Assembly: GCF_024228675.1 (NCBI RefSeq)
Contig: NZ_CP100462.1
Coordinates: forward strand, 186,001 to 250,000
DNA from: Salinigranum marinum
GTDB taxonomy: Archaea > Halobacteriota > Halobacteria > Halobacteriales > Haloferacaceae
Direction: 5' to 3'
DNA: 64,000 bases
The stretch's first letter is position 1, and each line of letters opens with the position of its first letter. Below, piece after piece: positions 1 through 64,000 of this stretch. The notes beneath the pieces are model-generated. The model was not told where the DNA came from, did not search any database, and worked only from the letters and a program-made list of their open reading frames with translations. Both the position numbers and the translations under genes were made by a program.

Positions 1-423
1 TTCCGCGACGACCTCCTCGAAGGGTATCTGCAGCCCCACCACTGCCTCTCGCTCCCGCCGCTGACGTACACGGACGGCTCGCTCCTCGCTCGGGTGCTCG
101 CCCTCACCGAGGAGCAACTCTCCAGCGTCTACCACGACATCAGCGACGACCACCGCGTGACGGTCGAGGCCAAACGCGAGATCAACGCGGTCGCCTCCGA
201 CGTGCCCCTCCTCATGCTGGACTCCGCACTCCCCTCTCTCTCGGACGGACAGAAACGCGCGCTCTCGCTGGCCGTCTCGGCGGGCTACTACGAGATCCCG
301 CGCGGCGCGACGACCGGTGAGATCGCCGACGAGATGGGGGTCTCCCGACGAACGTTCGAGGAGCATCTCCGACGCGGAGAGAACAAAATTATCAAGAACC
401 TCTTGGAATACCTGCTCGTATGA
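1..423 (+). CDS. Bat-like HTH transcriptional regulator, C-terminal part
   Basis: The frame is open from the first base, so the N-terminus lies outside the window; only about 140 residues are visible. The C-terminus has the layout of the HTH_10 (bacterio-opsin activator, Bat) domain: a run reading LSDGQKRALSLAVSAGYYEIPRG, then a recognition-helix segment (IADEMGVSRRTFEEHLRRGE) and a short tail. In haloarchaea such proteins usually carry PAS/GAF sensor domains upstream of this HTH and activate nearby genes. The ABC ATPase gene follows 71 bp downstream on the same strand, so it may control that transporter; this is inference from position only. Confidence 0.85.
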   Translation, partial: FRDDLLEGYLQPHHCLSLPPLTYTDGSLLARVLALTEEQLSSVYHDISDDHRVTVEAKREINAVASDVPLLMLDSALPSLSDGQKRALSLAVSAGYYEIPRGATTGEIADEMGVSRRTFEEHLRRGENKIIKNLLEYLLV

Positions 424-494
424 AACTACCTACCCCACCACACGGAGGGTCGTCTTATGTCCCGATCGGGCGTCATACCTTCCGACAGTAACCG

Positions 495-1625
495 ATGGCG
501 ACTGAACAACTAAACGAAGCCGTAGACGAGTCGAGCGAGGCCGTCGTCCGGATCGACGGCGTCACGAAAGAGTACGGAACGCTCCGCGCCGTCGACGACG
601 TTTCGATCCCCATCGAGGAGGGTGAGTTCATCACGATCTTAGGCCCGAGCGGGGCGGGAAAGACGACGCTCTTGCACCTGATCGCCGGCTTCGAGCGGCC
701 GACGGCCGGCGAGATCTACATCGACGACCAACCGGTGTCCAACGAGCCACCGTACGAGCGCGACATCGGCCTCGTTTTCCAGAGTCACGCGCTCTTCCCG
801 CACATGACCGTCGGGGAGAACATCGCGTTCCCGCTGAAGATGCGGCGACAGAACCCCGGCGACATCGACCGGAAGGTCGAGGAGGTCCTCGAACTCGTCC
901 GCCTGCCGATCGACTACGCCGACAAGCCCGTCGACGAGCTCTCCGGCGGCCAACAACAGCGCGTCGCGTTCGCCCGCGCCATCGTCTACGAGCCGACGCT
1001 GCTGCTGCTCGACGAGCCGCTGAGCTCGCTCGACAAGAAGCTCCGCGAGGAGATGCGGGCCGAACTGACGCGCATTCACGAGGAGACCGAACTCACGATC
1101 GTCCACGTCACGCACAACCAGACCGAAGCGCTCTCGATGGCCGACCGTATCGCGCTCATCCGCGACGGACGCCTGGAGCAGTTCGACTCCGCACAGGACA
1201 TCTACGCGGCGCCCGAAACGCCGTTTGCGGCCGACTTCATCGGGAACACGACGCTGCTTTACGGCACCGTGACGGACCGTACCGGCGGGACGGCCACGGT
1301 CTCGATCGCCGACGGAACGGTCCAGGTCCCCGCGGCGGCCGTCGGCGACGCCTCGGACGTCGTCGTCGCGCTCCGGGCCGAACAGGTGGCCCTCAGCGGC
1401 GACCACGACAACGCGTACGCGGCGACGATCGAACAGGTCTCGTTCGAGGGTGACCAGACGCAGTACCACGTCCACGTCCCCGCGTTCGAGACGACCGTTC
1501 GGCTCGTCGACCAGCGGACCGACACGCAGGTCCTCTACGAGCGCGGTGCCGACGTCACCGTCGGCTGGGACGTCGACGACGTGTTCGTCTATCCGGACGA
1601 CGAGCCCGACGCCGCTCGCGACTGA
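495..1625 (+). CDS. ABC transporter ATP-binding protein, PotA/spermidine-putrescine type
   Basis: 376-residue nucleotide-binding subunit that would power uptake of a polyamine-like or other small organic solute. Walker A (GPSGAGKTT) lies near residue 51, the signature LSGGQQQR near 150 and Walker B LLLLDEPLSSLD near 170, followed by the H-loop (VHVTHNQ). The last 120 residues form a TOBE-type regulatory domain, as in PotA, FbpC and CysA. The matching permeases are 8.6 kb away on the other strand (10202-11967) and no solute-binding protein is visible, so the transporter genes are split. ATG start; the exact substrate cannot be told from the sequence. Confidence 0.92.
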   Translation: MATEQLNEAVDESSEAVVRIDGVTKEYGTLRAVDDVSIPIEEGEFITILGPSGAGKTTLLHLIAGFERPTAGEIYIDDQPVSNEPPYERDIGLVFQSHALFPHMTVGENIAFPLKMRRQNPGDIDRKVEEVLELVRLPIDYADKPVDELSGGQQQRVAFARAIVYEPTLLLLDEPLSSLDKKLREEMRAELTRIHEETELTIVHVTHNQTEALSMADRIALIRDGRLEQFDSAQDIYAAPETPFAADFIGNTTLLYGTVTDRTGGTATVSIADGTVQVPAAAVGDASDVVVALRAEQVALSGDHDNAYAATIEQVSFEGDQTQYHVHVPAFETTVRLVDQRTDTQVLYERGADVTVGWDVDDVFVYPDDEPDAARD

Positions 1626-1696
1626 GGCCGTGGGCCGCCCCGCCTCTGGGCGTCGTCGGATCGCCGAGCGATCCTCTCCGACTCACGGCGCGGCGA

Positions 1697-2680
1697 TCAC
1701 CGACGCAGCGCGTCGGGATTGACGAGGCCGTCGACGGCCTCCCCCTCGTACGCGGCGACGGCGATGTCCGTGCCGCGGTGTCGGAGCGCGTCGGCGGTTC
1801 GCGTCGAGTACCAGGCGGCGTGCGGAGTGACGACGACGTCGTCCCGGCCGAGAAGCGGGTTCTCCGCTTCGGGTGGTTCGCTGCGAAGCACGTCGAGGCC
1901 GGCACCGCGGAGTCGGTCCGCTTCGAGCGCGTCGAGCAGCGCGTCCTCGTCCACCACGTGGCCACGGGCCGTGTTCACCAGCACTGCGTCGTCGTCGAGC
2001 CGGTCGATCGCCGCCGCGTCGATCAGGTTCGCCGTCTCCGGCGTCAGCGGTGTGTGGATCGAGAGGACGTCCGCCTCGGCGAGCAGGGTCTCGAACCCGA
2101 CGGCGCGGACGCCCGCCGACTCGATCTCCGCATCCGCGACGCCGGGGTCGTACGCACAGACGTCGAAGCCGAGCGCAGTCGCTTTCTCCCCGGTTGCACG
2201 CCCTTTGTTTCCGAACGCGAGGAGCCCGAACGTGGTGTCAGAGACCGCCTGCAGGGGGGCGGCGTCCGACCACTCCCACCGACCGTCGGCGACGGCGTCG
2301 TCGTACACCGGGAGCCCGCGAACGAACGCGAGTGCGAGCGAGACCGCGTGCGTCGCGACCTCGTCGTTACAGTACGTCGGGACTCGCGTCACGCGGATTC
2401 CTCGGCTGGTCGCGGCGTCGACGTCGATCCCGTCGACGCCGGTTGCGTAGCGTGCGATCACCGAACAGCCGGTCGCGTCCATGCTGTCGGCCGACACCCC
2501 CGTGTCGTGTGAGAGGAGGACGTCGGCCGGCCCGATCGCCTCGGGGATCTCCTCGTCGGGACAGTCCACCGCGTCGACGACGACGTCCTCCCCGAGCAGC
2601 CGCCTGAACCGCGCGCGTTCCACCTCGACGTCCCCGAACCAGTCCGGATCGAGCATCACTACCCGTCGCGTCTCGGTCAT
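1697..2680 (-). CDS. D-2-hydroxyacid dehydrogenase (C-terminal-binding-protein type)
   Basis: 327-residue NAD(P)-dependent oxidoreductase of the D-isomer-specific 2-hydroxyacid dehydrogenase family, interconverting 2-hydroxy and 2-oxo acids. The catalytic Arg (VNTARGHVVDED), Glu (LRSEPPEAENP) and His (VVTPHAAWYS) are present. The Rossmann loop is unusual: it reads LLAFGNKGRA where GFGxIG is normal, so cofactor binding may be weakened or altered. The start is the ATG opening MTETRRVV; the frame stays open far upstream through the aminotransferase, but that extension is an antisense shadow. The aminotransferase is 110 bp upstream on the same strand, suggesting a shared amino/hydroxy-acid pathway. 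Confidence 0.9.
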   Translation of the reverse strand: MTETRRVVMLDPDWFGDVEVERARFRRLLGEDVVVDAVDCPDEEIPEAIGPADVLLSHDTGVSADSMDATGCSVIARYATGVDGIDVDAATSRGIRVTRVPTYCNDEVATHAVSLALAFVRGLPVYDDAVADGRWEWSDAAPLQAVSDTTFGLLAFGNKGRATGEKATALGFDVCAYDPGVADAEIESAGVRAVGFETLLAEADVLSIHTPLTPETANLIDAAAIDRLDDDAVLVNTARGHVVDEDALLDALEADRLRGAGLDVLRSEPPEAENPLLGRDDVVVTPHAAWYSTRTADALRHRGTDIAVAAYEGEAVDGLVNPDALRR

Positions 2681-2790
2681 ACCGAGAGTGACCGGGGCGC
2701 GCCGGATATACGTGTCACCTCCGCTTGCGAAACGCCGGCGTCGTCCGCGGGCCTGCTTGACGGCCCGATCGTGGTCGTCCGATCGGCGAT

Positions 2791-3951
2791 TCACGCCGGG
2801 CCGAGCAGCCGCTCCAGCCGGTCCATCGCGGTTTCGATCGTCTCCGTGTCGGTCGCGTAGGAGAACCGGACGTGTCCGTCGCCGCCGTCGCCGAACACCG
2901 ACCCGGGGACGGCCGCGACACCGGCCTCCTCCATGAGGCGGTCGACGAACGCCCGGCTGTCCGGGGTGATCGCCGAGACGTCCGCGAACACGTAGAACGC
3001 GCCCCGGGGTCTCCCGGGTTCGACGCCGTCGATCGCCGCGAGTCGATCGAGAATCAGGTCGCGACGGGCCGCGAACGTCCGGTGGATCTCCTCGACGACG
3101 TGACGGTTCTCGAGCGCCGCGGTCGCCGCGACCTGCGCGGGCTCGGCCACCGAGGAGATAGTGTGTTCCTGCAGGGTGCTCATCGCGTCGAGGACGCGCG
3201 CGGGCGCACTCACACAGCCGACCCGCCAGCCGGTCATGGCGTAGGACTTGGAGAAGCTGTGCACCGTCACGGTGTGTTCGAAGCGAGCGCCGTCGCTCGC
3301 CAGCGAGTGGTGTGTCGCCCCGTCGTAGACGAGGTGTTCGTAGGTCTCGTCCGCGATGACCCACAGGCCGTGTTCGGCCGCGACCTCGCCGAGGCTCCGC
3401 ACTCGCTCCGGGTCGATGACGGCACCGGTCGGGTTCGCCGGGGTGTTCAGGATCACCGCGGTGGTGTCCTCGGTCACCGCGTCGGCGAGGCGCTCGGGAG
3501 TCGGGAGGAAGTCGGTGTCGGTCGGGACCGTCACGAGACGCGCGCCCGCACTCGCGACGTGGCCGTGGTAGTTCGGCCAGTACGGTCCGGGGACGAGGAC
3601 CTCCTCGCCCGGATCGCAGAGCACGTGCACCGCGGTGAACAGCGCACCCATCGCCCCCGGTGTGACGGCGACCTCGGACTCGGGGTCGGCGTCGATCCCG
3701 TTCTCGGCAGCGAGCTTCTCGGCGAGTGCGCGGCGCAGGCTCGGCTTGCCCACGGTCGCGGTGTACCGACTCACGCCGGTCCCGATCGCCTCCGAGACGG
3801 CGGTGGCGATCGGCTCGGGCGTCGCGAAGTCCGGTTCGCCGATGCTCAGATCGGCCAGGTCGGCGTACGATCGCGCCGCGTCGAACACCTCGCGGATCCC
3901 CGACTGCGGCATCCGGCTCGCGACTCCCGAGATTTCGGGTCCCGTATTCAT
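2791..3951 (-). CDS. PLP-dependent class I/II aminotransferase
   Basis: 386-residue fold-type I aminotransferase, aspartate/aromatic-aminotransferase-like. The PLP lysine is in SFSKSYAMTGWR, the substrate-side loop is NTPANPTGAV, the PLP ring/phosphate contacts include ADETYEHLVY, and the C-terminal Arg is in HVRFSYATD. The start was set at the ATG of MNTGPEISG; an upstream in-frame ATG adds 25 unlike residues. It is followed on the same strand by the hydroxyacid dehydrogenase and preceded by the Rid-family gene (80 bp). Rid proteins protect PLP enzymes from enamine/imine intermediates, so the pairing makes sense. Substrate unknown. Confidence 0.93.
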   Translation of the reverse strand: MNTGPEISGVASRMPQSGIREVFDAARSYADLADLSIGEPDFATPEPIATAVSEAIGTGVSRYTATVGKPSLRRALAEKLAAENGIDADPESEVAVTPGAMGALFTAVHVLCDPGEEVLVPGPYWPNYHGHVASAGARLVTVPTDTDFLPTPERLADAVTEDTTAVILNTPANPTGAVIDPERVRSLGEVAAEHGLWVIADETYEHLVYDGATHHSLASDGARFEHTVTVHSFSKSYAMTGWRVGCVSAPARVLDAMSTLQEHTISSVAEPAQVAATAALENRHVVEEIHRTFAARRDLILDRLAAIDGVEPGRPRGAFYVFADVSAITPDSRAFVDRLMEEAGVAAVPGSVFGDGGDGHVRFSYATDTETIETAMDRLERLLGPA

Positions 3952-4030
3952 ACCGCAACGTGCGCCGCACAGCCAGTAAACGAGGACCCCTCCGCATGGC
4001 GGTGAGGACACGCTCGGACCGCTCACGCGC

Positions 4031-4474
4031 TCAGACCGCTCGGATCACGTCACCGTCGGGCTCGATCGCCTCGACGTCCGCCGCCGTCAGCGGGACCTCG
4101 ACCTCGATCTCGACGAGGTACGCCTCGTTCGCCAGCTGTTCGTGTCCGAGGACGGTGTGGCAGGGGTACGGCTCGTCGAACGTCTCCCAGTAAACCGTCT
4201 TGTAGCCGTCGTAGTAGTGCTCTTTCGGGTCGACGATGTGCGTGGTGACCTTCGCGACGTCGGCGTACGTCTTTCCGATCGTCTCGAGGAGGACGCCGAC
4301 GTTCTCGTAGGCCTTCCGCGCCTGCGTCTCGATGTCGTCGCCCACCACCGTCGAGTCGGCGTCCATCGCGACTTGCCCCGCCATGTAGAACGTGCCACCG
4401 TCGACGATCGCGTGGTTGTAGCCGATCTCGCGGGCGTCTTTCAGCTCTGCCGGGTTGATCGCATACCGGGTCAT
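4031..4474 (-). CDS. Rid (YjgF/YER057c/UK114) family protein
   Basis: 147-residue Rid-fold protein, expected to form a trimer and deaminate reactive imines/enamines released by PLP enzymes, or to act on a related substrate. The C-terminal NEAYLVEIEVEVPL matches the Rid signature including its Glu. The Arg of true RidA enzymes (in the P-A-R segment) is replaced by PCH (DEPYPCHTVLG), so this is probably a Rid subgroup other than RidA. The start is the ATG of MTRYAINPAEL. The gene lies between the aminotransferase and the carbamoylase-type hydrolase, all on the minus strand, and looks like part of one nitrogen-compound catabolic unit. Confidence 0.88.
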   Translation of the reverse strand: MTRYAINPAELKDAREIGYNHAIVDGGTFYMAGQVAMDADSTVVGDDIETQARKAYENVGVLLETIGKTYADVAKVTTHIVDPKEHYYDGYKTVYWETFDEPYPCHTVLGHEQLANEAYLVEIEVEVPLTAADVEAIEPDGDVIRAV

Positions 4475-5140
4475 GTGAAGAGATCCGCCCAGCGCCGACA
4501 AAAAACGTCCACCTCCCGATGGCGGGGATTCCCCGCGGGTGTCACCGCGACGCCAGGGACCGAACGGTCTCGCCGAGGACGCCCGTTGCGGCCGCACAGT
4601 CGGCCCAGTCCGTCCACTCCCGCGGCGAGTGCGAGATCCCCTCCACCGAGGGAGCGAACAGCAGTACGGCGTCGGTCGCCGCCGCGACGTTCGCCGTGTC
4701 GTGCATCGCTGCCGAGTACAGCCGCACCGCGTCGACCCCACGCGTCTCCACCGCGCGAGCCGCGGCCGTCAGACACCGCTCGGCCATCCGCGTCGGCTCG
4801 CTGTCGCGGTACCGTTCGAGCGTGGTGTCGACGCCGCGCGTCCGTTCGAGCCGCGCGAGGATCCGCTCGCACCGTTTGACGAGTTCGTCCATGCCCGCGC
4901 GTTCGGTGTCCCGGATGTCGAGGTCGAGCCGCACCGCGGCGGGGACGATGTTCCGCACGTTCGGCTCGACGCTGGCCGCACCGGCGGTCGCGACGGCCGC
5001 TTCGCTGGCCGTCGAACGCTCCTCGGCGGCCCGTTCGAGATCGAGCACGAAGGCCGCGGCGGCCGCGAACGCGTCCGACCGCTCGTACATCGGCGTCGCC
5101 CCGGCGTGGTCGGCTTCTCCCTCGATCGTCACCTCACAGT

Positions 5141-6568
5141 CGGTAGTTCCCATCACGTCAGCTGATAGCTACGACTGTCGTGGTTAGATTCTCAGGAAGC
5201 GTCTGGATGGGTGTTGATGAAGTGTTTATACCATCCAGACACTGTTCTTACGGCCTCTGACCTTGAAATCTTAGCGGAAGGCCTCCTCGCAGAGCTACCG
5301 ATACCCGGAGTCGAAGGCTGCGGCTTCGACTCCGGGATTATCCGACGGACGCTCCTCCAAGCAGCTGTTGACCAGACCTCGATCAAGGCGGTCACCGACA
5401 GCACTCGTGGAACCTACTCCGACGACTACACGCTTGCTCAGCTTCACACCATCCCACCTGAAGAACTCGAAGCCACCGTCAACCTCCTCCTCAGACAACA
5501 GGCGACGATGATCCTCGGCCCCGGCCCGAGGATCATCTGTCTTGACTTCGTCGACGTCCACTACCACGGCTGTCCACACCACTCTCCCGGTGAACTCTGT
5601 CACACGACGCCCCGCGATGGCACCTCACAGTGCCATCGCTACCTCGCTGGATTCGTCCTCTGTCGGGCGAAACCACTCGTCGTCGCCGTCACTGCTGTTC
5701 GTGGAGACGAACCAATAAGCGACGCGGTCGAGCGACTGCTCGACCACGTCGCGGCACTTCCCTTCGATGTCGCCAGTCTCCTCTGTGACCGCGGGTTCTA
5801 CAACGGGGCGTGCATCCAGCGGTTGCGTGAGACTGCTCCGGTCGTTCTCCCGGTCATCCGACGCGGCCAACGGATGGCCGAGAAACTAGAGACGTCGATC
5901 TCCTACTGGACGGAGTACACAATGTACGAGGGAAGCGAGCGGGAACTGCGCTTCCCGCTCGCTGTCTGTGTCTCCTACCGACAGGGCAAGCGGGGGAAGC
6001 ACGGACTGCTTGTTCGTGCCTACATGGCGTGCGATCTGGCTGATCGCACGCCGAAGGAGGTTGAGGCTCTCTACCGGAAACGATCAGCCATCGAGACAGC
6101 CTTTCGAACCATGCGCGAAGCGCGTGCACGCACAACCACGACCGACCCGGTCGTTCGGTTGGTGTTCGTGCTGGTGAGTTTCCTGTTGCGGAATCTGTGG
6201 CTGATCGTTCGCTGGGGCGTGCTCGCCACGCCGCGGCGCGGCGGGCGAGCACTACCCGTGTGGTTCCGCTTCGAGGTATTCCGAGCGTGGATCAACCACA
6301 CGCTCGACGAACTGCTACACCGGAAGTGGGAAGCACCGACCAACGGTGTGGGGATTCCCGCGACGTATGGTCAGCTGGACGCGGGCTGACCGAGCCCGCG
6401 TCCAGCGAGTGCCCCTGAAGAGCAGTTGCTAGGCATCGCCATCACATATTCGGCGCTCTCACTGACGTGAGACCGCCTTTCGCTGGCTATTGTCTCCGTA
6501 CCGAGATCGAACTTGTCGCTTCCGCCGTGGAAAATCAAGTCAGCGTGTAGAACCGATGGGAACTACCG
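5141..6568 (+). mobile_element. ISH3-family insertion sequence in the M20 hydrolase gene
   Basis: 1428-bp element with perfect 14-bp terminal inverted repeats, CGGTAGTTCCCATC (5141-5154) and its complement (6555-6568), flanked by the 5-bp direct repeat ACAGT at 5136-5140 and 6569-6573. Size, terminal repeat length and 5-bp duplication fit the ISH3 family of haloarchaea. It carries one full-length transposase and therefore looks complete and possibly active. Insertion is antiparallel to the host gene. Confidence 0.95.
5217..6389 (+). CDS. ISH3-family transposase
   Basis: About 390-residue DDE transposase. Likely catalytic residues are Asp in ICLDFVDVHYHG, Asp in LLCDRGFYNG and Glu in KRSAIETAFRTMREA, followed by the family-typical hydrophobic stretch and RWGVLATPRRGGR. 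The start is the ATG at 5217; a GTG two codons earlier is equally possible. It diverges from the second ISH3-family transposase in this window (55476-56642): the two share the domain plan and the TTTTxxPxVRL / ATPRRGGR blocks but little else, so they are different subgroups rather than recent copies. Confidence 0.93.
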   Translation: MKCLYHPDTVLTASDLEILAEGLLAELPIPGVEGCGFDSGIIRRTLLQAAVDQTSIKAVTDSTRGTYSDDYTLAQLHTIPPEELEATVNLLLRQQATMILGPGPRIICLDFVDVHYHGCPHHSPGELCHTTPRDGTSQCHRYLAGFVLCRAKPLVVAVTAVRGDEPISDAVERLLDHVAALPFDVASLLCDRGFYNGACIQRLRETAPVVLPVIRRGQRMAEKLETSISYWTEYTMYEGSERELRFPLAVCVSYRQGKRGKHGLLVRAYMACDLADRTPKEVEALYRKRSAIETAFRTMREARARTTTTDPVVRLVFVLVSFLLRNLWLIVRWGVLATPRRGGRALPVWFRFEVFRAWINHTLDELLHRKWEAPTNGVGIPATYGQLDAG

Positions 6569-7408
6569 ACAGTTCGTGATGCCGGTGATCGACTCCACGA
6601 CGCCGACGCCAGCGTCGGCCGCCGTCAGCCGCGTCCCCTGTTCGATGTGGAGTTCGGCCCACGCGTCCCATCCGGCGGCCCCGATCTCGGCGTCGCCGTC
6701 GAACCCGATCCCTTCGAGGCGTTCGCCGAGCGTGACGCCCTCGTCGTCCGTGAGCTCGAGCGCGTCCGTGGCGTCGAGTCGTCCGGTCGCGACCGACGAG
6801 CCGAGCGTGCCGATGCCGAACCGTGCGCCCTCTTCCTCCGTGAAGCAGACGACCTCGACCGGCCGGTCGGGGGCGGCGCCGGCTTCCTGCATCGCGCGGA
6901 CGCCTTCGAGCGCGCCGTACGTTCCGAGCGGGCCGTCGAAGATGCCCCCGCGCGGGACGGAGTCGAGGTGGCTCCCGAACGCGACGGGGGCCGCGCCGGG
7001 GTCGCACTGCGGTGGGGTCCAGCGGCCTGCGATGTTCCCGACGGCGTCGACACGGACGTCGAGGCCGGCGTCCTCGAGCCGTTCGATGAAGTGTTCGCGC
7101 GCGCGCCGGTCTGCTTCGCTCCCGGTGAGAACCGTCCGTCCCCGGCCCTCGTCGGCGGCCGTCGCCCCGAAGGTCGCGTTCGTCTCGATGTCGTGTCGGA
7201 GCCGCTCCCCGTCGATCTCCATACGCGAACGCAGGACAGCTGGGCGAATAAAGCCCCGACCGCCATTCGGTGGCGGCCGATCGGGCCGACGCTCGATCCG
7301 GTCGGGCCGCCCTCCGGCCATCCGGCAGTGTCGTCTCCCGGCCATCCGGTCGGGCCAACCCCCCGGCCGGCTAGCCGACCGGCCGCCACATGGAGTAGGT
7401 GACTCTTA

Positions 7409-7942
7409 GTGGTACAAACCGAACAGGGTACCGTGAGTACATCCGTCACCCAACGATTCGAATCGTCGCTGACCGACATCGGGGTTTCGATAACGCGGAC
7501 GGAGTCGGAGGCGTTCGCGTCCACGCTCGATTCGGTCGTGACCGAGCCGGCGGTCGGCGTCCCGCTCGAGGGGTACGGTGGTGTTTCGCTCTCCGACACC
7601 GTCGTCGAGACGCCGCCGACGCCCCGTCTCCTCCGGACCGCACAGACGGGCGTCACCCCGGTCAGCAAGGCCATCGCGGAGTACGGCACGCTCGTCCTCG
7701 ACAGCGACGCGGCCGGAACCGAGCCCGTCAGCCTCTACCCGCCGACACACGTCGCGGTCGTCCGCGAGAGCGACGTCCTCCCGGACGTCGAGTCCACCAC
7801 CGACCACCTCGCCGAACGGTTCGCCGTCGGCGGCTCGTCCGTCTTCGCGAGCGGCGTGAGCGCGACCGGCGACATGGGCGCGCTCGTCGAAGGCGTGCAC
7901 GGCCCGACCAACGTCGACGTCGTCCTCCTCACCGACCAATGA
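7409..7942 (+). CDS. LUD-domain protein, LutC-like
   Basis: 177-residue LUD-domain protein resembling LutC of the LutABC L-lactate oxidation complex. The core GTLVLDSDAAGTEPVSLYPPTHVAVVRESDVLP and the end GVHGPTNVDVVLL match the LUD fold. GTG start at 7409; an internal GTG at 7433 is an alternative. Its stop overlaps the start of the LutB-LutA fusion (ATGA), so the two are translationally coupled. LutC is thought to assist the iron-sulfur subunits in oxidising lactate or a related 2-hydroxy acid to the 2-oxo acid. Confidence 0.88.
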   Translation: MVQTEQGTVSTSVTQRFESSLTDIGVSITRTESEAFASTLDSVVTEPAVGVPLEGYGGVSLSDTVVETPPTPRLLRTAQTGVTPVSKAIAEYGTLVLDSDAAGTEPVSLYPPTHVAVVRESDVLPDVESTTDHLAERFAVGGSSVFASGVSATGDMGALVEGVHGPTNVDVVLLTDQ

Positions 7943-10149
7943 GCGCACAGGTCGACCGCCGACGCAAGGCGGAACGGATCCGCACGCTCCTCGAAACGGA
8001 GGGGGAGACGGTCCAGGAGAACGTCGCGCATCTGAACCAGGGCCGCTACGACGCGATGGAGCGATTCGACGACTTCGAGGCGCTCAGGACGGCGGCTCGC
8101 GAGATCAAGGCGGAGGCCATCGAGAACCTCCCGACGCTGATCGAGACGCTCCGCGAGAGCGTCGAGTCGAACGGCGGCACGCTCTATCTCGCCGACGACG
8201 CCGCGGACGCGAACCGGTACATCTCGGAGGTCGCGGCGTCGAAGAACGCGGAGACGCTCGTAAAGTCGAAGTCGATGACCACCGAGGAGATCGAGGTCAA
8301 CGCCGCGCTCGCGGACGTGGGGGTCGAGGTCTGGGAGACCGACCTCGGCGAGTTCGTCCTGCAGGTCGCCGACGAGAGCCCATCGCACCTCATCGGGCCG
8401 TCGCTCCACAAGTCGCGCGAGGACGTCGCCGAACTGTTCAACCAGGTCTTCGACCCCGAGGAGCCGTTCGAGACCGCCGAGGAACTCACCACGTTCGCAC
8501 GGGACTACCTCGGCGAGCGGATCCGCGAGGCCGACATCGGGATGACCGGCGCGAACTTCGTGCTGGCGGACTCGGGAACGATCACGCTCGTCACGAACGA
8601 GGGGAACGCGCGGAAATCGGCCGTGACGCCCGACACACACATCGCCGTCACGGGCGTCGAGAAGATCGTCCCGGGCGTCGAGGAGCTCCACCCGTTCGTC
8701 GAACTCATCTCGAAGTCGGCGACGGGACAGGACATCTCGCAGTACGTCACGATGCTCACCCCACCGGTGGACTCCCCGACGATCGACTTCGAACGACCCG
8801 ACGAACCCCTCGGGAGCGGCGACGGCGAACGGGAGTTCCACCTCGTCCTCATCGACAACGGGCGCATGGCGATGCGCGACGACGAACAGCTGAGAGAGAC
8901 GCTCTACTGCATCCGCTGTGGCGCGTGTGCGAACTCCTGCGGGAACTTCCAGCACGTCGGCGGCCACGCCTTCGGCGGGGAGACCTACACGGGCGGGATC
9001 GCGACCGGTTGGGAGACCGGGATCGAGGGCCCCGACGCGGCGAGCGAGTTCAACGACCTCTGTACGGGCTGCTCGCGCTGTGTGAACGCCTGTCCCGTGA
9101 AGATCGACATTCCCTGGATCAACACCGTCGTTCGCGACCGGCTGAACCGCGAGACGGCGCCCTCGGAGCTGTCGTTCCTCGTCGAGGGGCTCACGCCCGA
9201 CGCCGAGGGGAGCCTCAGTGCTCCGAAACGCTTCTTCGGGAACTTCGAGACGCTGGCGAAGCTGGGGAGCGCGACCGCACCGGTCTCGAACTGGCTGGTC
9301 GATCTCGCTCCCGTCCGCACGCTGATGGACCGCTACCTCGGCGTCGCGCCCCAGCGGGAGCTCCCCACGTTCCAGCGAGATACGCTCACCGACTGGTTCG
9401 AATCGCGACGGCCGCGGCTGCCCAACGCCGACGCCGACCGAACCGTCGTCCTCTACCCCGACACCTACACGAACTACGTCCACACCGAGCGTGGCAAAGC
9501 GGCCGTCCGGACGCTGGAGGCGCTCGGCGCACACGTCGAACTCGCCACGCCGATCGAAAGCGGGCGCGCGCCGCTCTCGCAGGGCATGATCGCCACGGCG
9601 ACCGCCCAGGCGGACGCGGTGGCGACGGACCTCGATCCGTATCTCGCGGCGGAGTTCGACCTCGTCGTCATCGAGCCCTCCGACCTCGCGATGTTCCGCC
9701 GCGAGTATCGGAAACTCCTCGACGAGGACGACTACGAACGCATCTCGGAGCACAGCTACGACGTGATGGAGTACGTTTACGGCCTGCTCTCGAACGGGGC
9801 GAGCACGGAGCCGCTCGCTTCCCCCGACGCGCCGGTCGCCTACCACAGCCACTGCCAGCAACGGACGCTCGGGGTCGACAGCTACACCGAGGCCGTGCTC
9901 GACGAACTCGGCTTCGACGTCGTCACGTCCGACGTCGAGTGTTGCGGGATGGCGGGGAGCTTCGGCTACAAATCGGAGTACTACGAGCTCTCGATGGACG
10001 TCGGCGAAGCACTCCACGACCAGTTCACGGACGCGGGCGACAGAACGCTCGTCGCCAGCGGCACGTCTTGTACCGAGCAGCTGACCGAGCTGTTCGCCCG
10101 TGACGCGACTCACCCGGTCGAACTCGTGGCACCCGACGGACGCACCTGA
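7939..10149 (+). CDS. Fused LutB-LutA-type iron-sulfur 2-hydroxyacid oxidoreductase
   Basis: 736-residue protein joining LutB and LutA in one chain. Residues 1-290 are a LUD domain. Around 325-390 are two [4Fe-4S] motifs, CIRCGACANSC and CTGCSRCVNACP. The rest is a CCG-domain region like LutA/GlpC. The second CCG block is intact (YHSHCQQRTLG ... DVECCGMAGSFGY), but the first has lost its cysteines: IESGRAPLSQGM stands where CCGRP..SQG is expected. It probably oxidises lactate or a related 2-hydroxy acid and passes electrons to the respiratory chain. The two hydroxyacid dehydrogenases nearby fit 2-hydroxyacid metabolism. ATG start overlaps the LutC-like stop by 4 bases. Confidence 0.9.
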   Translation: MSAQVDRRRKAERIRTLLETEGETVQENVAHLNQGRYDAMERFDDFEALRTAAREIKAEAIENLPTLIETLRESVESNGGTLYLADDAADANRYISEVAASKNAETLVKSKSMTTEEIEVNAALADVGVEVWETDLGEFVLQVADESPSHLIGPSLHKSREDVAELFNQVFDPEEPFETAEELTTFARDYLGERIREADIGMTGANFVLADSGTITLVTNEGNARKSAVTPDTHIAVTGVEKIVPGVEELHPFVELISKSATGQDISQYVTMLTPPVDSPTIDFERPDEPLGSGDGEREFHLVLIDNGRMAMRDDEQLRETLYCIRCGACANSCGNFQHVGGHAFGGETYTGGIATGWETGIEGPDAASEFNDLCTGCSRCVNACPVKIDIPWINTVVRDRLNRETAPSELSFLVEGLTPDAEGSLSAPKRFFGNFETLAKLGSATAPVSNWLVDLAPVRTLMDRYLGVAPQRELPTFQRDTLTDWFESRRPRLPNADADRTVVLYPDTYTNYVHTERGKAAVRTLEALGAHVELATPIESGRAPLSQGMIATATAQADAVATDLDPYLAAEFDLVVIEPSDLAMFRREYRKLLDEDDYERISEHSYDVMEYVYGLLSNGASTEPLASPDAPVAYHSHCQQRTLGVDSYTEAVLDELGFDVVTSDVECCGMAGSFGYKSEYYELSMDVGEALHDQFTDAGDRTLVASGTSCTEQLTELFARDATHPVELVAPDGRT

Positions 10150-10201
10150 GCCGGCGGGACCGGACAGGCCCTCCCGCCCGCCGACGGACCAGCCGCGTCG
10201 G

Positions 10202-11011
10202 TCAGGAGTGGAGGAAGCGTTCGAGGCCGACGAGGCGGTCCGCGACGACGATCGCGGCGACGGCGATGACCACGTAGACGCTCGCGACGGCCGCGATCTG
10301 CGGGCTGATGTTCCCGCGGATGGCCCCGTAGATCGCGACTGGGAGCGTCTCCGTCACCGTCGTCGTGATGATGAGACTGACGATGAACTCGTTCAGTGCG
10401 AGCATGAACATCAGCAACGCGCCCGAGATGACACCGGGCATCAGTGCCGGGAGGGTCACGTACCTGAACGTCTGTATCTCCTCGGCACCGAGGCTCTGTG
10501 CGGCGTCCTCCAGCGTCGGGTCGAACGCGTTGACGCTCGATGCGACGCTCCAGATCATGAACGGGATGTTGATGATCGTCAGCGCGAGACCGACGGCCCA
10601 CAGGTCGCCGATCCACCCGATCCTCCCGAACAGGATGAGCAGGATGAACCCCGACACGACGAGCGGCACGGTGAACGGCAACAGGAGGTATATCTGAACC
10701 CCGTGCTCGAACCTGATGTCGTAGCGGTTCAGCCCGAGTGCGGTCATCACCCCGATCGGGATCGCGATGATCGTACAGAAGGTCGCGACGACGACGCTGT
10801 TGACGAACGGGTCGACGTACTGGGACTGCTCGAGGAGCGAGGCGTACCACTTCAGGCTCAGTTCGGTCGGGGGGAACGTGATGATCTGGTTCGACCCGAG
10901 CGAGACGATGAGGATGATGAGCGACGGGAGGATCAAGAAGGCGAACTCGAAGAGCGCGAACGCGGTCAGATACGGGTGGTCACCGCCGACGCGCCGGACG
11001 AGGCCGGTCAT
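10202..11011 (-). CDS. ABC transporter permease, PotC-like
   Basis: 269-residue inner-membrane permease with about six transmembrane helices (starting with TAFALFEFAFLILPSLIILIV) and the EAA loop EDAAQSLGAEEIQTFRYVTLP that docks on the ATPase. It is second in a two-gene minus-strand operon; its ATG overlaps the stop of the upstream permease by 4 bases. The partner ATPase is probably the PotA-type protein at 495-1625. An upstream open stretch in the same frame is a shadow of the other permease, so the start was set at MTGLVRRVGG. Confidence 0.93.
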   Translation of the reverse strand: MTGLVRRVGGDHPYLTAFALFEFAFLILPSLIILIVSLGSNQIITFPPTELSLKWYASLLEQSQYVDPFVNSVVVATFCTIIAIPIGVMTALGLNRYDIRFEHGVQIYLLLPFTVPLVVSGFILLILFGRIGWIGDLWAVGLALTIINIPFMIWSVASSVNAFDPTLEDAAQSLGAEEIQTFRYVTLPALMPGVISGALLMFMLALNEFIVSLIITTTVTETLPVAIYGAIRGNISPQIAAVASVYVVIAVAAIVVADRLVGLERFLHS

Positions 11012-11967
11012 TCCTCGCTCACCTCCACCCCGAGCGTCCCCGTTCCGTACCGCTTGAACACCACGAAGACGAACAGCGACGCGATGGCCACGAGGACGAT
11101 GCACAGCACGGCCGCGAACGGGTAGTTCAGGGTGCCGAATATCTTGTTGTAGACGAAGTTCGCGGCGAAGCCGAGCGTCCCGCCGCCGAGCAGATCCGGG
11201 ATCGAGTAGTTGGCCATCGAGAGCGTGAACACGACGATGGTCGCGGCGGTGATGCCCGGACGGGCGAGCGGGAGCACGACGTACCGGAACGTGTTCCACT
11301 GGTTCGCCCCGCAGTTCTTCGCCGCGCGCTCTAAGTCGGAGTCGATACTCGCGATCGCGGGCGTCAACATCAGGACCGCGAACGGGATCAGATACTGCAA
11401 GAGCCCGACGATGACGGCGACTGGCGTCCCGATGAACGCCACCGGGCCGATCCCGACCGTCCCCAGCGCCCAATTCAGAAGTCCGTTCTTGCCGAGGACG
11501 ATGAGCCACCCGTACGCCCGGATAATGACCCCGGTGAAGAACGGAACGAACAGCCCGAACAGCAGCACGTACCGGAAGATCGGTCGGTCCGTGCGGACCA
11601 CCAGATACGCATAGGGGAACGCGAGCGCGACGGTCCCGACGGTGACGACGGCGGAGTACAACAGCGTCCTGAAGAAGACGGTGTGAAACGCCGTCGTGTT
11701 CAACAGCCGTTCCCAGTTCGCCAGCGTGTACTGGTAGACGAAGATCTCGATCGAATCGTACGTCAGGAAGCTGTACCACACGAGCAGGCCCATCCCGACG
11801 GCGAGAAAGCTGACGAGCAAGAGCCCGGGCGCGATCAGTGCGTATCCGAACCTGTCTGAGAGGGCGGTCGTGTCGACTGGGAGGCGATTTTTGACCGAGA
11901 TGAGGCCGTCCATCAGATACCACCGCGCGCGCGCCTGACCGTCGTGGAGCTCCTCTCGGATGCTCAT
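11008..11967 (-). CDS. ABC transporter permease, PotB-like
   Basis: 319-residue permease of the spermidine/putrescine-type ABC family. A hydrophilic N-terminus is followed by about six transmembrane helices and the EAA motif ERAAKNCGANQWNTFRYVVLP near residue 215. It starts the permease operon (ATGA overlap with the next gene). No periplasmic-type binding protein with a lipobox is encoded next to it, which is unusual because such operons normally start with one. The binding protein may be left of the window or elsewhere. Confidence 0.93.
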   Translation of the reverse strand: MSIREELHDGQARARWYLMDGLISVKNRLPVDTTALSDRFGYALIAPGLLLVSFLAVGMGLLVWYSFLTYDSIEIFVYQYTLANWERLLNTTAFHTVFFRTLLYSAVVTVGTVALAFPYAYLVVRTDRPIFRYVLLFGLFVPFFTGVIIRAYGWLIVLGKNGLLNWALGTVGIGPVAFIGTPVAVIVGLLQYLIPFAVLMLTPAIASIDSDLERAAKNCGANQWNTFRYVVLPLARPGITAATIVVFTLSMANYSIPDLLGGGTLGFAANFVYNKIFGTLNYPFAAVLCIVLVAIASLFVFVVFKRYGTGTLGVEVSEE

Positions 11968-12371
11968 CCCTGCCTCACGCCCGTCCCGTGCGTGTCGAAC
12001 GGTCTCGTCGTGCTCACTCCGCCGCCCGTGGCGTTCGCTCCGCTGTCACGTCTTGCACCGACCACCGGCACGGTCGGACGCTCACCCGATGTTCTCATGC
12101 TATGTGTCGTATCACCGTTCCCGCTCATACATAGGTGTCCCCCATATGGTGGAGCTTTTATGACCCGGTTCCGGGTGAGCCCGAGGACCGTCGCAGCGAC
12201 GGGCGCCTCCGTGGGTCGCTCGCCGGGCGCGCCCCCCGACTCTCTCGGCTCCCCTGGTCCGATCCAGTCCGCCGAGTCAGGCGGCACCACCCGACCCCGT
12301 GCGACGGCGATCAGTGTGGTACTGTGCACCGCACCACGCTTAGGGTCACCCCTGTCGACTGATCCGTCGCA
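11968..12371. other. Divergent intergenic region (404 bp)
   Basis: This gap separates the minus-strand permease operon from the plus-strand PfkB gene and must hold both promoters. An AT-richer patch around 12130-12165, near CCCATATGGTGGAGCTTTTATG, is the best promoter candidate. No coding sequence is supported; the short frames here are Arg/Ser/Pro-rich shadows. Confidence 0.5.
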
Positions 12372-13274
12372 ATGACCGACGTCCTCGTCCTCGGTGACGC
12401 GATCGTCGACGCCGTCTTCGACGGACTCGACCGCTATCCCGATCACGGTGAAGAAGTCGTCGCACCACGGTACGAACTGCGGCCGGGTGGATCGGCCGGC
12501 TACGCATCGCTCGGCCTGACCGCCCTGGGGACCGCCACCGAGACGGTGGCGAGCGTCGGCGACGGTGTCCTCTCGACGTACTGGCTCGAGTTCCTCCGCA
12601 AGCGGGGTGTCGACACGAGCCGGGTGATCCGCGAGCCACACACCAGCATCAGCGTCGCCGCCGGCTTCCTCTTCGAGACCGACCGCTCGTTCGTCACGTA
12701 CCGCGGCGCCAGCGAGGCCGGATCGATCCCCGCCGTTACCCCGACCGACTACGACGCGTTGCTGATCGCCGGCTTCTCACAGGCACCGTATCTCTGGACC
12801 GACGACGTCCTCGCCCTCGCGAGGGAGTTCTCGGCGCACGACCGCCCGGTGTTCCTCGACCCGAACTGGTCACCCGGCGAGTGGCAGCCGACGTTTTCGG
12901 AGCTGTTGCCGTCCGTCGACTACCTCTTGGTGAACCACGTCGAAGCACGGCGGCTCACCGACTGCGACGCTCTCGTCGACGCCGGAGAACTGCTGCTCGA
13001 CGAGGGGGCGGGGTCGTGTGTGATCACGGCCGGCGAACGTGGCTGTCTGCTCGTCGACGACGAGGCCGTCTGGGTCGACGCCGAGCCGGTCGACGCCGTC
13101 GACGCCTGCGGCGCTGGTGACTTCTTCAACGCGGGTTTCGTCCGTGCGACACTGCGTGGCGCGGACCGACAGACCGCCGCCGCCCTCGGCAATCGCTGTG
13201 CCAGCACGGCGATCGCGTCGTTCGAGCTCCGGGAGAAACTCGACGGGATCGCGGCCGCCCCGTCTCTCGGTTGA
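12372..13274 (+). CDS. PfkB-family carbohydrate kinase
   Basis: 300-residue ribokinase-like kinase. The N-terminal PfkB motif is RPGGSAGYASLGLTALG near residue 37. The C-terminal signature is DACGAGDFFNAGF, with the catalytic Asp and anion-hole Gly-Ala-Gly, near residue 239. It would phosphorylate a sugar, keto-sugar acid or nucleoside with ATP. In haloarchaea 2-keto-3-deoxygluconate kinases belong to this family, and the dehydratase and aldolase 6 kb downstream make a keto-deoxy sugar acid a reasonable guess, but the sequence alone does not fix the substrate. It precedes a 2-hydroxyacid dehydrogenase on the same strand with a 112-bp gap. Confidence 0.88.
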   Translation: MTDVLVLGDAIVDAVFDGLDRYPDHGEEVVAPRYELRPGGSAGYASLGLTALGTATETVASVGDGVLSTYWLEFLRKRGVDTSRVIREPHTSISVAAGFLFETDRSFVTYRGASEAGSIPAVTPTDYDALLIAGFSQAPYLWTDDVLALAREFSAHDRPVFLDPNWSPGEWQPTFSELLPSVDYLLVNHVEARRLTDCDALVDAGELLLDEGAGSCVITAGERGCLLVDDEAVWVDAEPVDAVDACGAGDFFNAGFVRATLRGADRQTAAALGNRCASTAIASFELREKLDGIAAAPSLG

Positions 13275-13386
13275 CACGCCCGGCCGGCGCACACGCAAGG
13301 ACTAAGAGACAGCCTCGCCACGCTCGAACACTGAATACGGACGGCGGCCGGCCGTTCGACCGACCGCACCCGGCACAACAGCGCTC

Positions 13387-14358
13387 ATGCCCACCACGCC
13401 CGACATCGTCGTTCTCCGCGAGGGGACCGAAGGACTCTCGATGGAACCGTACGCCGAGACGCTGCGCGAGCGACTGCCCGACTCGACGGTCGCCCACGCG
13501 CGAACGCCGCGACAGGAGCGCGACCTCGTTCCGACCGCGCGGATCGTCACGGGCATCACGGTCGACGAGGAACTGCTCGACCGCGCCGAGCGACTCGAAC
13601 TGTTCGCCTGCACGTTCGCCGGGACGGAGCACCTCCCGATGGCGGCGTTCGCGGACCGCGGGGTGGCCGTCACCAACGCCGGCGGCATCCACGCCCCCGG
13701 GCTCGCAGAGCAGGCGCTCGGGAACATGCTCGTCTTCGCCCGGAACCTCCACGAAGGCTGGCGACGCCAGCGAAACGGCGAGTGGCGACACTTCCAGTCC
13801 GGCGAGTTCACCGACAGCACCGTCACCGTCGTCGGCCTCGGCTCCATCGGGGAGGCGCTCGTTCAGCGCCTGCAGGGGATGTCGGTGGACACGATCGGCG
13901 TCCGGTACACCCCGGAAAAAGGCGGGCCAACCGACGAGGTGGTCGGCTTCGACGACGACGCCGTCCACGACGCGTTCTCACGGAGCGAGTACGTCGTCCT
14001 CGCCTGCCCGCTCACCGAGACCACGCGCGGGCTGGTCGACCGCGAGGCGCTCGCGACGATGCGGCCCGACGCGGTCCTCGTCAACGTGGCCCGCGGCGGT
14101 CTCGTCGATACGGACGCGCTGGTGGCGGCGTTGCGGTCGAACGGCATCCGCGGTGCGGCCCTCGACGTGACCGATCCCGAACCGCTCCCGGGCGGGCATC
14201 CGCTGTGGGATCTGGAGAACTGTCTCGTCACGCCGCATACTGGCGGTCACACGCCGAAACACTGGGATCGTCTCGCGGCGATCCTCGCGCGCAACGTCGA
14301 ACGACTCGACGCGGGCGACCCGCTCGAAAACCGCGTCCCCGTCTCGGACTCGGCCTGA
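13387..14358 (+). CDS. D-2-hydroxyacid dehydrogenase
   Basis: 323-residue NAD(P)-dependent D-isomer-specific 2-hydroxyacid dehydrogenase. The nucleotide loop is canonical (VVGLGSIGEAL), and the catalytic Arg (NVARGGLVDTD), Glu (VTDPEPLPGGHPLW) and His (VTPHTGGHTPKHW) are present, so this is the better-conserved of the two paralogues in the window. It likely reduces a 2-oxo acid or oxidises a 2-hydroxy acid in the same catabolic region. The ATG start is preceded by no obvious Shine-Dalgarno. Confidence 0.92.
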   Translation: MPTTPDIVVLREGTEGLSMEPYAETLRERLPDSTVAHARTPRQERDLVPTARIVTGITVDEELLDRAERLELFACTFAGTEHLPMAAFADRGVAVTNAGGIHAPGLAEQALGNMLVFARNLHEGWRRQRNGEWRHFQSGEFTDSTVTVVGLGSIGEALVQRLQGMSVDTIGVRYTPEKGGPTDEVVGFDDDAVHDAFSRSEYVVLACPLTETTRGLVDREALATMRPDAVLVNVARGGLVDTDALVAALRSNGIRGAALDVTDPEPLPGGHPLWDLENCLVTPHTGGHTPKHWDRLAAILARNVERLDAGDPLENRVPVSDSA

Positions 14359-15263
14359 TCGATTTGGTCGCGTCCGGACCGACCGGTAGACACAGTGTCT
14401 ACACATCGTAGAAACCTCACAATGTGTACAATTTTTACTAGGCGTCCGAGCTCCGGCCGGTGCGTTCACGGCCTGGTTCGCCGTCCCCCGAGTGGTTCGT
14501 TCCCGCTGGTCGTTCCGTGAGATCCTACATTCACAGTTGAGTGAACATTTTTGAGCGGAATCGGAACGCCCCGCACGTACGCGCTCGCTCCCCAGTTCGG
14601 GCGACGCTCGACACGGACCGTCTGGCACACGGCGGTTCTGTCGATCGCTTCGACGCCACAACCGACGAGACCGGTCGAGAACTGCGCAGATTGTATTGTT
14701 CACTAGTTACACAAAAACGGGGTCGAATCGCTGTCGACCGATGGCGCTCAGAGCGGACCGAAACCCACTGTCGGCTGTTCGTTCGGACTGGCTGGAACGA
14801 CGGACTGTCGAACCCTTCGATAGAGCGCGGAGAAATCCTCAGAAGTCCGGTTGAGCGCCGGAAGACTCCGATCACCCGGGCGCACGCACGAACCGCCGGG
14901 TGACCTCCCCGATCCGAGAAGGGGTCACCTCTGTCACCCCGAGGCCACTGCAGTACGCCGATCTATCGTGTCTTCACAATACAATACTACTCGGCTATCA
15001 CTCACAACGCCCCACCGTGAACTCGGGCGTCGAACACGTCGGGCGGACGAACGAACGACGGGTCGTCTCACGGGTTCCTCGGACGCTCGTCGTCCGCCGG
15101 AACGGACGGCAGGCTCTCGGCCGACCACCATATTGCTTAGAAATAGTTACTCGCATCTTGAGGTGGTGACGATCGAGTCACTCGCCGACTGCGGCACTGT
15201 GTCCGCCGAGCGACGCGCGCACGTGGTGGTCCGCGCGTTAGCCAGCGGAAGACACTCGCCCGG
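14359..15263. other. Gene-free stretch (about 900 bp)
   Basis: No convincing coding sequence on either strand; the frames here are Arg/Thr-rich and unlike acidic halophilic proteins. AT-rich patches occur at 14420-14445 and 15125-15150 and could be promoter debris. The only clear structure is the near-palindrome at 14386-14402. The region may be a degraded gene or a long regulatory spacer. Confidence 0.5.
14386..14402. promoter_or_regulatory. 17-bp palindrome, candidate operator or terminator
   Basis: GTAGACAC and GTGTCTAC form 8-bp arms around one central base, 28 bp past the stop of the hydroxyacid dehydrogenase and next to the AT-rich ACAATGTGTACAATTTTTAC. It could be a dimeric regulator site for a lost gene, or a transcription terminator stem followed by a T-run. 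Confidence 0.45.
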
Positions 15264-16049
15264 CTAGAACACCTGCCAGCCCCCGTCGACGTACACCATC
15301 TCGCCGGTGACGTAGCTCGCTGCGTCGCTCGCGAGGAACACCGACACGTCCGCGATGTCGTCGGGATAGCCGGGTCGGTCCAGCGGGATGGGCTTGACGA
15401 GTTCGCCAGCCTCGACCGCCGCCTCCTTCTTCGCGGCACCGGAGCCGAACTCGGTCGCGATGTGTCCCGGTGCGACCGCGTTGACCCGGATCCCGTGCGG
15501 GGCGCACTCGAGTGCCGCACCGCGCGTGATCATCCGGATCGCTCCCTTCGTCGAATCGTAGGGGACCTGGTTGGCCTGTGCGTGCGTCGAACTGATCGAG
15601 CCGACGTTGACGACACAGCCGCCAGCGTCGCGCTCGATCATGTCGGCCGCGGCGGTCTGGCTCCCGAAGAACGCCCCGCTGGCGTTGATCCCGTGGATGC
15701 GTTCGAACGTCTCCACGTCCACGCCGAACATGGGTGCGCGGTGGAACCATCCGGCGTTGTTGACCATGACGTCGACGCCGCCGAACTCCCGGGTCGCCTC
15801 GACGACCGCGGCGAGTTCGTCGGGCTCGGAGACGTCCGTCTCGACGTACTCGCCGTGCCCGCCCGCCTCGGAGACCACGTCGTGGGTCGACACGGTCGCG
15901 TCCACGTCTTTCGGCTCCCGCCGGAGGTCGGCGTTCAGGACGGTCGCGCCCGCGCGGCCGAAGGCGATCGCGATCGCCCGTCCGATGCCCGAACTGCCGC
16001 CGGTGACGACGACAGTCTCGTCCGTGAAGCCGTAGGTCACACCACTCAT
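15264..16049 (-). CDS. Short-chain dehydrogenase/reductase (SDR)
   Basis: 261-residue classical SDR. It has the cofactor motif TGGSSGIG near residue 16, NNAG near 92, the catalytic Ser in VNVGSISS, YxxxK as YDSTK near 157, and the C-terminal VTGEMVYVDGGWQVF. An Asp/Arg-rich turn after the second beta strand (NADLRREP) suggests NAD preference. The start is the ATG of MSGVTYGF. It probably oxidises a sugar or polyol as part of the catabolic block controlled by the IclR regulator 590 bp upstream. Confidence 0.92.
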   Translation of the reverse strand: MSGVTYGFTDETVVVTGGSSGIGRAIAIAFGRAGATVLNADLRREPKDVDATVSTHDVVSEAGGHGEYVETDVSEPDELAAVVEATREFGGVDVMVNNAGWFHRAPMFGVDVETFERIHGINASGAFFGSQTAAADMIERDAGGCVVNVGSISSTHAQANQVPYDSTKGAIRMITRGAALECAPHGIRVNAVAPGHIATEFGSGAAKKEAAVEAGELVKPIPLDRPGYPDDIADVSVFLASDAASYVTGEMVYVDGGWQVF

Positions 16050-16639
16050 CGGCCGGCTCCCGATCGGCAGTGACCCTACATCAACGTGGGGATCACGGTG
16101 ACCCACCGGGCGTCGGTTCGAGCGTCGGGCCGCCGGCACGCCAGAGCGCCCACCGACTGGACGAACGGCGGTCCGCACGTCCCGACCTCGGCTCCGGCAC
16201 TCCTGGTCGACCGACCGTTGGTTCGTTTGGGAAGACCGAGCACTGGATCGCGTTCTGATCACGGCGTCGGCCTGGTCCGATCCGGGCCGGGGCTACCGTG
16301 GACCGTCACGGCCGGATCATTACACGTGTACGCGTGTAATGTCCGCCTCCGCCACGCCGGAGCGGGCCGACGCCGGCTCGTCGAACACACAGAGAGCTAT
16401 CACATCGGTGGGGCCACGGGGCGTGGCCGTCCGCGTCGCCCCGGCTGGGTGGGTCCGCCTGTCCGCTCCGCCACGCTGTGGAGTGTTCGCGCTGTACAAA
16501 CGAACCTGTCGCACGCATCCATCCCCGGGGCGACGGCTCCACGGCACAGCGGCGCGCTCGCTGGCCACGAACGGCGGTTGCGAGGGACGAACACGCCGGT
16601 TCGAGCCGCGGGAAAGCCCCGTCGCGCGGGGGCGTCCGC
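16050..16639. other. Intergenic region with palindromic operator candidate
   Basis: This 590-bp gap separates the end of the IclR gene from the start of the SDR gene, both on the minus strand. No gene is supported. The notable element is the inverted repeat at 16318-16341. Confidence 0.5.
16318..16341. promoter_or_regulatory. 9-bp inverted repeat, candidate operator
   Basis: Arms CATTACACG (16318-16326) and CGTGTAATG (16333-16341) are exact inverted copies around a 6-bp spacer that is itself near-palindromic. It lies about 270 bp upstream of the SDR start. Length and symmetry fit a dimeric regulator such as the adjacent IclR protein, but this is inference. Confidence 0.55.
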
Positions 16640-17407
16640 TCAGGAGAACTTCGCGTTGATCTCGATGACGTTCGCGGAGCGTTTGACCACTTCCGGCAGT
16701 TCCTCCTCGAACCGATCGCCACGCATCCTGCTCGTGGGCCCGGAGATGCTCACGGCACCGAGGACGTCCGCGTCGCTCAGCACGGGTGCCGCGACGCATC
16801 GGAGGCCCTCGATCTTCTCCTCGTCGTCGATCGCGTAGCCGCGCTCGCGGATCTTCGCGAGGCTCTCGTCGAGCTCCGCCCTGGTCGTGATCGTTCGCGA
16901 CGTGAACTCGCGGAGGCCGTGTTTCGCGACGATGTCGTCGACTCTCGACTCCGGGAGGTGTGCGAGCATCGCCTTGCCGAGCGAGATACAGTGGAGGTAC
17001 TCCCGCTTGCCGACCTTCGAGGCGGTCTGGACCGCCTTCTCCCCCGAGGCCTTGTACAGGTACACGGCGCGGCCGTGCTCCTCCGTCGCGAACTGTGCGA
17101 GTTCGTCCGTCTCCATGGCGATGTCGTCCAGCTCCGAAGTCACGACGTCGTAGAAGCCGAGCCTCGACTTCACCGTCTCCCCGAGGTCGAGGTGGCGGAG
17201 GCTGAGCTGGTACTCCGTCCCGTTCTTTATCACCAGCTCGTTCTGAAAGAGCGTGTTGAGGTGGGCGTGGACGGTCGCCTTCGAGAGGTCGAGCTCCGTC
17301 GCGAGCTCCGTGACCCCCGCGCCCTCGCGTTCCTGCAGGGCTTCGATGATGGCGATGCTGTTGTCGACCGCCTGGACCGTTCGGCCCCCGGTTTCGTTCG
17401 CCGGCAT
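16640..17407 (-). CDS. IclR-family transcriptional regulator
   Basis: 255 residues: an N-terminal winged HTH (VTELATELDLSKATVHAHLNTL, residues about 30-55), then the IclR effector-binding domain (RAVYLYKASGEKAVQTASKVGKREYLHCISLGKAMLAHLPE and ISGPTSRMRGDRFEEELPEVV). IclR proteins usually repress catabolic operons and respond to the substrate or an intermediate. Position next to the HpcH/HpaI aldolase and the Gfo/Idh and enolase-family genes makes it the likely regulator of that module. TATA-like ACGTATATGTG lies just upstream of the start. Confidence 0.93.
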   Translation of the reverse strand: MPANETGGRTVQAVDNSIAIIEALQEREGAGVTELATELDLSKATVHAHLNTLFQNELVIKNGTEYQLSLRHLDLGETVKSRLGFYDVVTSELDDIAMETDELAQFATEEHGRAVYLYKASGEKAVQTASKVGKREYLHCISLGKAMLAHLPESRVDDIVAKHGLREFTSRTITTRAELDESLAKIRERGYAIDDEEKIEGLRCVAAPVLSDADVLGAVSISGPTSRMRGDRFEEELPEVVKRSANVIEINAKFS

Positions 17408-17483
17408 ACTACTGCAGACAGGACTGTCACGTATATGTGTTTGGGTCTCGCGAACGGATTCGCCCTCGTCCCGGGTCGACGCG

Positions 17484-18284
17484 TTAGTCGCTCTGTGTCG
17501 GCGTGCCGGTGACGGACTCCGCCGCCTGCTCGTACGTTCTGAGCGCCGCCCGGTCCGCCGCGGCGAGCGTCGCGGTGTCCTTGCCGACGATGAGGTAGTC
17601 GAAGCCCTGCGCGAGGCGGTCCTCGACGTCGTCCGGATCGGTCGTCAGCGTCCCGACGGGGAGGCCTTGGTCGTCCCCCGCCCCGACGACGGAGCCGACC
17701 GCGTCTTCGAAAGCGTCGCTCTCCAACTCGCCGAAAACGCCGAGGGACGCCGAGAGGTCGGCGGGACCGACGAACAGCGAATCGACGCCGTCGAGCGAGG
17801 CGATCTCGTCGACGTTCGCCAGCCCCGACTCGGTCTCGATCTGGACGATGGTGAAAAGCGAGTCGCCGGCGTTCCCGACGTACTCCTCGAAGTTCCGGCC
17901 GTAGCCGGTCGCGCGACCCGACGCGACCCCCCGGATTCCCTCGGGCGGATAGCGAACAGCCTCGACGAGGGACTCGGCCTCCTCGCGCGAACTGATCATG
18001 GGGATCATCACGCCGCCGACGCCGATGTCGAGGACGCGTTTCAGCCGGACGTGGTCGTTCCAGGGGACCCGGACGACGACCTCCGTGTCGCCGGGGGCGG
18101 CCTCGACGGCCCGAACCATGTTCTCGAGCGTCTCCAGGGAGATCGTCGTGTGTTCGGTGTCGATGAGGACGAAGTCGAAGCCGACGCTAGCAGTGACTTC
18201 TGCGACCGTCGGGTGCCCGATCGACACCCACGTGCCGGTGAGGTGCTGCTCAGATTCGAACCGATCTTTCAAGTCGTGTGTCAT
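17484..18284 (-). CDS. HpcH/HpaI family class II aldolase
   Basis: 266-residue TIM-barrel aldolase of the HpcH/HpaI/GarL family, which cleaves 2-keto-3-deoxy (or 4-hydroxy-2-oxo) acids to pyruvate plus an aldehyde using a divalent metal. Hallmarks are IDTEHTTISLETLENMVRA, the Arg/metal loop RVPWNDHVRLKRVLDIGVGGVMIPMI, the metal Glu in QIETESGLAN and Asp in FVGPADLSASLG. The start is the ATG of MTHDLKDRF. It is transcribed away from the Gfo/Idh gene through a 207-bp shared promoter region, so aldolase, dehydrogenase and dehydratase are probably co-regulated. Confidence 0.92.
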   Translation of the reverse strand: MTHDLKDRFESEQHLTGTWVSIGHPTVAEVTASVGFDFVLIDTEHTTISLETLENMVRAVEAAPGDTEVVVRVPWNDHVRLKRVLDIGVGGVMIPMISSREEAESLVEAVRYPPEGIRGVASGRATGYGRNFEEYVGNAGDSLFTIVQIETESGLANVDEIASLDGVDSLFVGPADLSASLGVFGELESDAFEDAVGSVVGAGDDQGLPVGTLTTDPDDVEDRLAQGFDYLIVGKDTATLAAADRAALRTYEQAAESVTGTPTQSD

Positions 18285-18491
18285 GGGTCTCTGTCCCGGT
18301 CCACGAACCACGACGCTCTGCGGACTCCTCGGCCGATTCCCGACCGGCCCCAGTCGTCCCGTGAGACACCGTCGACGTGGAGCGGTTTTCGTCGTAGTCG
18401 AAAGTCATCTTGGACCTACATAAAAGTGTGTGTCGGCCCGACCTGTCCGGGACCCGAAGGTATAAACCGAGCTGTTCGGTCATTCGGGACA
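18285..18491. promoter_or_regulatory. Divergent promoter region, aldolase versus Gfo/Idh gene
   Basis: On the plus strand GGTATAAACC (about 18459-18468) lies 25-30 bp before the ATG at 18492, the usual spacing for a leaderless haloarchaeal transcript. On the minus strand the AT-rich CACTTTTATGTAGG near 18418-18431 would serve the aldolase with a longer leader. Confidence 0.6.
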
Positions 18492-19574
18492 ATGCAGTTC
18501 GGAGTCATCGGCTGTGGGCTGGTCGCACAGGTCATGCACGTCCCGTACCTCGCTGAACTACCGGAGACGGACCTGTTTGCGCTGGTCGATCCCGCCGTCG
18601 ACAGGGCCCAGACGCTCGCGGACAGGTACAACGTTCCGCACGTCTACGCGGACCACGAACGCCTCCTCGCGGCGGTCGGCGACGAACTCGACGCCGTCGT
18701 CGTTCTCACGCCGGCGCACGCGCACGCGGACGTCGCCGTCGCGACGCTGGAACACGGCGTCGACACACTCGTCGAGAAACCGCTCGCCGCGACGCTCGAG
18801 GACGCGACCGCGATGGTTGAGGCGGCCGAGGCGTCCGACGCGACCGCGATGGTCGCGTACATGAAACGCTACGACCCCGCCTACGAGCGGGCCAGCGCGG
18901 AGATCGCCGACCTCGACGGGATCGACCTCGTCACCGCCTACGACGTGGATCCGGACCACCAGCGGATCATCAGGGAGGTGTACGACCTCGTCGACGGCGC
19001 GCCCCCGGAGGCGCTCGTCGAAGAGAGCGCCACGAAGCGGCGGCGCGACATCGAACGGGCCATCGGCACCGACGACGAACTGCTCGTCGAGGCGTACGAC
19101 TTCCAGCTCGACCACCTCTGTCACGACGTGAACGCGCTCCGGGGCCTGTTCGGCGAGGTCGAGCGCATCGACCACGTGGATATCTTCGCCGAGGGCCGGT
19201 ACGCCACGGCCCACCTCACCTTCGCGGACGACGTTCGGTGCGTGCTGGAGACCGGCGACTCGGACCGCAAGTGGTTCGAGGAGTTCATCCGCGTCGACGG
19301 CCCCGACGGGACGGTGACGGTCGACTTCTCGAACCCGTTCATCAAGAACACCCCGACCGAACTCCGCGTCAAGCGGGGCGTCGAGGAGCTTTCGGAGACG
19401 GTGTACACGCCGTCGTACGACGAGAGCTTCAAGCGCGAACTGAAGCAGTTCGTCCGGTGTGCGAGGGACGACGCCGAGGTCCGAACCCCGTTCGCCGAGG
19501 CGCGCGAGGACCTCCGGGTCATCGTCGACCTGTTCCGGACGTACCAGGACGAACACACCCGATCCACCGACTGA
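18492..19574 (+). CDS. Gfo/Idh/MocA-family oxidoreductase
   Basis: 360-residue NAD(P)-dependent dehydrogenase of the Gfo/Idh/MocA family, acting on sugars, inositols or sugar acids. It has the Rossmann motif VIGCGLVAQVMH at the N-terminus and the family EKP motif (VEKPLAATLEDA) near residue 95. YMKRYDPAYERA is in the catalytic region and the C-terminal half is the beta-sheet substrate domain. The ATG at 18492 is preceded at the right spacing by a TATA box; the longer open frame upstream is a shadow of the aldolase. The enolase-superfamily gene follows after 5 bp, so the two are an operon. Confidence 0.92.
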   Translation: MQFGVIGCGLVAQVMHVPYLAELPETDLFALVDPAVDRAQTLADRYNVPHVYADHERLLAAVGDELDAVVVLTPAHAHADVAVATLEHGVDTLVEKPLAATLEDATAMVEAAEASDATAMVAYMKRYDPAYERASAEIADLDGIDLVTAYDVDPDHQRIIREVYDLVDGAPPEALVEESATKRRRDIERAIGTDDELLVEAYDFQLDHLCHDVNALRGLFGEVERIDHVDIFAEGRYATAHLTFADDVRCVLETGDSDRKWFEEFIRVDGPDGTVTVDFSNPFIKNTPTELRVKRGVEELSETVYTPSYDESFKRELKQFVRCARDDAEVRTPFAEAREDLRVIVDLFRTYQDEHTRSTD

Positions 19575-19579
19575 TTACC

Positions 19580-20812
19580 ATGTACGAAGACTTCGCATCC
19601 AAGCTGGCAGCGACGATGTGGGCGGACTTCGACGAGACGCCCGCCCGCGACGGACCGACCGCCGAGATAACCGACCTCTCGACGACGGTCGTCGACGGGA
19701 ACTTCCCGTGGACAATCGTCACCGTCGAGACGGACGCGGGCCCGACGGGGATCGGCGAGGCCTACCCCTCCCCGGGCGTCCACGAGATCATCACGGACTA
19801 CCTCCGGCCGGTCCTCGTCGGGGAGAACCCCCTCGACGTCGAACGGCTCTACCACCTGATGCGCGAGTCGCTCTCGGGGCGAGGCTCCCAACAGGGCGTC
19901 GGCACCATCGCCATCTCCGGCGTCGAGATCGCCCTCTGGGACGTCGCCGGGAAGCTCCTCGACCAGCCGGTCTACCAGCTCCTGGGCGGCAAGATGCGCG
20001 AGGACGTCGCGGTGTACGCCGACTGCCACGCGGGCGAGGCGATGGTCGCCTCGGCGGCGGCGGGACAGGCGACCGAGACCTACCGCCCAGAGGCGTACGC
20101 CGAGGCGGCCAGGCTGGCGGTCGACGACGGCTTCGACGCGGTGAAGTTCGACCTCGACGTTCCCTCGGGTCGCGATCTCAACCGGAAGTCACGACACTTC
20201 GACCCGCCGGAGATCGACCACAAGCGCGAGATCGTCGCGGCCGTCACGGAGGAGGTCGGCGACGACGCGGAGGTGGCAGTCGACCTCCACTGGAACTTCA
20301 GCCCCGAGACTGCCGAACGCCTCTGTCACGCCATCGAACCGTACGACCTCGCGTGGGTCGAGGACCCACTCCCACCGGAGAACACCGACGCGATGCGCGA
20401 ACTGAAGCGCCGGGTCGACGTCACGCTCCTGACCGGGGAGAACCGCTACGGCCGGCACGGCTTTCGCGACCTCGTCGAAGAGCAGGCAGTCGACTTCCTC
20501 GCGCCGGACGTCCCAAAGACGGGTGGGATCGCCGAGACGAAGAAGATCGCCGACCTCGCGGAGGCGTACTACCAGGCGCTCGTCCCCCACAACATCGGGA
20601 GCCCCGTCGCGACGATGGCCACCGTCCACGTCGGCGCGACGGTCCCCAACTTCGTCGCGCTGGAGTACCACGCCCGCGACGTCCCCTGGTGGGAGGACCT
20701 CGTCGTCGGCGACCCGCTCATCCAGGACGGTCGCATCGCGGTCCCCGACGCCCCCGGGCTGGGCATCGAACTCGACTGGGACGTCGTCGCCGAGCACGAG
20801 AAGGGGAGCTGA
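19580..20812 (+). CDS. Enolase-superfamily (mandelate racemase/muconate lactonizing) sugar-acid dehydratase-like enzyme
   Basis: 410-residue protein of the MR/MLE branch of the enolase superfamily, which abstracts an alpha proton from a carboxylate, usually dehydrating a sugar acid to its 2-keto-3-deoxy product. Metal ligands appear as Asp in VAVDLHWNFS, Glu in AWVEDPLPPEN and Glu in LLTGENRYG. A catalytic Lys lies in AVKFDLD, Asp in LAPDVPKTGG and His in LVPHNIGSP. DLHWNF and the Lys-Phe-Asp motif resemble acid-sugar dehydratases more than racemases. Paired with the aldolase and Gfo/Idh enzyme it suggests a dehydrate-then-cleave route; the sugar acid is unknown. Confidence 0.9.
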   Translation: MYEDFASKLAATMWADFDETPARDGPTAEITDLSTTVVDGNFPWTIVTVETDAGPTGIGEAYPSPGVHEIITDYLRPVLVGENPLDVERLYHLMRESLSGRGSQQGVGTIAISGVEIALWDVAGKLLDQPVYQLLGGKMREDVAVYADCHAGEAMVASAAAGQATETYRPEAYAEAARLAVDDGFDAVKFDLDVPSGRDLNRKSRHFDPPEIDHKREIVAAVTEEVGDDAEVAVDLHWNFSPETAERLCHAIEPYDLAWVEDPLPPENTDAMRELKRRVDVTLLTGENRYGRHGFRDLVEEQAVDFLAPDVPKTGGIAETKKIADLAEAYYQALVPHNIGSPVATMATVHVGATVPNFVALEYHARDVPWWEDLVVGDPLIQDGRIAVPDAPGLGIELDWDVVAEHEKGS

Positions 20813-21210
20813 GTCTCCCGTCGCGACGGTCGTCGCCCCGTGGTCGACGGGACGACACACGGGACGACGCACGGAACGGCGGTCGCGTTCGCACGGTGGC
20901 GAGCCTCTGGCCCGCTCGTGCCCGTCGGCCGCGTCGCTGCTGCTCGGCCCCGAGCGGGCCGACGCCGCCAACGACATCAGATGGATACGCGCGTCGTTCC
21001 GACGCTCCCCGTTCTCGCGGTCGCCGTCACACCCGGCGTCACGCCCCCGGTCGGACACACCCGACTCACTCCCCCCAGGGCGTCGCGTCGGGCGCTCCGT
21101 TCTCTCACCGCCTCACGGTCGCTGGCGCGGACCACGGCACGACGAGGTCCATCCACTGCGGTTCGGTGTCGACGGTGGTCGCTGCGGTGGCACGACGGCG
21201 GCCGGCGCGG
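20813..21210. other. Convergent intergenic region (398 bp)
   Basis: Space between the convergent enolase-family gene and the IolE-like gene. Nothing coding is supported; the sequence is very GC-rich with only Arg-rich frames, and no clear stem-plus-T-run terminator was seen. Confidence 0.4.
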
Positions 21211-22074
21211 TCAGTCGGCGCGGACGTCCCGCCAGACGTCGTAGTTCTGTTTGGCGTGGACGAGCGGCCGCTCGGTCCGGTTCTCGATCTCGATCGTGTA
21301 GTGGCCGTCGTAGCCGGCGTCCGACAGCGCCTCGTAGACGCCCGCGAAGTCGATGAGCCCCTCTCCGAGGTCGGTGAACGACCGGAAGTAGTTGATGACG
21401 TTGTCGAGGTGGAAGTCGGCGTTCGAGAGCGCGTCCCGGTTCGCCGCGAACTCCTTGACCGGGTCGACGTCCTTGAGGTGGACGTAGGCGATGTCGTCGG
21501 CGAAGCGCTCGATCCCGTCGGTCACGTCGCCCGCGGGGAAGTTGTCGCCGTAGGGGTAGTAGTGGGCGGTGTCCCACACGAGCTCTAAGCCGTCGACGGC
21601 GTCGAGGTACGACCGCGTCTCGTCCGGCTGTTCGACGGCGGTCGCGCCGTGGTGGTGGACGACCGGCCGCAGCCCGGCGTCGCGGGCCGCCCTGCTGACG
21701 CGCGACAGCCAGGCCTCGACCGTCTCTCGGTCGTGTCGCTGCCGCTGTGGCGGCAGGATCCCCACGAACTCGGCGTCTACCTCCGCCAGCATCGGCATGC
21801 CGTCGACCATCCGTTGCACTGCCGCCTCGGTCTCCAGCCACTCGCCCATCGCGAGGTACAGTTCGAGCCCGTAGTCGTCGAGCCACCGCCCGACGTTCTC
21901 GGGGCCGGCCGCGCGGATCTTCTCGACGCCGATTTCCACGCCGTCGTATCGGCAGGCGGCGATGTCGCCAAGCGCCGCTTCGATCTCTTCGGCGTCGTAC
22001 ATGATCGTGGTGTATCCGGTGCCCATACGTTCCCACATCAGTACGTGCTGAAAAATAGCTTCTGGATGCGACAC
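21211..22074 (-). CDS. Sugar phosphate isomerase/epimerase-like TIM barrel (AP_endonuc_2, IolE-like)
   Basis: 287-residue xylose-isomerase-like TIM-barrel protein. Metal-ligand segments are RPVVHHHGATAVEQ, LVWDTAHYYPYGDN, YVHLKDVDPVKEF and the C-terminal Glu in YTIEIENRTERP. The family includes IolE (inosose dehydratase), sugar epimerases and hydroxypyruvate isomerase. With a Gfo/Idh dehydrogenase and a ThDP enzyme of the IolD/acetolactate synthase class in the neighbourhood, an inositol- or inosose-like route is possible, but other sugar routes fit as well. Transcribed toward the enolase-family gene. Confidence 0.88.
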   Translation of the reverse strand: MSHPEAIFQHVLMWERMGTGYTTIMYDAEEIEAALGDIAACRYDGVEIGVEKIRAAGPENVGRWLDDYGLELYLAMGEWLETEAAVQRMVDGMPMLAEVDAEFVGILPPQRQRHDRETVEAWLSRVSRAARDAGLRPVVHHHGATAVEQPDETRSYLDAVDGLELVWDTAHYYPYGDNFPAGDVTDGIERFADDIAYVHLKDVDPVKEFAANRDALSNADFHLDNVINYFRSFTDLGEGLIDFAGVYEALSDAGYDGHYTIEIENRTERPLVHAKQNYDVWRDVRAD

Positions 22075-22152
22075 ACTGCCCGACGGGGCCGGCGACGACT
22101 GACGCCCGACGACGCGCCGGCCGACGGCGTCGTATGGTCGGTCTCGCGTGGG

Positions 22153-22377
22153 CTACCGCGGGTCGTTCACCGGGTTCTCGGGCGTTTCGCCCGCCAGGAC
22201 GCGACGGACGTCCCGGGCGGCCGTGCGCCGTCGATCGTCGTTCGCCTCCTCGGAGAACCACGCGACGTGTGCCGTGAGGACGACGGAGTCGAGCTCCGAG
22301 AGCGGGCTGTCGAACGGCGGGAACGCGTCGTCCTGGCCGGACGGGTCCGTCTCGACCACGTCGACAGCGGCGTCCGC
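22153..22377 (-). pseudogene. D-2-hydroxyacid dehydrogenase, C-terminal remnant
   Basis: Only the last 75 or so residues remain, from AAVDVVETDPSG through the catalytic His segment VVLTAHVAWFSEE to GETPENPVNDPR. The Rossmann domain and the catalytic Arg are missing. Homology stops abruptly at about 22377, exactly where the aldo/keto reductase remnant starts on the other strand. This reads as a deletion that removed the N-termini of two divergent genes together with their promoter. Confidence 0.85.
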
Positions 22378-22940
22378 GACAACCTCGATCGGCTCGGACT
22401 GGACCGAGTCGACCTCCTGTCCCACCACTGGCCCGCCGGTCGTCCGAGATCGAGACGGTGCTGCGGCGTTCAACACGCTCGTCGCGGCGGGCCTCGCCGA
22501 CCGTGTCGGCGTGAGCAACTACACGCGCGACGACCTGGACCGCGCCGACGACCTCCTCGACGTCCCGCTGTCGGCGAACCAGATCGAGATGCCCCCTGTT
22601 ACCGCAGCGGGCCCTCCAGCGGGCCGTCCGGGACAGGGACGCCGCCGTCGTCGCGTACGCCCCGATCGCGCAGGCCGCGGTGTTCGACGAGAGCGAGATC
22701 ACTGCCGTCGCCGAGAAACACGGGGTCGACGAGGCAAGCGTGAGCCTCGCGTGGCTCCTGTCGAAAGAGGGCGTCGCGGCGATCTCGCGGTCGCCGTCGC
22801 CGGCACACATCCGGTCGAACTACGTCCGGTCGAACTACGCGGCCCACCGGATCGACCTCGACGAGACGGACGCCGAGCGCATCGACGGGATCGACCGCCG
22901 CCACCGGTGTGAGGATCCCGCGTGGATGACGTGGGACTGA
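22378..22940 (+). pseudogene. Aldo/keto reductase, N-truncated and frameshifted
   Basis: The frames of this stretch assemble into the C-terminal half of an AKR: LDRLGLDRVDLLSHHWPAG, EIETVLR, AFNTLVAAGLADRVGVSNYT, ANQIEM, PLLPQRALQRAVRDRD and VAYAPIAQ, ending in the EKHGVDEASVSLAWLLS helix and PAWMTWD. Three small deletions separate them: one base near 22446, one near 22467 and two near 22593 (a lost CA of the His in the expected QIEMHPLLPQ). The N-terminal barrel strands with the catalytic Asp/Tyr/Lys are gone. Confidence 0.85.
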
Positions 22941-23059
22941 CCCGCGAGAGAGGGTGAGCCGCGTCCGCGGTGGCTCGCCGCCTCGACCGCCGCGGCCGTG
23001 GCGAGCCCGCGCCGCGTCCACAAACACTGATTAGACCCCGGACGCATGGTACGACCACG

Positions 23060-24037
23060 ATGGTCAGCATCGACTACATGGCCCACCAGGAGCAGTACAG
23101 TCCGAGCCAGCTGTTGCGCTACTCCGAACTGGCGGCCGACGCGGGGTACGACTTCGTCTGGACCTCCGACCACTTCCACCCGTGGTTCCACACCGACGCC
23201 GAAGCCGGCTTCGCGTGGTCGTGGCTGGGCGCCGCGACCGAGCGCCTCGACGTGCCGATCGGCACTTGCGTGACGCCGGCCAGCGAGCATTACCACCCCG
23301 CGCTCATGGCCCAGTCGTTCGCGACCCTTCAAGAGATGCACGACGAGCGCGTCGTCTTGGGACTGTCGACCGGCGAGGCGATGAACGAGACGCCGCTCGG
23401 CCACGACTGGCCCGACTATCCGGTCCGTCGCGACCGGCTCGAAGAGACGCTGGCGGTGATCAAACTGCTGTGGGAGTCCGACGAGTTCGTCAACTACCAG
23501 GGGGAGCACTTCGAGGTCGACGACGCGCGCCTCTACACGAAGCCGGACGAGTTGCCGGAGATCCACATCGCCGCCAACGGACCGACGACCGCGTCGCTCA
23601 CCAGCGAGTACGGTGACGGCTTCATCACGGTGAAGAAGGGCTCGGAGTACACCGACCGGCTTTACCCGGCCGTGCGTCGCTACACGGCCGAGGAGGGCCG
23701 CGATCCGGACGCCATCGAGACGACGCTGCTCGCCATCGTCTCGTACGATCCCGACCGCGAACGGGCCGTCGAGGCCACCCGTCCCTGGTGGGCGACGACC
23801 CAGAACGTCTTCGACCGCGCGCTGGCGAACCCCCGCGACATCGAGCGCGAGGGCGAACAGGCCACCCGCGAGCAGGTCGAGGAGAAGTTCCTCATCGCCG
23901 ACGACCCCTCGGAGATCGCCGCGACGCTCGAATCGTGGGCGGAGATGGGCTTCGACCGGATCGCGCTCGGCAACACCAGCCCGGAGCCCGAGCGACTCTT
24001 CGAGGTGATGGGTGACGAGGTCATCCCGTCGCTGTAG
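23060..24037 (+). CDS. F420-dependent LLM-class oxidoreductase (TIGR03557-like)
   Basis: 325-residue TIM barrel of the luciferase-like monooxygenase superfamily. The N-terminal VSIDYMAHQEQYSPSQLLRYSELAADAGYDFVWTSDHFHPW, the glycine loop VVLGLSTGEAMNETPLG and the stretch EIHIAANGPTTASLTSEYGDGFI match the F420-binding TIGR03557 group, related to F420-dependent glucose-6-phosphate dehydrogenase. Coenzyme F420 is made by haloarchaea. The start is the ATG of MVSIDYMAH; an earlier in-frame start adds Arg-rich shadow sequence. It stands alone between the AKR remnant and the ThDP gene. Confidence 0.9.
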   Translation: MVSIDYMAHQEQYSPSQLLRYSELAADAGYDFVWTSDHFHPWFHTDAEAGFAWSWLGAATERLDVPIGTCVTPASEHYHPALMAQSFATLQEMHDERVVLGLSTGEAMNETPLGHDWPDYPVRRDRLEETLAVIKLLWESDEFVNYQGEHFEVDDARLYTKPDELPEIHIAANGPTTASLTSEYGDGFITVKKGSEYTDRLYPAVRRYTAEEGRDPDAIETTLLAIVSYDPDRERAVEATRPWWATTQNVFDRALANPRDIEREGEQATREQVEEKFLIADDPSEIAATLESWAEMGFDRIALGNTSPEPERLFEVMGDEVIPSL

Positions 24038-24455
24038 GCCGACTCGAACCGAAGAGCGCAGCGTCCACCCGTCGACGACCCACGGCCGTCCGGTGGCGAC
24101 GCATCCTGGGACACACTGGCCGGGCGTCCGGCCCGGGCGCGTCAACGCCGCTCGCGACCCGGCTTCGCAGTCGATGAACCGGCCCTCGCAGTAGATTTAT
24201 GTGGCTCGTCCGCCACATCCCGTATGCCTCCGTTCAGGAGGTAGCACGGCTCGACAAGAGACGGTCACGCCCGGCGAGCGGTGTGTCAGCCACCAGCGGC
24301 TCACGACCGCCAGCGACGGATTCACCGACACACCCGTGCCAACGGCTCGCCGCTCCGTGTCCGTCTCCTCTGCCGGGCGTCCGCCAACGCGGCCGCTCTG
24401 ATCCGCTACCGAGAGTGAATATTTATTAGTCGCCCCCGTGAGGCCTAACCGAGAC
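24038..24455. promoter_or_regulatory. Intergenic region with TATA promoter for the ThDP enzyme
   Basis: AATATTTATTAG at about 24418-24429 lies 27-38 bp before the ATG at 24456, so the ThDP transcript is probably leaderless. The rest of the 418 bp has no supported gene. Confidence 0.6.
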
Positions 24456-26195
24456 ATGCCCAGGCTAAACGGTGGCGAGATCATCGCCCGCTATCTCGAA
24501 CGAGAGGGCGTCGAGTACCTCGTCGGCATCCCCGGCCACGGGAGCACGAACCTGCTCGACGCGTTCAACGAGTCGAAAGTCGAGGTCATCCAGCCCAGAC
24601 ACGAGCAGGGGGCCGTCCACCTCGCGGACGGCTACGCGAGAGCGTGTGGGGACCCTCTCGCCGTGTTCACGTCCATCGGCCCCGGGGCGACGAACACCGT
24701 CACGGGCGCGGCGACTGCGTACGTCGACTCGATCCCGATGGTGATCTTCACCGGGGCCCCACAGACACACGAGTACGGCCAGGGGATCCTCCAGGAGATC
24801 GATCGACAGAACCCCGGCGACTTCCCGCGGGTGATGGACCCCGTCACGAAACAGAGCTTCGTCGTCGACGACGTCGAGCGACTCCCCCGCATCCTGCGGC
24901 GGGCGTTCCAGATCGCGACGACGGGGCGGCCCGGCCCCGTCCACATCGACGTGCCGATGGACGTTCAGGGGGCGGCCGCGGACGTCGAGATCCCGGACCC
25001 GGCGCACTCGCGGTCACACAGCCGTCCCGGCGGCGACGCCGAGTCGATCGCCGCGGCGGCCGACCTCCTCGCGGACGCCGACCGGCCCGTCATCGTCGCC
25101 GGCGGCGGCTGTATGTTGGCGGAGGCGTGGGACGAGGTACAGACGCTCGCCGAACACCTCACCGCGCCCGTCCTCTCGACGTTCCAGAGCAAGGGGATCC
25201 TCCCGGAGGATCACGACCTGTTCGTCGGCTACGCCGGGTGGATCGGGTCGACGGCGGGGAACGAACTCGCGACCAGCGCCGACGTCGTGCTCGCGATCGG
25301 CTGCCGCTTTTCGGACCTCCAGACCTCGTCGTTCGAGCCCGGCGTCAGCTTCGAGATCCCACCGACGAAGCTCGTCCACGTCGACATCGACCCCAACGAG
25401 ATCGGCAAGAACTATCCCGTCGATGTCGGCATCCAGGGCGACGCGAAAGTCGTCACGCGCGAACTCTACGACGAGCTCAGCACGCGTCTCGACCCCGTCC
25501 CGACGGCGGACAACGAGTACTACGACGAGATTCAGCGGCGCTGGGCGGAGTGGAAGGCGATGCTCGACGACCGACAGACCGACGACGTCCCGATGAGCAT
25601 CTCCCGGGCGCTCGGGAGCCTTCGTGAGGCGCTCCCCCGGGACGGGCTCGTCGTCTCGAGCGCGGGGCAGCCCCAGGAGACGGTGCACCCCGAGTTCCCG
25701 GTGTACGGGCCGCGGCAGAACATCTCGTGTGGCGGCTTCTCCACCATGGGGTTCGGCGTCTCGGCGGCGATCGGTGCGAAACTCGCACGGCCGGAGAAGC
25801 CCGTCGTCGACGTCGAGGGCGACGGGAGCTTCCAGATGTGTATGGAGGAGGTCGCCTGCGCCGTCGAACACGACATCGACGTGACGTGGCTCGTCGTCAA
25901 CAACCACGGGTGGAAGTCTATCCGCAACCTGCAGGTCGACAAGTACGGGTGGGACCGGGTTCTCGACACCGAGTTCACCGAGGAGACCGACACGGACTAC
26001 GTCCAGATGGCTGATGCGTTCAACGTCGGCTACACGAAGCGGGTCGTCAGGCCGGAGAACCTCACCGAGGCGCTCTCCGCGGCGATCGACCACGACGGCC
26101 CCGCGTTCGTGGAGGCCGTGGTCGAACCGGACAACCCCGACTCGGGGGCGATCGTCACCGGCGAGTGGGACCTCGCGGACCTCGAAGAGACGTAG
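24456..26195 (+). CDS. Thiamine diphosphate-dependent enzyme, acetolactate synthase-like
   Basis: 579-residue three-domain ThDP enzyme. The Pyr domain carries the catalytic Glu in IQPRHEQGAVHLADGYAR, the central domain is DHS-like, and the PP domain has the cofactor motif starting GDGSFQMCMEE and ending VVNN near residue 490. The family includes acetolactate synthase, benzoylformate decarboxylase, oxalyl-CoA decarboxylase and IolD. No acetolactate synthase small subunit follows, so a catabolic carboligase or decarboxylase role is more likely than isoleucine/valine synthesis. The start was set at the ATG of MPRLNGGEI because it fits the TATA spacing. Confidence 0.9.
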   Translation: MPRLNGGEIIARYLEREGVEYLVGIPGHGSTNLLDAFNESKVEVIQPRHEQGAVHLADGYARACGDPLAVFTSIGPGATNTVTGAATAYVDSIPMVIFTGAPQTHEYGQGILQEIDRQNPGDFPRVMDPVTKQSFVVDDVERLPRILRRAFQIATTGRPGPVHIDVPMDVQGAAADVEIPDPAHSRSHSRPGGDAESIAAAADLLADADRPVIVAGGGCMLAEAWDEVQTLAEHLTAPVLSTFQSKGILPEDHDLFVGYAGWIGSTAGNELATSADVVLAIGCRFSDLQTSSFEPGVSFEIPPTKLVHVDIDPNEIGKNYPVDVGIQGDAKVVTRELYDELSTRLDPVPTADNEYYDEIQRRWAEWKAMLDDRQTDDVPMSISRALGSLREALPRDGLVVSSAGQPQETVHPEFPVYGPRQNISCGGFSTMGFGVSAAIGAKLARPEKPVVDVEGDGSFQMCMEEVACAVEHDIDVTWLVVNNHGWKSIRNLQVDKYGWDRVLDTEFTEETDTDYVQMADAFNVGYTKRVVRPENLTEALSAAIDHDGPAFVEAVVEPDNPDSGAIVTGEWDLADLEET

Positions 26196-27248
26196 CCCCG
26201 TCGTCCGGATCAGTTTCCGCCGCCCCGAGGCCGTCCTCGTCCGCGGAGTCTTTTTTGACCGCTCTACTCCCGGAGTCCGGCCTCGTCTCGATGCCCCGCG
26301 GCGAACGACCCGTTCGGTTGCTCCGTGTGGTGCCTTCGTTGGCGGTTCGTGGCTGACGGACGCGTTCTGGTACGTCGATCCGGTCGTCGAACGACTGCGG
26401 CTCCGAGGTTTTCACTCCCTCTGTAACGGTCGTCCGGACTCCGTCACTCGACTCCCGGCTCGCTGGCGCGCTCGACGACGCTGTCCCGCCACCGTGCGTT
26501 CGTCGACAACGAACACTGTTCTCGATGCATCGCGATATCGGCCACGTTCGAAACTTCCGTTTGTTCCTCTCGAACGAACGTCGCTCGGATCGGCCGACGG
26601 AGCCCGTCCGTCTCGGCGACTGCTTTACGAGCATATGCGCGTAAGCTCTTGATGCCGGAGACCGAACTTTACCCGCTGCCGGACAGCGAGAGTGCCGATC
26701 ACGAGACGTCGGTGTCGCGATACGACGCCGTCGCGGACGCGCTCGGGTCCCCACCGGCGACGAGATCACGTGATCACCACCGTTTGTTCCATGCGAACGA
26801 TTGCCTCGCTGAGTCGCTCTAGTGATATCAGAAATAGATACTCGAACTGTTCTCACAATCCGCTCACCGGGCACTGTCTCTCGCCGGAGCTCACCATCGG
26901 CCCCGAAGGCCGGTTCAGCGAGCGATCTGGCCCGTTGTGGTCGTCTCGGTCGGTTCTGATCGACTGTCGAGCGTTCGTCGACGCATCGTTCCGCCCGGCC
27001 GACTCGATCCGCGATCAGTTCCGCACACACGGCCCACTATGACTGTGTGGTCGGGTTTCGACGCCTCGGTACGTCCACCTCGGACTGTTTCGAGCGGAGT
27101 CTTGGTGAGCGTATCTATCGGTCCTCTTCGGGAAACGATCTTTGATCGTTCTCCCCCGAATTCGGGCTGGTGGCGCGGGGCCTCCAACGCTCCGGGGCGG
27201 CGCTCTGGCCAGCGAACCGGTGCCGCCAGCTGGACCGCGGGACGCGGA
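26196..27248. other. Gene-free stretch (about 1.05 kb)
   Basis: Lies between the convergent ThDP gene and the ParA operon. Frames here are Arg/Ser-rich and have no recognisable domain. A perfect 12-bp palindrome GATCACGTGATC sits at 26764-26775 and an AT-rich patch at 26815-26860. It could contain partition-site or origin sequences given the adjoining parA operon, but no iterated repeats were recognised. Confidence 0.4.
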
Positions 27249-27635
27249 CTACTCCCGGCGGGCGGCGTCGATCCGGGCCGCGATCTCGTCGACGTGCTCC
27301 GCGAGGACGTGCACCGCGGCGTCGTGAAACTCCCGTCCGGTCACGTCCCGCACGTCGTGTTCCCGTCGGAGCGCCGTCTCCACCTCGAACTCGACGTCCT
27401 CCAGGAGCGTCAGCGTCTCGGGGCGGGCGTAGATGCTCTTGGCCGTCGTCTCGTCGAAGGTGAACGCTGGGCCCGCTCCGTCGTCGGGGCCCGAGGAGGT
27501 GGATTGGGCCGCCTCCTGGTCGGTCGCGTCAGTCGCATTAGTCGCGTCAGTCGCGTCAGTCGCCGCCTCTCGATCGTCGTCTGCGGGGCCGTCGACCTGC
27601 TCGCTCAGCCCCGCGAATCGGTTGTCGTCCGGCAT
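27249..27635 (-). CDS. Small ParA-operon partner protein
   Basis: 128 residues, second gene of the partition operon, starting 2 bp after the ParA stop. The N-terminal half is a low-complexity acidic linker with an Ala-Thr-Asp repeat (ATDATDATNATDATD), encoded by tandem 9-bp units at about 27520-27560. The C-terminal half (FTFDETTAKSIYARPETLTLLEDVEFEVETALRREHDVRDVTGREFHDAAVHVLAEH) looks like a compact helical domain that could bind the centromere as a ParB/CopG-like adaptor. No canonical ParB domain is present; the role is inferred from position. Confidence 0.75.
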   Translation of the reverse strand: MPDDNRFAGLSEQVDGPADDDREAATDATDATNATDATDQEAAQSTSSGPDDGAGPAFTFDETTAKSIYARPETLTLLEDVEFEVETALRREHDVRDVTGREFHDAAVHVLAEHVDEIAARIDAARRE

Positions 27636-27637
27636 CG

Positions 27638-28489
27638 TCACACCCTCAGTTCGCCGTCGGCCTCGGGAGCGGTTTCGACTCCGCCGCGCTCGACGGCCGC
27701 CGCGAGTTCGTCCAGTCGAACCAACATGTCGTTGTCGGGATCGTGCTCCCGGAGCGTCTTCCCCTCGCGCCACGCGCGCTTGAACGCGATCCGTTTCCGT
27801 ATCCCCGGGCCGGGAGAGTTCGGATCGTCGAAGTGGGCCGACCGGGCGAACGTCGGGAGATACCCCGCGAACGGCGACTCCTCCAGATCGCCGATGATCC
27901 GGCGCTCCTCGTTGTCGCCTTCGAGCTGGTTCGGGACGATCGCGAGGAGTTCCAGCTCCATCTCGTTGCGAATGGGCGTGATCTGGTGCTCCCACATCCG
28001 CTCGAAGCCGCTCACCGACGGCTCGCTCATGAGCAGCGGCACGACGACGTTCTGCGCGCCGATGAGCGCCGCGTCCGACAGCGGGCCGAGGCTCGGCGGT
28101 GAGTCGATGACGACGTAGTCGTACGCCTCCCCGAGCAACGGCTCGACGATCCGCCGCCGGACCCAGAGCATCCCGAACGTCGAGTTCCTGATCCGGTCCT
28201 CGACGCTGTCGAGGTCGACGTGCGCCGGCAGCAGGTCGAATCGGTCCCGCGAGCGAACGACCTCCCTGACGTCGATCGGCTCGTCGTCCGTGAGAACGCT
28301 CCCGACGTGGTCCGTGGCGTTCTCGTAGGCGTGCTTGAACCCGACGCCCTCCGTCGCGTTCCCCTGCTGGTCGAGGTCGACGAGCAGCACCCGGTTCCCC
28401 CGGGCGGCCAGCGCGTCGGCGAGGTTGATCGCCAGCGTCGTCTTGCCGACCCCGCCTTTCTGGAGCGAGACGCTGACGGCTCTGCTCAT
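27638..28489 (-). CDS. ParA-family ATPase (replicon partitioning)
   Basis: 283-residue ParA/Soj-type deviant-Walker ATPase. Walker A is QKGGVGKTTLAINLA with the signature first Lys, Walker A-prime is VLLVDLDQQGNATEGVG and Walker B is YDYVVIDSPPSLGPLS. Such proteins drive segregation of plasmids and secondary chromosomes; Soj/MinD-like chromosomal relatives also exist. The small partner gene downstream and a palindrome upstream complete a standard partition cassette. This is the main evidence that the window belongs, or once belonged, to a plasmid-type replicon. Confidence 0.93.
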   Translation of the reverse strand: MSRAVSVSLQKGGVGKTTLAINLADALAARGNRVLLVDLDQQGNATEGVGFKHAYENATDHVGSVLTDDEPIDVREVVRSRDRFDLLPAHVDLDSVEDRIRNSTFGMLWVRRRIVEPLLGEAYDYVVIDSPPSLGPLSDAALIGAQNVVVPLLMSEPSVSGFERMWEHQITPIRNEMELELLAIVPNQLEGDNEERRIIGDLEESPFAGYLPTFARSAHFDDPNSPGPGIRKRIAFKRAWREGKTLREHDPDNDMLVRLDELAAAVERGGVETAPEADGELRV

Positions 28490-28904
28490 CGGAGAGAACC
28501 CCCCACGGTTCGCACGCCGCGTACAATTTTCACAAATTTTGCAGTTGGTGACATTCGTAAACCTCGTGTACTGTCGACAGTGCCTACACTGTACGCCCTC
28601 GGTATAGTTCTCCGTCAGACGAGCGACCGACGGTCCGAGCGTCGACGCGCCGCTGGGTGGACCGACCAGCGTCGGCCGAGACGACGGGGGCTGGCGGCTG
28701 GTGTTCGCCGGCGATGCGACACACCTCTGACGGCCTCAGCCCTCCGGCGCATAACGCCGTGTCGACGCGTCCCCGCGACCGACGACGGCTCGTGACGGCG
28801 ACGCGGTCCGTGCGGCGGTCTGGTCCGGTTGACCACCGACAGTACACGACTCGGATCGGCGAGAGCCACATCATATAACCTCGTGGAAGTCGTACATCGA
28901 ACCG
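28490..28904. promoter_or_regulatory. Region upstream of parA with 12-bp palindrome
   Basis: AT-rich sequence (about 28521-28560) forms the parA promoter. Next to it, ACTGTCGACAGT at 28570-28581 is a perfect palindrome, followed by the half-like TACACTGTAC at 28585-28594. This layout suits an autoregulatory operator or centromere site for the ParA partner. The remaining 300 bp up to 28904 hold the rhodanese gene promoter (ATCATATAACC near 28870) and no gene. Confidence 0.5.
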
Positions 28905-30056
28905 ATGGTCGAGACGATTACTGCGGCACGGCTCCGCGACTGGATCGATGGGGAGAGAGAGTTCTCGCTCCTGGACACGCGCCCAGCGGAGAGTTACGAC
29001 GCGTGGCATATCCAGGATGCGGTGCAGTACACGTACAAGCCCGACTTCGAGTTCGACGCGGACGACTTCCGAGCCCAGACCGGACTGGCACCGGACGACG
29101 AGATCGTCACCATCTGCGCGAAGGGCGTCTCCTCGTTCGACATCGCGAAGCGACTCGCCGACAGCGGGTACGAACACGTCACGGTCGTCGAGACCGGGAT
29201 GGAGGGCTGGAGCGCGGTCTACGACGTCGTCGACGTTCCGACCGCCGGTGACGTCGAAATCGTGCAGTTCCAGCGCCGCGCGAAGGGGTGTCTGGGCTAC
29301 CTGATCGCCGATCCGAAGACCGAGGTGGCTGCGGTCGTCGATCCGACGCGACACGTCGATCGGTTCGCCGCAGTCGCATCCGACCGCGGCTACTCCATCG
29401 AGTTCGTTCTCGACACGCACGTCCACGCCGACCACCTCTCGGGCGGCCGGGAACTGGCCGACTACGTCGGGGCGACCTACTGCCTCGGTGCCGACGCCGT
29501 CGACCGAGGCGTCGACTACGAGTTCCGAGCGCTGGAGCGCAACGAGGTCGTCACCGTCGGCGGCGTCGACGTCAAGGCCGTCGCGACGCCGGGTCACACC
29601 TCCGAAATCGTGAGCTACCTCGTCGACGGCGAGGCCGTCCTGACCGGTGACACGCTGTTCGTCGACTCGGTGGGCCGCACGGAACTCCAGTTCGGCGAGG
29701 GCGAGGCGGCCTCCGGGGCCGACCTCCTCTACGAGTCGCTGCACCGAACCCTCCTGGCCGAACCGGACGCGGTCACCGTGCTTCCGGGTCACTTCGCCAT
29801 CGACGCGGACGGAACCGCCGACGTGACGCCCGGCGAACCGGTGACGACGACGGTCGGGACAGTCCGAACTGGCCTTGATCTACTGACGGCCGACCGGGAG
29901 ACGTTCGTCGACCGGCTCACGGCGTCGCTCCCGGAGAAACCACCGAACTACGAGACGATCATCGACATCAACGCCGGGCGGCGGGCCCCCGGCGACGAGG
30001 AGACGCGGACGGAACTGGAACTCGGGCCGAACAACTGCGCAGCGACGGGCGACTGA
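28905..30056 (+). CDS. Rhodanese and metallo-beta-lactamase (persulfide dioxygenase-like) fusion
   Basis: 383 residues. Residues 1-105 are a rhodanese domain with active-site Cys in TICAKGVSSFD. Residues 115-330 are a metallo-beta-lactamase domain with THVHADHLSGG, ATPGHTSEIV, LTGDTLFVDSVGRTEL and VLPGHF, the iron-ligand pattern of ETHE1/persulfide dioxygenases. Together they would handle sulfane sulfur: the rhodanese moves sulfur to glutathione-like thiols and the dioxygenase oxidises the persulfide to sulfite. The order (rhodanese first) is the reverse of CstB and most PDO-rhodanese fusions. The gene stands alone; TATA-like sequence lies 30-40 bp upstream. Confidence 0.9.
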   Translation: MVETITAARLRDWIDGEREFSLLDTRPAESYDAWHIQDAVQYTYKPDFEFDADDFRAQTGLAPDDEIVTICAKGVSSFDIAKRLADSGYEHVTVVETGMEGWSAVYDVVDVPTAGDVEIVQFQRRAKGCLGYLIADPKTEVAAVVDPTRHVDRFAAVASDRGYSIEFVLDTHVHADHLSGGRELADYVGATYCLGADAVDRGVDYEFRALERNEVVTVGGVDVKAVATPGHTSEIVSYLVDGEAVLTGDTLFVDSVGRTELQFGEGEAASGADLLYESLHRTLLAEPDAVTVLPGHFAIDADGTADVTPGEPVTTTVGTVRTGLDLLTADRETFVDRLTASLPEKPPNYETIIDINAGRRAPGDEETRTELELGPNNCAATGD

Positions 30057-30078
30057 GCACGCGTCCCGGCGTCGCGGC

Positions 30079-30483
30079 TCAGTCGACGAGCACGCGGTCA
30101 GTGAGCCAACAGCCGTCGAGAGGGCCACCGCGCTGCTTCGACAGCCCGAACACGTAGGTCACCGTCCGACCGCCGGGGCCGGTGAGCGTCACCCGCTGTT
30201 CGGCGCTGCCGTCGCCCCGCTCCATCGGCCCGGAGACGGCCTCGACGTGGTCGACCATCGGCGCGTACTGCGGGCCCCGGACCATCCGGACGAAACGGTC
30301 GACCGGGCCGGTCGAGCGACGGTTCGCCGGGGAAGCGAAGTTGTACGCGGTCTTGATCCCCGCGTCCTCCACGGGGTCGTCGTTGTCGGCCAGCGCGGTC
30401 AACTGAATCTCGACGACGCGCACGGGACTGTACGAGGGGTCGGGCGCCGGGAGGCCGGTGACGGGGTAGTCCGAAGGTGACAT
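30079..30483 (-). CDS. DUF4864-like protein
   Basis: 134 residues with the block VVEIQLTALADND, then GIKTAYNFASPANRRSTGPVDRFVRMVRGPQYAPMVDH. That is the recognisable signature of a small family found in archaea, cyanobacteria and plants (DUF4864-type) with a cystatin/NTF2-like fold. No enzymatic residues are evident and its function is unknown. It converges on the rhodanese fusion gene and diverges from the flavoprotein gene. Confidence 0.75.
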   Translation of the reverse strand: MSPSDYPVTGLPAPDPSYSPVRVVEIQLTALADNDDPVEDAGIKTAYNFASPANRRSTGPVDRFVRMVRGPQYAPMVDHVEAVSGPMERGDGSAEQRVTLTGPGGRTVTYVFGLSKQRGGPLDGCWLTDRVLVD

Positions 30484-30737
30484 GACGGAAGAACGGCGGC
30501 GGATAGAACAACCTAGCGACCCGAACGGCTTGAACTTGTCCCGTCGGACGGAGCAGTTCGGCCGGCCGCCGGTTCGACGCTCGTCGCGACCGGGCGAGAC
30601 ACCCGACTGCGAGCGGCCGAGACAATATTTTTCACACAATTTATCTCTTTAAACTGTATTTAGAGGCGCTGAGAAGCCGGCTGAGAGCAAACACACCGCG
30701 ACGGAGTTAATTACCTGCAGCCCCTAGCAAAAATACA
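30484..30737. promoter_or_regulatory. Divergent AT-rich promoter region
   Basis: A strong AT island at 30625-30662 (AATATTTTTCACACAATTT) and GAGTTAATTACC at 30703-30714 lie between the two divergent genes. The latter is 24 bp from the flavoprotein ATG at 30738 and is its likely TATA box. Confidence 0.55.
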
Positions 30738-32591
30738 ATGAGTTTTCAGGAACGGCGCGACGATCAGCCACGCGAAACGGCGTACGAGACGGTCGACCTC
30801 GGCGTCCTCGTGATCGGTGCGGGGGCGGCCGGCGCGCGGACGGCGATCGAACTCGTCGAACAGGGGGTCGACCCCGAAGACATCCTCGTGATCGGGAAGC
30901 GTACCCACGGAGACGCTCACACGACGTGGGCCCGCGGTGGGATCAACGGTGCACTGGGTACCCACGACCCCGAGGACGACTGGACGATCCACGCCGCGGA
31001 CACGCTGAAAGAGGGTCACTTCCTGAACGACCCCGAGAAGGTCGAGACAGTCACCCGGCGAATGCCCGACGTGCTGCGCGAACTGGACGACTGGGGGATG
31101 CCGTACAGTCGGACCGACGACGGCGAGATCGACCAGCGGTACTTCGGCGCACAGTCGTTTCGGCGGACGGCGTTCGCCGGCGACCACACCGGCGAGTCGC
31201 TCATGGAGACGCTGATTCGGCGGGCCAGAGCGCTGTCGGTGCCGTACCGCGACGACGTGTTCGTCACGCGACTACTCACGGACGACGCGGCTGGCCGTGT
31301 ACTCGGCGCGGCCGGCTTCGACATGGACACCGGCGAGTTCGTGCTGTTCGACGCCGACGTCGTCGTGCTGGCCGCCGGTGGCCACACCAGCCTCTACGAC
31401 CGGCACTCCTCGCGCGACGACGAGAACACCGGTGACGGGCCAGCCCTCGCGTACCAAGCAGGCGCCAGGCTGATGGACATGGAGTTCGTCCAATTCCACC
31501 CCACCGGGATGGTCGGGGGCCGGTACGGCGAGGAGTGGGACGGCCGGTTAGTGACGGAGGCCGTCCGCGGCGAAGGTGGCCGCCTGTTCAACGCCGACGT
31601 CTCCGCGAGCGAGGCGAGCGGAGGCGCGGGAGAACAGGGTTCTCCCGCCGGCGAGCGGTTCATGGAGCGGTACTCGCCCGAGCAGATGGAACTGGACGCA
31701 CGGGACGTGGTCGCGCGGGCCATCGACCGGGAGGTCCGCGAGGGCCGGGGAACCGACGACGGCGGCGTCTACCTCGACATCTCACACCGGGATCGCGACT
31801 TCATCCGCGAACGACTCCCCCGCATGTACGAACGGTTCGCCGAGCTCGGAGTCGACATGGCCACCGACCCCGTCGAGGTGGCACCGACGGCCCACTACGG
31901 GATGGGTGGAGTCGTCGTCGACGCGGTTGGCGAGACGGACGTCGACGGCCTCTACGCGGTGGGCGAGACGATGGCCGGCGTCCACGGCGCGAACCGCCTC
32001 GGGGGCAACTCGCTGGCCGAAACCGTGGCGTTCGGTGTCGTCACTGGCGCGGCCATCGCAGCACGGCGACAGCGAGGAGCGGTCGGCGGGGCTGACAGCG
32101 GCGTGCTCTACGACCGGGCCGCGATTCACTTCGCCGATCTGGGGCGACTCGCCCGGAGCGACGGCACGTACGACCCGGAGGCGCTGTTCGACGAACTGCG
32201 CGAGGTGCTCTGGGCGCATGCCGGGATCCGCCGCGACGACCGGGGACTGTCTGCAGGGCTCGACGCGCTAGCCGACCTCCGGACCCGGGCGTCGGACCTC
32301 GCCGTGGGCGACCCGACGACGCGGTCGTTCGCGTTTGCGATGAACCTCGGGTTCGCGCTCGACGTCGCCGAGGGGATCCTGCGAGGGGCGGCCGCCCGCA
32401 CCGAGTCGCGGGGAGCACACGCACGGACCGACTACCCCGAGACTGACGAGGAGTGGCGTCGGAACGTGGTACTCCACCGCGATAGCGTCGGGGCGATGCG
32501 ACTCACCACGACGCCCGTCGACGAACCGAGCGAGGCGGTGCAGGTGGCGCTGGACGCCGGCTACGAACTCGACTACCATCAGTTGGAGTGA
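30738..32591 (+). CDS. FAD-dependent succinate dehydrogenase/fumarate reductase/L-aspartate oxidase-type flavoprotein
   Basis: 617 residues. The FAD-binding GAGAAGARTAIE begins near residue 31, TTWARGGINGALG near 73 covers the flavin, and HPTGMVGG near 250 and EAVRGEGGRLFN near 275 are the active-site blocks. GANRLGGNSLAE near 415 is the C-terminal signature, and a helical C-terminal domain follows. No iron-sulfur or membrane subunits are adjacent, so it may be a soluble fumarate-reductase-like or aspartate-oxidase-like enzyme. Aspartate oxidase is normally followed by nadA/nadC, which are absent. Which electron donor or acid it uses is unknown. Confidence 0.88.
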   Translation: MSFQERRDDQPRETAYETVDLGVLVIGAGAAGARTAIELVEQGVDPEDILVIGKRTHGDAHTTWARGGINGALGTHDPEDDWTIHAADTLKEGHFLNDPEKVETVTRRMPDVLRELDDWGMPYSRTDDGEIDQRYFGAQSFRRTAFAGDHTGESLMETLIRRARALSVPYRDDVFVTRLLTDDAAGRVLGAAGFDMDTGEFVLFDADVVVLAAGGHTSLYDRHSSRDDENTGDGPALAYQAGARLMDMEFVQFHPTGMVGGRYGEEWDGRLVTEAVRGEGGRLFNADVSASEASGGAGEQGSPAGERFMERYSPEQMELDARDVVARAIDREVREGRGTDDGGVYLDISHRDRDFIRERLPRMYERFAELGVDMATDPVEVAPTAHYGMGGVVVDAVGETDVDGLYAVGETMAGVHGANRLGGNSLAETVAFGVVTGAAIAARRQRGAVGGADSGVLYDRAAIHFADLGRLARSDGTYDPEALFDELREVLWAHAGIRRDDRGLSAGLDALADLRTRASDLAVGDPTTRSFAFAMNLGFALDVAEGILRGAAARTESRGAHARTDYPETDEEWRRNVVLHRDSVGAMRLTTTPVDEPSEAVQVALDAGYELDYHQLE

Positions 32592-32696
32592 CACAGGCCG
32601 CGGGAGACAGTCCCGATCTACGATCTACTGTGTACTGCGCGACGCGCGACTCTCGACCCCGATCGCTCGGGTTCGAGCGCGGAACCTCCGAGCGGA

Positions 32697-33023
32697 TCAG
32701 TCCGGTGTTGAGAGTGCGCTGACGAGCACGTAGAGGGCGAACGCGGCGACGAGCAGTCCACCGAACTGCGTCCCCGCCGTCGCCAGAAACCCGACGTCGT
32801 ACAGTAGCGGCGCGGCCATGAACCACAGCCCGAAGACCGTCGTCAGCGTCGCGGCCGCGACGGACGGGACAGATCGGATGCGGTAGAGCCAGAGGCTCTG
32901 CGCGGCGAAGACGACGCCGAGGAGGCGCACACTCTGGGTCAGTCGTTTCAGGTTACTAGTCGTCGCCACGCCGCTGTTGTCGACCCAGATGGCCGCCGTT
33001 CCTGCGTCGTCGCTCGTCAGCAC
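32697..33023 (-). CDS. Small membrane protein
   Basis: 108 residues with three hydrophobic segments (LLGVVFAAQSLWLY, VAAATLTTVFGLWFMAAPLLY, FGGLLVAAFALYVLVSALS). This is a compact integral membrane protein of unknown function, SPW-repeat-like in its AxPLLYD motif. An internal GTG about 19 codons in is an alternative start. No operon partners. Confidence 0.65.
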   Translation of the reverse strand: MLTSDDAGTAAIWVDNSGVATTSNLKRLTQSVRLLGVVFAAQSLWLYRIRSVPSVAAATLTTVFGLWFMAAPLLYDVGFLATAGTQFGGLLVAAFALYVLVSALSTPD

Positions 33024-33277
33024 TGGTCGATGACGAGCGATTGCACGGTCCCGACCGCTCGCCCGTCCACGTCGACGAGGTGTCTTCCCGGATCAAGCGA
33101 CGGAGGCGTCGGCGACACCAACTGATCGTCAGACAGCCGTCGACTATTCCCCCGGGCTGTTGTGGCTACTAGTTCACCGTGATCGCTCCTCTGGCTTTCC
33201 CCCACCTACCGCAGATTGTAGTTGGTGAGGATGTCGGGCTGAGTGGGCCGACGGGATGATCTACCACGATAGCCGAG

Positions 33278-33309
33278 CAAGCATATTGCTCCCAAGACTA
33301 ATATGCTTG
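33278..33309. promoter_or_regulatory. Perfect 10-bp inverted repeat, operator of the HTH gene
   Basis: CAAGCATATT (33278-33287) and AATATGCTTG (33300-33309) are exact inverted copies with a 12-bp spacer, ending 17 bp before the ATG at 33327. The arms contain the TATA-like element, so a dimer bound here would block transcription of the HTH gene and its partner: classic autoregulation of a toxin-antitoxin-like or phage-type repressor. Confidence 0.7.
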
Positions 33310-33326
33310 TGCATACGAGACTACGC

Positions 33327-33884
33327 ATGACCGACAATCGCCCCGCCGACGTGAACGAGCGCGTCACCGAGGAGTGGAAGGCGGACACCAGTCCGGGCGA
33401 GCGCGTTCGCACCGTCATGAAGCGGACGTACGATCCCCAGTCAGTCGCTACCATCGCCGAGCGTGCGCTGACCTCAGAGACGACCGCACGCAAGCATCTG
33501 GGCATCCTTTCAGCGGATGGCTTCGTCGAGGCAGTCTCCCCGCCGGATGCACGCGGAACGTGGTACAAACGCGCTCCCAGATCGGTCGTCCTCGAACGCG
33601 CCAAGCAGATACTCGATTCGGTTGACATCGAGACGCTGTCGGCACGCGTCACGGAGCTTCGCGAGACCCTCCGAGAGTTTGAGGAGCAGACCGGCGCAGA
33701 ATCGCCACGCGCCGCGGCCATCGCTGACGCGGAAATCGGTGCAGAGGCGATGACGGAGTGGCAGACGGCACGTCGGAACCTGAAGCTCGCACGGGCCGCC
33801 CTCGCGCTCGCGGACGCAACCGAGGCCGTCGAGGACGACACCGGCTCGGACGAACGCGGCGAACCAGCAGGCGTCATCGGCTGA
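33327..33884 (+). CDS. HTH regulator, haloarchaeal DUF7342-like
   Basis: 185 residues. The winged-helix segment SVATIAERALTSETTARKHLGILSADGFVEAV is at residues about 40-70, followed by a coiled-coil-like region (IETLSARVTELRETLREFEEQ). This matches a family of small haloarchaeal HTH proteins found near mobile elements. The start was set at 33327 because the upstream in-frame start at 33303 lies inside the operator. The next gene follows after 4 bp, and the pair looks like a two-gene repressor/effector module. Confidence 0.75.
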   Translation: MTDNRPADVNERVTEEWKADTSPGERVRTVMKRTYDPQSVATIAERALTSETTARKHLGILSADGFVEAVSPPDARGTWYKRAPRSVVLERAKQILDSVDIETLSARVTELRETLREFEEQTGAESPRAAAIADAEIGAEAMTEWQTARRNLKLARAALALADATEAVEDDTGSDERGEPAGVIG

Positions 33885-33888
33885 GACG

Positions 33889-34353
33889 ATGCGAGGAACC
33901 GAGTCGCACTCGCTACAAGGCGCTCTCGACGCCGGCGCACTCCACGACTTTCGCTCCGAATTCGAGCGCCTCGAACCCCTCGCGAGCGGATTGCTGGATG
34001 ATCCAGTAAGTCCCAGTGAACTGCGTCTCCAGCTCGACGACGGCATCGGCGGGGCGACGACTGCGACCATCACCGTCCGGTGGTCAGTACGAGACGATTA
34101 CAACGTCCACTACAGTGACAACATGGATCGGAACCTCCGATGGGACGTACATCCTCACGGGTACACCGCTCCTGATGGAGATGCCCACTACCATCCACCG
34201 CCGAACGCGTCGAACGATGACGACGATGTCGAAGCGTCCTGTATCGGGGTCACTGAACTCGTCCTCGTCGCACGTGCCGTCCATCAGTTGTGGCGAGTTG
34301 GCTATGACGCGGGGACTGTCGACCCGCTCAACGACGCAATCAATCCACCGTAG
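33889..34353 (+). CDS. Conserved haloarchaeal protein paired with the HTH gene
   Basis: 154 residues, translated right after the HTH gene. The centre has ATTATITVRWSVRDDYNVHYSDN, WDVHPHG and HYHPPPNAS, a His/Pro-rich pattern that recalls TumE/DUF6516-like candidate toxins. The end is helical (VTELVLVARAVHQLWRVGYD). The histidines and the pairing with an autoregulated HTH protein suggest a nuclease-type toxin whose antitoxin is the HTH protein. That is inference; no catalytic family was firmly recognised. Confidence 0.65.
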   Translation: MRGTESHSLQGALDAGALHDFRSEFERLEPLASGLLDDPVSPSELRLQLDDGIGGATTATITVRWSVRDDYNVHYSDNMDRNLRWDVHPHGYTAPDGDAHYHPPPNASNDDDDVEASCIGVTELVLVARAVHQLWRVGYDAGTVDPLNDAINPP

Positions 34354-34509
34354 ACGCGAGCCACCCCGTCGTCCTGATGATCCCCTAAGACTCAATCATC
34401 CACTTCAGCGTCGTCTCCCCTGGGAGAGATGCGATCTCATGTTGCCGACCGGGCTGCCGGTGGAGGCGAAGCTGATCCGCTACTGGCGAACGGCGATCCG
34501 GAACCGACC

Positions 34510-34818
34510 ATGTTCGGCCACGTGTCCAGTCCGTTTCACCGAACCACGCTCCTGACCGATGCCCGTCGGCTGCACGAATCCTCGTTCGGAGATCAAAGCG
34601 GTCTGCTCGGTCTGTGCTACACCCGCACCGACGCGGATTCAAAAACCGCGGAGGAGCTGCCAGAACGATACACAGCAGCGGACGCCGCCGAGAAGATTGT
34701 CCGCGACATCAACTACTGGTACGAAATCGATGCGAGCGTGTGTAAGATTACTCACTTCACTGGTCTACAACACACCGTCCACAAGCAGGGTGCAGTCATC
34801 TCTTGGAGAATCGAGTAG
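34510..34818 (+). CDS. Hypothetical protein, uncertain
   Basis: 102 codons with acidic composition (LPERYTAADAAEKIVRDINYWYEIDASVCKITHF) compatible with a haloarchaeal gene, but no family recognised. It lies between the HTH pair and the broken HEPN gene. The frame extends upstream to 34429 with less protein-like sequence. It may be a remnant. Confidence 0.35.
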   Translation: MFGHVSSPFHRTTLLTDARRLHESSFGDQSGLLGLCYTRTDADSKTAEELPERYTAADAAEKIVRDINYWYEIDASVCKITHFTGLQHTVHKQGAVISWRIE

Positions 34819-34988
34819 ACGCGTGAAATGGTTGATTAGATGTGACCGACAGACCGCGAGGCGTTCGCTCGTCGGCGCCGACAGCGACACTCGTGGGAGA
34901 GCCGTGCGAAGTTCTTGACGTAGTCGTGGATAGCTACCGCGAGGTCGAACATCGCATCGGCCTGCTGTCTAGCCGCGACCGTATCGCG

Positions 34989-36357
<1,369 letters not shown>

Positions 36358-36693
36358 TCGTCGCCACCTTCCTGTTCAGCGATGTAGCGTTCGACAGCAC
36401 CTTTCGAGGCGTCATCAGAACTGCCGAGTAGTTCTGATTGGCACACCGAATCGCACAGCGATTCGGGGACGCTTCCCGCCGTCCCGACGTAGTACGAACG
36501 GGTCCACTTCACGCGGTCGTCGTACCGTTGGTTGTACTTCCGCGCCGAGATACCCTTGACCCAGTTGACGATGAGTGACGGGGCATTCTTGGGTGGACTC
36601 CCGATGAACAGGTGTACGTGGTCGGGCACGACCTTGGACTCGGCCAGTTCGAGGTCTTTGTCCTCACAGATTTCCGCGAAGATGGTTTCGAGA

Positions 36694-37813
36694 TGCCTTG
36701 TTGAACGCAAGACAGCGTCGGGGTGGGGTTGCTGATCTACAATTTTACGGCGCTAAAGACGGCTTCTCGCCCTCAGAAGATGCAGTAGCTGTCACTCACA
36801 GCGGTTGCTGATGAGTCAAAACTATGGTACCTTGCTCCATTGTTCCGGTGACGGCGGCGATGCCTCTCCCGGATACGTCCGGAGAAGGGGAGCAGACGGC
36901 GAGCCCTAACTCGCCGCCTGCGTCAGGTTATGCACGATGCACTTGCGAGTCAGCTCCCGGAACTGGCCATGCCAGCTCCGGGAGCGGAGCTTCTCGCCGT
37001 CGTCTTCCTTCAACTGCGAGAAACCTGTCTCGCTCATCCAGCGTTGGTTGTAGTCCTCGTTCATCCGGGCGTTGTGGGCCTTCTGCAACGGTGTCTGCTC
37101 CCTGTGCTTGATCAACGGTCGCGTTGAGTTGGAGCGACACTCCTCGCGGAGGTCGCTCCACGAATAGTTCGCATCAGCAGACAACACACGCAGGTCTTCC
37201 GCGTTCCGGCGGAAGACCTGCATCCCGATGTGGCCGTCCCAGGCTTTCTTCGTCGTGAAATGAACGTCCTTGATCGCCAGCGAGTTCACGTCGATCAAGA
37301 TCGTCGTCTTCATCGACTGGAACGAGTAATTCGCGCGGTCGCGGTAGTGGTAGCTGGTTTGATCGCGCTGGAAGCCACTCGCGTCAATCGCGGCTTCACC
37401 ACTCCAGCCCGCCTGCTCCGCCGAAGCGCGGAGCAGGCGGCGCAGGTCACGCATCCGGTACTCTTGTTCCCACCGGCAGAACGAACTGTAGTGCGGTGCC
37501 TCGTCAAGTTCGAACACGGCGAGGACACCGGGCATCTCGTTAAGATAGTCTTCAGTCTCACGGAGGCTCTTCTCCAACTCGACGCGGTACAGAATCAAGG
37601 CGATCTGCACCCATTTCGCGTACCCGCCCGCGCCGTCCGGCGCGGCGGGTACTTCCGGGTCGTCAACGTGCTGTTTGGCAAGATCTCGACACATCCGTGC
37701 TAGCCGTCTGAGCGATGCCATATCGCCAGACGGCGTCCAATTACGGGTTAGCGTGACGGAATCTTCCCGTGAGAGCGTCTGAAGCTGCCGTTAGTCGACC
37801 GCAAAACAAGGCA
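36694..37813 (-). mobile_element. ISH1-like element (IS5 family) inside tnpA
   Basis: 1120 bp. The ends are TGCCTTGTT (36694-36702) and its complement AACAAGGCA (37805-37813), flanked by the 8-bp direct repeat TTTCGAGA at 36686-36693 and 37814-37821. Size, 8-bp duplication and the 271-residue transposase match the ISH1 group of the IS5 family. It must have arrived after the IS608-like element. Confidence 0.93.
36906..37721 (-). CDS. ISH1-group IS5-family transposase
   Basis: 271-residue DDE transposase with an N-terminal helical DNA-binding region (AKWVQIALILYRVELEKSLRETEDYLNEM). Catalytic residues are in AIDASGFQRD, VLSADANYSWSD and RWMSETGFSQLKED (YREK-like Glu block). Complete, so the nested element may still be active. 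Confidence 0.93.
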   Translation of the reverse strand: MASLRRLARMCRDLAKQHVDDPEVPAAPDGAGGYAKWVQIALILYRVELEKSLRETEDYLNEMPGVLAVFELDEAPHYSSFCRWEQEYRMRDLRRLLRASAEQAGWSGEAAIDASGFQRDQTSYHYRDRANYSFQSMKTTILIDVNSLAIKDVHFTTKKAWDGHIGMQVFRRNAEDLRVLSADANYSWSDLREECRSNSTRPLIKHREQTPLQKAHNARMNEDYNQRWMSETGFSQLKEDDGEKLRSRSWHGQFRELTRKCIVHNLTQAAS

Positions 37814-37822
37814 TTTCGAGAC

Positions 37823-37859
<37 letters not shown>

Positions 37860-38440
37860 CTTCGGCACGAACACTATGTGGTAGTAGAGTTCGTATCTCG
37901 CGTGACGGGTACTCTTCACCATCTATGTATACTATCATTGTTAGACGCGTTAAATTTCGCGTTGAAACCCCGTCTATGCCATTGTCGGCGGTTGAATACT
38001 ATTGGTCGGCTTCATCCCCGCCCTGAATGGCGAGGCTTTCGCCTCGAATTTTCCGTAATACGCCGCTGCACGGTTGTCACGGTACAACTGTTTCAGTCGT
38101 CGCGCGGTTTCTTCCGTGACGAAACGGAGTTCCGCACCGCGGTCGTAGGCTCGGTCGTGCCCCTCACGGAAGTCATCGATCGTGTCGTTCGACGCGGTAA
38201 GCGCGTCGAACTCAAGCGTGCGCTCGGTGGCCGCGAATGACATCTCGATGACGCTCGTGGTACCCGTCGTGGTCGCGAAGCAGGCGACACGCGTCGAGCG
38301 ATCGGCAGGCTTTCCGGAGCTGGATCACGTCGGACTCGTGTTCATTCGGGTCGAGTCCCTCCTCGTAGTCGGGGCGGCCCAGTTGGCCACCGAACGCATC
38401 CTCGACACGAGAAATAGACTCTTCGAGATCAGCGGGTTCG

Positions 38441-39110
38441 TCAGGCACCGCTCATAACCTCGTGCTTGAGATCACGGACGGTGTCGCTGTCCACGAGCGT
38501 AATCGCGTCGGTGAACACGTCCTCGAGTCGATCGCTATGGGCCTGTGCCGACTCCGGCGTCTCGACGAGGATCTGGAACTCGTAACGGTCACCCTGCCCG
38601 GTCGTCGCCCGGTCGTACCGCCGTCTGCGACCCGCCGTGCTGGTGTCACCGAACCGCTGCTGTCCGAGTTCCTTCGCGAGTTCGTTAGCGCGGTGCTGGT
38701 CGGCCCGGTCGCTGGCGAGTACCCAGAGGTCGATGTCGCTCTGTCGGTCGGCTCGACCACGGGCGACACTGCCGAACACGAGAATGCCGTCGACCGTTCC
38801 CAGTTCGTCGCGTAGTCGATCCAGTGCCGCACGGACGGGAGGGTGGAATCCGACTGCGGGATGCGCAGAACGGGGTCGTCGGGCTTCGTGATGCGGGTGC
38901 GATTGATGCTGACGAGTCGACGGTTGCCCGTCGTTTCGGCCACCACGATGCCCTTCGCTTCGAGGACGTCGACGGCTCGCTTGACCGACTGGGCCGCGTT
39001 GTCGGTGAGGCGGCCAAGTTCGCGGATCGTGAACTGCTCGTAGGGGTTATCGACCAACAGCCGGAGGAGGTCGTTAGTGGCCGTGTGGCGGAACAGGTCG
39101 GGGCTGGGGC
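38441..39110 (-). pseudogene. HTH-fused MNT-type nucleotidyltransferase (antitoxin-like), frameshifted
   Basis: The upstream frame encodes a winged HTH (LFRHTATNDLLRLLVDNPYEQFTIRELGRLTDNAAQSVKRAVDVLEAKGIV ... RIPQS). After a one-base loss near 38850 the next frame continues FHPPVRAALDRLRDELGTVDGILVFGSVARGRADRQSDIDLWVLA, the minimal nucleotidyltransferase with GS-x10-DxD. It ends LKHEVMSGA at 38441, overlapping the HEPN start. MNT proteins neutralise HEPN toxins by oligo-AMPylation. No ATG is visible at the 5' end, so the start may also be damaged. Confidence 0.85.
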
Positions 39111-39310
39111 CGGAATCGGGATCTCGACTGAGACTTGCTGCGTCTTATCGGCCGTCCCTTCTTGTCTCGCTATACGTGATATGTACCGTCTGACGAGACA
39201 ATAGTCTTCTGCCGTGATTTTTGCCAGACTTCTCAGTGAGGCCATTATTTCGACCATCGGTTCTCGATATGAGGCGACTGTTCTGTGGTCGTTTGACAGG
39301 CCCATTGTCG

Positions 39311-40171
39311 CTATGCAGTGACGGTGGTATCTGCGACAGGATACGCTGAATCCCGAACGACAACCACCTCCATTCCCACGAGGACGAGAAGCGATACGAA
39401 CGCCGTCAGCAGCAGGGCGACAATTGGCTCCTGATACGCCGCTATCTGTCCGGCCTCGACGAGTGCCGTCGTCACACCGAACAGCGCGAGGAAGTTGTGG
39501 AACACAAGTGCCCCATAGACCGATCCACCGATGAAGTAGAACAGGCCCGTCCCCACACTCACGAGCGTCAGCAGTCCGATCATCTCGACGGAGTTGAACG
39601 GTGGGCTGTGCGCGAGGTGATACACCCCGAACAGCACGCTTGCTGCGACGAGTGCCGCGCTGTCGGCGACTCTGCCACCGACTCCCCGGCGTCGCAAGAG
39701 TGCAGCCACGCTCCCACCGACGACGACCCAGCAGACGACCACCTCCGCGATGGACACGGGCAGCACCTGCGCGAACGCGTTCATAATCACGACCGGATCC
39801 GTCGATGGCGGTCGTTGCAAGAGATAGACCGCACCTCCGAGGACGCTCGCTACGACGACCACGGCGAGCGTCCGGGGGAGTGACTGGAATCCGAGGTCAC
39901 GTCGTGAGACGAAGCCCGACGCAACAAACGCTCGAACCAGCCAAAGCGCGAGAATCGTCCCGACGAGGACGTTAGCGACGCCGGTGTAGACGATGCGGTC
40001 GACGGTCGCCTCCGGTCGAAGCAGTGTCTCAATCCGCCCCTCCAAGAGCCACGTGACAGCCGTCCAGACGCCGTATGCACCGATCGCCACGAGTGTCTTC
40101 CTCACCGGTGAGAGCCCGCGGACGAACGAGTGAACCACCCCACGTTGAACGACCTCTGGTTCTGGATTCAT
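39311..40171 (-). CDS. CPBP/CAAX-protease-like integral membrane protein
   Basis: 286 residues with about eight transmembrane helices. The C-terminal half has AALVAASVLFGVYHLAHSP and GGSVYGALVFHNFLALFG, which match the His-containing motifs 2 and 3 of CPBP (ABI) intramembrane proteins. The usual EExxxR motif is reduced to a lone Glu (VSIAEVVVCW), so catalysis is doubtful. Such proteins in archaea and bacteria are linked to prenyl-protein processing or bacteriocin immunity; the role here is unknown. Confidence 0.75.
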   Translation of the reverse strand: MNPEPEVVQRGVVHSFVRGLSPVRKTLVAIGAYGVWTAVTWLLEGRIETLLRPEATVDRIVYTGVANVLVGTILALWLVRAFVASGFVSRRDLGFQSLPRTLAVVVVASVLGGAVYLLQRPPSTDPVVIMNAFAQVLPVSIAEVVVCWVVVGGSVAALLRRRGVGGRVADSAALVAASVLFGVYHLAHSPPFNSVEMIGLLTLVSVGTGLFYFIGGSVYGALVFHNFLALFGVTTALVEAGQIAAYQEPIVALLLTAFVSLLVLVGMEVVVVRDSAYPVADTTVTA

Positions 40172-40307
40172 ACTGTAGTTACGCTGTCAAACTTCGTAAC
40201 GGTACCTGCCGACTCCCATCTGCTGAGAGGTGGGCACACTGTCGACCGAGATCTCGTACCAGCGGTTTCTTCCGTGTACGCTGTCGATATTCCTCGTACG
40301 CTCATGT

Positions 40308-41289
40308 GTAGCAGATTGTTGATTTCAGAGAGTCGCTTCGACAGCGTGCTTGAGTGCTTGTCGACCGGGTTTTCTGAAGAGTTCGCTGCGTAGCTGGAAG
40401 GCGCGAAGATACTGTGTCAACTTGTCTTTCGAGATACCTCGATGGGGCGAGAGCCACCGTCGCGCCAGCGACGCGTGGCTCTCGCAGGTGTTCACGTGAA
40501 CGTCTCCATCCGCGTATTCGCCGTCACCGTGGACGACGTATTCGCGGTCGAACTCGTCGTCGTCCTCTAGTGGGTCGTATGCCCGAAATCCATCGGTGTA
40601 GACGGTCAGCGACTCCTCCTCGTGTTCTTCAAGGAGGAGTCGCACCGTCGATTCGTCGGCGGATTTCGCGGGAACGACGTATCGCTGTCCAGTTCCACGG
40701 TCAACGAGTGTGAAGATCGGCGGCTTGTCTTGATCGTACCTTCCGCGTCCGCGTTGTGAGAGTCCACGCGAGCGCGACTCTTGGTCGCGCTCGCGGCCTT
40801 TCAGTCCGGCAGAGACGTACAGTTCGTCGATCTCAACCGGTCCAACAAGATCGAGACGAGGCGCGTCGAGCGCTCTGGTAAAGCGCTCGACGCGCCGATG
40901 CATCGTCTTGTAGGTCACTCCGATCTCTCGCTGAAGTTGCCGGAGACTCGTGTTGAATCGCAAGAACGCGTAGATCGAGAACAACCACTTGCGGAGCGCA
41001 ACCTTCGAGTGAGCGAAGATTGTGCCCGTCTTATCGTTGAACGTGCGGTCGCAATCCTTACACAGATAGCGTTGAAACGCCCCATAGCTGCCGTTTCTGA
41101 CCGTCCGGTCAGAACGGCAGCGAGGGCAAGAAACACCGTCACGCCAGCGAACCTGCTGTAACAGGTCCGCTGCGAGCGATTCCGAGCTAAACACATCGAG
41201 CGGAATCATTCGTGTCGGACACCGCTACGCGGTGTCCTTGCTCTCTTCGATTCCAGAGCGACAGCTGAACGCTATCAACAATCTCCTAC
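40308..41289 (-). mobile_element. ISH4-type element (IS1595 family)
   Basis: About 982 bp bounded by inverted repeats GTAG[C/G]AGATTGTTGAT (40308-40323 and 41274-41289, one mismatch). It contains one complete transposase. The expected 8-bp target duplication was not found, so the flanks may have been rearranged after insertion. Confidence 0.82.
40325..41209 (-). CDS. IS1595-family (ISH4) transposase
   Basis: 294 residues. The N-terminal zinc ribbon has CPRC and CKDC (SCPRCRSDRTVRNGS ... YLCKDCDRTFND), the HTH region is LRQLQREIGVTYKTMHRRVERF, and the DDE-type core includes GPVEIDELYVSAG, TVYTDGFRAYDPL and HVNTCESHASLARRWL. Complete. Confidence 0.92.
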   Translation of the reverse strand: MIPLDVFSSESLAADLLQQVRWRDGVSCPRCRSDRTVRNGSYGAFQRYLCKDCDRTFNDKTGTIFAHSKVALRKWLFSIYAFLRFNTSLRQLQREIGVTYKTMHRRVERFTRALDAPRLDLVGPVEIDELYVSAGLKGRERDQESRSRGLSQRGRGRYDQDKPPIFTLVDRGTGQRYVVPAKSADESTVRLLLEEHEEESLTVYTDGFRAYDPLEDDDEFDREYVVHGDGEYADGDVHVNTCESHASLARRWLSPHRGISKDKLTQYLRAFQLRSELFRKPGRQALKHAVEATL

Positions 41290-41960
41290 TGAAGAGCGTA
41301 GAAACTACCACACAGTACGTGAACCAGGCAGGCGTGGGAGTCGTACCAGTCGGGGGGCTATCGGGCGGAAAAGAGGTGTCCATGCGGGACACGCAGATGT
41401 TCGGCTCCGGGAAGGAAGTGCCGAACAACTTAGAGTCCACCTCCGACGTGGCGGCGGCGCTCTTGATTATCGAGTTCAAGTCGTCGTCGGCGAATATGAC
41501 GAGGATGATGCTCGTCCGCTATACCCGCGTGGACTACTAGGGGCTCGTGTCTGTTCGGAATGCGCTGAACGACTGTGGCTGCCAGGCCAGACTTACAACA
41601 CGTCGAACACTAGCGGGCTGGCACTGCCGGCGACGGTCTCGGAGACAGGCGCTGGAATTGGACGTGTGTTCAGACTAAGCGAGGACCCCCCGCCGAGACG
41701 GGCGAACAGATCGCTGAGGATCGGCCATAGAAACCCGTCCGTAAGAAGAGCGACAAATTGGAGGCCCTCGTCAAAAGAATCGCATCCGTTAGTTTGAGAG
41801 TGGCGAGCCGAAGGCAGGCGGTGGAACAGGCAGTAGTGATGGCTCGCTTGAGGATTTGCATCACGATGAGTGACAATTCACACTGGATTTTCACTATAGG
41901 ATTGGTCTCCGGTTGGATGACCGAAGACACCATGATACATGCGGGGCCCAGCAGAGGGCA
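41290..41960. other. Degenerate region without a supported gene
   Basis: The base composition is visibly more AT-rich than the flanks. The minus strand carries a short protein-like run (RTSIILVIFADDDLNSIIKSAAATSEVDSKLFGTSFPEPNICVSRMDTSFPP, about 41300-41520) preceded by a stop, perhaps the tail of a gene cut by the ISH4-type element. No family was recognised. Confidence 0.4.
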
Positions 41961-41969
41961 CTGTCTAGT

Positions 41970-42550
41970 TCTGAGCTCTAGATAGCGTTTGATACTTAAG
42001 CGCTTGACGCGGTCGTTGAACGTCATAGTAGTACGTGAATTGTGCAAGATCTTAGGCGACGCCAGTCCCACTTCCCACCCGCGAGTTATGGGAGAGAGTG
42101 ACGCACATTTTGGGGGTGTGAAACCACCGTTTGATTCAGTTCCGGCCAACGAAGTCAAGCTGACCGCTCAGATATAATCGAAAGAGGGTAGTTAGACAAC
42201 CGCGACCATCGACTGGGACTTCTGTGTTTGAGAGATCGTGTTTCTCGGTGAGTTGCTGAAGAAACCTCTATTGTTGGATCGGTGCCCCGACGTTCGAACA
42301 GATCGACACCGAGTGGTAACTTCGAGTCGACATCTATTGCAGTGTATAACCATGACTGCCCGCCATTGGTTATACTAGTCTCGTCGACCGTGACGCGCGT
42401 CGGCTGTGTTGACCGCGGGTCTGAAAACTTGTCAGAAGTACCATGTACTCACTGTTAGGTTGCCTGATGAGACCGTTCGACGTCAAGGAGAGGTAGAATC
42501 ACTTCTATTTCTCTGAGAGAACAACCGGCCATGAGGAAACAGACGGTGAA
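41970..42550 (-). pseudogene. IS6-family transposase relic (ISH15-like)
   Basis: Read in pieces on the minus strand: FLMAGCSLREIEVILPLLDVERSHQAT, then two stops, then DPRSTQPTRVTVDETSI, QSWLYTAIDVDSKLPLGVDLFERRGTDPTIE, a frameshift, FLQQLTEKHDLSNTEVPVDG, LYLSGQLDFVGRN, a stop, KRWFHTPKM, and finally DLAQFTYYYDVQRPRQALKYQT. This is the order of an IS6/IS26-type transposase including the first DDE Asp. The third-residue region is heavily mutated. An old, dead copy; terminal repeats were not identified. Confidence 0.85.
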
Positions 42551-42566
42551 CGCTCCTGATGGGAAT

Positions 42567-42585
42567 TCGTCATAGTGTATGACGA
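42567..42585. repeat. 19-bp palindrome, copy 1
   Basis: TCGTCATA and TATGACGA form perfect 8-bp arms around GTG. A near-identical palindrome occurs at 43038-43056, and the two copies bracket the integrase fragment. Could be ends of a small element, operators, or recombinase core sites. Confidence 0.6.
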
Positions 42586-42669
42586 TCCTGCATTAATCGC
42601 CGCTCTGTCCGTCGATTCCGGTTTCGGCTCTGGGTCGTCGTCGACTCCGATTTGCATCGACACAGAGCC

Positions 42670-42900
42670 ATGGCACTCGAACCAATCCAACCCAACGAAG
42701 CCGTTGAACTATCCCTCGAAGACCGTCGAAGTGAGCTAGCGAAAGCAACCCAGTACGCCCACTGCTCACGGCTTGGGCATTTCACCCGCTGGTGCGACGA
42801 ACAGGATATCGACAATCTGAACGAGCTGACCGGATGGACACTGCACCGCTACCGACTCTGGAGACGACCTCGACACTTGAACGGATCAACAGTCTCGTGA
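42670..42900 (+). pseudogene. Tyrosine recombinase (integrase), N-terminal fragment
   Basis: MALEPIQPNEAVELSLEDRRSELAKATQYAHCSRLGHFTRWCDEQDIDNLNELTGWTLHRYRLWRR is the SAM-like core-binding domain of haloarchaeal phage/plasmid integrases. After LWRR the frame breaks and no catalytic domain (R-HxxR-Y) follows, so only the first 60-70 residues survive. Confidence 0.82.
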
Positions 42901-43037
42901 ACTACGGCTGTGAGATATTCTTTGAAACGCACACAGAGAGATACTGTGACAAAAACAGACCGAATTCGTCATTCTCAAGACTCAGCTCTGTACTAGGCGG
43001 TAAACCGAATCGGATCTGCGCCCCTCGGCAGGAGAGC

Positions 43038-43056
43038 TCGTCATACTGCATGACGA
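43038..43056. repeat. 19-bp palindrome, copy 2
   Basis: TCGTCAT and ATGACGA arms around ACTGC, differing from the copy at 42567-42585 at two spacer-side positions. Both copies lie within a few bases of GAATTC-containing flanks (GAATTCGTCAT at copy 1; ATCCGAATTC at copy 2). Confidence 0.6.
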
Positions 43057-43063
43057 ATCCGAA

Positions 43064-43342
43064 TTCACACCGGAGGTGGTTGTTTGTGCTACGTGTCGAC
43101 TACGCGGTGATCTTATTGGCTATCCAACCGCCGACGCGACTCATCTTACAGCTGCACTCAACCGACGTTGGCTTCGGTTTCAGCTGTGTCGCCACGGAAA
43201 TCGGAACAGCGTCGAACGTATCCTCAGCGAGCCAAAACGCCGAACTACCTCATTTTCAACCACGATCTCGAATGCGGCGCTGCCGACCGCAGAATCGTGG
43301 TTGCAAGTCCTTCGCCGTCTGGTGGAATCAATGCTAACGTAA
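43064..43342 (+). pseudogene. Transposase-like C-terminal remnant
   Basis: One open run reads EVVVCATCRLRGDLIGYPTADATHLTAALNRRWLRFQL, then RNSVERILSEPKRRTTSFSTTISNAALPTAESWLQVLRRLVESML. The NSVERI...KRRT block is typical of the final DDE region of haloarchaeal DDE transposases. The N-terminal half is absent. The family assignment is tentative. Confidence 0.5.
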
Positions 43343-43477
43343 ATACGAGCGATCCGCACACGAATCAGACACGAATGTGAGCGACAATGCCGGTGTCGAG
43401 TACACCGCGATCAACAGCACTCCATCATCGGTAGACGTCGTACAAACACTCATCCGCCTCGCACCCCTTCTAGGAGT

Positions 43478-43906
43478 ATGGCTGAGTTTCCAGATGAGAG
43501 GCAGCTCGTCCTCCGAGCTCGTTCCCAGCTAGAAGAATGGACCAATACGGCTCGGACACAGGCATACGCTGAACTGTTCGAAGGCGACGAACCACTCCTC
43601 ACCACAGCGGAGGTTCATCTCCTCGATGCGCTCGATTCAGAACTGGAGCGACAAGGCGGAGATGGTGTCTGGGGAACTGATCAATATGGAATCCACACGG
43701 CTGGGACCTCGAGTTCGGATACCTCGCTCGGCGTCGTCTGTGTGTACCACCCCCAGATAACCAAAGACTCCGTTCTTCGTGGGCAGGACGAACTCGATGA
43801 CGAAACCGAAGAGCAACTCAATGCCGCACTCTGGCAATATAGTGAACGGGTTGCGACACTCATCGAAGAAGAACTCGACGAGTTCATCCGCCACACACAG
43901 CGTTAA
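43478..43906 (+). CDS. Conserved haloarchaeal protein, DUF7539-like
   Basis: 142 residues, acidic and intact: ERQLVLRARSQLEEWTNTARTQAYAELFEGDEPLLTTAEVHLLDALDSEL, then a central GVVCVYHPQITKDSVLRGQDELDDETEEQLNAALWQYSERVATLIEEELDEFI. It resembles a small family seen only in haloarchaea; the function is unknown. It is the first intact gene after the decayed mobile-element zone, transcribed toward the frameshifted zinc-ribbon gene. Confidence 0.75.
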   Translation: MAEFPDERQLVLRARSQLEEWTNTARTQAYAELFEGDEPLLTTAEVHLLDALDSELERQGGDGVWGTDQYGIHTAGTSSSDTSLGVVCVYHPQITKDSVLRGQDELDDETEEQLNAALWQYSERVATLIEEELDEFIRHTQR

Positions 43907-43910
43907 TCGT

Positions 43911-44134
43911 TCATCTCGTCGGCTCCGTCCGCCCTCTGTTACCATCGTCCGGTGTGCTACTACCGCGTGGTTCGCTCGTGTTTCGGTGCGAGATTAAAAA
44001 TACGTCTTCCTCGGCCCCACACTCCGGACAGACGTGGACGAAGTAGAGGCCGTCCTCATCGCGTTTCCGATCCGCCACTTCGCCTGGGCACGGGCTTCGT
44101 TTCCACACGTTGGACAGCTTTTGGGATGATCCAT
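43911..44134 (-). pseudogene. Small zinc-ribbon protein, frameshifted
   Basis: The ATG at 44134 opens MDHPKSCPTCGNEARAQA. A one-base loss near 44080 moves the rest to another frame, VADRKRDEDGLYFVHVCPECGAEEDVFLISHRN. Together they give a CxxC...CxxC zinc ribbon of the sort common in haloarchaeal genomes (DUF7837/DUF7560-like). Either a genuine frameshift or a sequencing error. Confidence 0.7.
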
Positions 44135-44354
44135 ACCTGTTCAGGAGTGTCGACATTGTGCCGGTACTGTGAGAACGGACGACAGGGTAAACCGTCTACC
44201 CGGCGTATATGAAGCGGTAGCCCAATGGCCGAATCGGTGACGGCGTTCGTCGATGCAGTCTGTGCCTGCCAGACGGGTGTGGACTACCTGATCGAACGGA
44301 CATCAGGCCGACCCACTTGTGCTCGCCGTATTCGAGACGTCAGAGCCACCAACT

Positions 44355-44963
44355 ATGACTGTACATACAAAGAAAACGATAGAAGCGCGAACGATCGACG
44401 GCGTCGAAGCACTGGTCAGCGTAGATCCGGGAGAAGTCTTTATCGATCTCCCCGCGTCGAATCCACGGTATATCGGTGTTCAAGAAGGCGGTCGTATCCA
44501 AGAAGGCGATGTCGGTACTCAGTCAACGGCTGAGATGGCCGGACCACGACTCACGCACTGGGTCATCGAATCGATCACTGCAGAGACAGTAATAGGGAGG
44601 GATACCGAAACTAACGAGACACGGGAGTGGGATCGCGAACAGCTGATTCAGCGCCTTGGGGCCGGTGAATTCAGCGCAGAACTTGCGACGTTCGATCGGG
44701 TGAGCGTCACCGAAATCGAGGAGTGGGGCGGGAGGCACTCGCCCGAAGGTGCTGAAGAGGTAAAGCCGTATGTGGTCGTCATTGCGTATGGCAACAACGG
44801 GCGGAAGTTCACACAACTGTACGCGGCAACCGAAGCCGGTGAGTGGGACTCATTGGAACTAGTTCAACAGGATTCACATGTCAAGGAGTTCAGCGACGAG
44901 CTACGGACACACTTCGACGACGCTGTTCGCGAGGCGCTCGCGGTCGAACAACGGTATCACTAG
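44355..44963 (+). CDS. Conserved hypothetical protein
   Basis: 202 residues, acidic. The N-terminal part has EALVSVDPGEVFIDLPASNPRYIGVQEGGRIQEGDVG. A beta-rich segment follows (THWVIESITAETVIGRDTETNETREWDREQLIQRLGAGEFSAEL), and then a C-terminal helix. No known domain recognised. The start was set at the ATG of MTVHTKKTI; an upstream in-frame start adds 12 residues. Possibly expressed as a single gene. Confidence 0.65.
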   Translation: MTVHTKKTIEARTIDGVEALVSVDPGEVFIDLPASNPRYIGVQEGGRIQEGDVGTQSTAEMAGPRLTHWVIESITAETVIGRDTETNETREWDREQLIQRLGAGEFSAELATFDRVSVTEIEEWGGRHSPEGAEEVKPYVVVIAYGNNGRKFTQLYAATEAGEWDSLELVQQDSHVKEFSDELRTHFDDAVREALAVEQRYH

Positions 44964-45071
44964 ATTCGCCAGTGGTGCAATCAGTCTCTCACACACAACC
45001 TCCTAACCGACACACACTGGTTGTTTTTCGATCGACTCCTTCCAGCCTTCTCGACAGGGAAGTGGAGTCCG

Positions 45072-46280
45072 TTACCCGCCGAGCCACCAACCGTAGAGGT
45101 GCTCTTGAGCCTCAGCGTCGGATCGCTTCTTCGATTGGCCGTACGTCTTCCCCTTGAGGAGTTGGCGTTCAATTGTGTTCGCGGCGAGTCGGAGGGCGTG
45201 GGAGGCACCGTATCCTTCGCCATCGGCCGTGAAGTAGCCGCGGTCGGTCACCAGTCGAATCCGTGCCAACACTAGTGGGACGCCCCGGCTCTGTTCTTTA
45301 TGCTCCTGCAGTTCGATACTGGCCTTGATGACGCTCATTTCGCCGTACTTCGCGGTTACACTCTCGATTAACGCGGAGACGTCGTCGTAGTCCATCTCCT
45401 CTAGCAAGTCGAGTCCGAAGACCTGCACGGCGTTCCGGTCGTCGCGTTCCCAGGTAAGCGATTCAATGACGTCCGTCTTCGTGATGATACCGACTGGGTC
45501 GCCTGTTTGGTCGGCTGTGACGACGAGCGAGGAGATCTCACGTTCGAACATCGTTTCGACGACTTCGTCGAGCGGGGCGCTCCGCCGGACCGTCACAACT
45601 GCATCGGCCATCAGATTCCGGACCGGCAGATCGAGCATCCGGTCGGAGTCGCCCTCTCGGGCACCGAACCCACCGTGGCTCTCCCCAGAGCCCCCGTCGT
45701 CACCGAAACTCCCCGACGATCCACCCTGACTCTTGCTACCGCCTCGTGTCGTAAACTCGATAACGTCGTATAGGCTCACAATCCCCACGAGATCGTCTCC
45801 ATCGATGACAGGGAGGTGGGCGATACTGGATTCCCGAAGCATATTGAGGGCTTTTCCAATTGTCGTCTCGGGGGTCGCGTTGACCAGCTTCGACGAATAC
45901 GCGTCTTCAACGGTCACAGCATCGAGGAAGGGGCGGACGGCATCGAGGACCGCATCTGCGGTCACCACACCGACGGAACGGTCGTCATCGAGCACAGGAA
46001 GGGTTTTGGCGTCGCTGCCGATCATGAGTCGCGCGACCTCCCGAACGTCCTCTGTGCGTTCGACGGTCGGGACGTGTTGGACCCGTGAGCCGACCTTTGC
46101 AGAGGGCTGATTAGACGAGGAAGCCAACTGTCGGCGGCTGACGACACCACGATACTCGTCACCGTCAGTCACCACGACGGCATCGAGTTCTTGATTCTCG
46201 AATGCGCCGGCGACCTTCGAGAGCGGCGTCCCAACATCGAACTCGGTGAACTTCGTGGAGATGATCTCGGAGATATCCAT
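45072..46280 (-). CDS. Four-CBS-domain protein with C-terminal ribosome-hibernation-like domain
   Basis: 402 residues. Two pairs of CBS domains (residues about 1-180 and 215-275) show the repeated VVTDGDEYRGVVSRR, LPVLDDDRSVGVVT, LPVIDGDDLVGIVS and VVTADQTGDPVGIITKTDV strands that bind adenine nucleotides. A Gly/Ser-rich linker (SKSQGGSSGSFGDDGGSGESHGGFG) splits them. The C-terminus (YGEMSVIKASIELQEHKEQ...RIRLVTDRGYFTADGEGYGASHALRLAANTIERQL) resembles the HPF/RaiA beta-alpha fold. An energy-sensing ribosome or RNA regulator is a reasonable guess. Confidence 0.85.
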   Translation of the reverse strand: MDISEIISTKFTEFDVGTPLSKVAGAFENQELDAVVVTDGDEYRGVVSRRQLASSSNQPSAKVGSRVQHVPTVERTEDVREVARLMIGSDAKTLPVLDDDRSVGVVTADAVLDAVRPFLDAVTVEDAYSSKLVNATPETTIGKALNMLRESSIAHLPVIDGDDLVGIVSLYDVIEFTTRGGSKSQGGSSGSFGDDGGSGESHGGFGAREGDSDRMLDLPVRNLMADAVVTVRRSAPLDEVVETMFEREISSLVVTADQTGDPVGIITKTDVIESLTWERDDRNAVQVFGLDLLEEMDYDDVSALIESVTAKYGEMSVIKASIELQEHKEQSRGVPLVLARIRLVTDRGYFTADGEGYGASHALRLAANTIERQLLKGKTYGQSKKRSDAEAQEHLYGWWLGG

Positions 46281-46788
46281 GAGTAACTCTCTAGTGGGAG
46301 GGGTGCAGGACGGTTATGCCTGTCTCACATTTCAGCAATACGCGACGATTGGTTCTGCTCGTACTCGTTTTGGCCACGAACTACCAATTGCACTTCCACT
46401 CGGCCATGAACAGCTGTGTTCTGGAGAGGAATGCACGCACTTGATGGGGCGTGCATTCAGGATGCTCTCTCGATGTTGGCCTCATACAAAGCACTTCACC
46501 GGCTGAGCAGTCCCACCTGTTCCAGAAGCGTCGTCACCTCAGAGATCTGCTCTCGATCGGAAGAATCCATTTGCTCGATATCGATGTTGTTGAGGTTGCT
46601 GAACGCGCGTTACCGTCGGTATCCCGGTGTATCTCGTAGATCCACGATGTGCGCCTCCACCGGCTTCTGGCGGTAACGACAGCCAAGTCATTTCGCCGAT
46701 GACGCCGCGAATCACCCGCTCAGCTAACGTGCGTGCTAATCAACGAGTCTATCGGCAGGCGTAATACCGTGCCCTCACGGTGTCCAAC
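46281..46788. other. Region with a possible gene remnant
   Basis: 508 bp without an intact gene. On the minus strand at 46500-46680 one frame reads RYRQKPVEAHIVDLRDTPGYRR, a stop, and RAFSNLNNIDIEQMDSSDREQISEVTTLLEQVGLLSR ending in a stop. This looks like the tail of a gene with one nonsense change. No family recognised. Confidence 0.4.
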
Positions 46789-46998
46789 TCAATCGTGTTT
46801 CGTCCTCAGCAGCAGTGCGACTCCTGTGACTGATACTGACACCCCAAGGAGGACTAGACCGAGGTACGCAACAGCTATAGACCCGATATCCTGAATGGCC
46901 GAGTGGTACTTATCTGTCGTATGCAGGAACAGTAACAGGGTGCCTGCGATACTAATAACAAGTCCTACGGCGTTTGCCCACAGCCCTAACTTTGCCAT
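46789..46998 (-). CDS. Small two-helix membrane protein
   Basis: 69 residues with two hydrophobic helices (ANAVGLVISIAGTLLLFL and IAVAYLGLVLLGVSVSVTGVALLL) joined by a short polar loop. Such orphan membrane peptides are common in haloarchaea; the function is unknown. A TATA-like stretch lies upstream of the ATG. Confidence 0.6.
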   Translation of the reverse strand: MAKLGLWANAVGLVISIAGTLLLFLHTTDKYHSAIQDIGSIAVAYLGLVLLGVSVSVTGVALLLRTKHD

Positions 46999-47193
46999 GC
47001 TATCCTCTCGTTTTCTTCAGTCTACAAGACGGACATGTAGCGCGTATAACTTATTCGATTTCAGAACGGATCGAGTCTGGAGGCCCGCGGCACCCTCCTC
47101 GGTGATGTTCTACTGGCCGTGTTCGATTCGAGGAACTACTCTTCGTTGCACCGTCTAAGCCTCGGGGCCGGATCCTTACTGACAGTTCATTAC

Positions 47194-47224
47194 TTTTTTA
47201 AAACCTGATAATAACGGCTATTAT
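47194..47224 (+). promoter_or_regulatory. Promoter and inverted repeat of the HMG-CoA reductase operon
   Basis: TTTTTTAAAACC (47194-47205) is a TATA box 23-34 bp before the ATG at 47228, giving a leaderless transcript. Immediately after it ATAATA (47208-47213) and TATTAT (47219-47224) form a 6-bp inverted repeat with a 5-bp spacer over the transcription start, a good place for a repressor. Confidence 0.6.
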
Positions 47225-47227
47225 GAT

Positions 47228-48499
47228 ATGAACTCACGTATCACTGATTTCTATAAACAGGCACCCAGTGACCGCCTGGACACGATCGTAGAGCGAACGG
47301 ATCTCTCGGCCGAAGCCCGAGATGCGCTTGCGAACGTCGGCTTATCTCTAGGGGATGCCGACAACGTCAGCGAGAACGTCGTCGGAACGATCGAGTATCC
47401 GTTGAGCGTCGCGACGAACTTCGTCATCGATGGAGAGGACACGCTCGTCCCGATGGCCATCGAGGAGACGAGTGTCGTTGCGGCTGCATCCTACGGTGCC
47501 CTGATGGCTCGTGACACGGGCGGGTTCGAGACCAGCGTCTCGGGGCCGATAATGCTCTCACAGATTCAGGCGCTGGACGTCGCTGACCCTCACGCAGCCA
47601 AGGTCAAGATTCTGAACGAGAAGGACAACCTCGTCGAACTCGCGAACGAGCAGGACCCGGTCTTGGTCGAACACGGCGGTGGCTGTGAGGATATCGACGT
47701 TCGAATCATCGATACGCCACGCGGACAGATGGTGGTCACACAACTCGTCGTCGACGTTCGCGACGCGATGGGAGGCAACGCGGTCAACACGATGGCAGAG
47801 GCTCTTGCCCCAGCGATCGAACGGCTCACCGGCGGCGATGTTTCACTTCGGATCCTCTCAAATCTCGCAGACCGCCGGCTGGCACGAGCCCGCTGCCGAC
47901 TCGACCCTGCTGTTCTGGCGTCCGATGATACCGACCTCACGGGAGAGGAGGTACGGGACCGTATCGTCGATGCTTGGGCGTTCGCCGCAGGGGACCCGTA
48001 CCGCGCAGCGACGCACAACAAGGGGATAATGAACGGTATCGATGCCGTCGCGACGGCGACGTTCAACGACTGGCGAGCGATCGAAGCGGGCGCACACGCG
48101 TACGCTGCCCAGGGCGGGTATGGGCCACTCACGAACTACGAGATCGACGACGAGGGGTTTCTCGCGTGCAGCATCGAGATACCGATGCAGGTCGGAACCA
48201 TCGGGGGAGCGACCTCACTTCACCCCACTGCCCAGGCGTCGATGGAGCTGCTTGCTGTCGACTCCGCCGATGAGCTTGCTGGGGTTATGGCGGCTGTCGG
48301 TCTAGCACAGAACTACGCTGGTCTGCGGGCGCTCGTTTCAGAGGGTATCCAGGCCGGCCATATGAGTCTCCACGCGAAGAACATCGCCATCCAGGCCGAC
48401 GTTCCACAGGCGCTCGTCGATGAGGTGGCAGCGCAGATGGTTGCTGAGGACGAAATCAGACAGGACCGAGCAGAGGAACTGGCTAGTGAGCTGAAATGA
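47228..48499 (+). CDS. Class II (degradative) HMG-CoA reductase
   Basis: 423-residue protein that aligns along its length with the NAD-dependent Pseudomonas mevalonii enzyme rather than with the biosynthetic class I form used by most haloarchaea. Catalytic Glu is in IEETSVVAAASYG, Lys in ATHNKGIMNGID, Asp in FNDWRAIEAGAHAYA and His in GHMSLHAKNIA. It would oxidise mevalonate to HMG-CoA, or run in reverse. It is followed with a 4-bp overlap by the AtuA-type gene, so both are one operon. No HMG-CoA lyase gene is present in the window, so the carbon-carbon cleavage step must be elsewhere or done differently. Confidence 0.92.
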   Translation: MNSRITDFYKQAPSDRLDTIVERTDLSAEARDALANVGLSLGDADNVSENVVGTIEYPLSVATNFVIDGEDTLVPMAIEETSVVAAASYGALMARDTGGFETSVSGPIMLSQIQALDVADPHAAKVKILNEKDNLVELANEQDPVLVEHGGGCEDIDVRIIDTPRGQMVVTQLVVDVRDAMGGNAVNTMAEALAPAIERLTGGDVSLRILSNLADRRLARARCRLDPAVLASDDTDLTGEEVRDRIVDAWAFAAGDPYRAATHNKGIMNGIDAVATATFNDWRAIEAGAHAYAAQGGYGPLTNYEIDDEGFLACSIEIPMQVGTIGGATSLHPTAQASMELLAVDSADELAGVMAAVGLAQNYAGLRALVSEGIQAGHMSLHAKNIAIQADVPQALVDEVAAQMVAEDEIRQDRAEELASELK

Positions 48500-49845
48500 G
48501 TGTCCGGATCGCGAACGGCGCGGGGTTCTGGGGCGACTACCCGGATGCGACCACTCGGCTACTCAACGCAGGAGAGTTCGACTATCTCCAACTGGAGTAC
48601 CTCGCAGAGGTCACGATGGGTGTGCTCGCCAGGATCCAGGAATCGAAGCCTGACCAGGGGTATGCGTCCGACTTCACTCGCTTCGTCGTCGAACCTCATC
48701 TCGAGGGACTGCTCGAGCGGGACGTTCAGGTGGTAACGAACGCCGGCGGAATCAACCCGGAGGGATGTGCACGGCGAATCCAAGACATCGCTACAGAACA
48801 GGGGCTCGATGTCACCATCGCGACGGTTACCGGTGACAACATCACCGACAATCTCGAGGCAATCGACTCGGCGGCATCCCTCCGAAGTATCGACACGGGG
48901 GAACCGATGGATGCAATCGCGGAGTCTGTTGTGACCGCTGTTGCGTACCTCGGTGCGTTTCCGGTCGCCGAGGCACTTTCGACGGGCGCCGATATCGTCA
49001 TCACGGGTCGAATCGTCGATCCCGCGCTCACGCTTGGCCCGCTCATCCACGAGCATGGATGGGGCCGTGAGGAGTACGACCTGCTCGCGAGCGGCATCAT
49101 CGCTGGCCATCTCATCGAGTGCGGGACTCAGGTGACCGGCGGCAATTTCCTGGGGGACTGGCACGATATCGATTTCGAGGACCTCGGCTATCCGATCGCT
49201 GAGGTCACTCGCGAGGGCGAGATTACGATCACCAAACCACCGGGGACAGGTGGCAGAGTCTCCACCGAAACCGTGAAAGAGCAACTTCTGTACGAGATCG
49301 GTGACCCAGCGGCCTACAAGACACCGGACGTGCAGGCCGACTTCACGAGTCCGACCCTCTCCCAGGTTGATACCGAGACGGTTCGCCTTTCAGGAGTGTC
49401 CGGAAACGAACGCCCGGACCGATACAAGGCGACGGTCCACTACGAAGCTGGCTACAAACTCAACGGAAAGCTCCTCTACTCGCGACCGAATGCGCTGGAG
49501 AAGGCACGCTCGGCTGCGGCGTTGCTTGAGCAGCGGATCGAGGATCAGGGCCTGGATATCGAGGCCACCAACGCGGAGTTCGTTGGTCACGACGCGACAC
49601 ACGGCCCGGCCGCTCCGGTTCGATCTGAGTACAACGAGATCCTCCTCAGGTTCGCCGCTCGCGGCCAGGACAAGCAGACCCTCCGTCGACTTGGGATGGA
49701 GTTCGCGCCGCTGTCGATGGCCGGGCCACCGAGCGTCACTGGTCTCACTGACGGGGGTCGCCCCCGGCCACAACCGATCGTCGATACGTGGCCAACGCTC
49801 ATCCCCCGTGCGGCTGTCACCCCGGAGGTGCGAGTGTATGAGTAA
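48496..49845 (+). CDS. AtuA-family protein (DUF1446, acyclic terpene utilisation)
   Basis: 449 residues matching AtuA over its length: RIANGAGFWGDYPDATTRLLNAGEFDYLQLEYLAEVTMGVLAR, VVTNAGGINPEGCARRIQ, ADIVITGRIVDPALTLGPLIHEHGWGREEYDLLASGIIAGHLIECGTQVTGGNF and GYPIAEVTREGEITITKPPGTGGRVS. In Pseudomonas, AtuA is required for citronellol/geraniol catabolism, a route with HMG-CoA-like branched intermediates, but its biochemical role is not settled. Here it is coupled to HMG-CoA reductase instead of geranyl-CoA carboxylase. The start overlaps the reductase stop by 4 bp. Confidence 0.9.
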   Translation: MSVRIANGAGFWGDYPDATTRLLNAGEFDYLQLEYLAEVTMGVLARIQESKPDQGYASDFTRFVVEPHLEGLLERDVQVVTNAGGINPEGCARRIQDIATEQGLDVTIATVTGDNITDNLEAIDSAASLRSIDTGEPMDAIAESVVTAVAYLGAFPVAEALSTGADIVITGRIVDPALTLGPLIHEHGWGREEYDLLASGIIAGHLIECGTQVTGGNFLGDWHDIDFEDLGYPIAEVTREGEITITKPPGTGGRVSTETVKEQLLYEIGDPAAYKTPDVQADFTSPTLSQVDTETVRLSGVSGNERPDRYKATVHYEAGYKLNGKLLYSRPNALEKARSAAALLEQRIEDQGLDIEATNAEFVGHDATHGPAAPVRSEYNEILLRFAARGQDKQTLRRLGMEFAPLSMAGPPSVTGLTDGGRPRPQPIVDTWPTLIPRAAVTPEVRVYE

Positions 49846-50191
49846 CTGGGAGACGCCCGTCAAGATCGGCGAGTTGGCTCACGCACGCTCGGGAGATAAG
49901 GGGAACCGCGTCAATATCGGTGTCATCAGCGAAACCGAGGATGCGTTCGAGCGCCTCGACGAACAGCTCACTGCCGATCGGGTAGCCGAGTATTTCGACG
50001 GGATCATTCACGGAGAGGTCGAGCGGTACCGGCTCGAGAACGTTCAGGCGTTCAATTTCGTCGGCACCGACGCGCTCGATGGCGGAGGACAGGTGAGTCT
50101 CAGGTACGATACGCAGGGAAAGACCTACGCTGCGCTGTTGCTGGAGTGTGAACTACCAGCAGTCAACGAAGCCAAGCGTGGTCCCAGATGA
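49838..50191 (+). CDS. AtuA-associated small protein
   Basis: 117 residues. It has KIGELAHARSGDKGNRVNIGVIS followed by the block YRLENVQAFNFVGTDALDGGGQVSLRYDTQGKTYAALLLECEL. This is the domain that accompanies AtuA, sometimes as its C-terminal extension and sometimes, as here, as a separate gene. The two very likely form a complex. Overlaps the AtuA stop by 8 bp. Confidence 0.88.
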   Translation: MSNWETPVKIGELAHARSGDKGNRVNIGVISETEDAFERLDEQLTADRVAEYFDGIIHGEVERYRLENVQAFNFVGTDALDGGGQVSLRYDTQGKTYAALLLECELPAVNEAKRGPR

Positions 50192-50658
50192 CCATGACGG
50201 ATGCATCTCCAGGCGCAAATGCGCCGCGTGAGCGGGTATGGGTGAGTAAGTGGTATCGGATTCAGCCCAGTACGTTCGAGCAGTACGAGCTGTTCTTCGA
50301 ACCGGATATGGTCTACGCGGTGTACGCCGACGAGTCGTTCAAGTCGATTCTCCTTCGTCGGGATGGACGGGGCGAAGAAGCGACCGAGATCGGAGAAGAG
50401 TACGTTGACGTCCCCAGCTCCGAACTGCTGGATAACGAGCGTAGTTTCGCCATCGAGACGAGCGGTATCGATCGGATCGAACTGCGCGACGGCTCGTTCC
50501 TGTTCAAACCTCGACTGCGTCTCGTTACCGGCTCGAGAACCTACGACTTCTATCATCCGTCGCGAACTGTTGAGACCGGCGCGCTTGCAGCAGAGCTCTC
50601 GGAACACTACTCCGATTGGATAAAAATCTCGAAGTCGGCCGCGCCGTTTAGCTTGTGA
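50188..50658 (+). CDS. Hypothetical protein at the end of the HMG-CoA reductase/AtuA operon
   Basis: 156 residues. ATGA overlap with the previous gene shows coupling, but no family was recognised. It starts with a short unstructured segment, then VWVSKWYRIQPSTFEQYELFFEPDMVYAVYADESFKSILLRR and SFLFKPRLRLVTGSRTYDFYHPSRTVETGALAAELSEHY, a beta-rich PH-like pattern. The 3' end overlaps the convergent symporter gene by 11 bp. It may be an accessory or regulatory factor of the operon. Confidence 0.75.
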   Translation: MTMTDASPGANAPRERVWVSKWYRIQPSTFEQYELFFEPDMVYAVYADESFKSILLRRDGRGEEATEIGEEYVDVPSSELLDNERSFAIETSGIDRIELRDGSFLFKPRLRLVTGSRTYDFYHPSRTVETGALAAELSEHYSDWIKISKSAAPFSL

Positions 50659-52129
50659 CGACGCGTCTGATATCCGAGGCGATATCGGTACCTGCGCTCG
50701 AGGACGTCACGTAACTCACCACGATCAACGTGATGGATGAGACGACGAGCGTGAACGCTCCGATGACGACGCTGTTGGGCAGTGAGAATCCTGCGAACTC
50801 ACCGGCGACGGCGAGTCCGAGGTTCAGGACCAACGAGACCGCAACCGCTGCAACCGCCCCTTCCTTCGAGGCCCCACTCCAGTTGAGTCCGATACCGAGG
50901 ATCGGGACGATCGCGCTGGCGAACAGCGCCCAGCCGACGACGCCGAGTAGACCGACGAGGATTTGGGCGTAGAACGCGAGCAGGAGCGACCCAACGATGA
51001 TCGACGCCGCGGCGATCCGGTGTGCCCACAGCTCCTGACGGTCCGTGGAGAACTCGTACCCGAGGCTCTCCGGGATGTCACGCGCCATGTTGGCCGCGCC
51101 GATATTGATGAAGGCGTCACTCGTACTCATGATGGCTCCGAGCGCTGCGGCGAACACGAGACCAGCAATCACGGGCGGCGTGAAGTTCGTCAGGAAGAAC
51201 GGTGCCGCTGCGTCAGGACTCCCTAGCGACGATAACGTGCCCGTCTCCACGCCTGCACGCACGCTGATGCCGATACCGAGCATCATCAGGGAGGAGGCGA
51301 AGTACGACAGCCCAGCGATGGGTGCACCCCACTTGAGGAGCTTGACGTCTCGGACCATGTACAGCTTGTGGGCCATGTGTGGCTGTCCGGAGTTGCCGAT
51401 AGTGAACAGGAAGTACCAACAGAGAACGAGCATCACCGGGAAGCTCCCGAACGCTCCTGCGAAGGTTGGATCGTTCACGGCGATATCTTGACTCATCTGG
51501 GTGAGGCCACCACCGTAGTTGAGCGTGATGGCGAACACGACGATGCTGCCGATGACCATCACGACACCCTGTATGAGGTCCGTAGTGACGCCGGCGATCA
51601 TCCCACCGCCAACCGTGTAGATGGCGATGACACCCACGGCAATTAGCAACGCAACGATCTGGCTCGTGCCGATGATCTCAGAGAGGACGAACCCCATCGC
51701 CTTCAACTGGACGGCGAGATACGAGATTACGCCGAGCAGCACCGAGACAGCGGTCAGTCCCCGTACGGCATCGCTGTTGTATCGCGCGTACGCTGCATCG
51801 GGAATTGTCAAGATCTCTCGGACCTCGGCCATCAGCCGCATCTTCTTGCCGAGGACGAACCAAGAGATGGGGAACGCAAGTGGTGCAGCGATGGCGATCC
51901 AGAGGAAGGCGTATCCTCCCTGGTAGAAGAGGCCGGGGCCACCGATGAACCCGAAGCCACTCATAATCGAGGCGAATGCCGAAAAGGCGACAGCCCAGAT
52001 GCCGAAGCGCTTTCCAGCGATGAGGAAGTCGGCTGTGCTCTTCGTTTCTCGAGTCGCCCAGACTCCGATGGCGAGCATCCCGACCAAGAAGAGTCCGACG
52101 ATGCCGACGATGATGGGATCAAGCGCCAT
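50648..52129 (-). CDS. Sodium:solute symporter family (SSS) transporter
   Basis: 493 residues with about 13 hydrophobic helices. The N-terminus has the SSS layout (VGMLAIGVWATRETKSTADFLIAGKRFGIWAVAFSAFASIMSGFGFIG), and ITLNYGGGLTQMSQ and AALGAIMSTSDAFINIGAANMARDIPES contain the Na-site/discontinuous-helix region. Family members import acetate, pantothenate, proline or other carboxylates with sodium. Convergent with, and abutting, the HMG-CoA reductase/AtuA operon, so a carboxylate such as mevalonate or an isoprenoid acid is a candidate substrate; this is inference. Confidence 0.9.
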   Translation of the reverse strand: MALDPIIVGIVGLFLVGMLAIGVWATRETKSTADFLIAGKRFGIWAVAFSAFASIMSGFGFIGGPGLFYQGGYAFLWIAIAAPLAFPISWFVLGKKMRLMAEVREILTIPDAAYARYNSDAVRGLTAVSVLLGVISYLAVQLKAMGFVLSEIIGTSQIVALLIAVGVIAIYTVGGGMIAGVTTDLIQGVVMVIGSIVVFAITLNYGGGLTQMSQDIAVNDPTFAGAFGSFPVMLVLCWYFLFTIGNSGQPHMAHKLYMVRDVKLLKWGAPIAGLSYFASSLMMLGIGISVRAGVETGTLSSLGSPDAAAPFFLTNFTPPVIAGLVFAAALGAIMSTSDAFINIGAANMARDIPESLGYEFSTDRQELWAHRIAAASIIVGSLLLAFYAQILVGLLGVVGWALFASAIVPILGIGLNWSGASKEGAVAAVAVSLVLNLGLAVAGEFAGFSLPNSVVIGAFTLVVSSITLIVVSYVTSSSAGTDIASDIRRVVTS

Positions 52130-52599
52130 CAGTCATCACCTGCAACGGACGGACTCGGCTTCCGTTCCATCTGTTCGAAGCGTTCTGCCTGTTCGTCCTT
52201 CCAAATGAAGCGATCGAATAGGTACGGATACGCCAGCATCATGAGAATCGCTGGCGGCATCCAGAGTCCGTAGACGACGATGGCTGTTGCCCGTGGGAAG
52301 CCCAGCCAGTAGACCGGATCCGTGTACGTCGGATTCTGGAAGTGGAAGAACCAGAGGGCAGCGAAGACGACGCTCAAGATGATGACGAGTCCCCCGGCGA
52401 CTTTCACGAACGGTGCCCACTCGGTGTGGTCTGCGGTCGACTGAACACCGAGCAAGAAGTAGAGACCGAAGAACGCGATAATCGTGTACGAGAAGACTAG
52501 TTGTCCCACTGTTCCACCAAGCAGCATCGCACCCACCATCACCACGAGGGTGACTAGTGCTGCCAGTACGATTCGATCACCGTTGGAAGTACCAGCCAT
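52129..52599 (-). CDS. Small membrane partner of the symporter
   Basis: 156 residues with four hydrophobic helices (LAALVTLVVMVGAMLLGG, VFSYTIIAFFGLYFLLG, VKVAGGLVIILSVVFAALWFF, AIVVYGLWMPPAILMMLAYPYLF) and a charged tail (FIWKDEQAERFEQMERK). It shares one base with the symporter start. Several SSS symporters (ActP, PanF) are preceded by small 2-4-helix proteins (DUF485, DUF997); this looks like the haloarchaeal counterpart, though sequence similarity is not evident. Confidence 0.8.
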   Translation of the reverse strand: MAGTSNGDRIVLAALVTLVVMVGAMLLGGTVGQLVFSYTIIAFFGLYFLLGVQSTADHTEWAPFVKVAGGLVIILSVVFAALWFFHFQNPTYTDPVYWLGFPRATAIVVYGLWMPPAILMMLAYPYLFDRFIWKDEQAERFEQMERKPSPSVAGDD

Positions 52600-52772
52600 G
52601 ACACCAATGCACGTGGTTATAGCGGTGGTATTTAACCGTTCCTGTATGTCCGATCAATTGTTATATATTTAATCTGTATGAGAGCGTATGTTAAATGAAA
52701 ACCGACGTGTGAAGTCCGCCTGGGGTCGCGCTTCATTACAACTAAGGGTTCTGCATCAACTCTTTGCCAACA
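52600..52772. promoter_or_regulatory. Divergent promoter region, symporter operon versus HD gene
   Basis: On the minus strand GTTAAATACC (near 52630-52640) lies about 30 bp before the start at 52599, a leaderless arrangement. A second AT-rich block (TTATATATTTAAT, 52661-52673) lies further up and may carry an activator site. Confidence 0.5.
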
Positions 52773-53438
52773 ATGCCCTCTGGATTAGGTTCCCGTGCCC
52801 GAGAGCTATCACTACCGTACTATGAGGATGCCTTACCTGCACACGATATTTTCCATGCGAAACGAGTGCATGACGTTGCCCTCCAGCTTGCGGACCAGCA
52901 TCCCGACAGTGTTGACCGAGAAGTACTGGCTGCAGCAGCCTGGTTCCACGACATTGGTCGGCCACTGGAACGGGTCGGAGAGATTGATGACCACGACGAA
53001 TGGGCTGCGAGCGAAGCCACGGCCCTCCTTCAGACTGAGGACGTGGCGACTGATCGGCTCGCCGCAGTCAGGCACAGTCTGCGTGCACACAGCATCCGGG
53101 CGAACTCTCCCGAGCCAGTGACAATCGAGGCGAAACTGCTCTTCGATGCTGACAAACTCGACGCGGCTGGCGCTGTCGGGCTCGTTCGACTCGCCTGTAT
53201 TGTCGGTGAGCGATCGGGGCGTACCGGTGAGCAGTATGCAATTATTGATGACGCATCTACACTCGGCGGAGATCATCCTGAACTGCCAGATATTGACCTC
53301 ATCCGCGAGTGGACACGTGAACGTCTTGATTCGCTATATACTGAACCAGGACGACATCTCGGTGAGTCTCGCTGGGGGTTTATGCAGACCTTCTTCGACC
53401 AATTCGCTCACGAAACCGACGCAGGCACGGGGAACTAG
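52773..53438 (+). CDS. HD-domain metal-dependent phosphohydrolase
   Basis: 221 residues. The HD signature includes His in DIFHAKRVHDVALQLAD and HD in AAWFHDIGRPLERV, with further Asp in LFDADKLDAAGA, the pattern of small HD hydrolases acting on nucleotides. The substrate is unknown. ATG at 52773; a TTG 9 bases upstream is possible. Confidence 0.82.
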   Translation: MPSGLGSRARELSLPYYEDALPAHDIFHAKRVHDVALQLADQHPDSVDREVLAAAAWFHDIGRPLERVGEIDDHDEWAASEATALLQTEDVATDRLAAVRHSLRAHSIRANSPEPVTIEAKLLFDADKLDAAGAVGLVRLACIVGERSGRTGEQYAIIDDASTLGGDHPELPDIDLIREWTRERLDSLYTEPGRHLGESRWGFMQTFFDQFAHETDAGTGN

Positions 53439-53740
53439 TCGCTGGGGACGCCAGCGTCAGTCCGCCGTCGGGCGAGGAGGCGTACGCCACCCCGCGGTTC
53501 GGTGATTGGCCGTTCGCATTCACGCGAATCGACGCCGTCTGCGTCTGGATCCAGGGCGGCTACCAAGTCAGTCGCGATCCCGACGACTATCTGCTGTTCA
53601 TCGCTGTACACGAGCAGAACGTCGACGCCTGCGAAACGTTCTTCGAATCGTTCGGGCTGCCGACCGCCTTCGAGCGCCAGCCCCCGGCCGTCTGGTCGTG
53701 GAACTCGTTCCTGTTTGATTTCGTAGTCGACCCGCCGCAT
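53435..53740 (-). CDS. Small hypothetical protein
   Basis: 101 residues starting MRRVDYEIKQERVPRPDGRGLALEGGRQPERFEERFAGVDVLLVYSDEQQIVVGIATDLVAALDPDADGVDSRECE. The core LLVYSDEQQIVVGIATDLVAALD looks like a real beta-alpha unit; the C-terminus is Arg-rich. An overlapping frame just upstream encodes a short Cys-containing peptide (MTTSDYNVDIIGKSCICPDRQQRTP), suggesting a possible frameshift. No family recognised. Confidence 0.45.
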   Translation of the reverse strand: MRRVDYEIKQERVPRPDGRGLALEGGRQPERFEERFAGVDVLLVYSDEQQIVVGIATDLVAALDPDADGVDSRECERPITEPRGGVRLLARRRTDAGVPSD

Positions 53741-54013
53741 GTGTTTGCACCTCCTTCGGGAGTACGTTGCTGCCGATCCGGGCAGATACACGACTTGCCG
53801 ATGATATCGACGTTGTAGTCACTCGTTGTCATGATCTGCTTCGAGACGTCCCGATCCGGAACGCACCGTACAGTTCAAGGGGTGATACTATCGTATCCCC
53901 AGACCGTTTCGTCAGTATCTATAGCGGAGGTGCCGTTGCACTTCGTGGAAGGTACGGAACGTCGTCCTGACCAGTGCCCAGCGCTTATCGTCGTGCCGCG
54001 CGGTGAGGGCTGT

Positions 54014-54448
54014 ATGTACGACCATATTTTCGTTCCGACCGATGGTAGCGACCACAGCGACCAGGCTGCCGAACACGCGATCTCTCTCGCCGAGCAGTTC
54101 GGCGCAATGATTCACGCGCTGTTCGTCGTCGAACAGGCAGGGCCTAGCGGCCACTGGGACTTTGCGGTCGAACAACAGGAAGCACTCGGTGAAGAGGCGC
54201 TGGACGAGGTGGCCGCGCTGGGCGAAGAGTGCGGCGTACACGTCGAAATTCACCTTCGCCGTGGTGTGCCCAGTGAGGAGATCGTCGACGCCGCCACCGA
54301 CTACGAGGCCGACCTCATCGTACTGGGGACGCAGGGCCGAACCGGGTTCTCACGCATCGCCACCGCTGGAAGCACGACAGAGCGTGTGGTCAGATTGACT
54401 GGGGTTCCGACACTCGTCATCGGCGGTGCGGGCATCGGAGACGAGTGA
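54014..54448 (+). CDS. Universal stress protein (UspA family)
   Basis: 144 residues: MYDHIFVPTDGSDHSDQAAEHAISLAEQFGAMIHALFVVE at the N-terminus, then ADLIVLGTQGRTGFSRIATAGSTTERVVRLTGVPTLVIG with the G-x2-G-x9-G(S/T) ATP-binding loop (GTQGRTGFSRIATAGST). ATP-binding Usp proteins act in stress survival; haloarchaea have dozens. The start was set at MYDHIFVP; the frame continues upstream to 53831 without similarity. Confidence 0.92.
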   Translation: MYDHIFVPTDGSDHSDQAAEHAISLAEQFGAMIHALFVVEQAGPSGHWDFAVEQQEALGEEALDEVAALGEECGVHVEIHLRRGVPSEEIVDAATDYEADLIVLGTQGRTGFSRIATAGSTTERVVRLTGVPTLVIGGAGIGDE

Positions 54449-54723
54449 GTCCGGCTCTCGACTCTGAGGTGATAACTGAAACCTCTGTTTCGACCGATTT
54501 ACGAACAGCCTGTATTAGATGGTTCTCCTATCCACTCTATCGTAGCGTTTGAACGAAACCACTCACTCCGTTTCTCGAATCACACCAGCAATTAGCTACA
54601 ACGTCCAGAGCGACGCGAACGGTCGTGAAGAGTTACGAGCTCTCTTATAGAGTTGTCTCCTGCGAGATACACACTCTGTATGTATCACCCCACATATATC
54701 AAAAGTTGATTGTTTTGACAGAG

Positions 54724-55330
54724 CTACTCCACCGGGTCGGCGAACCGTTCCCGCAGCGTCTCTTCACGATCCTCGAACTGGGTCGCTTTCTCCTGCACAT
54801 CGTTGCTGACACGCTCGATCTGTGCGAGTGCCAACTGGCGTTCCAGTTCGGTCTGTCCGGCGCCGTCGGTTTCCGACTCTGCCTCCCGCTCGTAGGACTG
54901 TTCGACCTGTGAGAGGCTCGCCTCAGGATTGAACAGGAGGTCGTTGGCCGCTCTGACGTATCCGTCGGGTGCCAACCCCTCTTTTCCAGTGAAAAAGTGC
55001 GTCAAGGCATACGTGGCTCCCGAATGGAGCGTCCACATATCGATCTCGAACGGAGTTGATGCGTTCGCTCTGGCGTCACTCGCTGCTCGTTCTGAGAGAT
55101 ACGCTGGGAAGCCCAGATGTGTGTAGAACTCTTCGACGTCGAACGGATTCTGCGTGAACTCTACCGTGATCTCCTGTGCGTCGGTGATGAACGTATAGCG
55201 GTCGTTAGCGACGAGCTCTACCTGTCCGAGGATCTGCTCCTGTGAGAACTGGTCTTCTGGGCGTCAGTAGTCAGATTGAACTCCAGCTGCCGGGTCTCGT
55301 AGAAATCTGTATCGTTCGGTTTGACGGGAT
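54724..55330 (-). pseudogene. Unknown haloarchaeal gene, 5' end degraded and frameshifted
   Basis: The minus-strand frame from about 55259 down to 54724 reads PEDQFSQEQILGQVELVANDRYTFITDAQEITVEFTQNPFDVEEFYTHLGFPAYLSERAA and continues to a long coiled-coil-like acidic C-terminus (YEREAESETDGAGQTELERQLALAQIERV). Upstream, in another frame, TNPVKPNDTDFYETRQLEFNLTTDA fits directly in front, with one base lost near 55257. No start codon is found before a stop. The encoded protein family was not recognised. Confidence 0.6.
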
Positions 55331-55428
55331 TAGTTTATCTTCGATGTCATTTCCGCAGCGGACTGATGACAACGCTACAGCTGACGAGCCCGGCGTTTGC
55401 GAACGGTGATCCGATTCCAGACAAGTAT

Positions 55429-56827
55429 CAGTACTTCACGAAGCCGGTTAGTTGAGACGTCTGCTTGCGGAAGGTGTGCTTAGAACCCAGCAAGCAGACA
55501 GTAGACTCCATGAGGACCAGATTCTTAACTTCCTCGTCAACACCCTTGACGAGGAAGTTTCGATCACTCTCGGTGAGAACGCTCAGATAACGTCGGAAGA
55601 GATCTGTGAGGTCCTCGTCGGCGCGTGCGCCGACGGGACCTCAATCTCGACACTTTGTGAGAATAGTGCTAACTCCCCTCGTGCCAACGCCGTCCTCTAT
55701 CATCTTCGGACGAAGTTCGAGCTGGAACAGCTCGAACGAGTCGGAAACACACTCCTCCAGCGAGATATTCTCGATGCCCTTCCCAAGCAGGTGGAGGTCG
55801 TCGCTGACCTCCACCTGCGTCCCTACTACGGTGACGAAGACGGCACAGAGGGCCTCTACCACTCGGAAGCCAAGCGTGGAACAACCGCATTCCACGCGTA
55901 CGCGACGCTGTACGCACGCGTGAAGAACAAACGCTACACGCTGGCGGTGCGCCGTCTTGTCGACGGCGACACCGCCAGCAGCGTCCTCGCCGAGTTTCTC
56001 GGTATCCTTGACGGCCTTGACCTCGGCGTCAAGGCCGTCTACCTCGATCGAGAATTCTACGACAGCAAGTGTCTCACGCTGCTGCAGGCGCACAACCACG
56101 CGTACGTCATCCCGATTATCCGGTGGGGTCAGTCGATCAAGCAAGAACTCTCCGAGGGCTGGAGTCGCGTGATTCACCACGACATGACGGCGAAACTCGA
56201 CGGTCACAGCTGGACCGTCGAGTTTCCCGTCTACATCGACTGTACCTACCAGAACGGACGATACGACGAACATGGCGTGGCGCGTCACGGCTACGCCGCT
56301 GACGCGCCGTTCATCAATTCTCCTCGCGACGCTCGATACCACTACGCGAAACGCTTCGGTATCGAGGCCAGCTACCGACTCTCCGAGCAAACGATTGCGA
56401 CGACTACGACACAGGATCCGGCGGTACGGCTGCTGTACGTCGTAGTGAGTTTGCTGTTACAGAACGTGTGGCGGTATCTGCACTGGGAGTATGTGGCGAC
56501 GCCCCGCCGAGGCGGGCGTCGCCTCTGGGAGTGGTCGTATAAGGAGTTCACCAACATGATCCGACGGGCAGCGTGGACGGCCCTCGCGACGCGTCGGGCC
56601 GTCCCCGCAAACCGACCGCCGGACGACCGGTTCGTCCGGTAACGACCGATCGAGTACGCCCCTGCGGTGAGTGGCAAGGCTGTCGCGTCGGCGGCGGATC
56701 GCCGCCGACAGCGACGATCTTCTCTTGATCTTCCGGTGACCCCCTCGTCAAGATCGATAGTGGAGTCGATTCGACACGGAACTTAAGCTTCAGAGGTGGT
56801 TAGCCGAGGAAGTTTCGTGAAGTACTG
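55429..56827 (+). mobile_element. ISH3 insertion sequence in the PEBP gene
   Basis: 1399 bp with 14-bp perfect terminal repeats, CAGTACTTCACGAA (55429-55442) and its complement (56814-56827), flanked by the 5-bp duplication AGTAT at 55424-55428 and 56828-56832. It carries a full-length transposase in the same orientation as the host gene. Confidence 0.95.
55476..56642 (+). CDS. ISH3 transposase
   Basis: 388-residue DDE transposase. Asp in VVADLHLRPYYGDEDG, Asp in VYLDREFYDSKC and Glu in KRFGIEASYRLSEQTIATTTTQDP are the likely catalytic triad. The C-terminus WEYVATPRRGGRRLWEW ... VPANRPPDDRFVR is typical of ISH3 itself. The GTG at 55476 (opening LRTQQADSRLHEDQ) was preferred over a TTG at 55452 because it matches the known N-terminus. 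Confidence 0.93.
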   Translation: MLRTQQADSRLHEDQILNFLVNTLDEEVSITLGENAQITSEEICEVLVGACADGTSISTLCENSANSPRANAVLYHLRTKFELEQLERVGNTLLQRDILDALPKQVEVVADLHLRPYYGDEDGTEGLYHSEAKRGTTAFHAYATLYARVKNKRYTLAVRRLVDGDTASSVLAEFLGILDGLDLGVKAVYLDREFYDSKCLTLLQAHNHAYVIPIIRWGQSIKQELSEGWSRVIHHDMTAKLDGHSWTVEFPVYIDCTYQNGRYDEHGVARHGYAADAPFINSPRDARYHYAKRFGIEASYRLSEQTIATTTTQDPAVRLLYVVVSLLLQNVWRYLHWEYVATPRRGGRRLWEWSYKEFTNMIRRAAWTALATRRAVPANRPPDDRFVR

Positions 56828-57342
56828 AGTATGGATACACAGCCGAAAACGTGAATCCGCCACTGGAAATCGACGGCGTACCAGAGGAGACCAAGTCATT
56901 AGCGCTGGTGATGGACGACCCGGATGCTGTCGAGCCGGCCGGCAAGGTCTGGGATCACTGGGTGGTCTGGAATATCGACCCGACAACGTCGACGATCCCC
57001 GAAGACTGGAACGCCCTGGAGCGGTTCAAGGACGGAACGATTACGGTGAGCAGGGATACGGCGGCCCGAATCCGCCGGACCGCGAACACAGGTATCGGTT
57101 CCGACTCTTCGCGCTCGCCCAGCGGCTTGATGTCGATACGGATACGACGAAGGATCAGCTCGAATCAGCGATGGATGTGAAGGTCATCACCGAAACGCAA
57201 CTCGATGGAACGTACGCCCCGTGACCACTGATCGTAACGAATAGACACTATGATTCTTGCCCCGTGGTCCCGATATCCTCCGTATATCGGGAGGAAGGCC
57301 ATCCGTTCGCGTGATCGGGTCGTGGGATTTCCATTAGGATTC

Positions 57343-57361
57343 TATGCCGTGCGACGGCATA
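57343..57361. promoter_or_regulatory. 8-bp inverted repeat upstream of the APC permease
   Basis: TATGCCGT (57343-57350) and ACGGCATA (57354-57361) flank a 3-bp spacer, ending 61 bp before the permease ATG. A candidate operator for a dimeric regulator, possibly of the Lrp/HTH type that controls amino-acid transporters. Confidence 0.5.
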
Positions 57362-57422
57362 TCAAAACGTCACAGTAATCTAGCGTCACGGGGACCGGAC
57401 GAAAGAATGATTGTAACGTGAT

Positions 57423-58769
57423 ATGAATTCGTTTCGATCACTCCTGACACGCAGCCGACCGGGGAAACTCGGGTTGCTGGAGGTCATCGCGATGGGCGTC
57501 GGTGGAATGGTTTCGGGCGGGATTTACGCCGTGCTCGGCGTCGCGATGGCACAGGCCGTGAATGCCGTCCCGATATCGTATCTCATCGCGGGCGTCATCA
57601 CGCTGCTGACCGCCTACTCCTATCTCAAACTCACCCTGCACTTTGGCGAGCACGGTGGCGTCTTCTCCTTCGTCGAGCACGTCGTCGACAGTCCGACGGT
57701 GGCTGCGTACGTCGGGTGGGTACTTGTTGTCGGCTATGTCGGCGTGATGGCGATGTACGCGTTTGCGTTCGGTGCATACACTCTCACGGCCGCCCGGGCA
57801 GTCTTCGGAATCGCGCTCCCACAGTATCTTCGTCCGATTATGTCTATCCTGATCGTCGCTGGCTTCGTCGGGCTCAATCTGAAGGGCGTCAACGAAACGG
57901 GCCTCTTCGAGGACATCGCGGTGTACATCAAGATCGCAATTTTGCTCTCCCTCGCAGTCTTGGGGATCGTCTTCTACGACGGGAGCGTGATGGCGATCAA
58001 CTTCTTCAGCGAGGGGGTCGTCAGCCCGATCACCGGGTTTGCGATCATCGTCGTCTCCTACGAGGGGTTTCAGCTGCTGGTGTATGACTACGAGGACATC
58101 GAGAACGTAGAGCGAGTGTTGCCGGTCGGGATGTACGTCGCCATCACCATCGCGATTCTGATCTACGTCTCGGTTTCGTTCATGGCGACGCTTCACCTGA
58201 CGCCCGAGCAGCTCGTGGCTCACGAGGAAGTGGCACTCGCCGAAGCGGTGTCTCATATCCCTGTTCTGGGTGCCGCCGGGTTCGTCCTCGTTATCCTCTC
58301 GGCGATGAAGAGTACCTCCTCGGGGATCAACGCAACCCTCTTTGGGACGGCTCGGCTCGTCCACAAAATCTCGACGGAGGGGGCGCTCCCTCGGGCCTTT
58401 TCGTTCCGAAATCGGGAGGGGATTCCCGTGTATGCGCTTCTCATCATGGGCGGGCTCACAGCTGTGTTCGCCGCCCTCGGCTCGCTCAAGCAGATTACCG
58501 AGTTCGGCTCTGTCGCATTCCTTCTCTCGTTCGCCGTCACGAACTACACGAACCTCCAACTCGCCGACGTGACATGGTCGAACCGGCTCATTCCCGCGCT
58601 CGGCCTCGTTGGAACGGGCGTCGCGATCCCGATCGTCCTCTATCACCTCTATCTCACCGATGTCGAAATACTGCTCTGGATTCTCGGCATCTTCGTCTCG
58701 ATCTTTCTGATCGAATTCCTCTATCTGGAGCGGAGTCCATTCGACCCCGACGTCGAGAGCGATGCATGA
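57423..58769 (+). CDS. APC-superfamily amino acid permease
   Basis: 448 residues, about 12 transmembrane helices. The TM1 region LGLLEVIAMGVGGMVSGGIYAVLGVAMAQA has the GxG unwound helix typical of APC transporters. Conserved TM6/8 blocks follow (FAIIVVSYEGFQLLVYDYEDIENVERVLP and ILSAMKSTSSGINATLFGTARLVHKISTEGALP). Likely a sodium- or proton-coupled amino acid or polyamine transporter. It has no Usp domains, unlike its paralogue at 60637-62976. Confidence 0.9.
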   Translation: MNSFRSLLTRSRPGKLGLLEVIAMGVGGMVSGGIYAVLGVAMAQAVNAVPISYLIAGVITLLTAYSYLKLTLHFGEHGGVFSFVEHVVDSPTVAAYVGWVLVVGYVGVMAMYAFAFGAYTLTAARAVFGIALPQYLRPIMSILIVAGFVGLNLKGVNETGLFEDIAVYIKIAILLSLAVLGIVFYDGSVMAINFFSEGVVSPITGFAIIVVSYEGFQLLVYDYEDIENVERVLPVGMYVAITIAILIYVSVSFMATLHLTPEQLVAHEEVALAEAVSHIPVLGAAGFVLVILSAMKSTSSGINATLFGTARLVHKISTEGALPRAFSFRNREGIPVYALLIMGGLTAVFAALGSLKQITEFGSVAFLLSFAVTNYTNLQLADVTWSNRLIPALGLVGTGVAIPIVLYHLYLTDVEILLWILGIFVSIFLIEFLYLERSPFDPDVESDA

Positions 58770-58884
58770 TCGGTCTAGAGGTGACTCGTCGACCGACCTG
58801 GGAGCCCAGAACGTCTCGATCGAGAGTGAGTAACCACCACTTGACTCGTGCAAATGGAGGCGAAGTGCAACGCGACGATTATGT

Positions 58885-59517
58885 CTACGGTGATGGGTGA
58901 CGTTCGAGTGCGACCGTCTCCGGATCGAGGATATAATAGCTCTCCCAGACCGGAGCGAGGCAGACGACCGTCGTTTCGCCGAACGCGCTCTCGACGTGCT
59001 CGTGGTGGTGGCCGACCAGACAGAGGTCAGGACTGAGGTTTCTCAAGATCCTATCGATGTACTTACAACCGACATCGTATCCATCGCTCTGAAGCAGACC
59101 GTGTGGCGCCTCGTGTGTAAGGAAAACGTCGACCTCGGTAAGCTCCATCACGCGTTCGATGTCCTCTCTGACAAAGTGACGTCGGCGGTCATCCTGGAGT
59201 TCAGCACGGCCCTTGTCGAACTGCGTGGGGGCGTAGTTTCCCGAGAGCCCAGCGACTCGAATACCATGGAGTTCGACAGCGGTGCTCGCGAGGAGATGCA
59301 CGTTCGTCGTACGGTCAGAGTCGCTCCCGGTTCGAAGCGATTCGATGATGTCAAGATCCTCGTTGTTGCCGGCGATGAACCACGTTGGGAGCGGAAGGTC
59401 GTAGTATAGCAGATCACCCACCTGGAGAGCGGTATCCGTATCGGCCTCCTCGTAAGCGGTTAACAACGCTCTGCGGTTCGACTGCTCATCCGCATGGGCG
59501 TCACCAAGGACGAGCAT
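58885..59517 (-). CDS. Calcineurin-like metallophosphoesterase
   Basis: 210 residues with the full set of metal motifs: LVLGDAHADEQSNRRAL (GDxH), QVGDLLYY (GDxx), WFIAGNNEDLD (GNxE/D), DVFLTHEAPHG (H) and CLVGHHHEHVES (GHxH). Small members hydrolyse phosphodiesters or phosphomonoesters; the substrate is unknown. The gene is convergent with the permease. Confidence 0.9.
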   Translation of the reverse strand: MLVLGDAHADEQSNRRALLTAYEEADTDTALQVGDLLYYDLPLPTWFIAGNNEDLDIIESLRTGSDSDRTTNVHLLASTAVELHGIRVAGLSGNYAPTQFDKGRAELQDDRRRHFVREDIERVMELTEVDVFLTHEAPHGLLQSDGYDVGCKYIDRILRNLSPDLCLVGHHHEHVESAFGETTVVCLAPVWESYYILDPETVALERHPSP

Positions 59518-59608
59518 CGGAGTGATGTTCGTTAGAGGGTGAGTTAACCTCTAGAGGTTTCTGTGTGTGAAGCCCATGACGAAAGTTGGTTTGTCAGTGG
59601 TATCTTCT

Positions 59609-60037
59609 CTATTCGATCTCACGGACCTCGACATCGAAGGTCAACGTCTGGCCCGACCGCTCCGGATCGAAGTCTACCCGAACCATCTCGTCGTCCACAG
59701 CGACGACTTCACCCAGCAGACCGGTCTTTGCGTGAATTTCCTGCCCGGGTTCGGCGGGCTCCCCGACCATCGCTTCGAACTCGGCCAGATCGTACGTGAT
59801 CTGGAGGTCCTCGTGTGGTGTCTCGATACGCTTCGTCTCACCGACCTCCATGCCGAACAGTCCCTCCTGGAGTGACGAGATGGTGGGCTCGGCGCCGACC
59901 TCCAGTACGATCGGTCGGAAGCGTTTGTCGGCGTCGACCTCGTATCCGGCCGCTACGTCCTGCGAGGATGTGTCGAATAGTTCTCCGTCTGGATAGGTCG
60001 CTGTGAACGCTATCTTGACACGGGTTCCGGAATTCAA
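59609..60037 (-). CDS. FKBP-type peptidyl-prolyl isomerase, SlyD-like
   Basis: 142 residues. TRVKIAFTATYPDGELFDTSSQDVA opens the FKBP domain, VGAEPTISSLQEGLFGMEVGETKRIETPHED contains the active-site/IF-loop boundary, and QEIHAKTGLLGEVVAVDDEMVRVDFD is the inserted-flap region seen in archaeal SlyD-like proteins. It would catalyse proline isomerisation and act as a folding helper. The His-rich metal tail of bacterial SlyD is missing. Confidence 0.9.
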   Translation of the reverse strand: MNSGTRVKIAFTATYPDGELFDTSSQDVAAGYEVDADKRFRPIVLEVGAEPTISSLQEGLFGMEVGETKRIETPHEDLQITYDLAEFEAMVGEPAEPGQEIHAKTGLLGEVVAVDDEMVRVDFDPERSGQTLTFDVEVREIE

Positions 60038-60190
60038 CTACCATATTCGAGGATACGAGGGCGCTCGCGAAAAGTGAGGGGGACCAGCACCAGGCTTTGA
60101 AGAGGTCGCGACGGGGATGGAGAGATCCTCGTACTCAGTCCCTGGTAACGGACGGAGATATTGATAATAGATGGGTGTCTCGGTTCGGTC

Positions 60191-60464
60191 ATGGCGACCG
60201 TTTACTTCAGAGATGGTACGGAACCGGTCGAGAGCGAGCGCGTGTTCATCGCCGAGAATATGGGTCGCGGTGACCAGTGAGGAGCAGGCCCCGGTCATGT
60301 ATCCGGCCGATAGGGTCGATCGAGCCGAGGGAACGGACGACATCTACTACGACACAGCCGTCCTGACCGAGGAGATCGGCTCCAGAAACGTCGATGACGA
60401 AGGACACGTCCTCCAAGAACCGGAGCTCGTTCGTCGGATGGTGACCGAGGTGGAAATTTACTGA
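60191..60464 (+). pseudogene. Small haloarchaeal gene, frameshifted
   Basis: The first frame gives MATVYFRDGTEPVESERVFIAENM. The second continues VAVTSEEQAPVMYPADRVDRAEGTDDIYYDTAVLTEEIGSRNVDDEGHVLQEPELVRRMVTEVEIY to the stop. The shift lies between 60255 and 60265. The rejoined protein of about 90 residues is acidic and looks conserved; no family recognised. Frameshift or sequence error. Confidence 0.65.
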
Positions 60465-60602
60465 TAGGCCTGTTTCGTCCCTGGTAACGAACGAATTCCC
60501 TTTCTTCCGGGCCATTTCGTCATCTCCGTTCGCTTAGGTACCTACTGTTTCGGCACGTGTGCTGACGGAGAGTGGTGGCTCGCAGTGGGAATCCCCCTGC
60601 TC

Positions 60603-60611
60603 GTTTATTAG
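60603..60611 (+). promoter_or_regulatory. TATA box of the APC-Usp gene
   Basis: GTTTATTAG at 60603-60611 sits 26-34 bp before the ATG at 60637, the usual distance for a leaderless haloarchaeal transcript. Confidence 0.6.
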
Positions 60612-60636
60612 CCAGACAAACTAACAGAACGGCTAT

Positions 60637-62976
60637 ATGGTTGAGCACACGCGAACACTTGATTTCAAAATCGCGTTCGCGATCGGGCTAGGGACGATGA
60701 TCGCGGCGGGGATCTTCTCGCTTTCTGGAACAGCCGTGTTCCGGATCGGTTCGAGCGCCGTCGTCGCGTTCGTGCTTGCAGCGCTGGTCGCTGGAATCAC
60801 CGCTGCAGCCTACTCCGAGTTCGCGTCGATCTACTCCGAAAACGGTGGGGGTTACCTCTTTTGCTCGCGGACCTTCGAAGAGCGGGACCGCCTCAAATAT
60901 GGCGTCGGTATGTCACTCTTTCTCGGATACACTGGCACAACGGCGTTCTATCTCGCAACGATGGACGAGTGGTTCTTCCGGTTCATCCTCCCGGAGTCGC
61001 TCCAAGTCTTGCCCCACGGAAGCGTTGGGATTCTCGCTGCACTAACACTCGGAATGCTGAACGCTCGTGGAACCGAGGAATCGGGGATGTTCCAGCTCAT
61101 TGTAACGAGTGCGAAGGTCGGTGTCCTGTTCGCTTTCATCGGAGGAGCGATTGCGTTCGTCGGACCGACGAAGGCGACTGCGACGTTCGTATCGAGCGTC
61201 GAGGTCGAACCGATAGGCATCGTCTCGGTCGCCGCGCTGGCATTCATTACCTTCTTCGGCTTCTCTGCCATCGCCGCGAGCGCGGGCGAGATTATCGAAC
61301 CTCGAAGGACCGTCCCCCGTTCCATCGCCGCAAGCATGGTCACCGTCACAGTTCTGTACGCGCTCGTCATCATCGCGATGGTGAACGCGCCAGTCCCCCG
61401 CGAAGTGCTCGCACAGGGAGAGACGGCGATGGGGACCGTGGCAGCATCCTTCCTTGGACCGTGGGGGCAGTTGCTCATCGTCGCTGGCGCCGTTTTCTCG
61501 ATGGTGAGCGCCTCGAACGCGTCAATCCTCGCCGCGAGCGGGATCGGCTCGCTCATGGGCCGCCAGGGACACGCTCCCCGGCAGTTTGCCCGGATTCACC
61601 GCGATTATCGCACGCCGTTCTGGAGCGTGACGACGGCGACGGCGACGATCAGCCTCCTTATCTTTGCGTTCATCACACTCTTCTCGGAGCACGGACTGCT
61701 CGGCGTCCACTCCCTCGGCCTCGAATCACTCACCGGGTTCGCCACGTTCAATCTCCTCGTCCCCCTGGCCGTGGTAGACATCGCGCTGATCTATTCCCGC
61801 CGGAACCATCCGGATATCGAGCGAGGGTTCTCGATGCCACTCGTTCCCGCACTTCCCGTGGTAGGGGTACTGGCCAATCTCGCGCTTATCTTGAACCTTC
61901 CACCCGTCGGGGTCGTCGTTGGCGCTGTATTCACTCTCGGACTCTTCGTCGCGTATTTCGTCTGGGGCGGTGCTCCCCACGTGGAAGAACTCGTCGAGAG
62001 GGTCGTCCCTCCCGGCGTTCCCGCCACAACGACCAGCGGTGCCCCAGCCGGTGGTGAGGCCGAGGAAGCGGAGTCAGAACGATTTCGGATTCTCGTCGCG
62101 ATTGCACGCCCAGAGCGGGCTGTTCCCTACGTACGGCTCGCGGAGATGTTGAGTCGCGGACGAGGCACCGAGCCGCTGGTGCAGATCCTGAACGTCACGC
62201 ATATCCCCGACCAGACGCCGAACGAAATGGTCCGCGAGACAGCCCAGGAACGAGCCATGCGAATCGAAGAGCAACTCTCCGCAGCCGACGTCGACGTGGA
62301 ATACACTGTCGAAGGACACGTCTGTCGGGACATCGCATTCGACATCCTCCAGACGGCCCGGGACGACCAGGCTGATCAGATTCTGATGGGCTACCCAGAG
62401 GAGCACCCAACAATCACCGAAACCGTCGAATACAACGCTCCGTGTGGTGTGTTCTTCACGAGCAATGTGGACGCCATCGACGATCTCTCGACCATCAACA
62501 TCGGTGCCGGGGGCGGTCCGCACCATCTCGCGCTGTTGCCGATCGTGAATCGGCTGGGGGAGCAGGGTGCCGAGGTACACGTCATCAGCGTCACTCCGGA
62601 GACGGGGGGGACCGCCGAACCCGTCGACGAAACCGTCTCGGCCCTCATGGAGATCGAGTCGCTCCACGTACACAACGTGACCGCCGACACGGTCGCCGAA
62701 GGGCTCGTCTCGACGACGATTGGAAACGGCGGACTTCTGGTTATTGGGGCGACCCGTGACCGCCGGCTCCGACGCTGGGTGTTCGGCAGCACGCCCGACC
62801 GAACGATCGATCTCGCCCGTTCCTCAAACGTTCCATTGCTGATTCACGCGAGCACGAGTGGCGTCTCCGGTCGTATCGAAGAGTACCTCTTCCCCATCTA
62901 CCGCTATCTCCGACGTCACCTCGGGGAGCGACGTGCGTTCAGACGCATCATTGAGACGCCCAGTGAAACGGAGTAG
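60637..62976 (+). CDS. Amino acid transporter fused to two universal stress protein domains
   Basis: 779 residues. Residues about 1-445 form a 12-helix APC-superfamily transporter (FAIGLGTMIAAGIFSLSGTAVFRIGSSAV; TFFGFSAIAASAGEIIEPRRTVPRSI; VSASNASILAASGIGSLMGRQG). Residues about 480-620 (FRILVAIARPERAVPYVRLAEML ... DQILMGYPEEHP) and 625-745 (TINIGAGGGPHHLALLPIVNRLGEQG ... LLVIGATRDRRLRRWVFGSTPDRTIDLARSSNVPLLIHAS) are two Usp domains. The second keeps the G-x2-..-GS ATP loop. The fusion implies nucleotide-gated transport. Common in haloarchaea. Confidence 0.92.
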   Translation: MVEHTRTLDFKIAFAIGLGTMIAAGIFSLSGTAVFRIGSSAVVAFVLAALVAGITAAAYSEFASIYSENGGGYLFCSRTFEERDRLKYGVGMSLFLGYTGTTAFYLATMDEWFFRFILPESLQVLPHGSVGILAALTLGMLNARGTEESGMFQLIVTSAKVGVLFAFIGGAIAFVGPTKATATFVSSVEVEPIGIVSVAALAFITFFGFSAIAASAGEIIEPRRTVPRSIAASMVTVTVLYALVIIAMVNAPVPREVLAQGETAMGTVAASFLGPWGQLLIVAGAVFSMVSASNASILAASGIGSLMGRQGHAPRQFARIHRDYRTPFWSVTTATATISLLIFAFITLFSEHGLLGVHSLGLESLTGFATFNLLVPLAVVDIALIYSRRNHPDIERGFSMPLVPALPVVGVLANLALILNLPPVGVVVGAVFTLGLFVAYFVWGGAPHVEELVERVVPPGVPATTTSGAPAGGEAEEAESERFRILVAIARPERAVPYVRLAEMLSRGRGTEPLVQILNVTHIPDQTPNEMVRETAQERAMRIEEQLSAADVDVEYTVEGHVCRDIAFDILQTARDDQADQILMGYPEEHPTITETVEYNAPCGVFFTSNVDAIDDLSTINIGAGGGPHHLALLPIVNRLGEQGAEVHVISVTPETGGTAEPVDETVSALMEIESLHVHNVTADTVAEGLVSTTIGNGGLLVIGATRDRRLRRWVFGSTPDRTIDLARSSNVPLLIHASTSGVSGRIEEYLFPIYRYLRRHLGERRAFRRIIETPSETE

Positions 62977-63137
62977 TAAGCAACCCGGTAGGAGAGTAAT
63001 CCGAGAAACAATCCGACCTTCGGACCGGATAAATCCGACGATCAACCACCTGTATCACGTCCGAAGCAGGACACGGTTGGATCGCCTTTCCGCTGGTCGT
63101 ATCCGAGATCCGGAAAACGACCGTTCGAAAGCAACAT

Positions 63138-63782
63138 TCACTGTTCTCCTGCAAGATATTCCATCGCCTCTTCGTCGGAAACCTGGTCGAAGCGCTCGTA
63201 GAACTGGCCGACCCCCATGAAGCGACTCGGTGTCTCGAGGACGACCACCTCGTCAGCCAATTCCTGTAACTCGTGAACGGTGTCGGGTGGCCCAACCGGG
63301 ACCGCCAGCACGACGCGTTCGGCGTCGGTTTTCCGGAGCATCTGGAGGCACGCTCTGACGGTCGAACCCGTGGCTACTCCATCATCGACGACGGCGACGG
63401 TCTTCCCGGTCAGGTCGGGTTCGGATCGCTCGCCCCGGTAGCGATCGGCCTTCTGACGCGCGTTCTCGGCTTCCCGCTCGCGCTCCTGTTCGAAGTATTC
63501 CTCGTCAGCACCCGTCCCGTGGACGGCTTCTCCGTTGCGCCAGACGCTGCCGTCACTGGCGACGGCACCGATGGCCAGCTCCGGGTTGCCTGGCGCGCCG
63601 ATCTTCGACGCGACGACGATATCGAGCGGGACATTGAGCACGTCGGCGACGGCTCGTCCGAGCGGGAGCCCCCCACGAGGGATAGCGAGCACAATATCTA
63701 CGTCGATCTCCCGCTCGCTGAGCGCTTCTCCGAGTTGTGTTCCCGCCTCAGTACGGTCTTTGAATCGGGAAGAGTCTGGCAT
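63138..63782 (-). CDS. Phosphoribosyltransferase
   Basis: 214 residues. It has the PRPP-binding motif VAVVDDGVATGSTVRA near residue 130 and VLAIPRGGLPLGRAVADVLNVPLDIVVASKIGAPGNPELAIGAVASDG at the N-terminus. This matches the putative PRTases (ComF/Gpt-like, often fused to dienelactone hydrolase) that lie beside Usp and alpha/beta hydrolase genes. The next gene on the right is such a hydrolase, transcribed divergently. The base substrate is unknown. Confidence 0.9.
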   Translation of the reverse strand: MPDSSRFKDRTEAGTQLGEALSEREIDVDIVLAIPRGGLPLGRAVADVLNVPLDIVVASKIGAPGNPELAIGAVASDGSVWRNGEAVHGTGADEEYFEQEREREAENARQKADRYRGERSEPDLTGKTVAVVDDGVATGSTVRACLQMLRKTDAERVVLAVPVGPPDTVHELQELADEVVVLETPSRFMGVGQFYERFDQVSDEEAMEYLAGEQ

Positions 63783-63888
63783 GAGTCCTCAATAGAAAGA
63801 GATGCCACAGCGGCCTGTAACATGTGACCGTTCTCACGAACTCGGAATGACCGTGTGAATGATGACCACGGCGGGTGTCGGGGTCAGT

Positions 63889-64000
63889 ATGTCCCAGACG
63901 ACCGAGAATCTCGTCCATATCCCGGTCGACGATGTCGAACTCGAGGGAATCCTCGACGTTCCGGACGGAGCGAGGGGCCTGGTGGTCTTCGCCCACGGGA
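63889..64000 (+). CDS. Alpha/beta hydrolase (dienelactone hydrolase-like), N-terminal part
   Basis: Only the first 37 residues are in the window: MSQTTENLVHIPVDDVELEGILDVPDGARGLVVFAHG. The end GLVVFAHG is the oxyanion-hole strand of alpha/beta hydrolases, as found next to phosphoribosyltransferase genes. An upstream in-frame ATG at 63862 is an alternative start. Confidence 0.75.
   Translation, partial: MSQTTENLVHIPVDDVELEGILDVPDGARGLVVFAHG

Follow-up and report, generated by a model that had tools for sequence, protein, structure and literature searches.

The window, i.e., the whole stretch of 64 kb that was analyzed (G000:C2:186001-250000), belongs to a 437 kb contig of a 4.9 Mb haloarchaeal assembly. 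It contains a group of genes headed by a class II HMG-CoA reductase (HMGR), which is followed by AtuA, AtuA′ and gene 4 on the plus strand. The features are listed in Table 1. The four plus-strand genes are joined by successive overlaps of 4 to 8 bases; the start of the AtuA gene overlaps the end of the HMGR gene by 4 bp, and gene 4 overlaps the AtuA′ gene by 4 bp. The symporter and 4-TM genes are convergent with these four genes. The end of the symporter gene overlaps the end of gene 4, and the 4-TM gene overlaps the start of the symporter gene by one base. All genes that an earlier note had described from the sequence were recovered at their positions, including the 4-bp overlap between HMGR and AtuA and the convergent symporter with its small membrane protein. 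The span given in that note, 47228-52599, held for these six genes, but its end point did not, because a seventh gene, encoding an HD-domain hydrolase, belongs to the group as well. The cassette neighbours tested in the window were CBS, Usp, an ISH3 transposase, an amino-acid permease and the HD gene.

Table 1. Coordinates of the cassette features in the window
Feature	Length (aa)	Position	Strand	Assignment and remarks
TATA-box-like element TTTTTTAAAA		47194..47203	+	25-34 bases before the HMGR ATG, read from the sequence
Class II (degradative, NAD-type) HMG-CoA reductase	423	47228..48499	+	TIGR00532, 430.7 bits; 55% identity to 1qax
AtuA	449	48496..49845	+	PF07287, 472 bits; putative C-C lyase large subunit (HMG-CoA)
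AtuA′	117	49838..50191	+	PF23544 (AtuA_ferredoxin), 101.7 bits; putative small subunit
Gene 4	156	50188..50658	+	Without Pfam family; predicted PH-like fold; conserved in 12/12 cassettes
SSS (sodium:solute) symporter	493	50648..52129	-	PF00474, 164 bits; putative mevalonate importer
Small membrane protein	156	52129..52599	-	4 predicted TM helices; likely symporter partner
HD-domain metal-dependent hydrolase	221	52773..53438	+	PF01966, 45 bits; accessory cassette gene

The TATA-like box in front of the HMGR gene suggests that the transcript may be leaderless, and an A/T-rich element lies at about the same distance before HMGR in most relatives. An inverted repeat between the box and the HMGR start (ATAATA-N5-TATTAT, 47208-47224) was considered as an operator and was dropped, as it is absent from the relatives.

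Conservation of the cassette and the two reductase types of its host genomes

Twelve distinct genomes or plasmids of haloarchaea were found to carry the six-gene cassette. Besides the window, these are Halorarius litoreus (L007), Halogranum rubrum (L008 = L099), Haloplanus ruber (L009 = G080), two Halolamina (L010 and L012 = G280), an uncultured archaeon (L011), Halorubrum sp. SD626R (L013 = L104), a Halalkalicoccus plasmid (L066), and the genomes G283 (L058), G233 (L059) and G381 (L103). Where two labels are equated, the records were treated as one genome because their contigs have equal lengths. Such a recurrence of the same six genes excludes a chance grouping. Three of the 12 copies carry damaged genes, i.e., both Halolamina drafts have a broken AtuA, and the uncultured MAG has a truncated symporter. 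The 4-bp overlap between HMGR and AtuA is present in most copies. Two genomes that share the genus of the window lack AtuA, which shows that the cassette is accessory; it is a compact, mobile gene set. The open-access literature that was searched contained no published report of it.

The association was quantified in 292 sampled genomes of the class. The degradative HMGR occurred in 12 of them, AtuA in 9, and both in 5 (hypergeometric p of about 5e-6, without correction for phylogeny). The earlier note had proposed to search haloarchaea for this co-occurrence and had regarded rare adjacency in relatives as evidence against its reading; the two genes turned out to be adjacent in all five sampled genomes that have both. 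A larger draw comprised 391 genomes; AtuA was found in 15 of them, and 8 of these AtuAs were part of a cassette.

The SSS symporter is linked to all 12 cassettes, and the 4-TM protein always accompanies it. The pair varies in side and orientation and yet remains attached, and the 4-TM protein is likely to be the partner of the symporter. Homologues of the HD-domain hydrolase are attached to 6 of the 12 cassettes, at differing positions. The AlphaFold2 model of the gene 4 product (mean pLDDT 76) had the N-terminal domain of SSRP1 as its best Foldseek match (E=1.1e-4), and the protein might be a scaffold or a regulator. Accessory functions are proposed for both the PH-like and the HD-domain protein.

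The description of the reductase as degradative was borne out by its score for the respective equivalog, which lies far above the cut-off of 259.95 bits, and by its residues. Alignment to the Pseudomonas mevalonii enzyme (1qax) revealed that the catalytic residues E83, K267, D283 and H381 and the NAD-selecting D146 are all conserved (E80, K265, D281, H378 and D143 in the cassette enzyme). A second HMGR, of the archaeal type, is encoded elsewhere in the source genome (G000:C1:3951116-3952234), and the same applies to all four other sampled cassette genomes. A biosynthetic role of the cassette HMGR was rejected on these grounds, and the possibility raised in the earlier note that it might be the only, biosynthetic reductase of the organism does not hold for any of these five genomes.

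The degradative label alone does not determine the direction of the reaction, as a class II HMGR is the only HMGR in three haloarchaea (G001, G007 and G162). In the HMGR tree, all class II enzymes of haloarchaea cluster together and are separated from their bacterial counterparts (support 100/99), which is consistent with one transfer from bacteria. Nested among the cassette enzymes are the class II HMGRs of G001, G007 and G093, three genomes that belong to one family and lack AtuA. This nesting, and the fact that a class II enzyme is the sole HMGR of G001 and G007 and, separately, of G162, suggest the recruitment of a catabolic enzyme for biosynthesis.

AtuA and the proposed cleavage of HMG-CoA

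PF07287 was the only Pfam family matched by AtuA, which had no match in NCBIfam. Without a match to the HMG-CoA lyase model NF004283, it could only be an analogue of the canonical HMG-CoA lyase (PRK05692 family). Both domains of the AtuA family are present, on separate genes, and AtuA′ corresponds to the domain found at the C-terminus of bacterial AtuA, which is a single protein; the domains are fused in both bacterial homologues that were checked. An AlphaFold2 model of AtuA that was built with six close homologues had a pLDDT of 39 and gives no active-site argument. The family was named for acyclic terpene use (PMC4847356), and its reaction is unsettled, because LiuE, not AtuA, has demonstrated HIHG-CoA lyase activity, the step expected of AtuA (reviewed in PMC4097962).

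The canonical lyase was searched for in the genomes. The earlier note had seen no HMG-CoA lyase near the cassette, and in agreement with this no match above the curated cut-off of NF004283 was found in the source genome; the three weak matches were similar to isopropylmalate/homocitrate synthases. The lyase was also absent from the genomes of 8 of the 10 cassettes tested, the source genome included, but Halorarius and Halogranum encode one elsewhere in the genome. The lyase is rare in the class as a whole (28 of 292 genomes, absent from 264). As about 90% of the class lack it, its absence, which had been considered strong evidence for the role of AtuA, was downgraded to weak evidence; it shows no more than that the route has to be completed by other means.

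In 13 bacterial plasmid loci with a degradative HMGR, an HMG-CoA lyase was found within about 3 kb of the reductase in six cases. In Rhodococcus pseudokoreensis it directly follows the HMGR gene, and in Nitratireductor it overlaps it by 4 bp, exactly as AtuA does in the window. AtuA occurred in none of the 13 loci, and HMG-CoA lyase in none of the AtuA loci that were examined. Judged by gene order, AtuA/AtuA′ occupies the slot that is held by HMG-CoA lyase in bacteria, which supports the proposal of the earlier note that the two proteins act on an intermediate at the level of HMG-CoA. A TRAP, tripartite tricarboxylate or ABC transporter adjoins the HMGR in most of the 13 loci. A PDB search with the TRAP binding protein of Ruegeria retrieved solute-binding homologues, including the lactate-binding TTHA0766, none of which is annotated for mevalonate, and the literature searched held nothing relevant on mevalonate and TRAP transporters.

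The AtuA phylogeny points in the same direction. The cassette AtuAs form a single clade (100/100) within a carboxylase-linked clade (100/99), the other members of which are mostly encoded beside genes for a carboxylase and an enoyl-CoA hydratase. AtuAs encoded close to a citrate symporter, or to genes for a CoA-transferase, a TPP enzyme and a mandelate racemase, lie outside this clade. Eight annotated non-cassette loci were examined, and biotin-dependent carboxylase and enoyl-CoA hydratase genes were present at six of them (Natrinema, Rhodococcus gordoniae, Sulfitobacter alexandrii, Sulfitobacter pontiacus, Roseovarius and Achromobacter); the AtuA locus of genome G360 is similar. In the Liu/Atu pathway, carboxylase and hydratase generate a 3-hydroxy-3-alkylglutaryl-CoA, which belongs to the class of compounds on which HMG-CoA lyase acts (PMC4097962), and the nearest non-cassette relatives thus also seem to occupy a lyase slot.

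Cleavage of citramalate to acetate and pyruvate would break a bond that is equivalent to that in HMG-CoA. A profile of AtuA matched a PDB chain named citramalate lyase subunit A (CmlA, 9erq/9evf) with E=1.3e-11, and the single sequence matched it with E=5e-4. The homology extends over two regions with shared GR..DPA and YE..DP motifs, but the relationship is very distant and the searches gave no CoA-thioester context for CmlA; nothing relevant on an AtuA-family citramalate lyase or CmlA was found in the literature searched. This chain and the AtuA loci beside carboxylase/hydratase or citrate-transporter genes contradict the statement of the earlier note that AtuA is known only from terpene use.

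Proposed function and alternatives

We hypothesize that the cassette is a mevalonate catabolic unit in which AtuA/AtuA′ cleaves HMG-CoA in place of HMG-CoA lyase, and we regard this as probable. Gene identities, residues, linkage and the second HMGR are established, and from these we infer a route of four steps. The SSS symporter and its 4-TM partner would import mevalonate. The class II HMGR would operate in the oxidative direction, as in P. mevalonii, and convert mevalonate, CoA and 2 NAD+ to HMG-CoA and 2 NADH. AtuA/AtuA′, an enzyme unrelated to the MvaB/LiuE-type HMG-CoA lyase, would then split HMG-CoA, as suggested by its place in the gene order, by the AtuA tree and by the lyase slot that recurs at AtuA loci. 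If the reaction resembles citramalate cleavage and the acetate-lyase reaction that has been assigned to AtuA, the products might be acetoacetyl-CoA and acetate rather than acetoacetate and acetyl-CoA. The products would enter central metabolism via thiolase and acetyl-CoA synthetase. The archaeal-type HMGR would continue to supply mevalonate for lipids. The source genome fits these products. A SCOT-type CoA transferase was not found in it, and its two best candidates for an acetoacetate ligase score higher as acetate ligases, so that free acetoacetate would be left without an obvious activator. The mevalonate-kinase-like gene within the cassette of G233 (see below) is also counted in favour of mevalonate catabolism.

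A bolder version would have AtuA/AtuA′ as a new, non-homologous HMG-CoA lyase acting as an acetate lyase (HMG-CoA to acetoacetyl-CoA and acetate), the whole AtuA family as acetate lyases for 3-hydroxy-3-alkylglutaryl-CoA and citramalate-like compounds, and haloarchaea that use one of them to feed on the precursor of their own membrane lipids. We advance it tentatively, at somewhat less than even chances.

Mevalonate could also be degraded with AtuA/AtuA′ acting on a neighbouring intermediate, e.g., free HMG after removal of CoA or at a later C-C cleavage, or serving as an accessory subunit, another enzyme splitting HMG-CoA. The substrate of the PDB homologue named citramalate lyase is a free acid, one AtuA/AtuA′ pair adjoins a citrate:proton symporter, half of the cassettes have an HD-domain hydrolase attached, and two cassette genomes have a normal HMG-CoA lyase. 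However, the cassette AtuAs group with the carboxylase/hydratase-linked AtuAs, for which a CoA thioester is the expected substrate, and not with the citrate-linked clade, and the cassette holds no other lyase candidate. We consider this explanation unlikely. Still lower is the probability that the cassette is anabolic or serves salvage, with imported or extra mevalonate feeding isoprenoid lipids and the reductase making mevalonate. The three genomes with a class II enzyme as sole HMGR indicate that haloarchaeal class II enzymes can be biosynthetic, and in the cassette of G233 HMGR is separated from the symporter pair by a mevalonate-kinase-like gene, which that genome has in addition to its regular kinase. 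Yet AtuA is missing from the sole-HMGR genomes, whose loci yielded no symporter pair. An archaeal-type HMGR is already present in each of the five sampled cassette genomes; moreover, the NAD-specificity Asp is retained, and the translational coupling of HMGR to AtuA would be hard to explain. Least credible to us is a different isoprenoid-derived hydroxy acid, e.g., a terpene acid, as true substrate, with HMGR recruited for a related thioester. It would agree with the origin of the name AtuA in acyclic terpene use (PMC4847356), but the active-site residues of HMGR match those of the mevalonate enzyme exactly, and the search for an acyl-CoA synthetase, dehydrogenase, carboxylase or hydratase in the cassette yielded none.

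If mevalonate catabolism via AtuA/AtuA′ is true, it would represent a second evolutionary solution for the cleavage of HMG-CoA and a pointer to the function of the large and widespread AtuA (DUF1446) family, and archaea would catabolize mevalonate, a compound that they must also make for their lipids. As AtuA/AtuA′ is encoded beside an enzyme with a known product, HMG-CoA, its reaction is testable by combining the two subunits in purified form with a substrate that can be obtained.

Comparison with known systems

The cassette shares AtuA and the AtuA′ domain with the Atu pathway and the carboxylase-linked AtuA loci, and its AtuA belongs to the same clade. In contrast to these loci, AtuA is split into two genes, HMG-CoA would be supplied by HMGR, and no carboxylase, hydratase, acyl-CoA dehydrogenase or synthetase is encoded nearby. 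Carboxylase, hydratase and acyl-CoA dehydrogenase were detected neither in the 64-kb window by tblastn nor among the neighbours tested, and the same searches showed that the cluster lacks the Atu genes for geranyl-CoA carboxylase, hydratase and citronellyl-CoA dehydrogenase. These results lend no support to citronellate or another isoprenoid acid, which the earlier note had considered as substrate.

With the P. mevalonii mvaA-mvaB operon and its bacterial relatives, the cassette has in common an orthologous degradative HMGR, a linked transporter and a lyase slot directly after HMGR. As in the mvaAB systems, the degradative HMGR would be dispensable for biosynthesis, another HMGR being present in the source genome and four further cassette genomes. 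The transporters differ: the cassette has an SSS symporter with a 4-TM protein, the bacterial loci TRAP, tricarboxylate or ABC transporters. The cassette also adds the PH-like and HD genes and is without a MocR-type regulator beside HMGR. It contains no HMG-CoA lyase, the place of which is taken by AtuA/AtuA′. The best reading is that the cassette departs from the known mvaA-mvaB pathway of mevalonate catabolism in that AtuA/AtuA′ stands in for HMG-CoA lyase.

Genomic setting and variation of the cassette

The G+C content of the window falls from about 67% before position ~34000 to about 58% from there to its end, and an ISH3 transposase gene is present; therefore, the cassette region looks mobile. 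An HD-domain (YedJ-like) hydrolase gene lies beyond the candidate catabolic unit delimited in the earlier note (47228-52599), and it is linked to 6 of the 12 cassettes at differing positions. The G233 copy contains a divergent second mevalonate-kinase-like gene, flanked by HMGR on one side and the symporter pair on the other. In both Halolamina drafts, AtuA is disrupted by a frameshift or stop, reflecting either gene decay or sequencing error. For gene 4, a PH-like fold was predicted, the nearest being the N-terminal domain of the FACT subunit SSRP1, which is surprising for a metabolic operon of an archaeon.

Features of the cassette and related loci
Feature	Location	Strand
Gene 4	window 50188-50658	+
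HD-domain hydrolase	window 52773-53438	+
ISH3 transposase	window 55452-56642	
Mevalonate-kinase-like gene	L059:11167-12204	
Disrupted Halolamina AtuA	L010:10001-11340	
Disrupted Halolamina AtuA	L012:10001-11343	
Azospirillum AtuA/AtuA' pair after symporter	L089:4586-7660	

Class II HMGR as the sole HMGR

Three haloarchaeal genomes, G001, G007 and G162 (loci L052, L053 and L057), have no HMGR besides the class II enzyme. The G001 and G007 sequences nest inside the cassette clade, which suggests that a catabolic HMGR was taken over as a substitute for the archaeal-type biosynthetic enzyme.

Related pairs and bacterial loci

Further haloarchaeal AtuA/AtuA' pairs were found at loci L060 and L061 (both G257), L062 and L063. 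In G257, nearby genes encode a TPP enzyme, a mandelate-racemase-like protein and a class III CoA-transferase, and TRAP genes are present as well; this is probably another acid degradation route. On an Azospirillum sp. B510 plasmid, the pair directly follows a citrate:proton symporter gene and is a candidate citrate or citramalate lyase. At the bacterial mevalonate loci L080, L082 and L083, the permeases are of the tripartite tricarboxylate type, and HMGR is immediately followed, in a TctB-like position, by a gene whose small product has no Pfam match.
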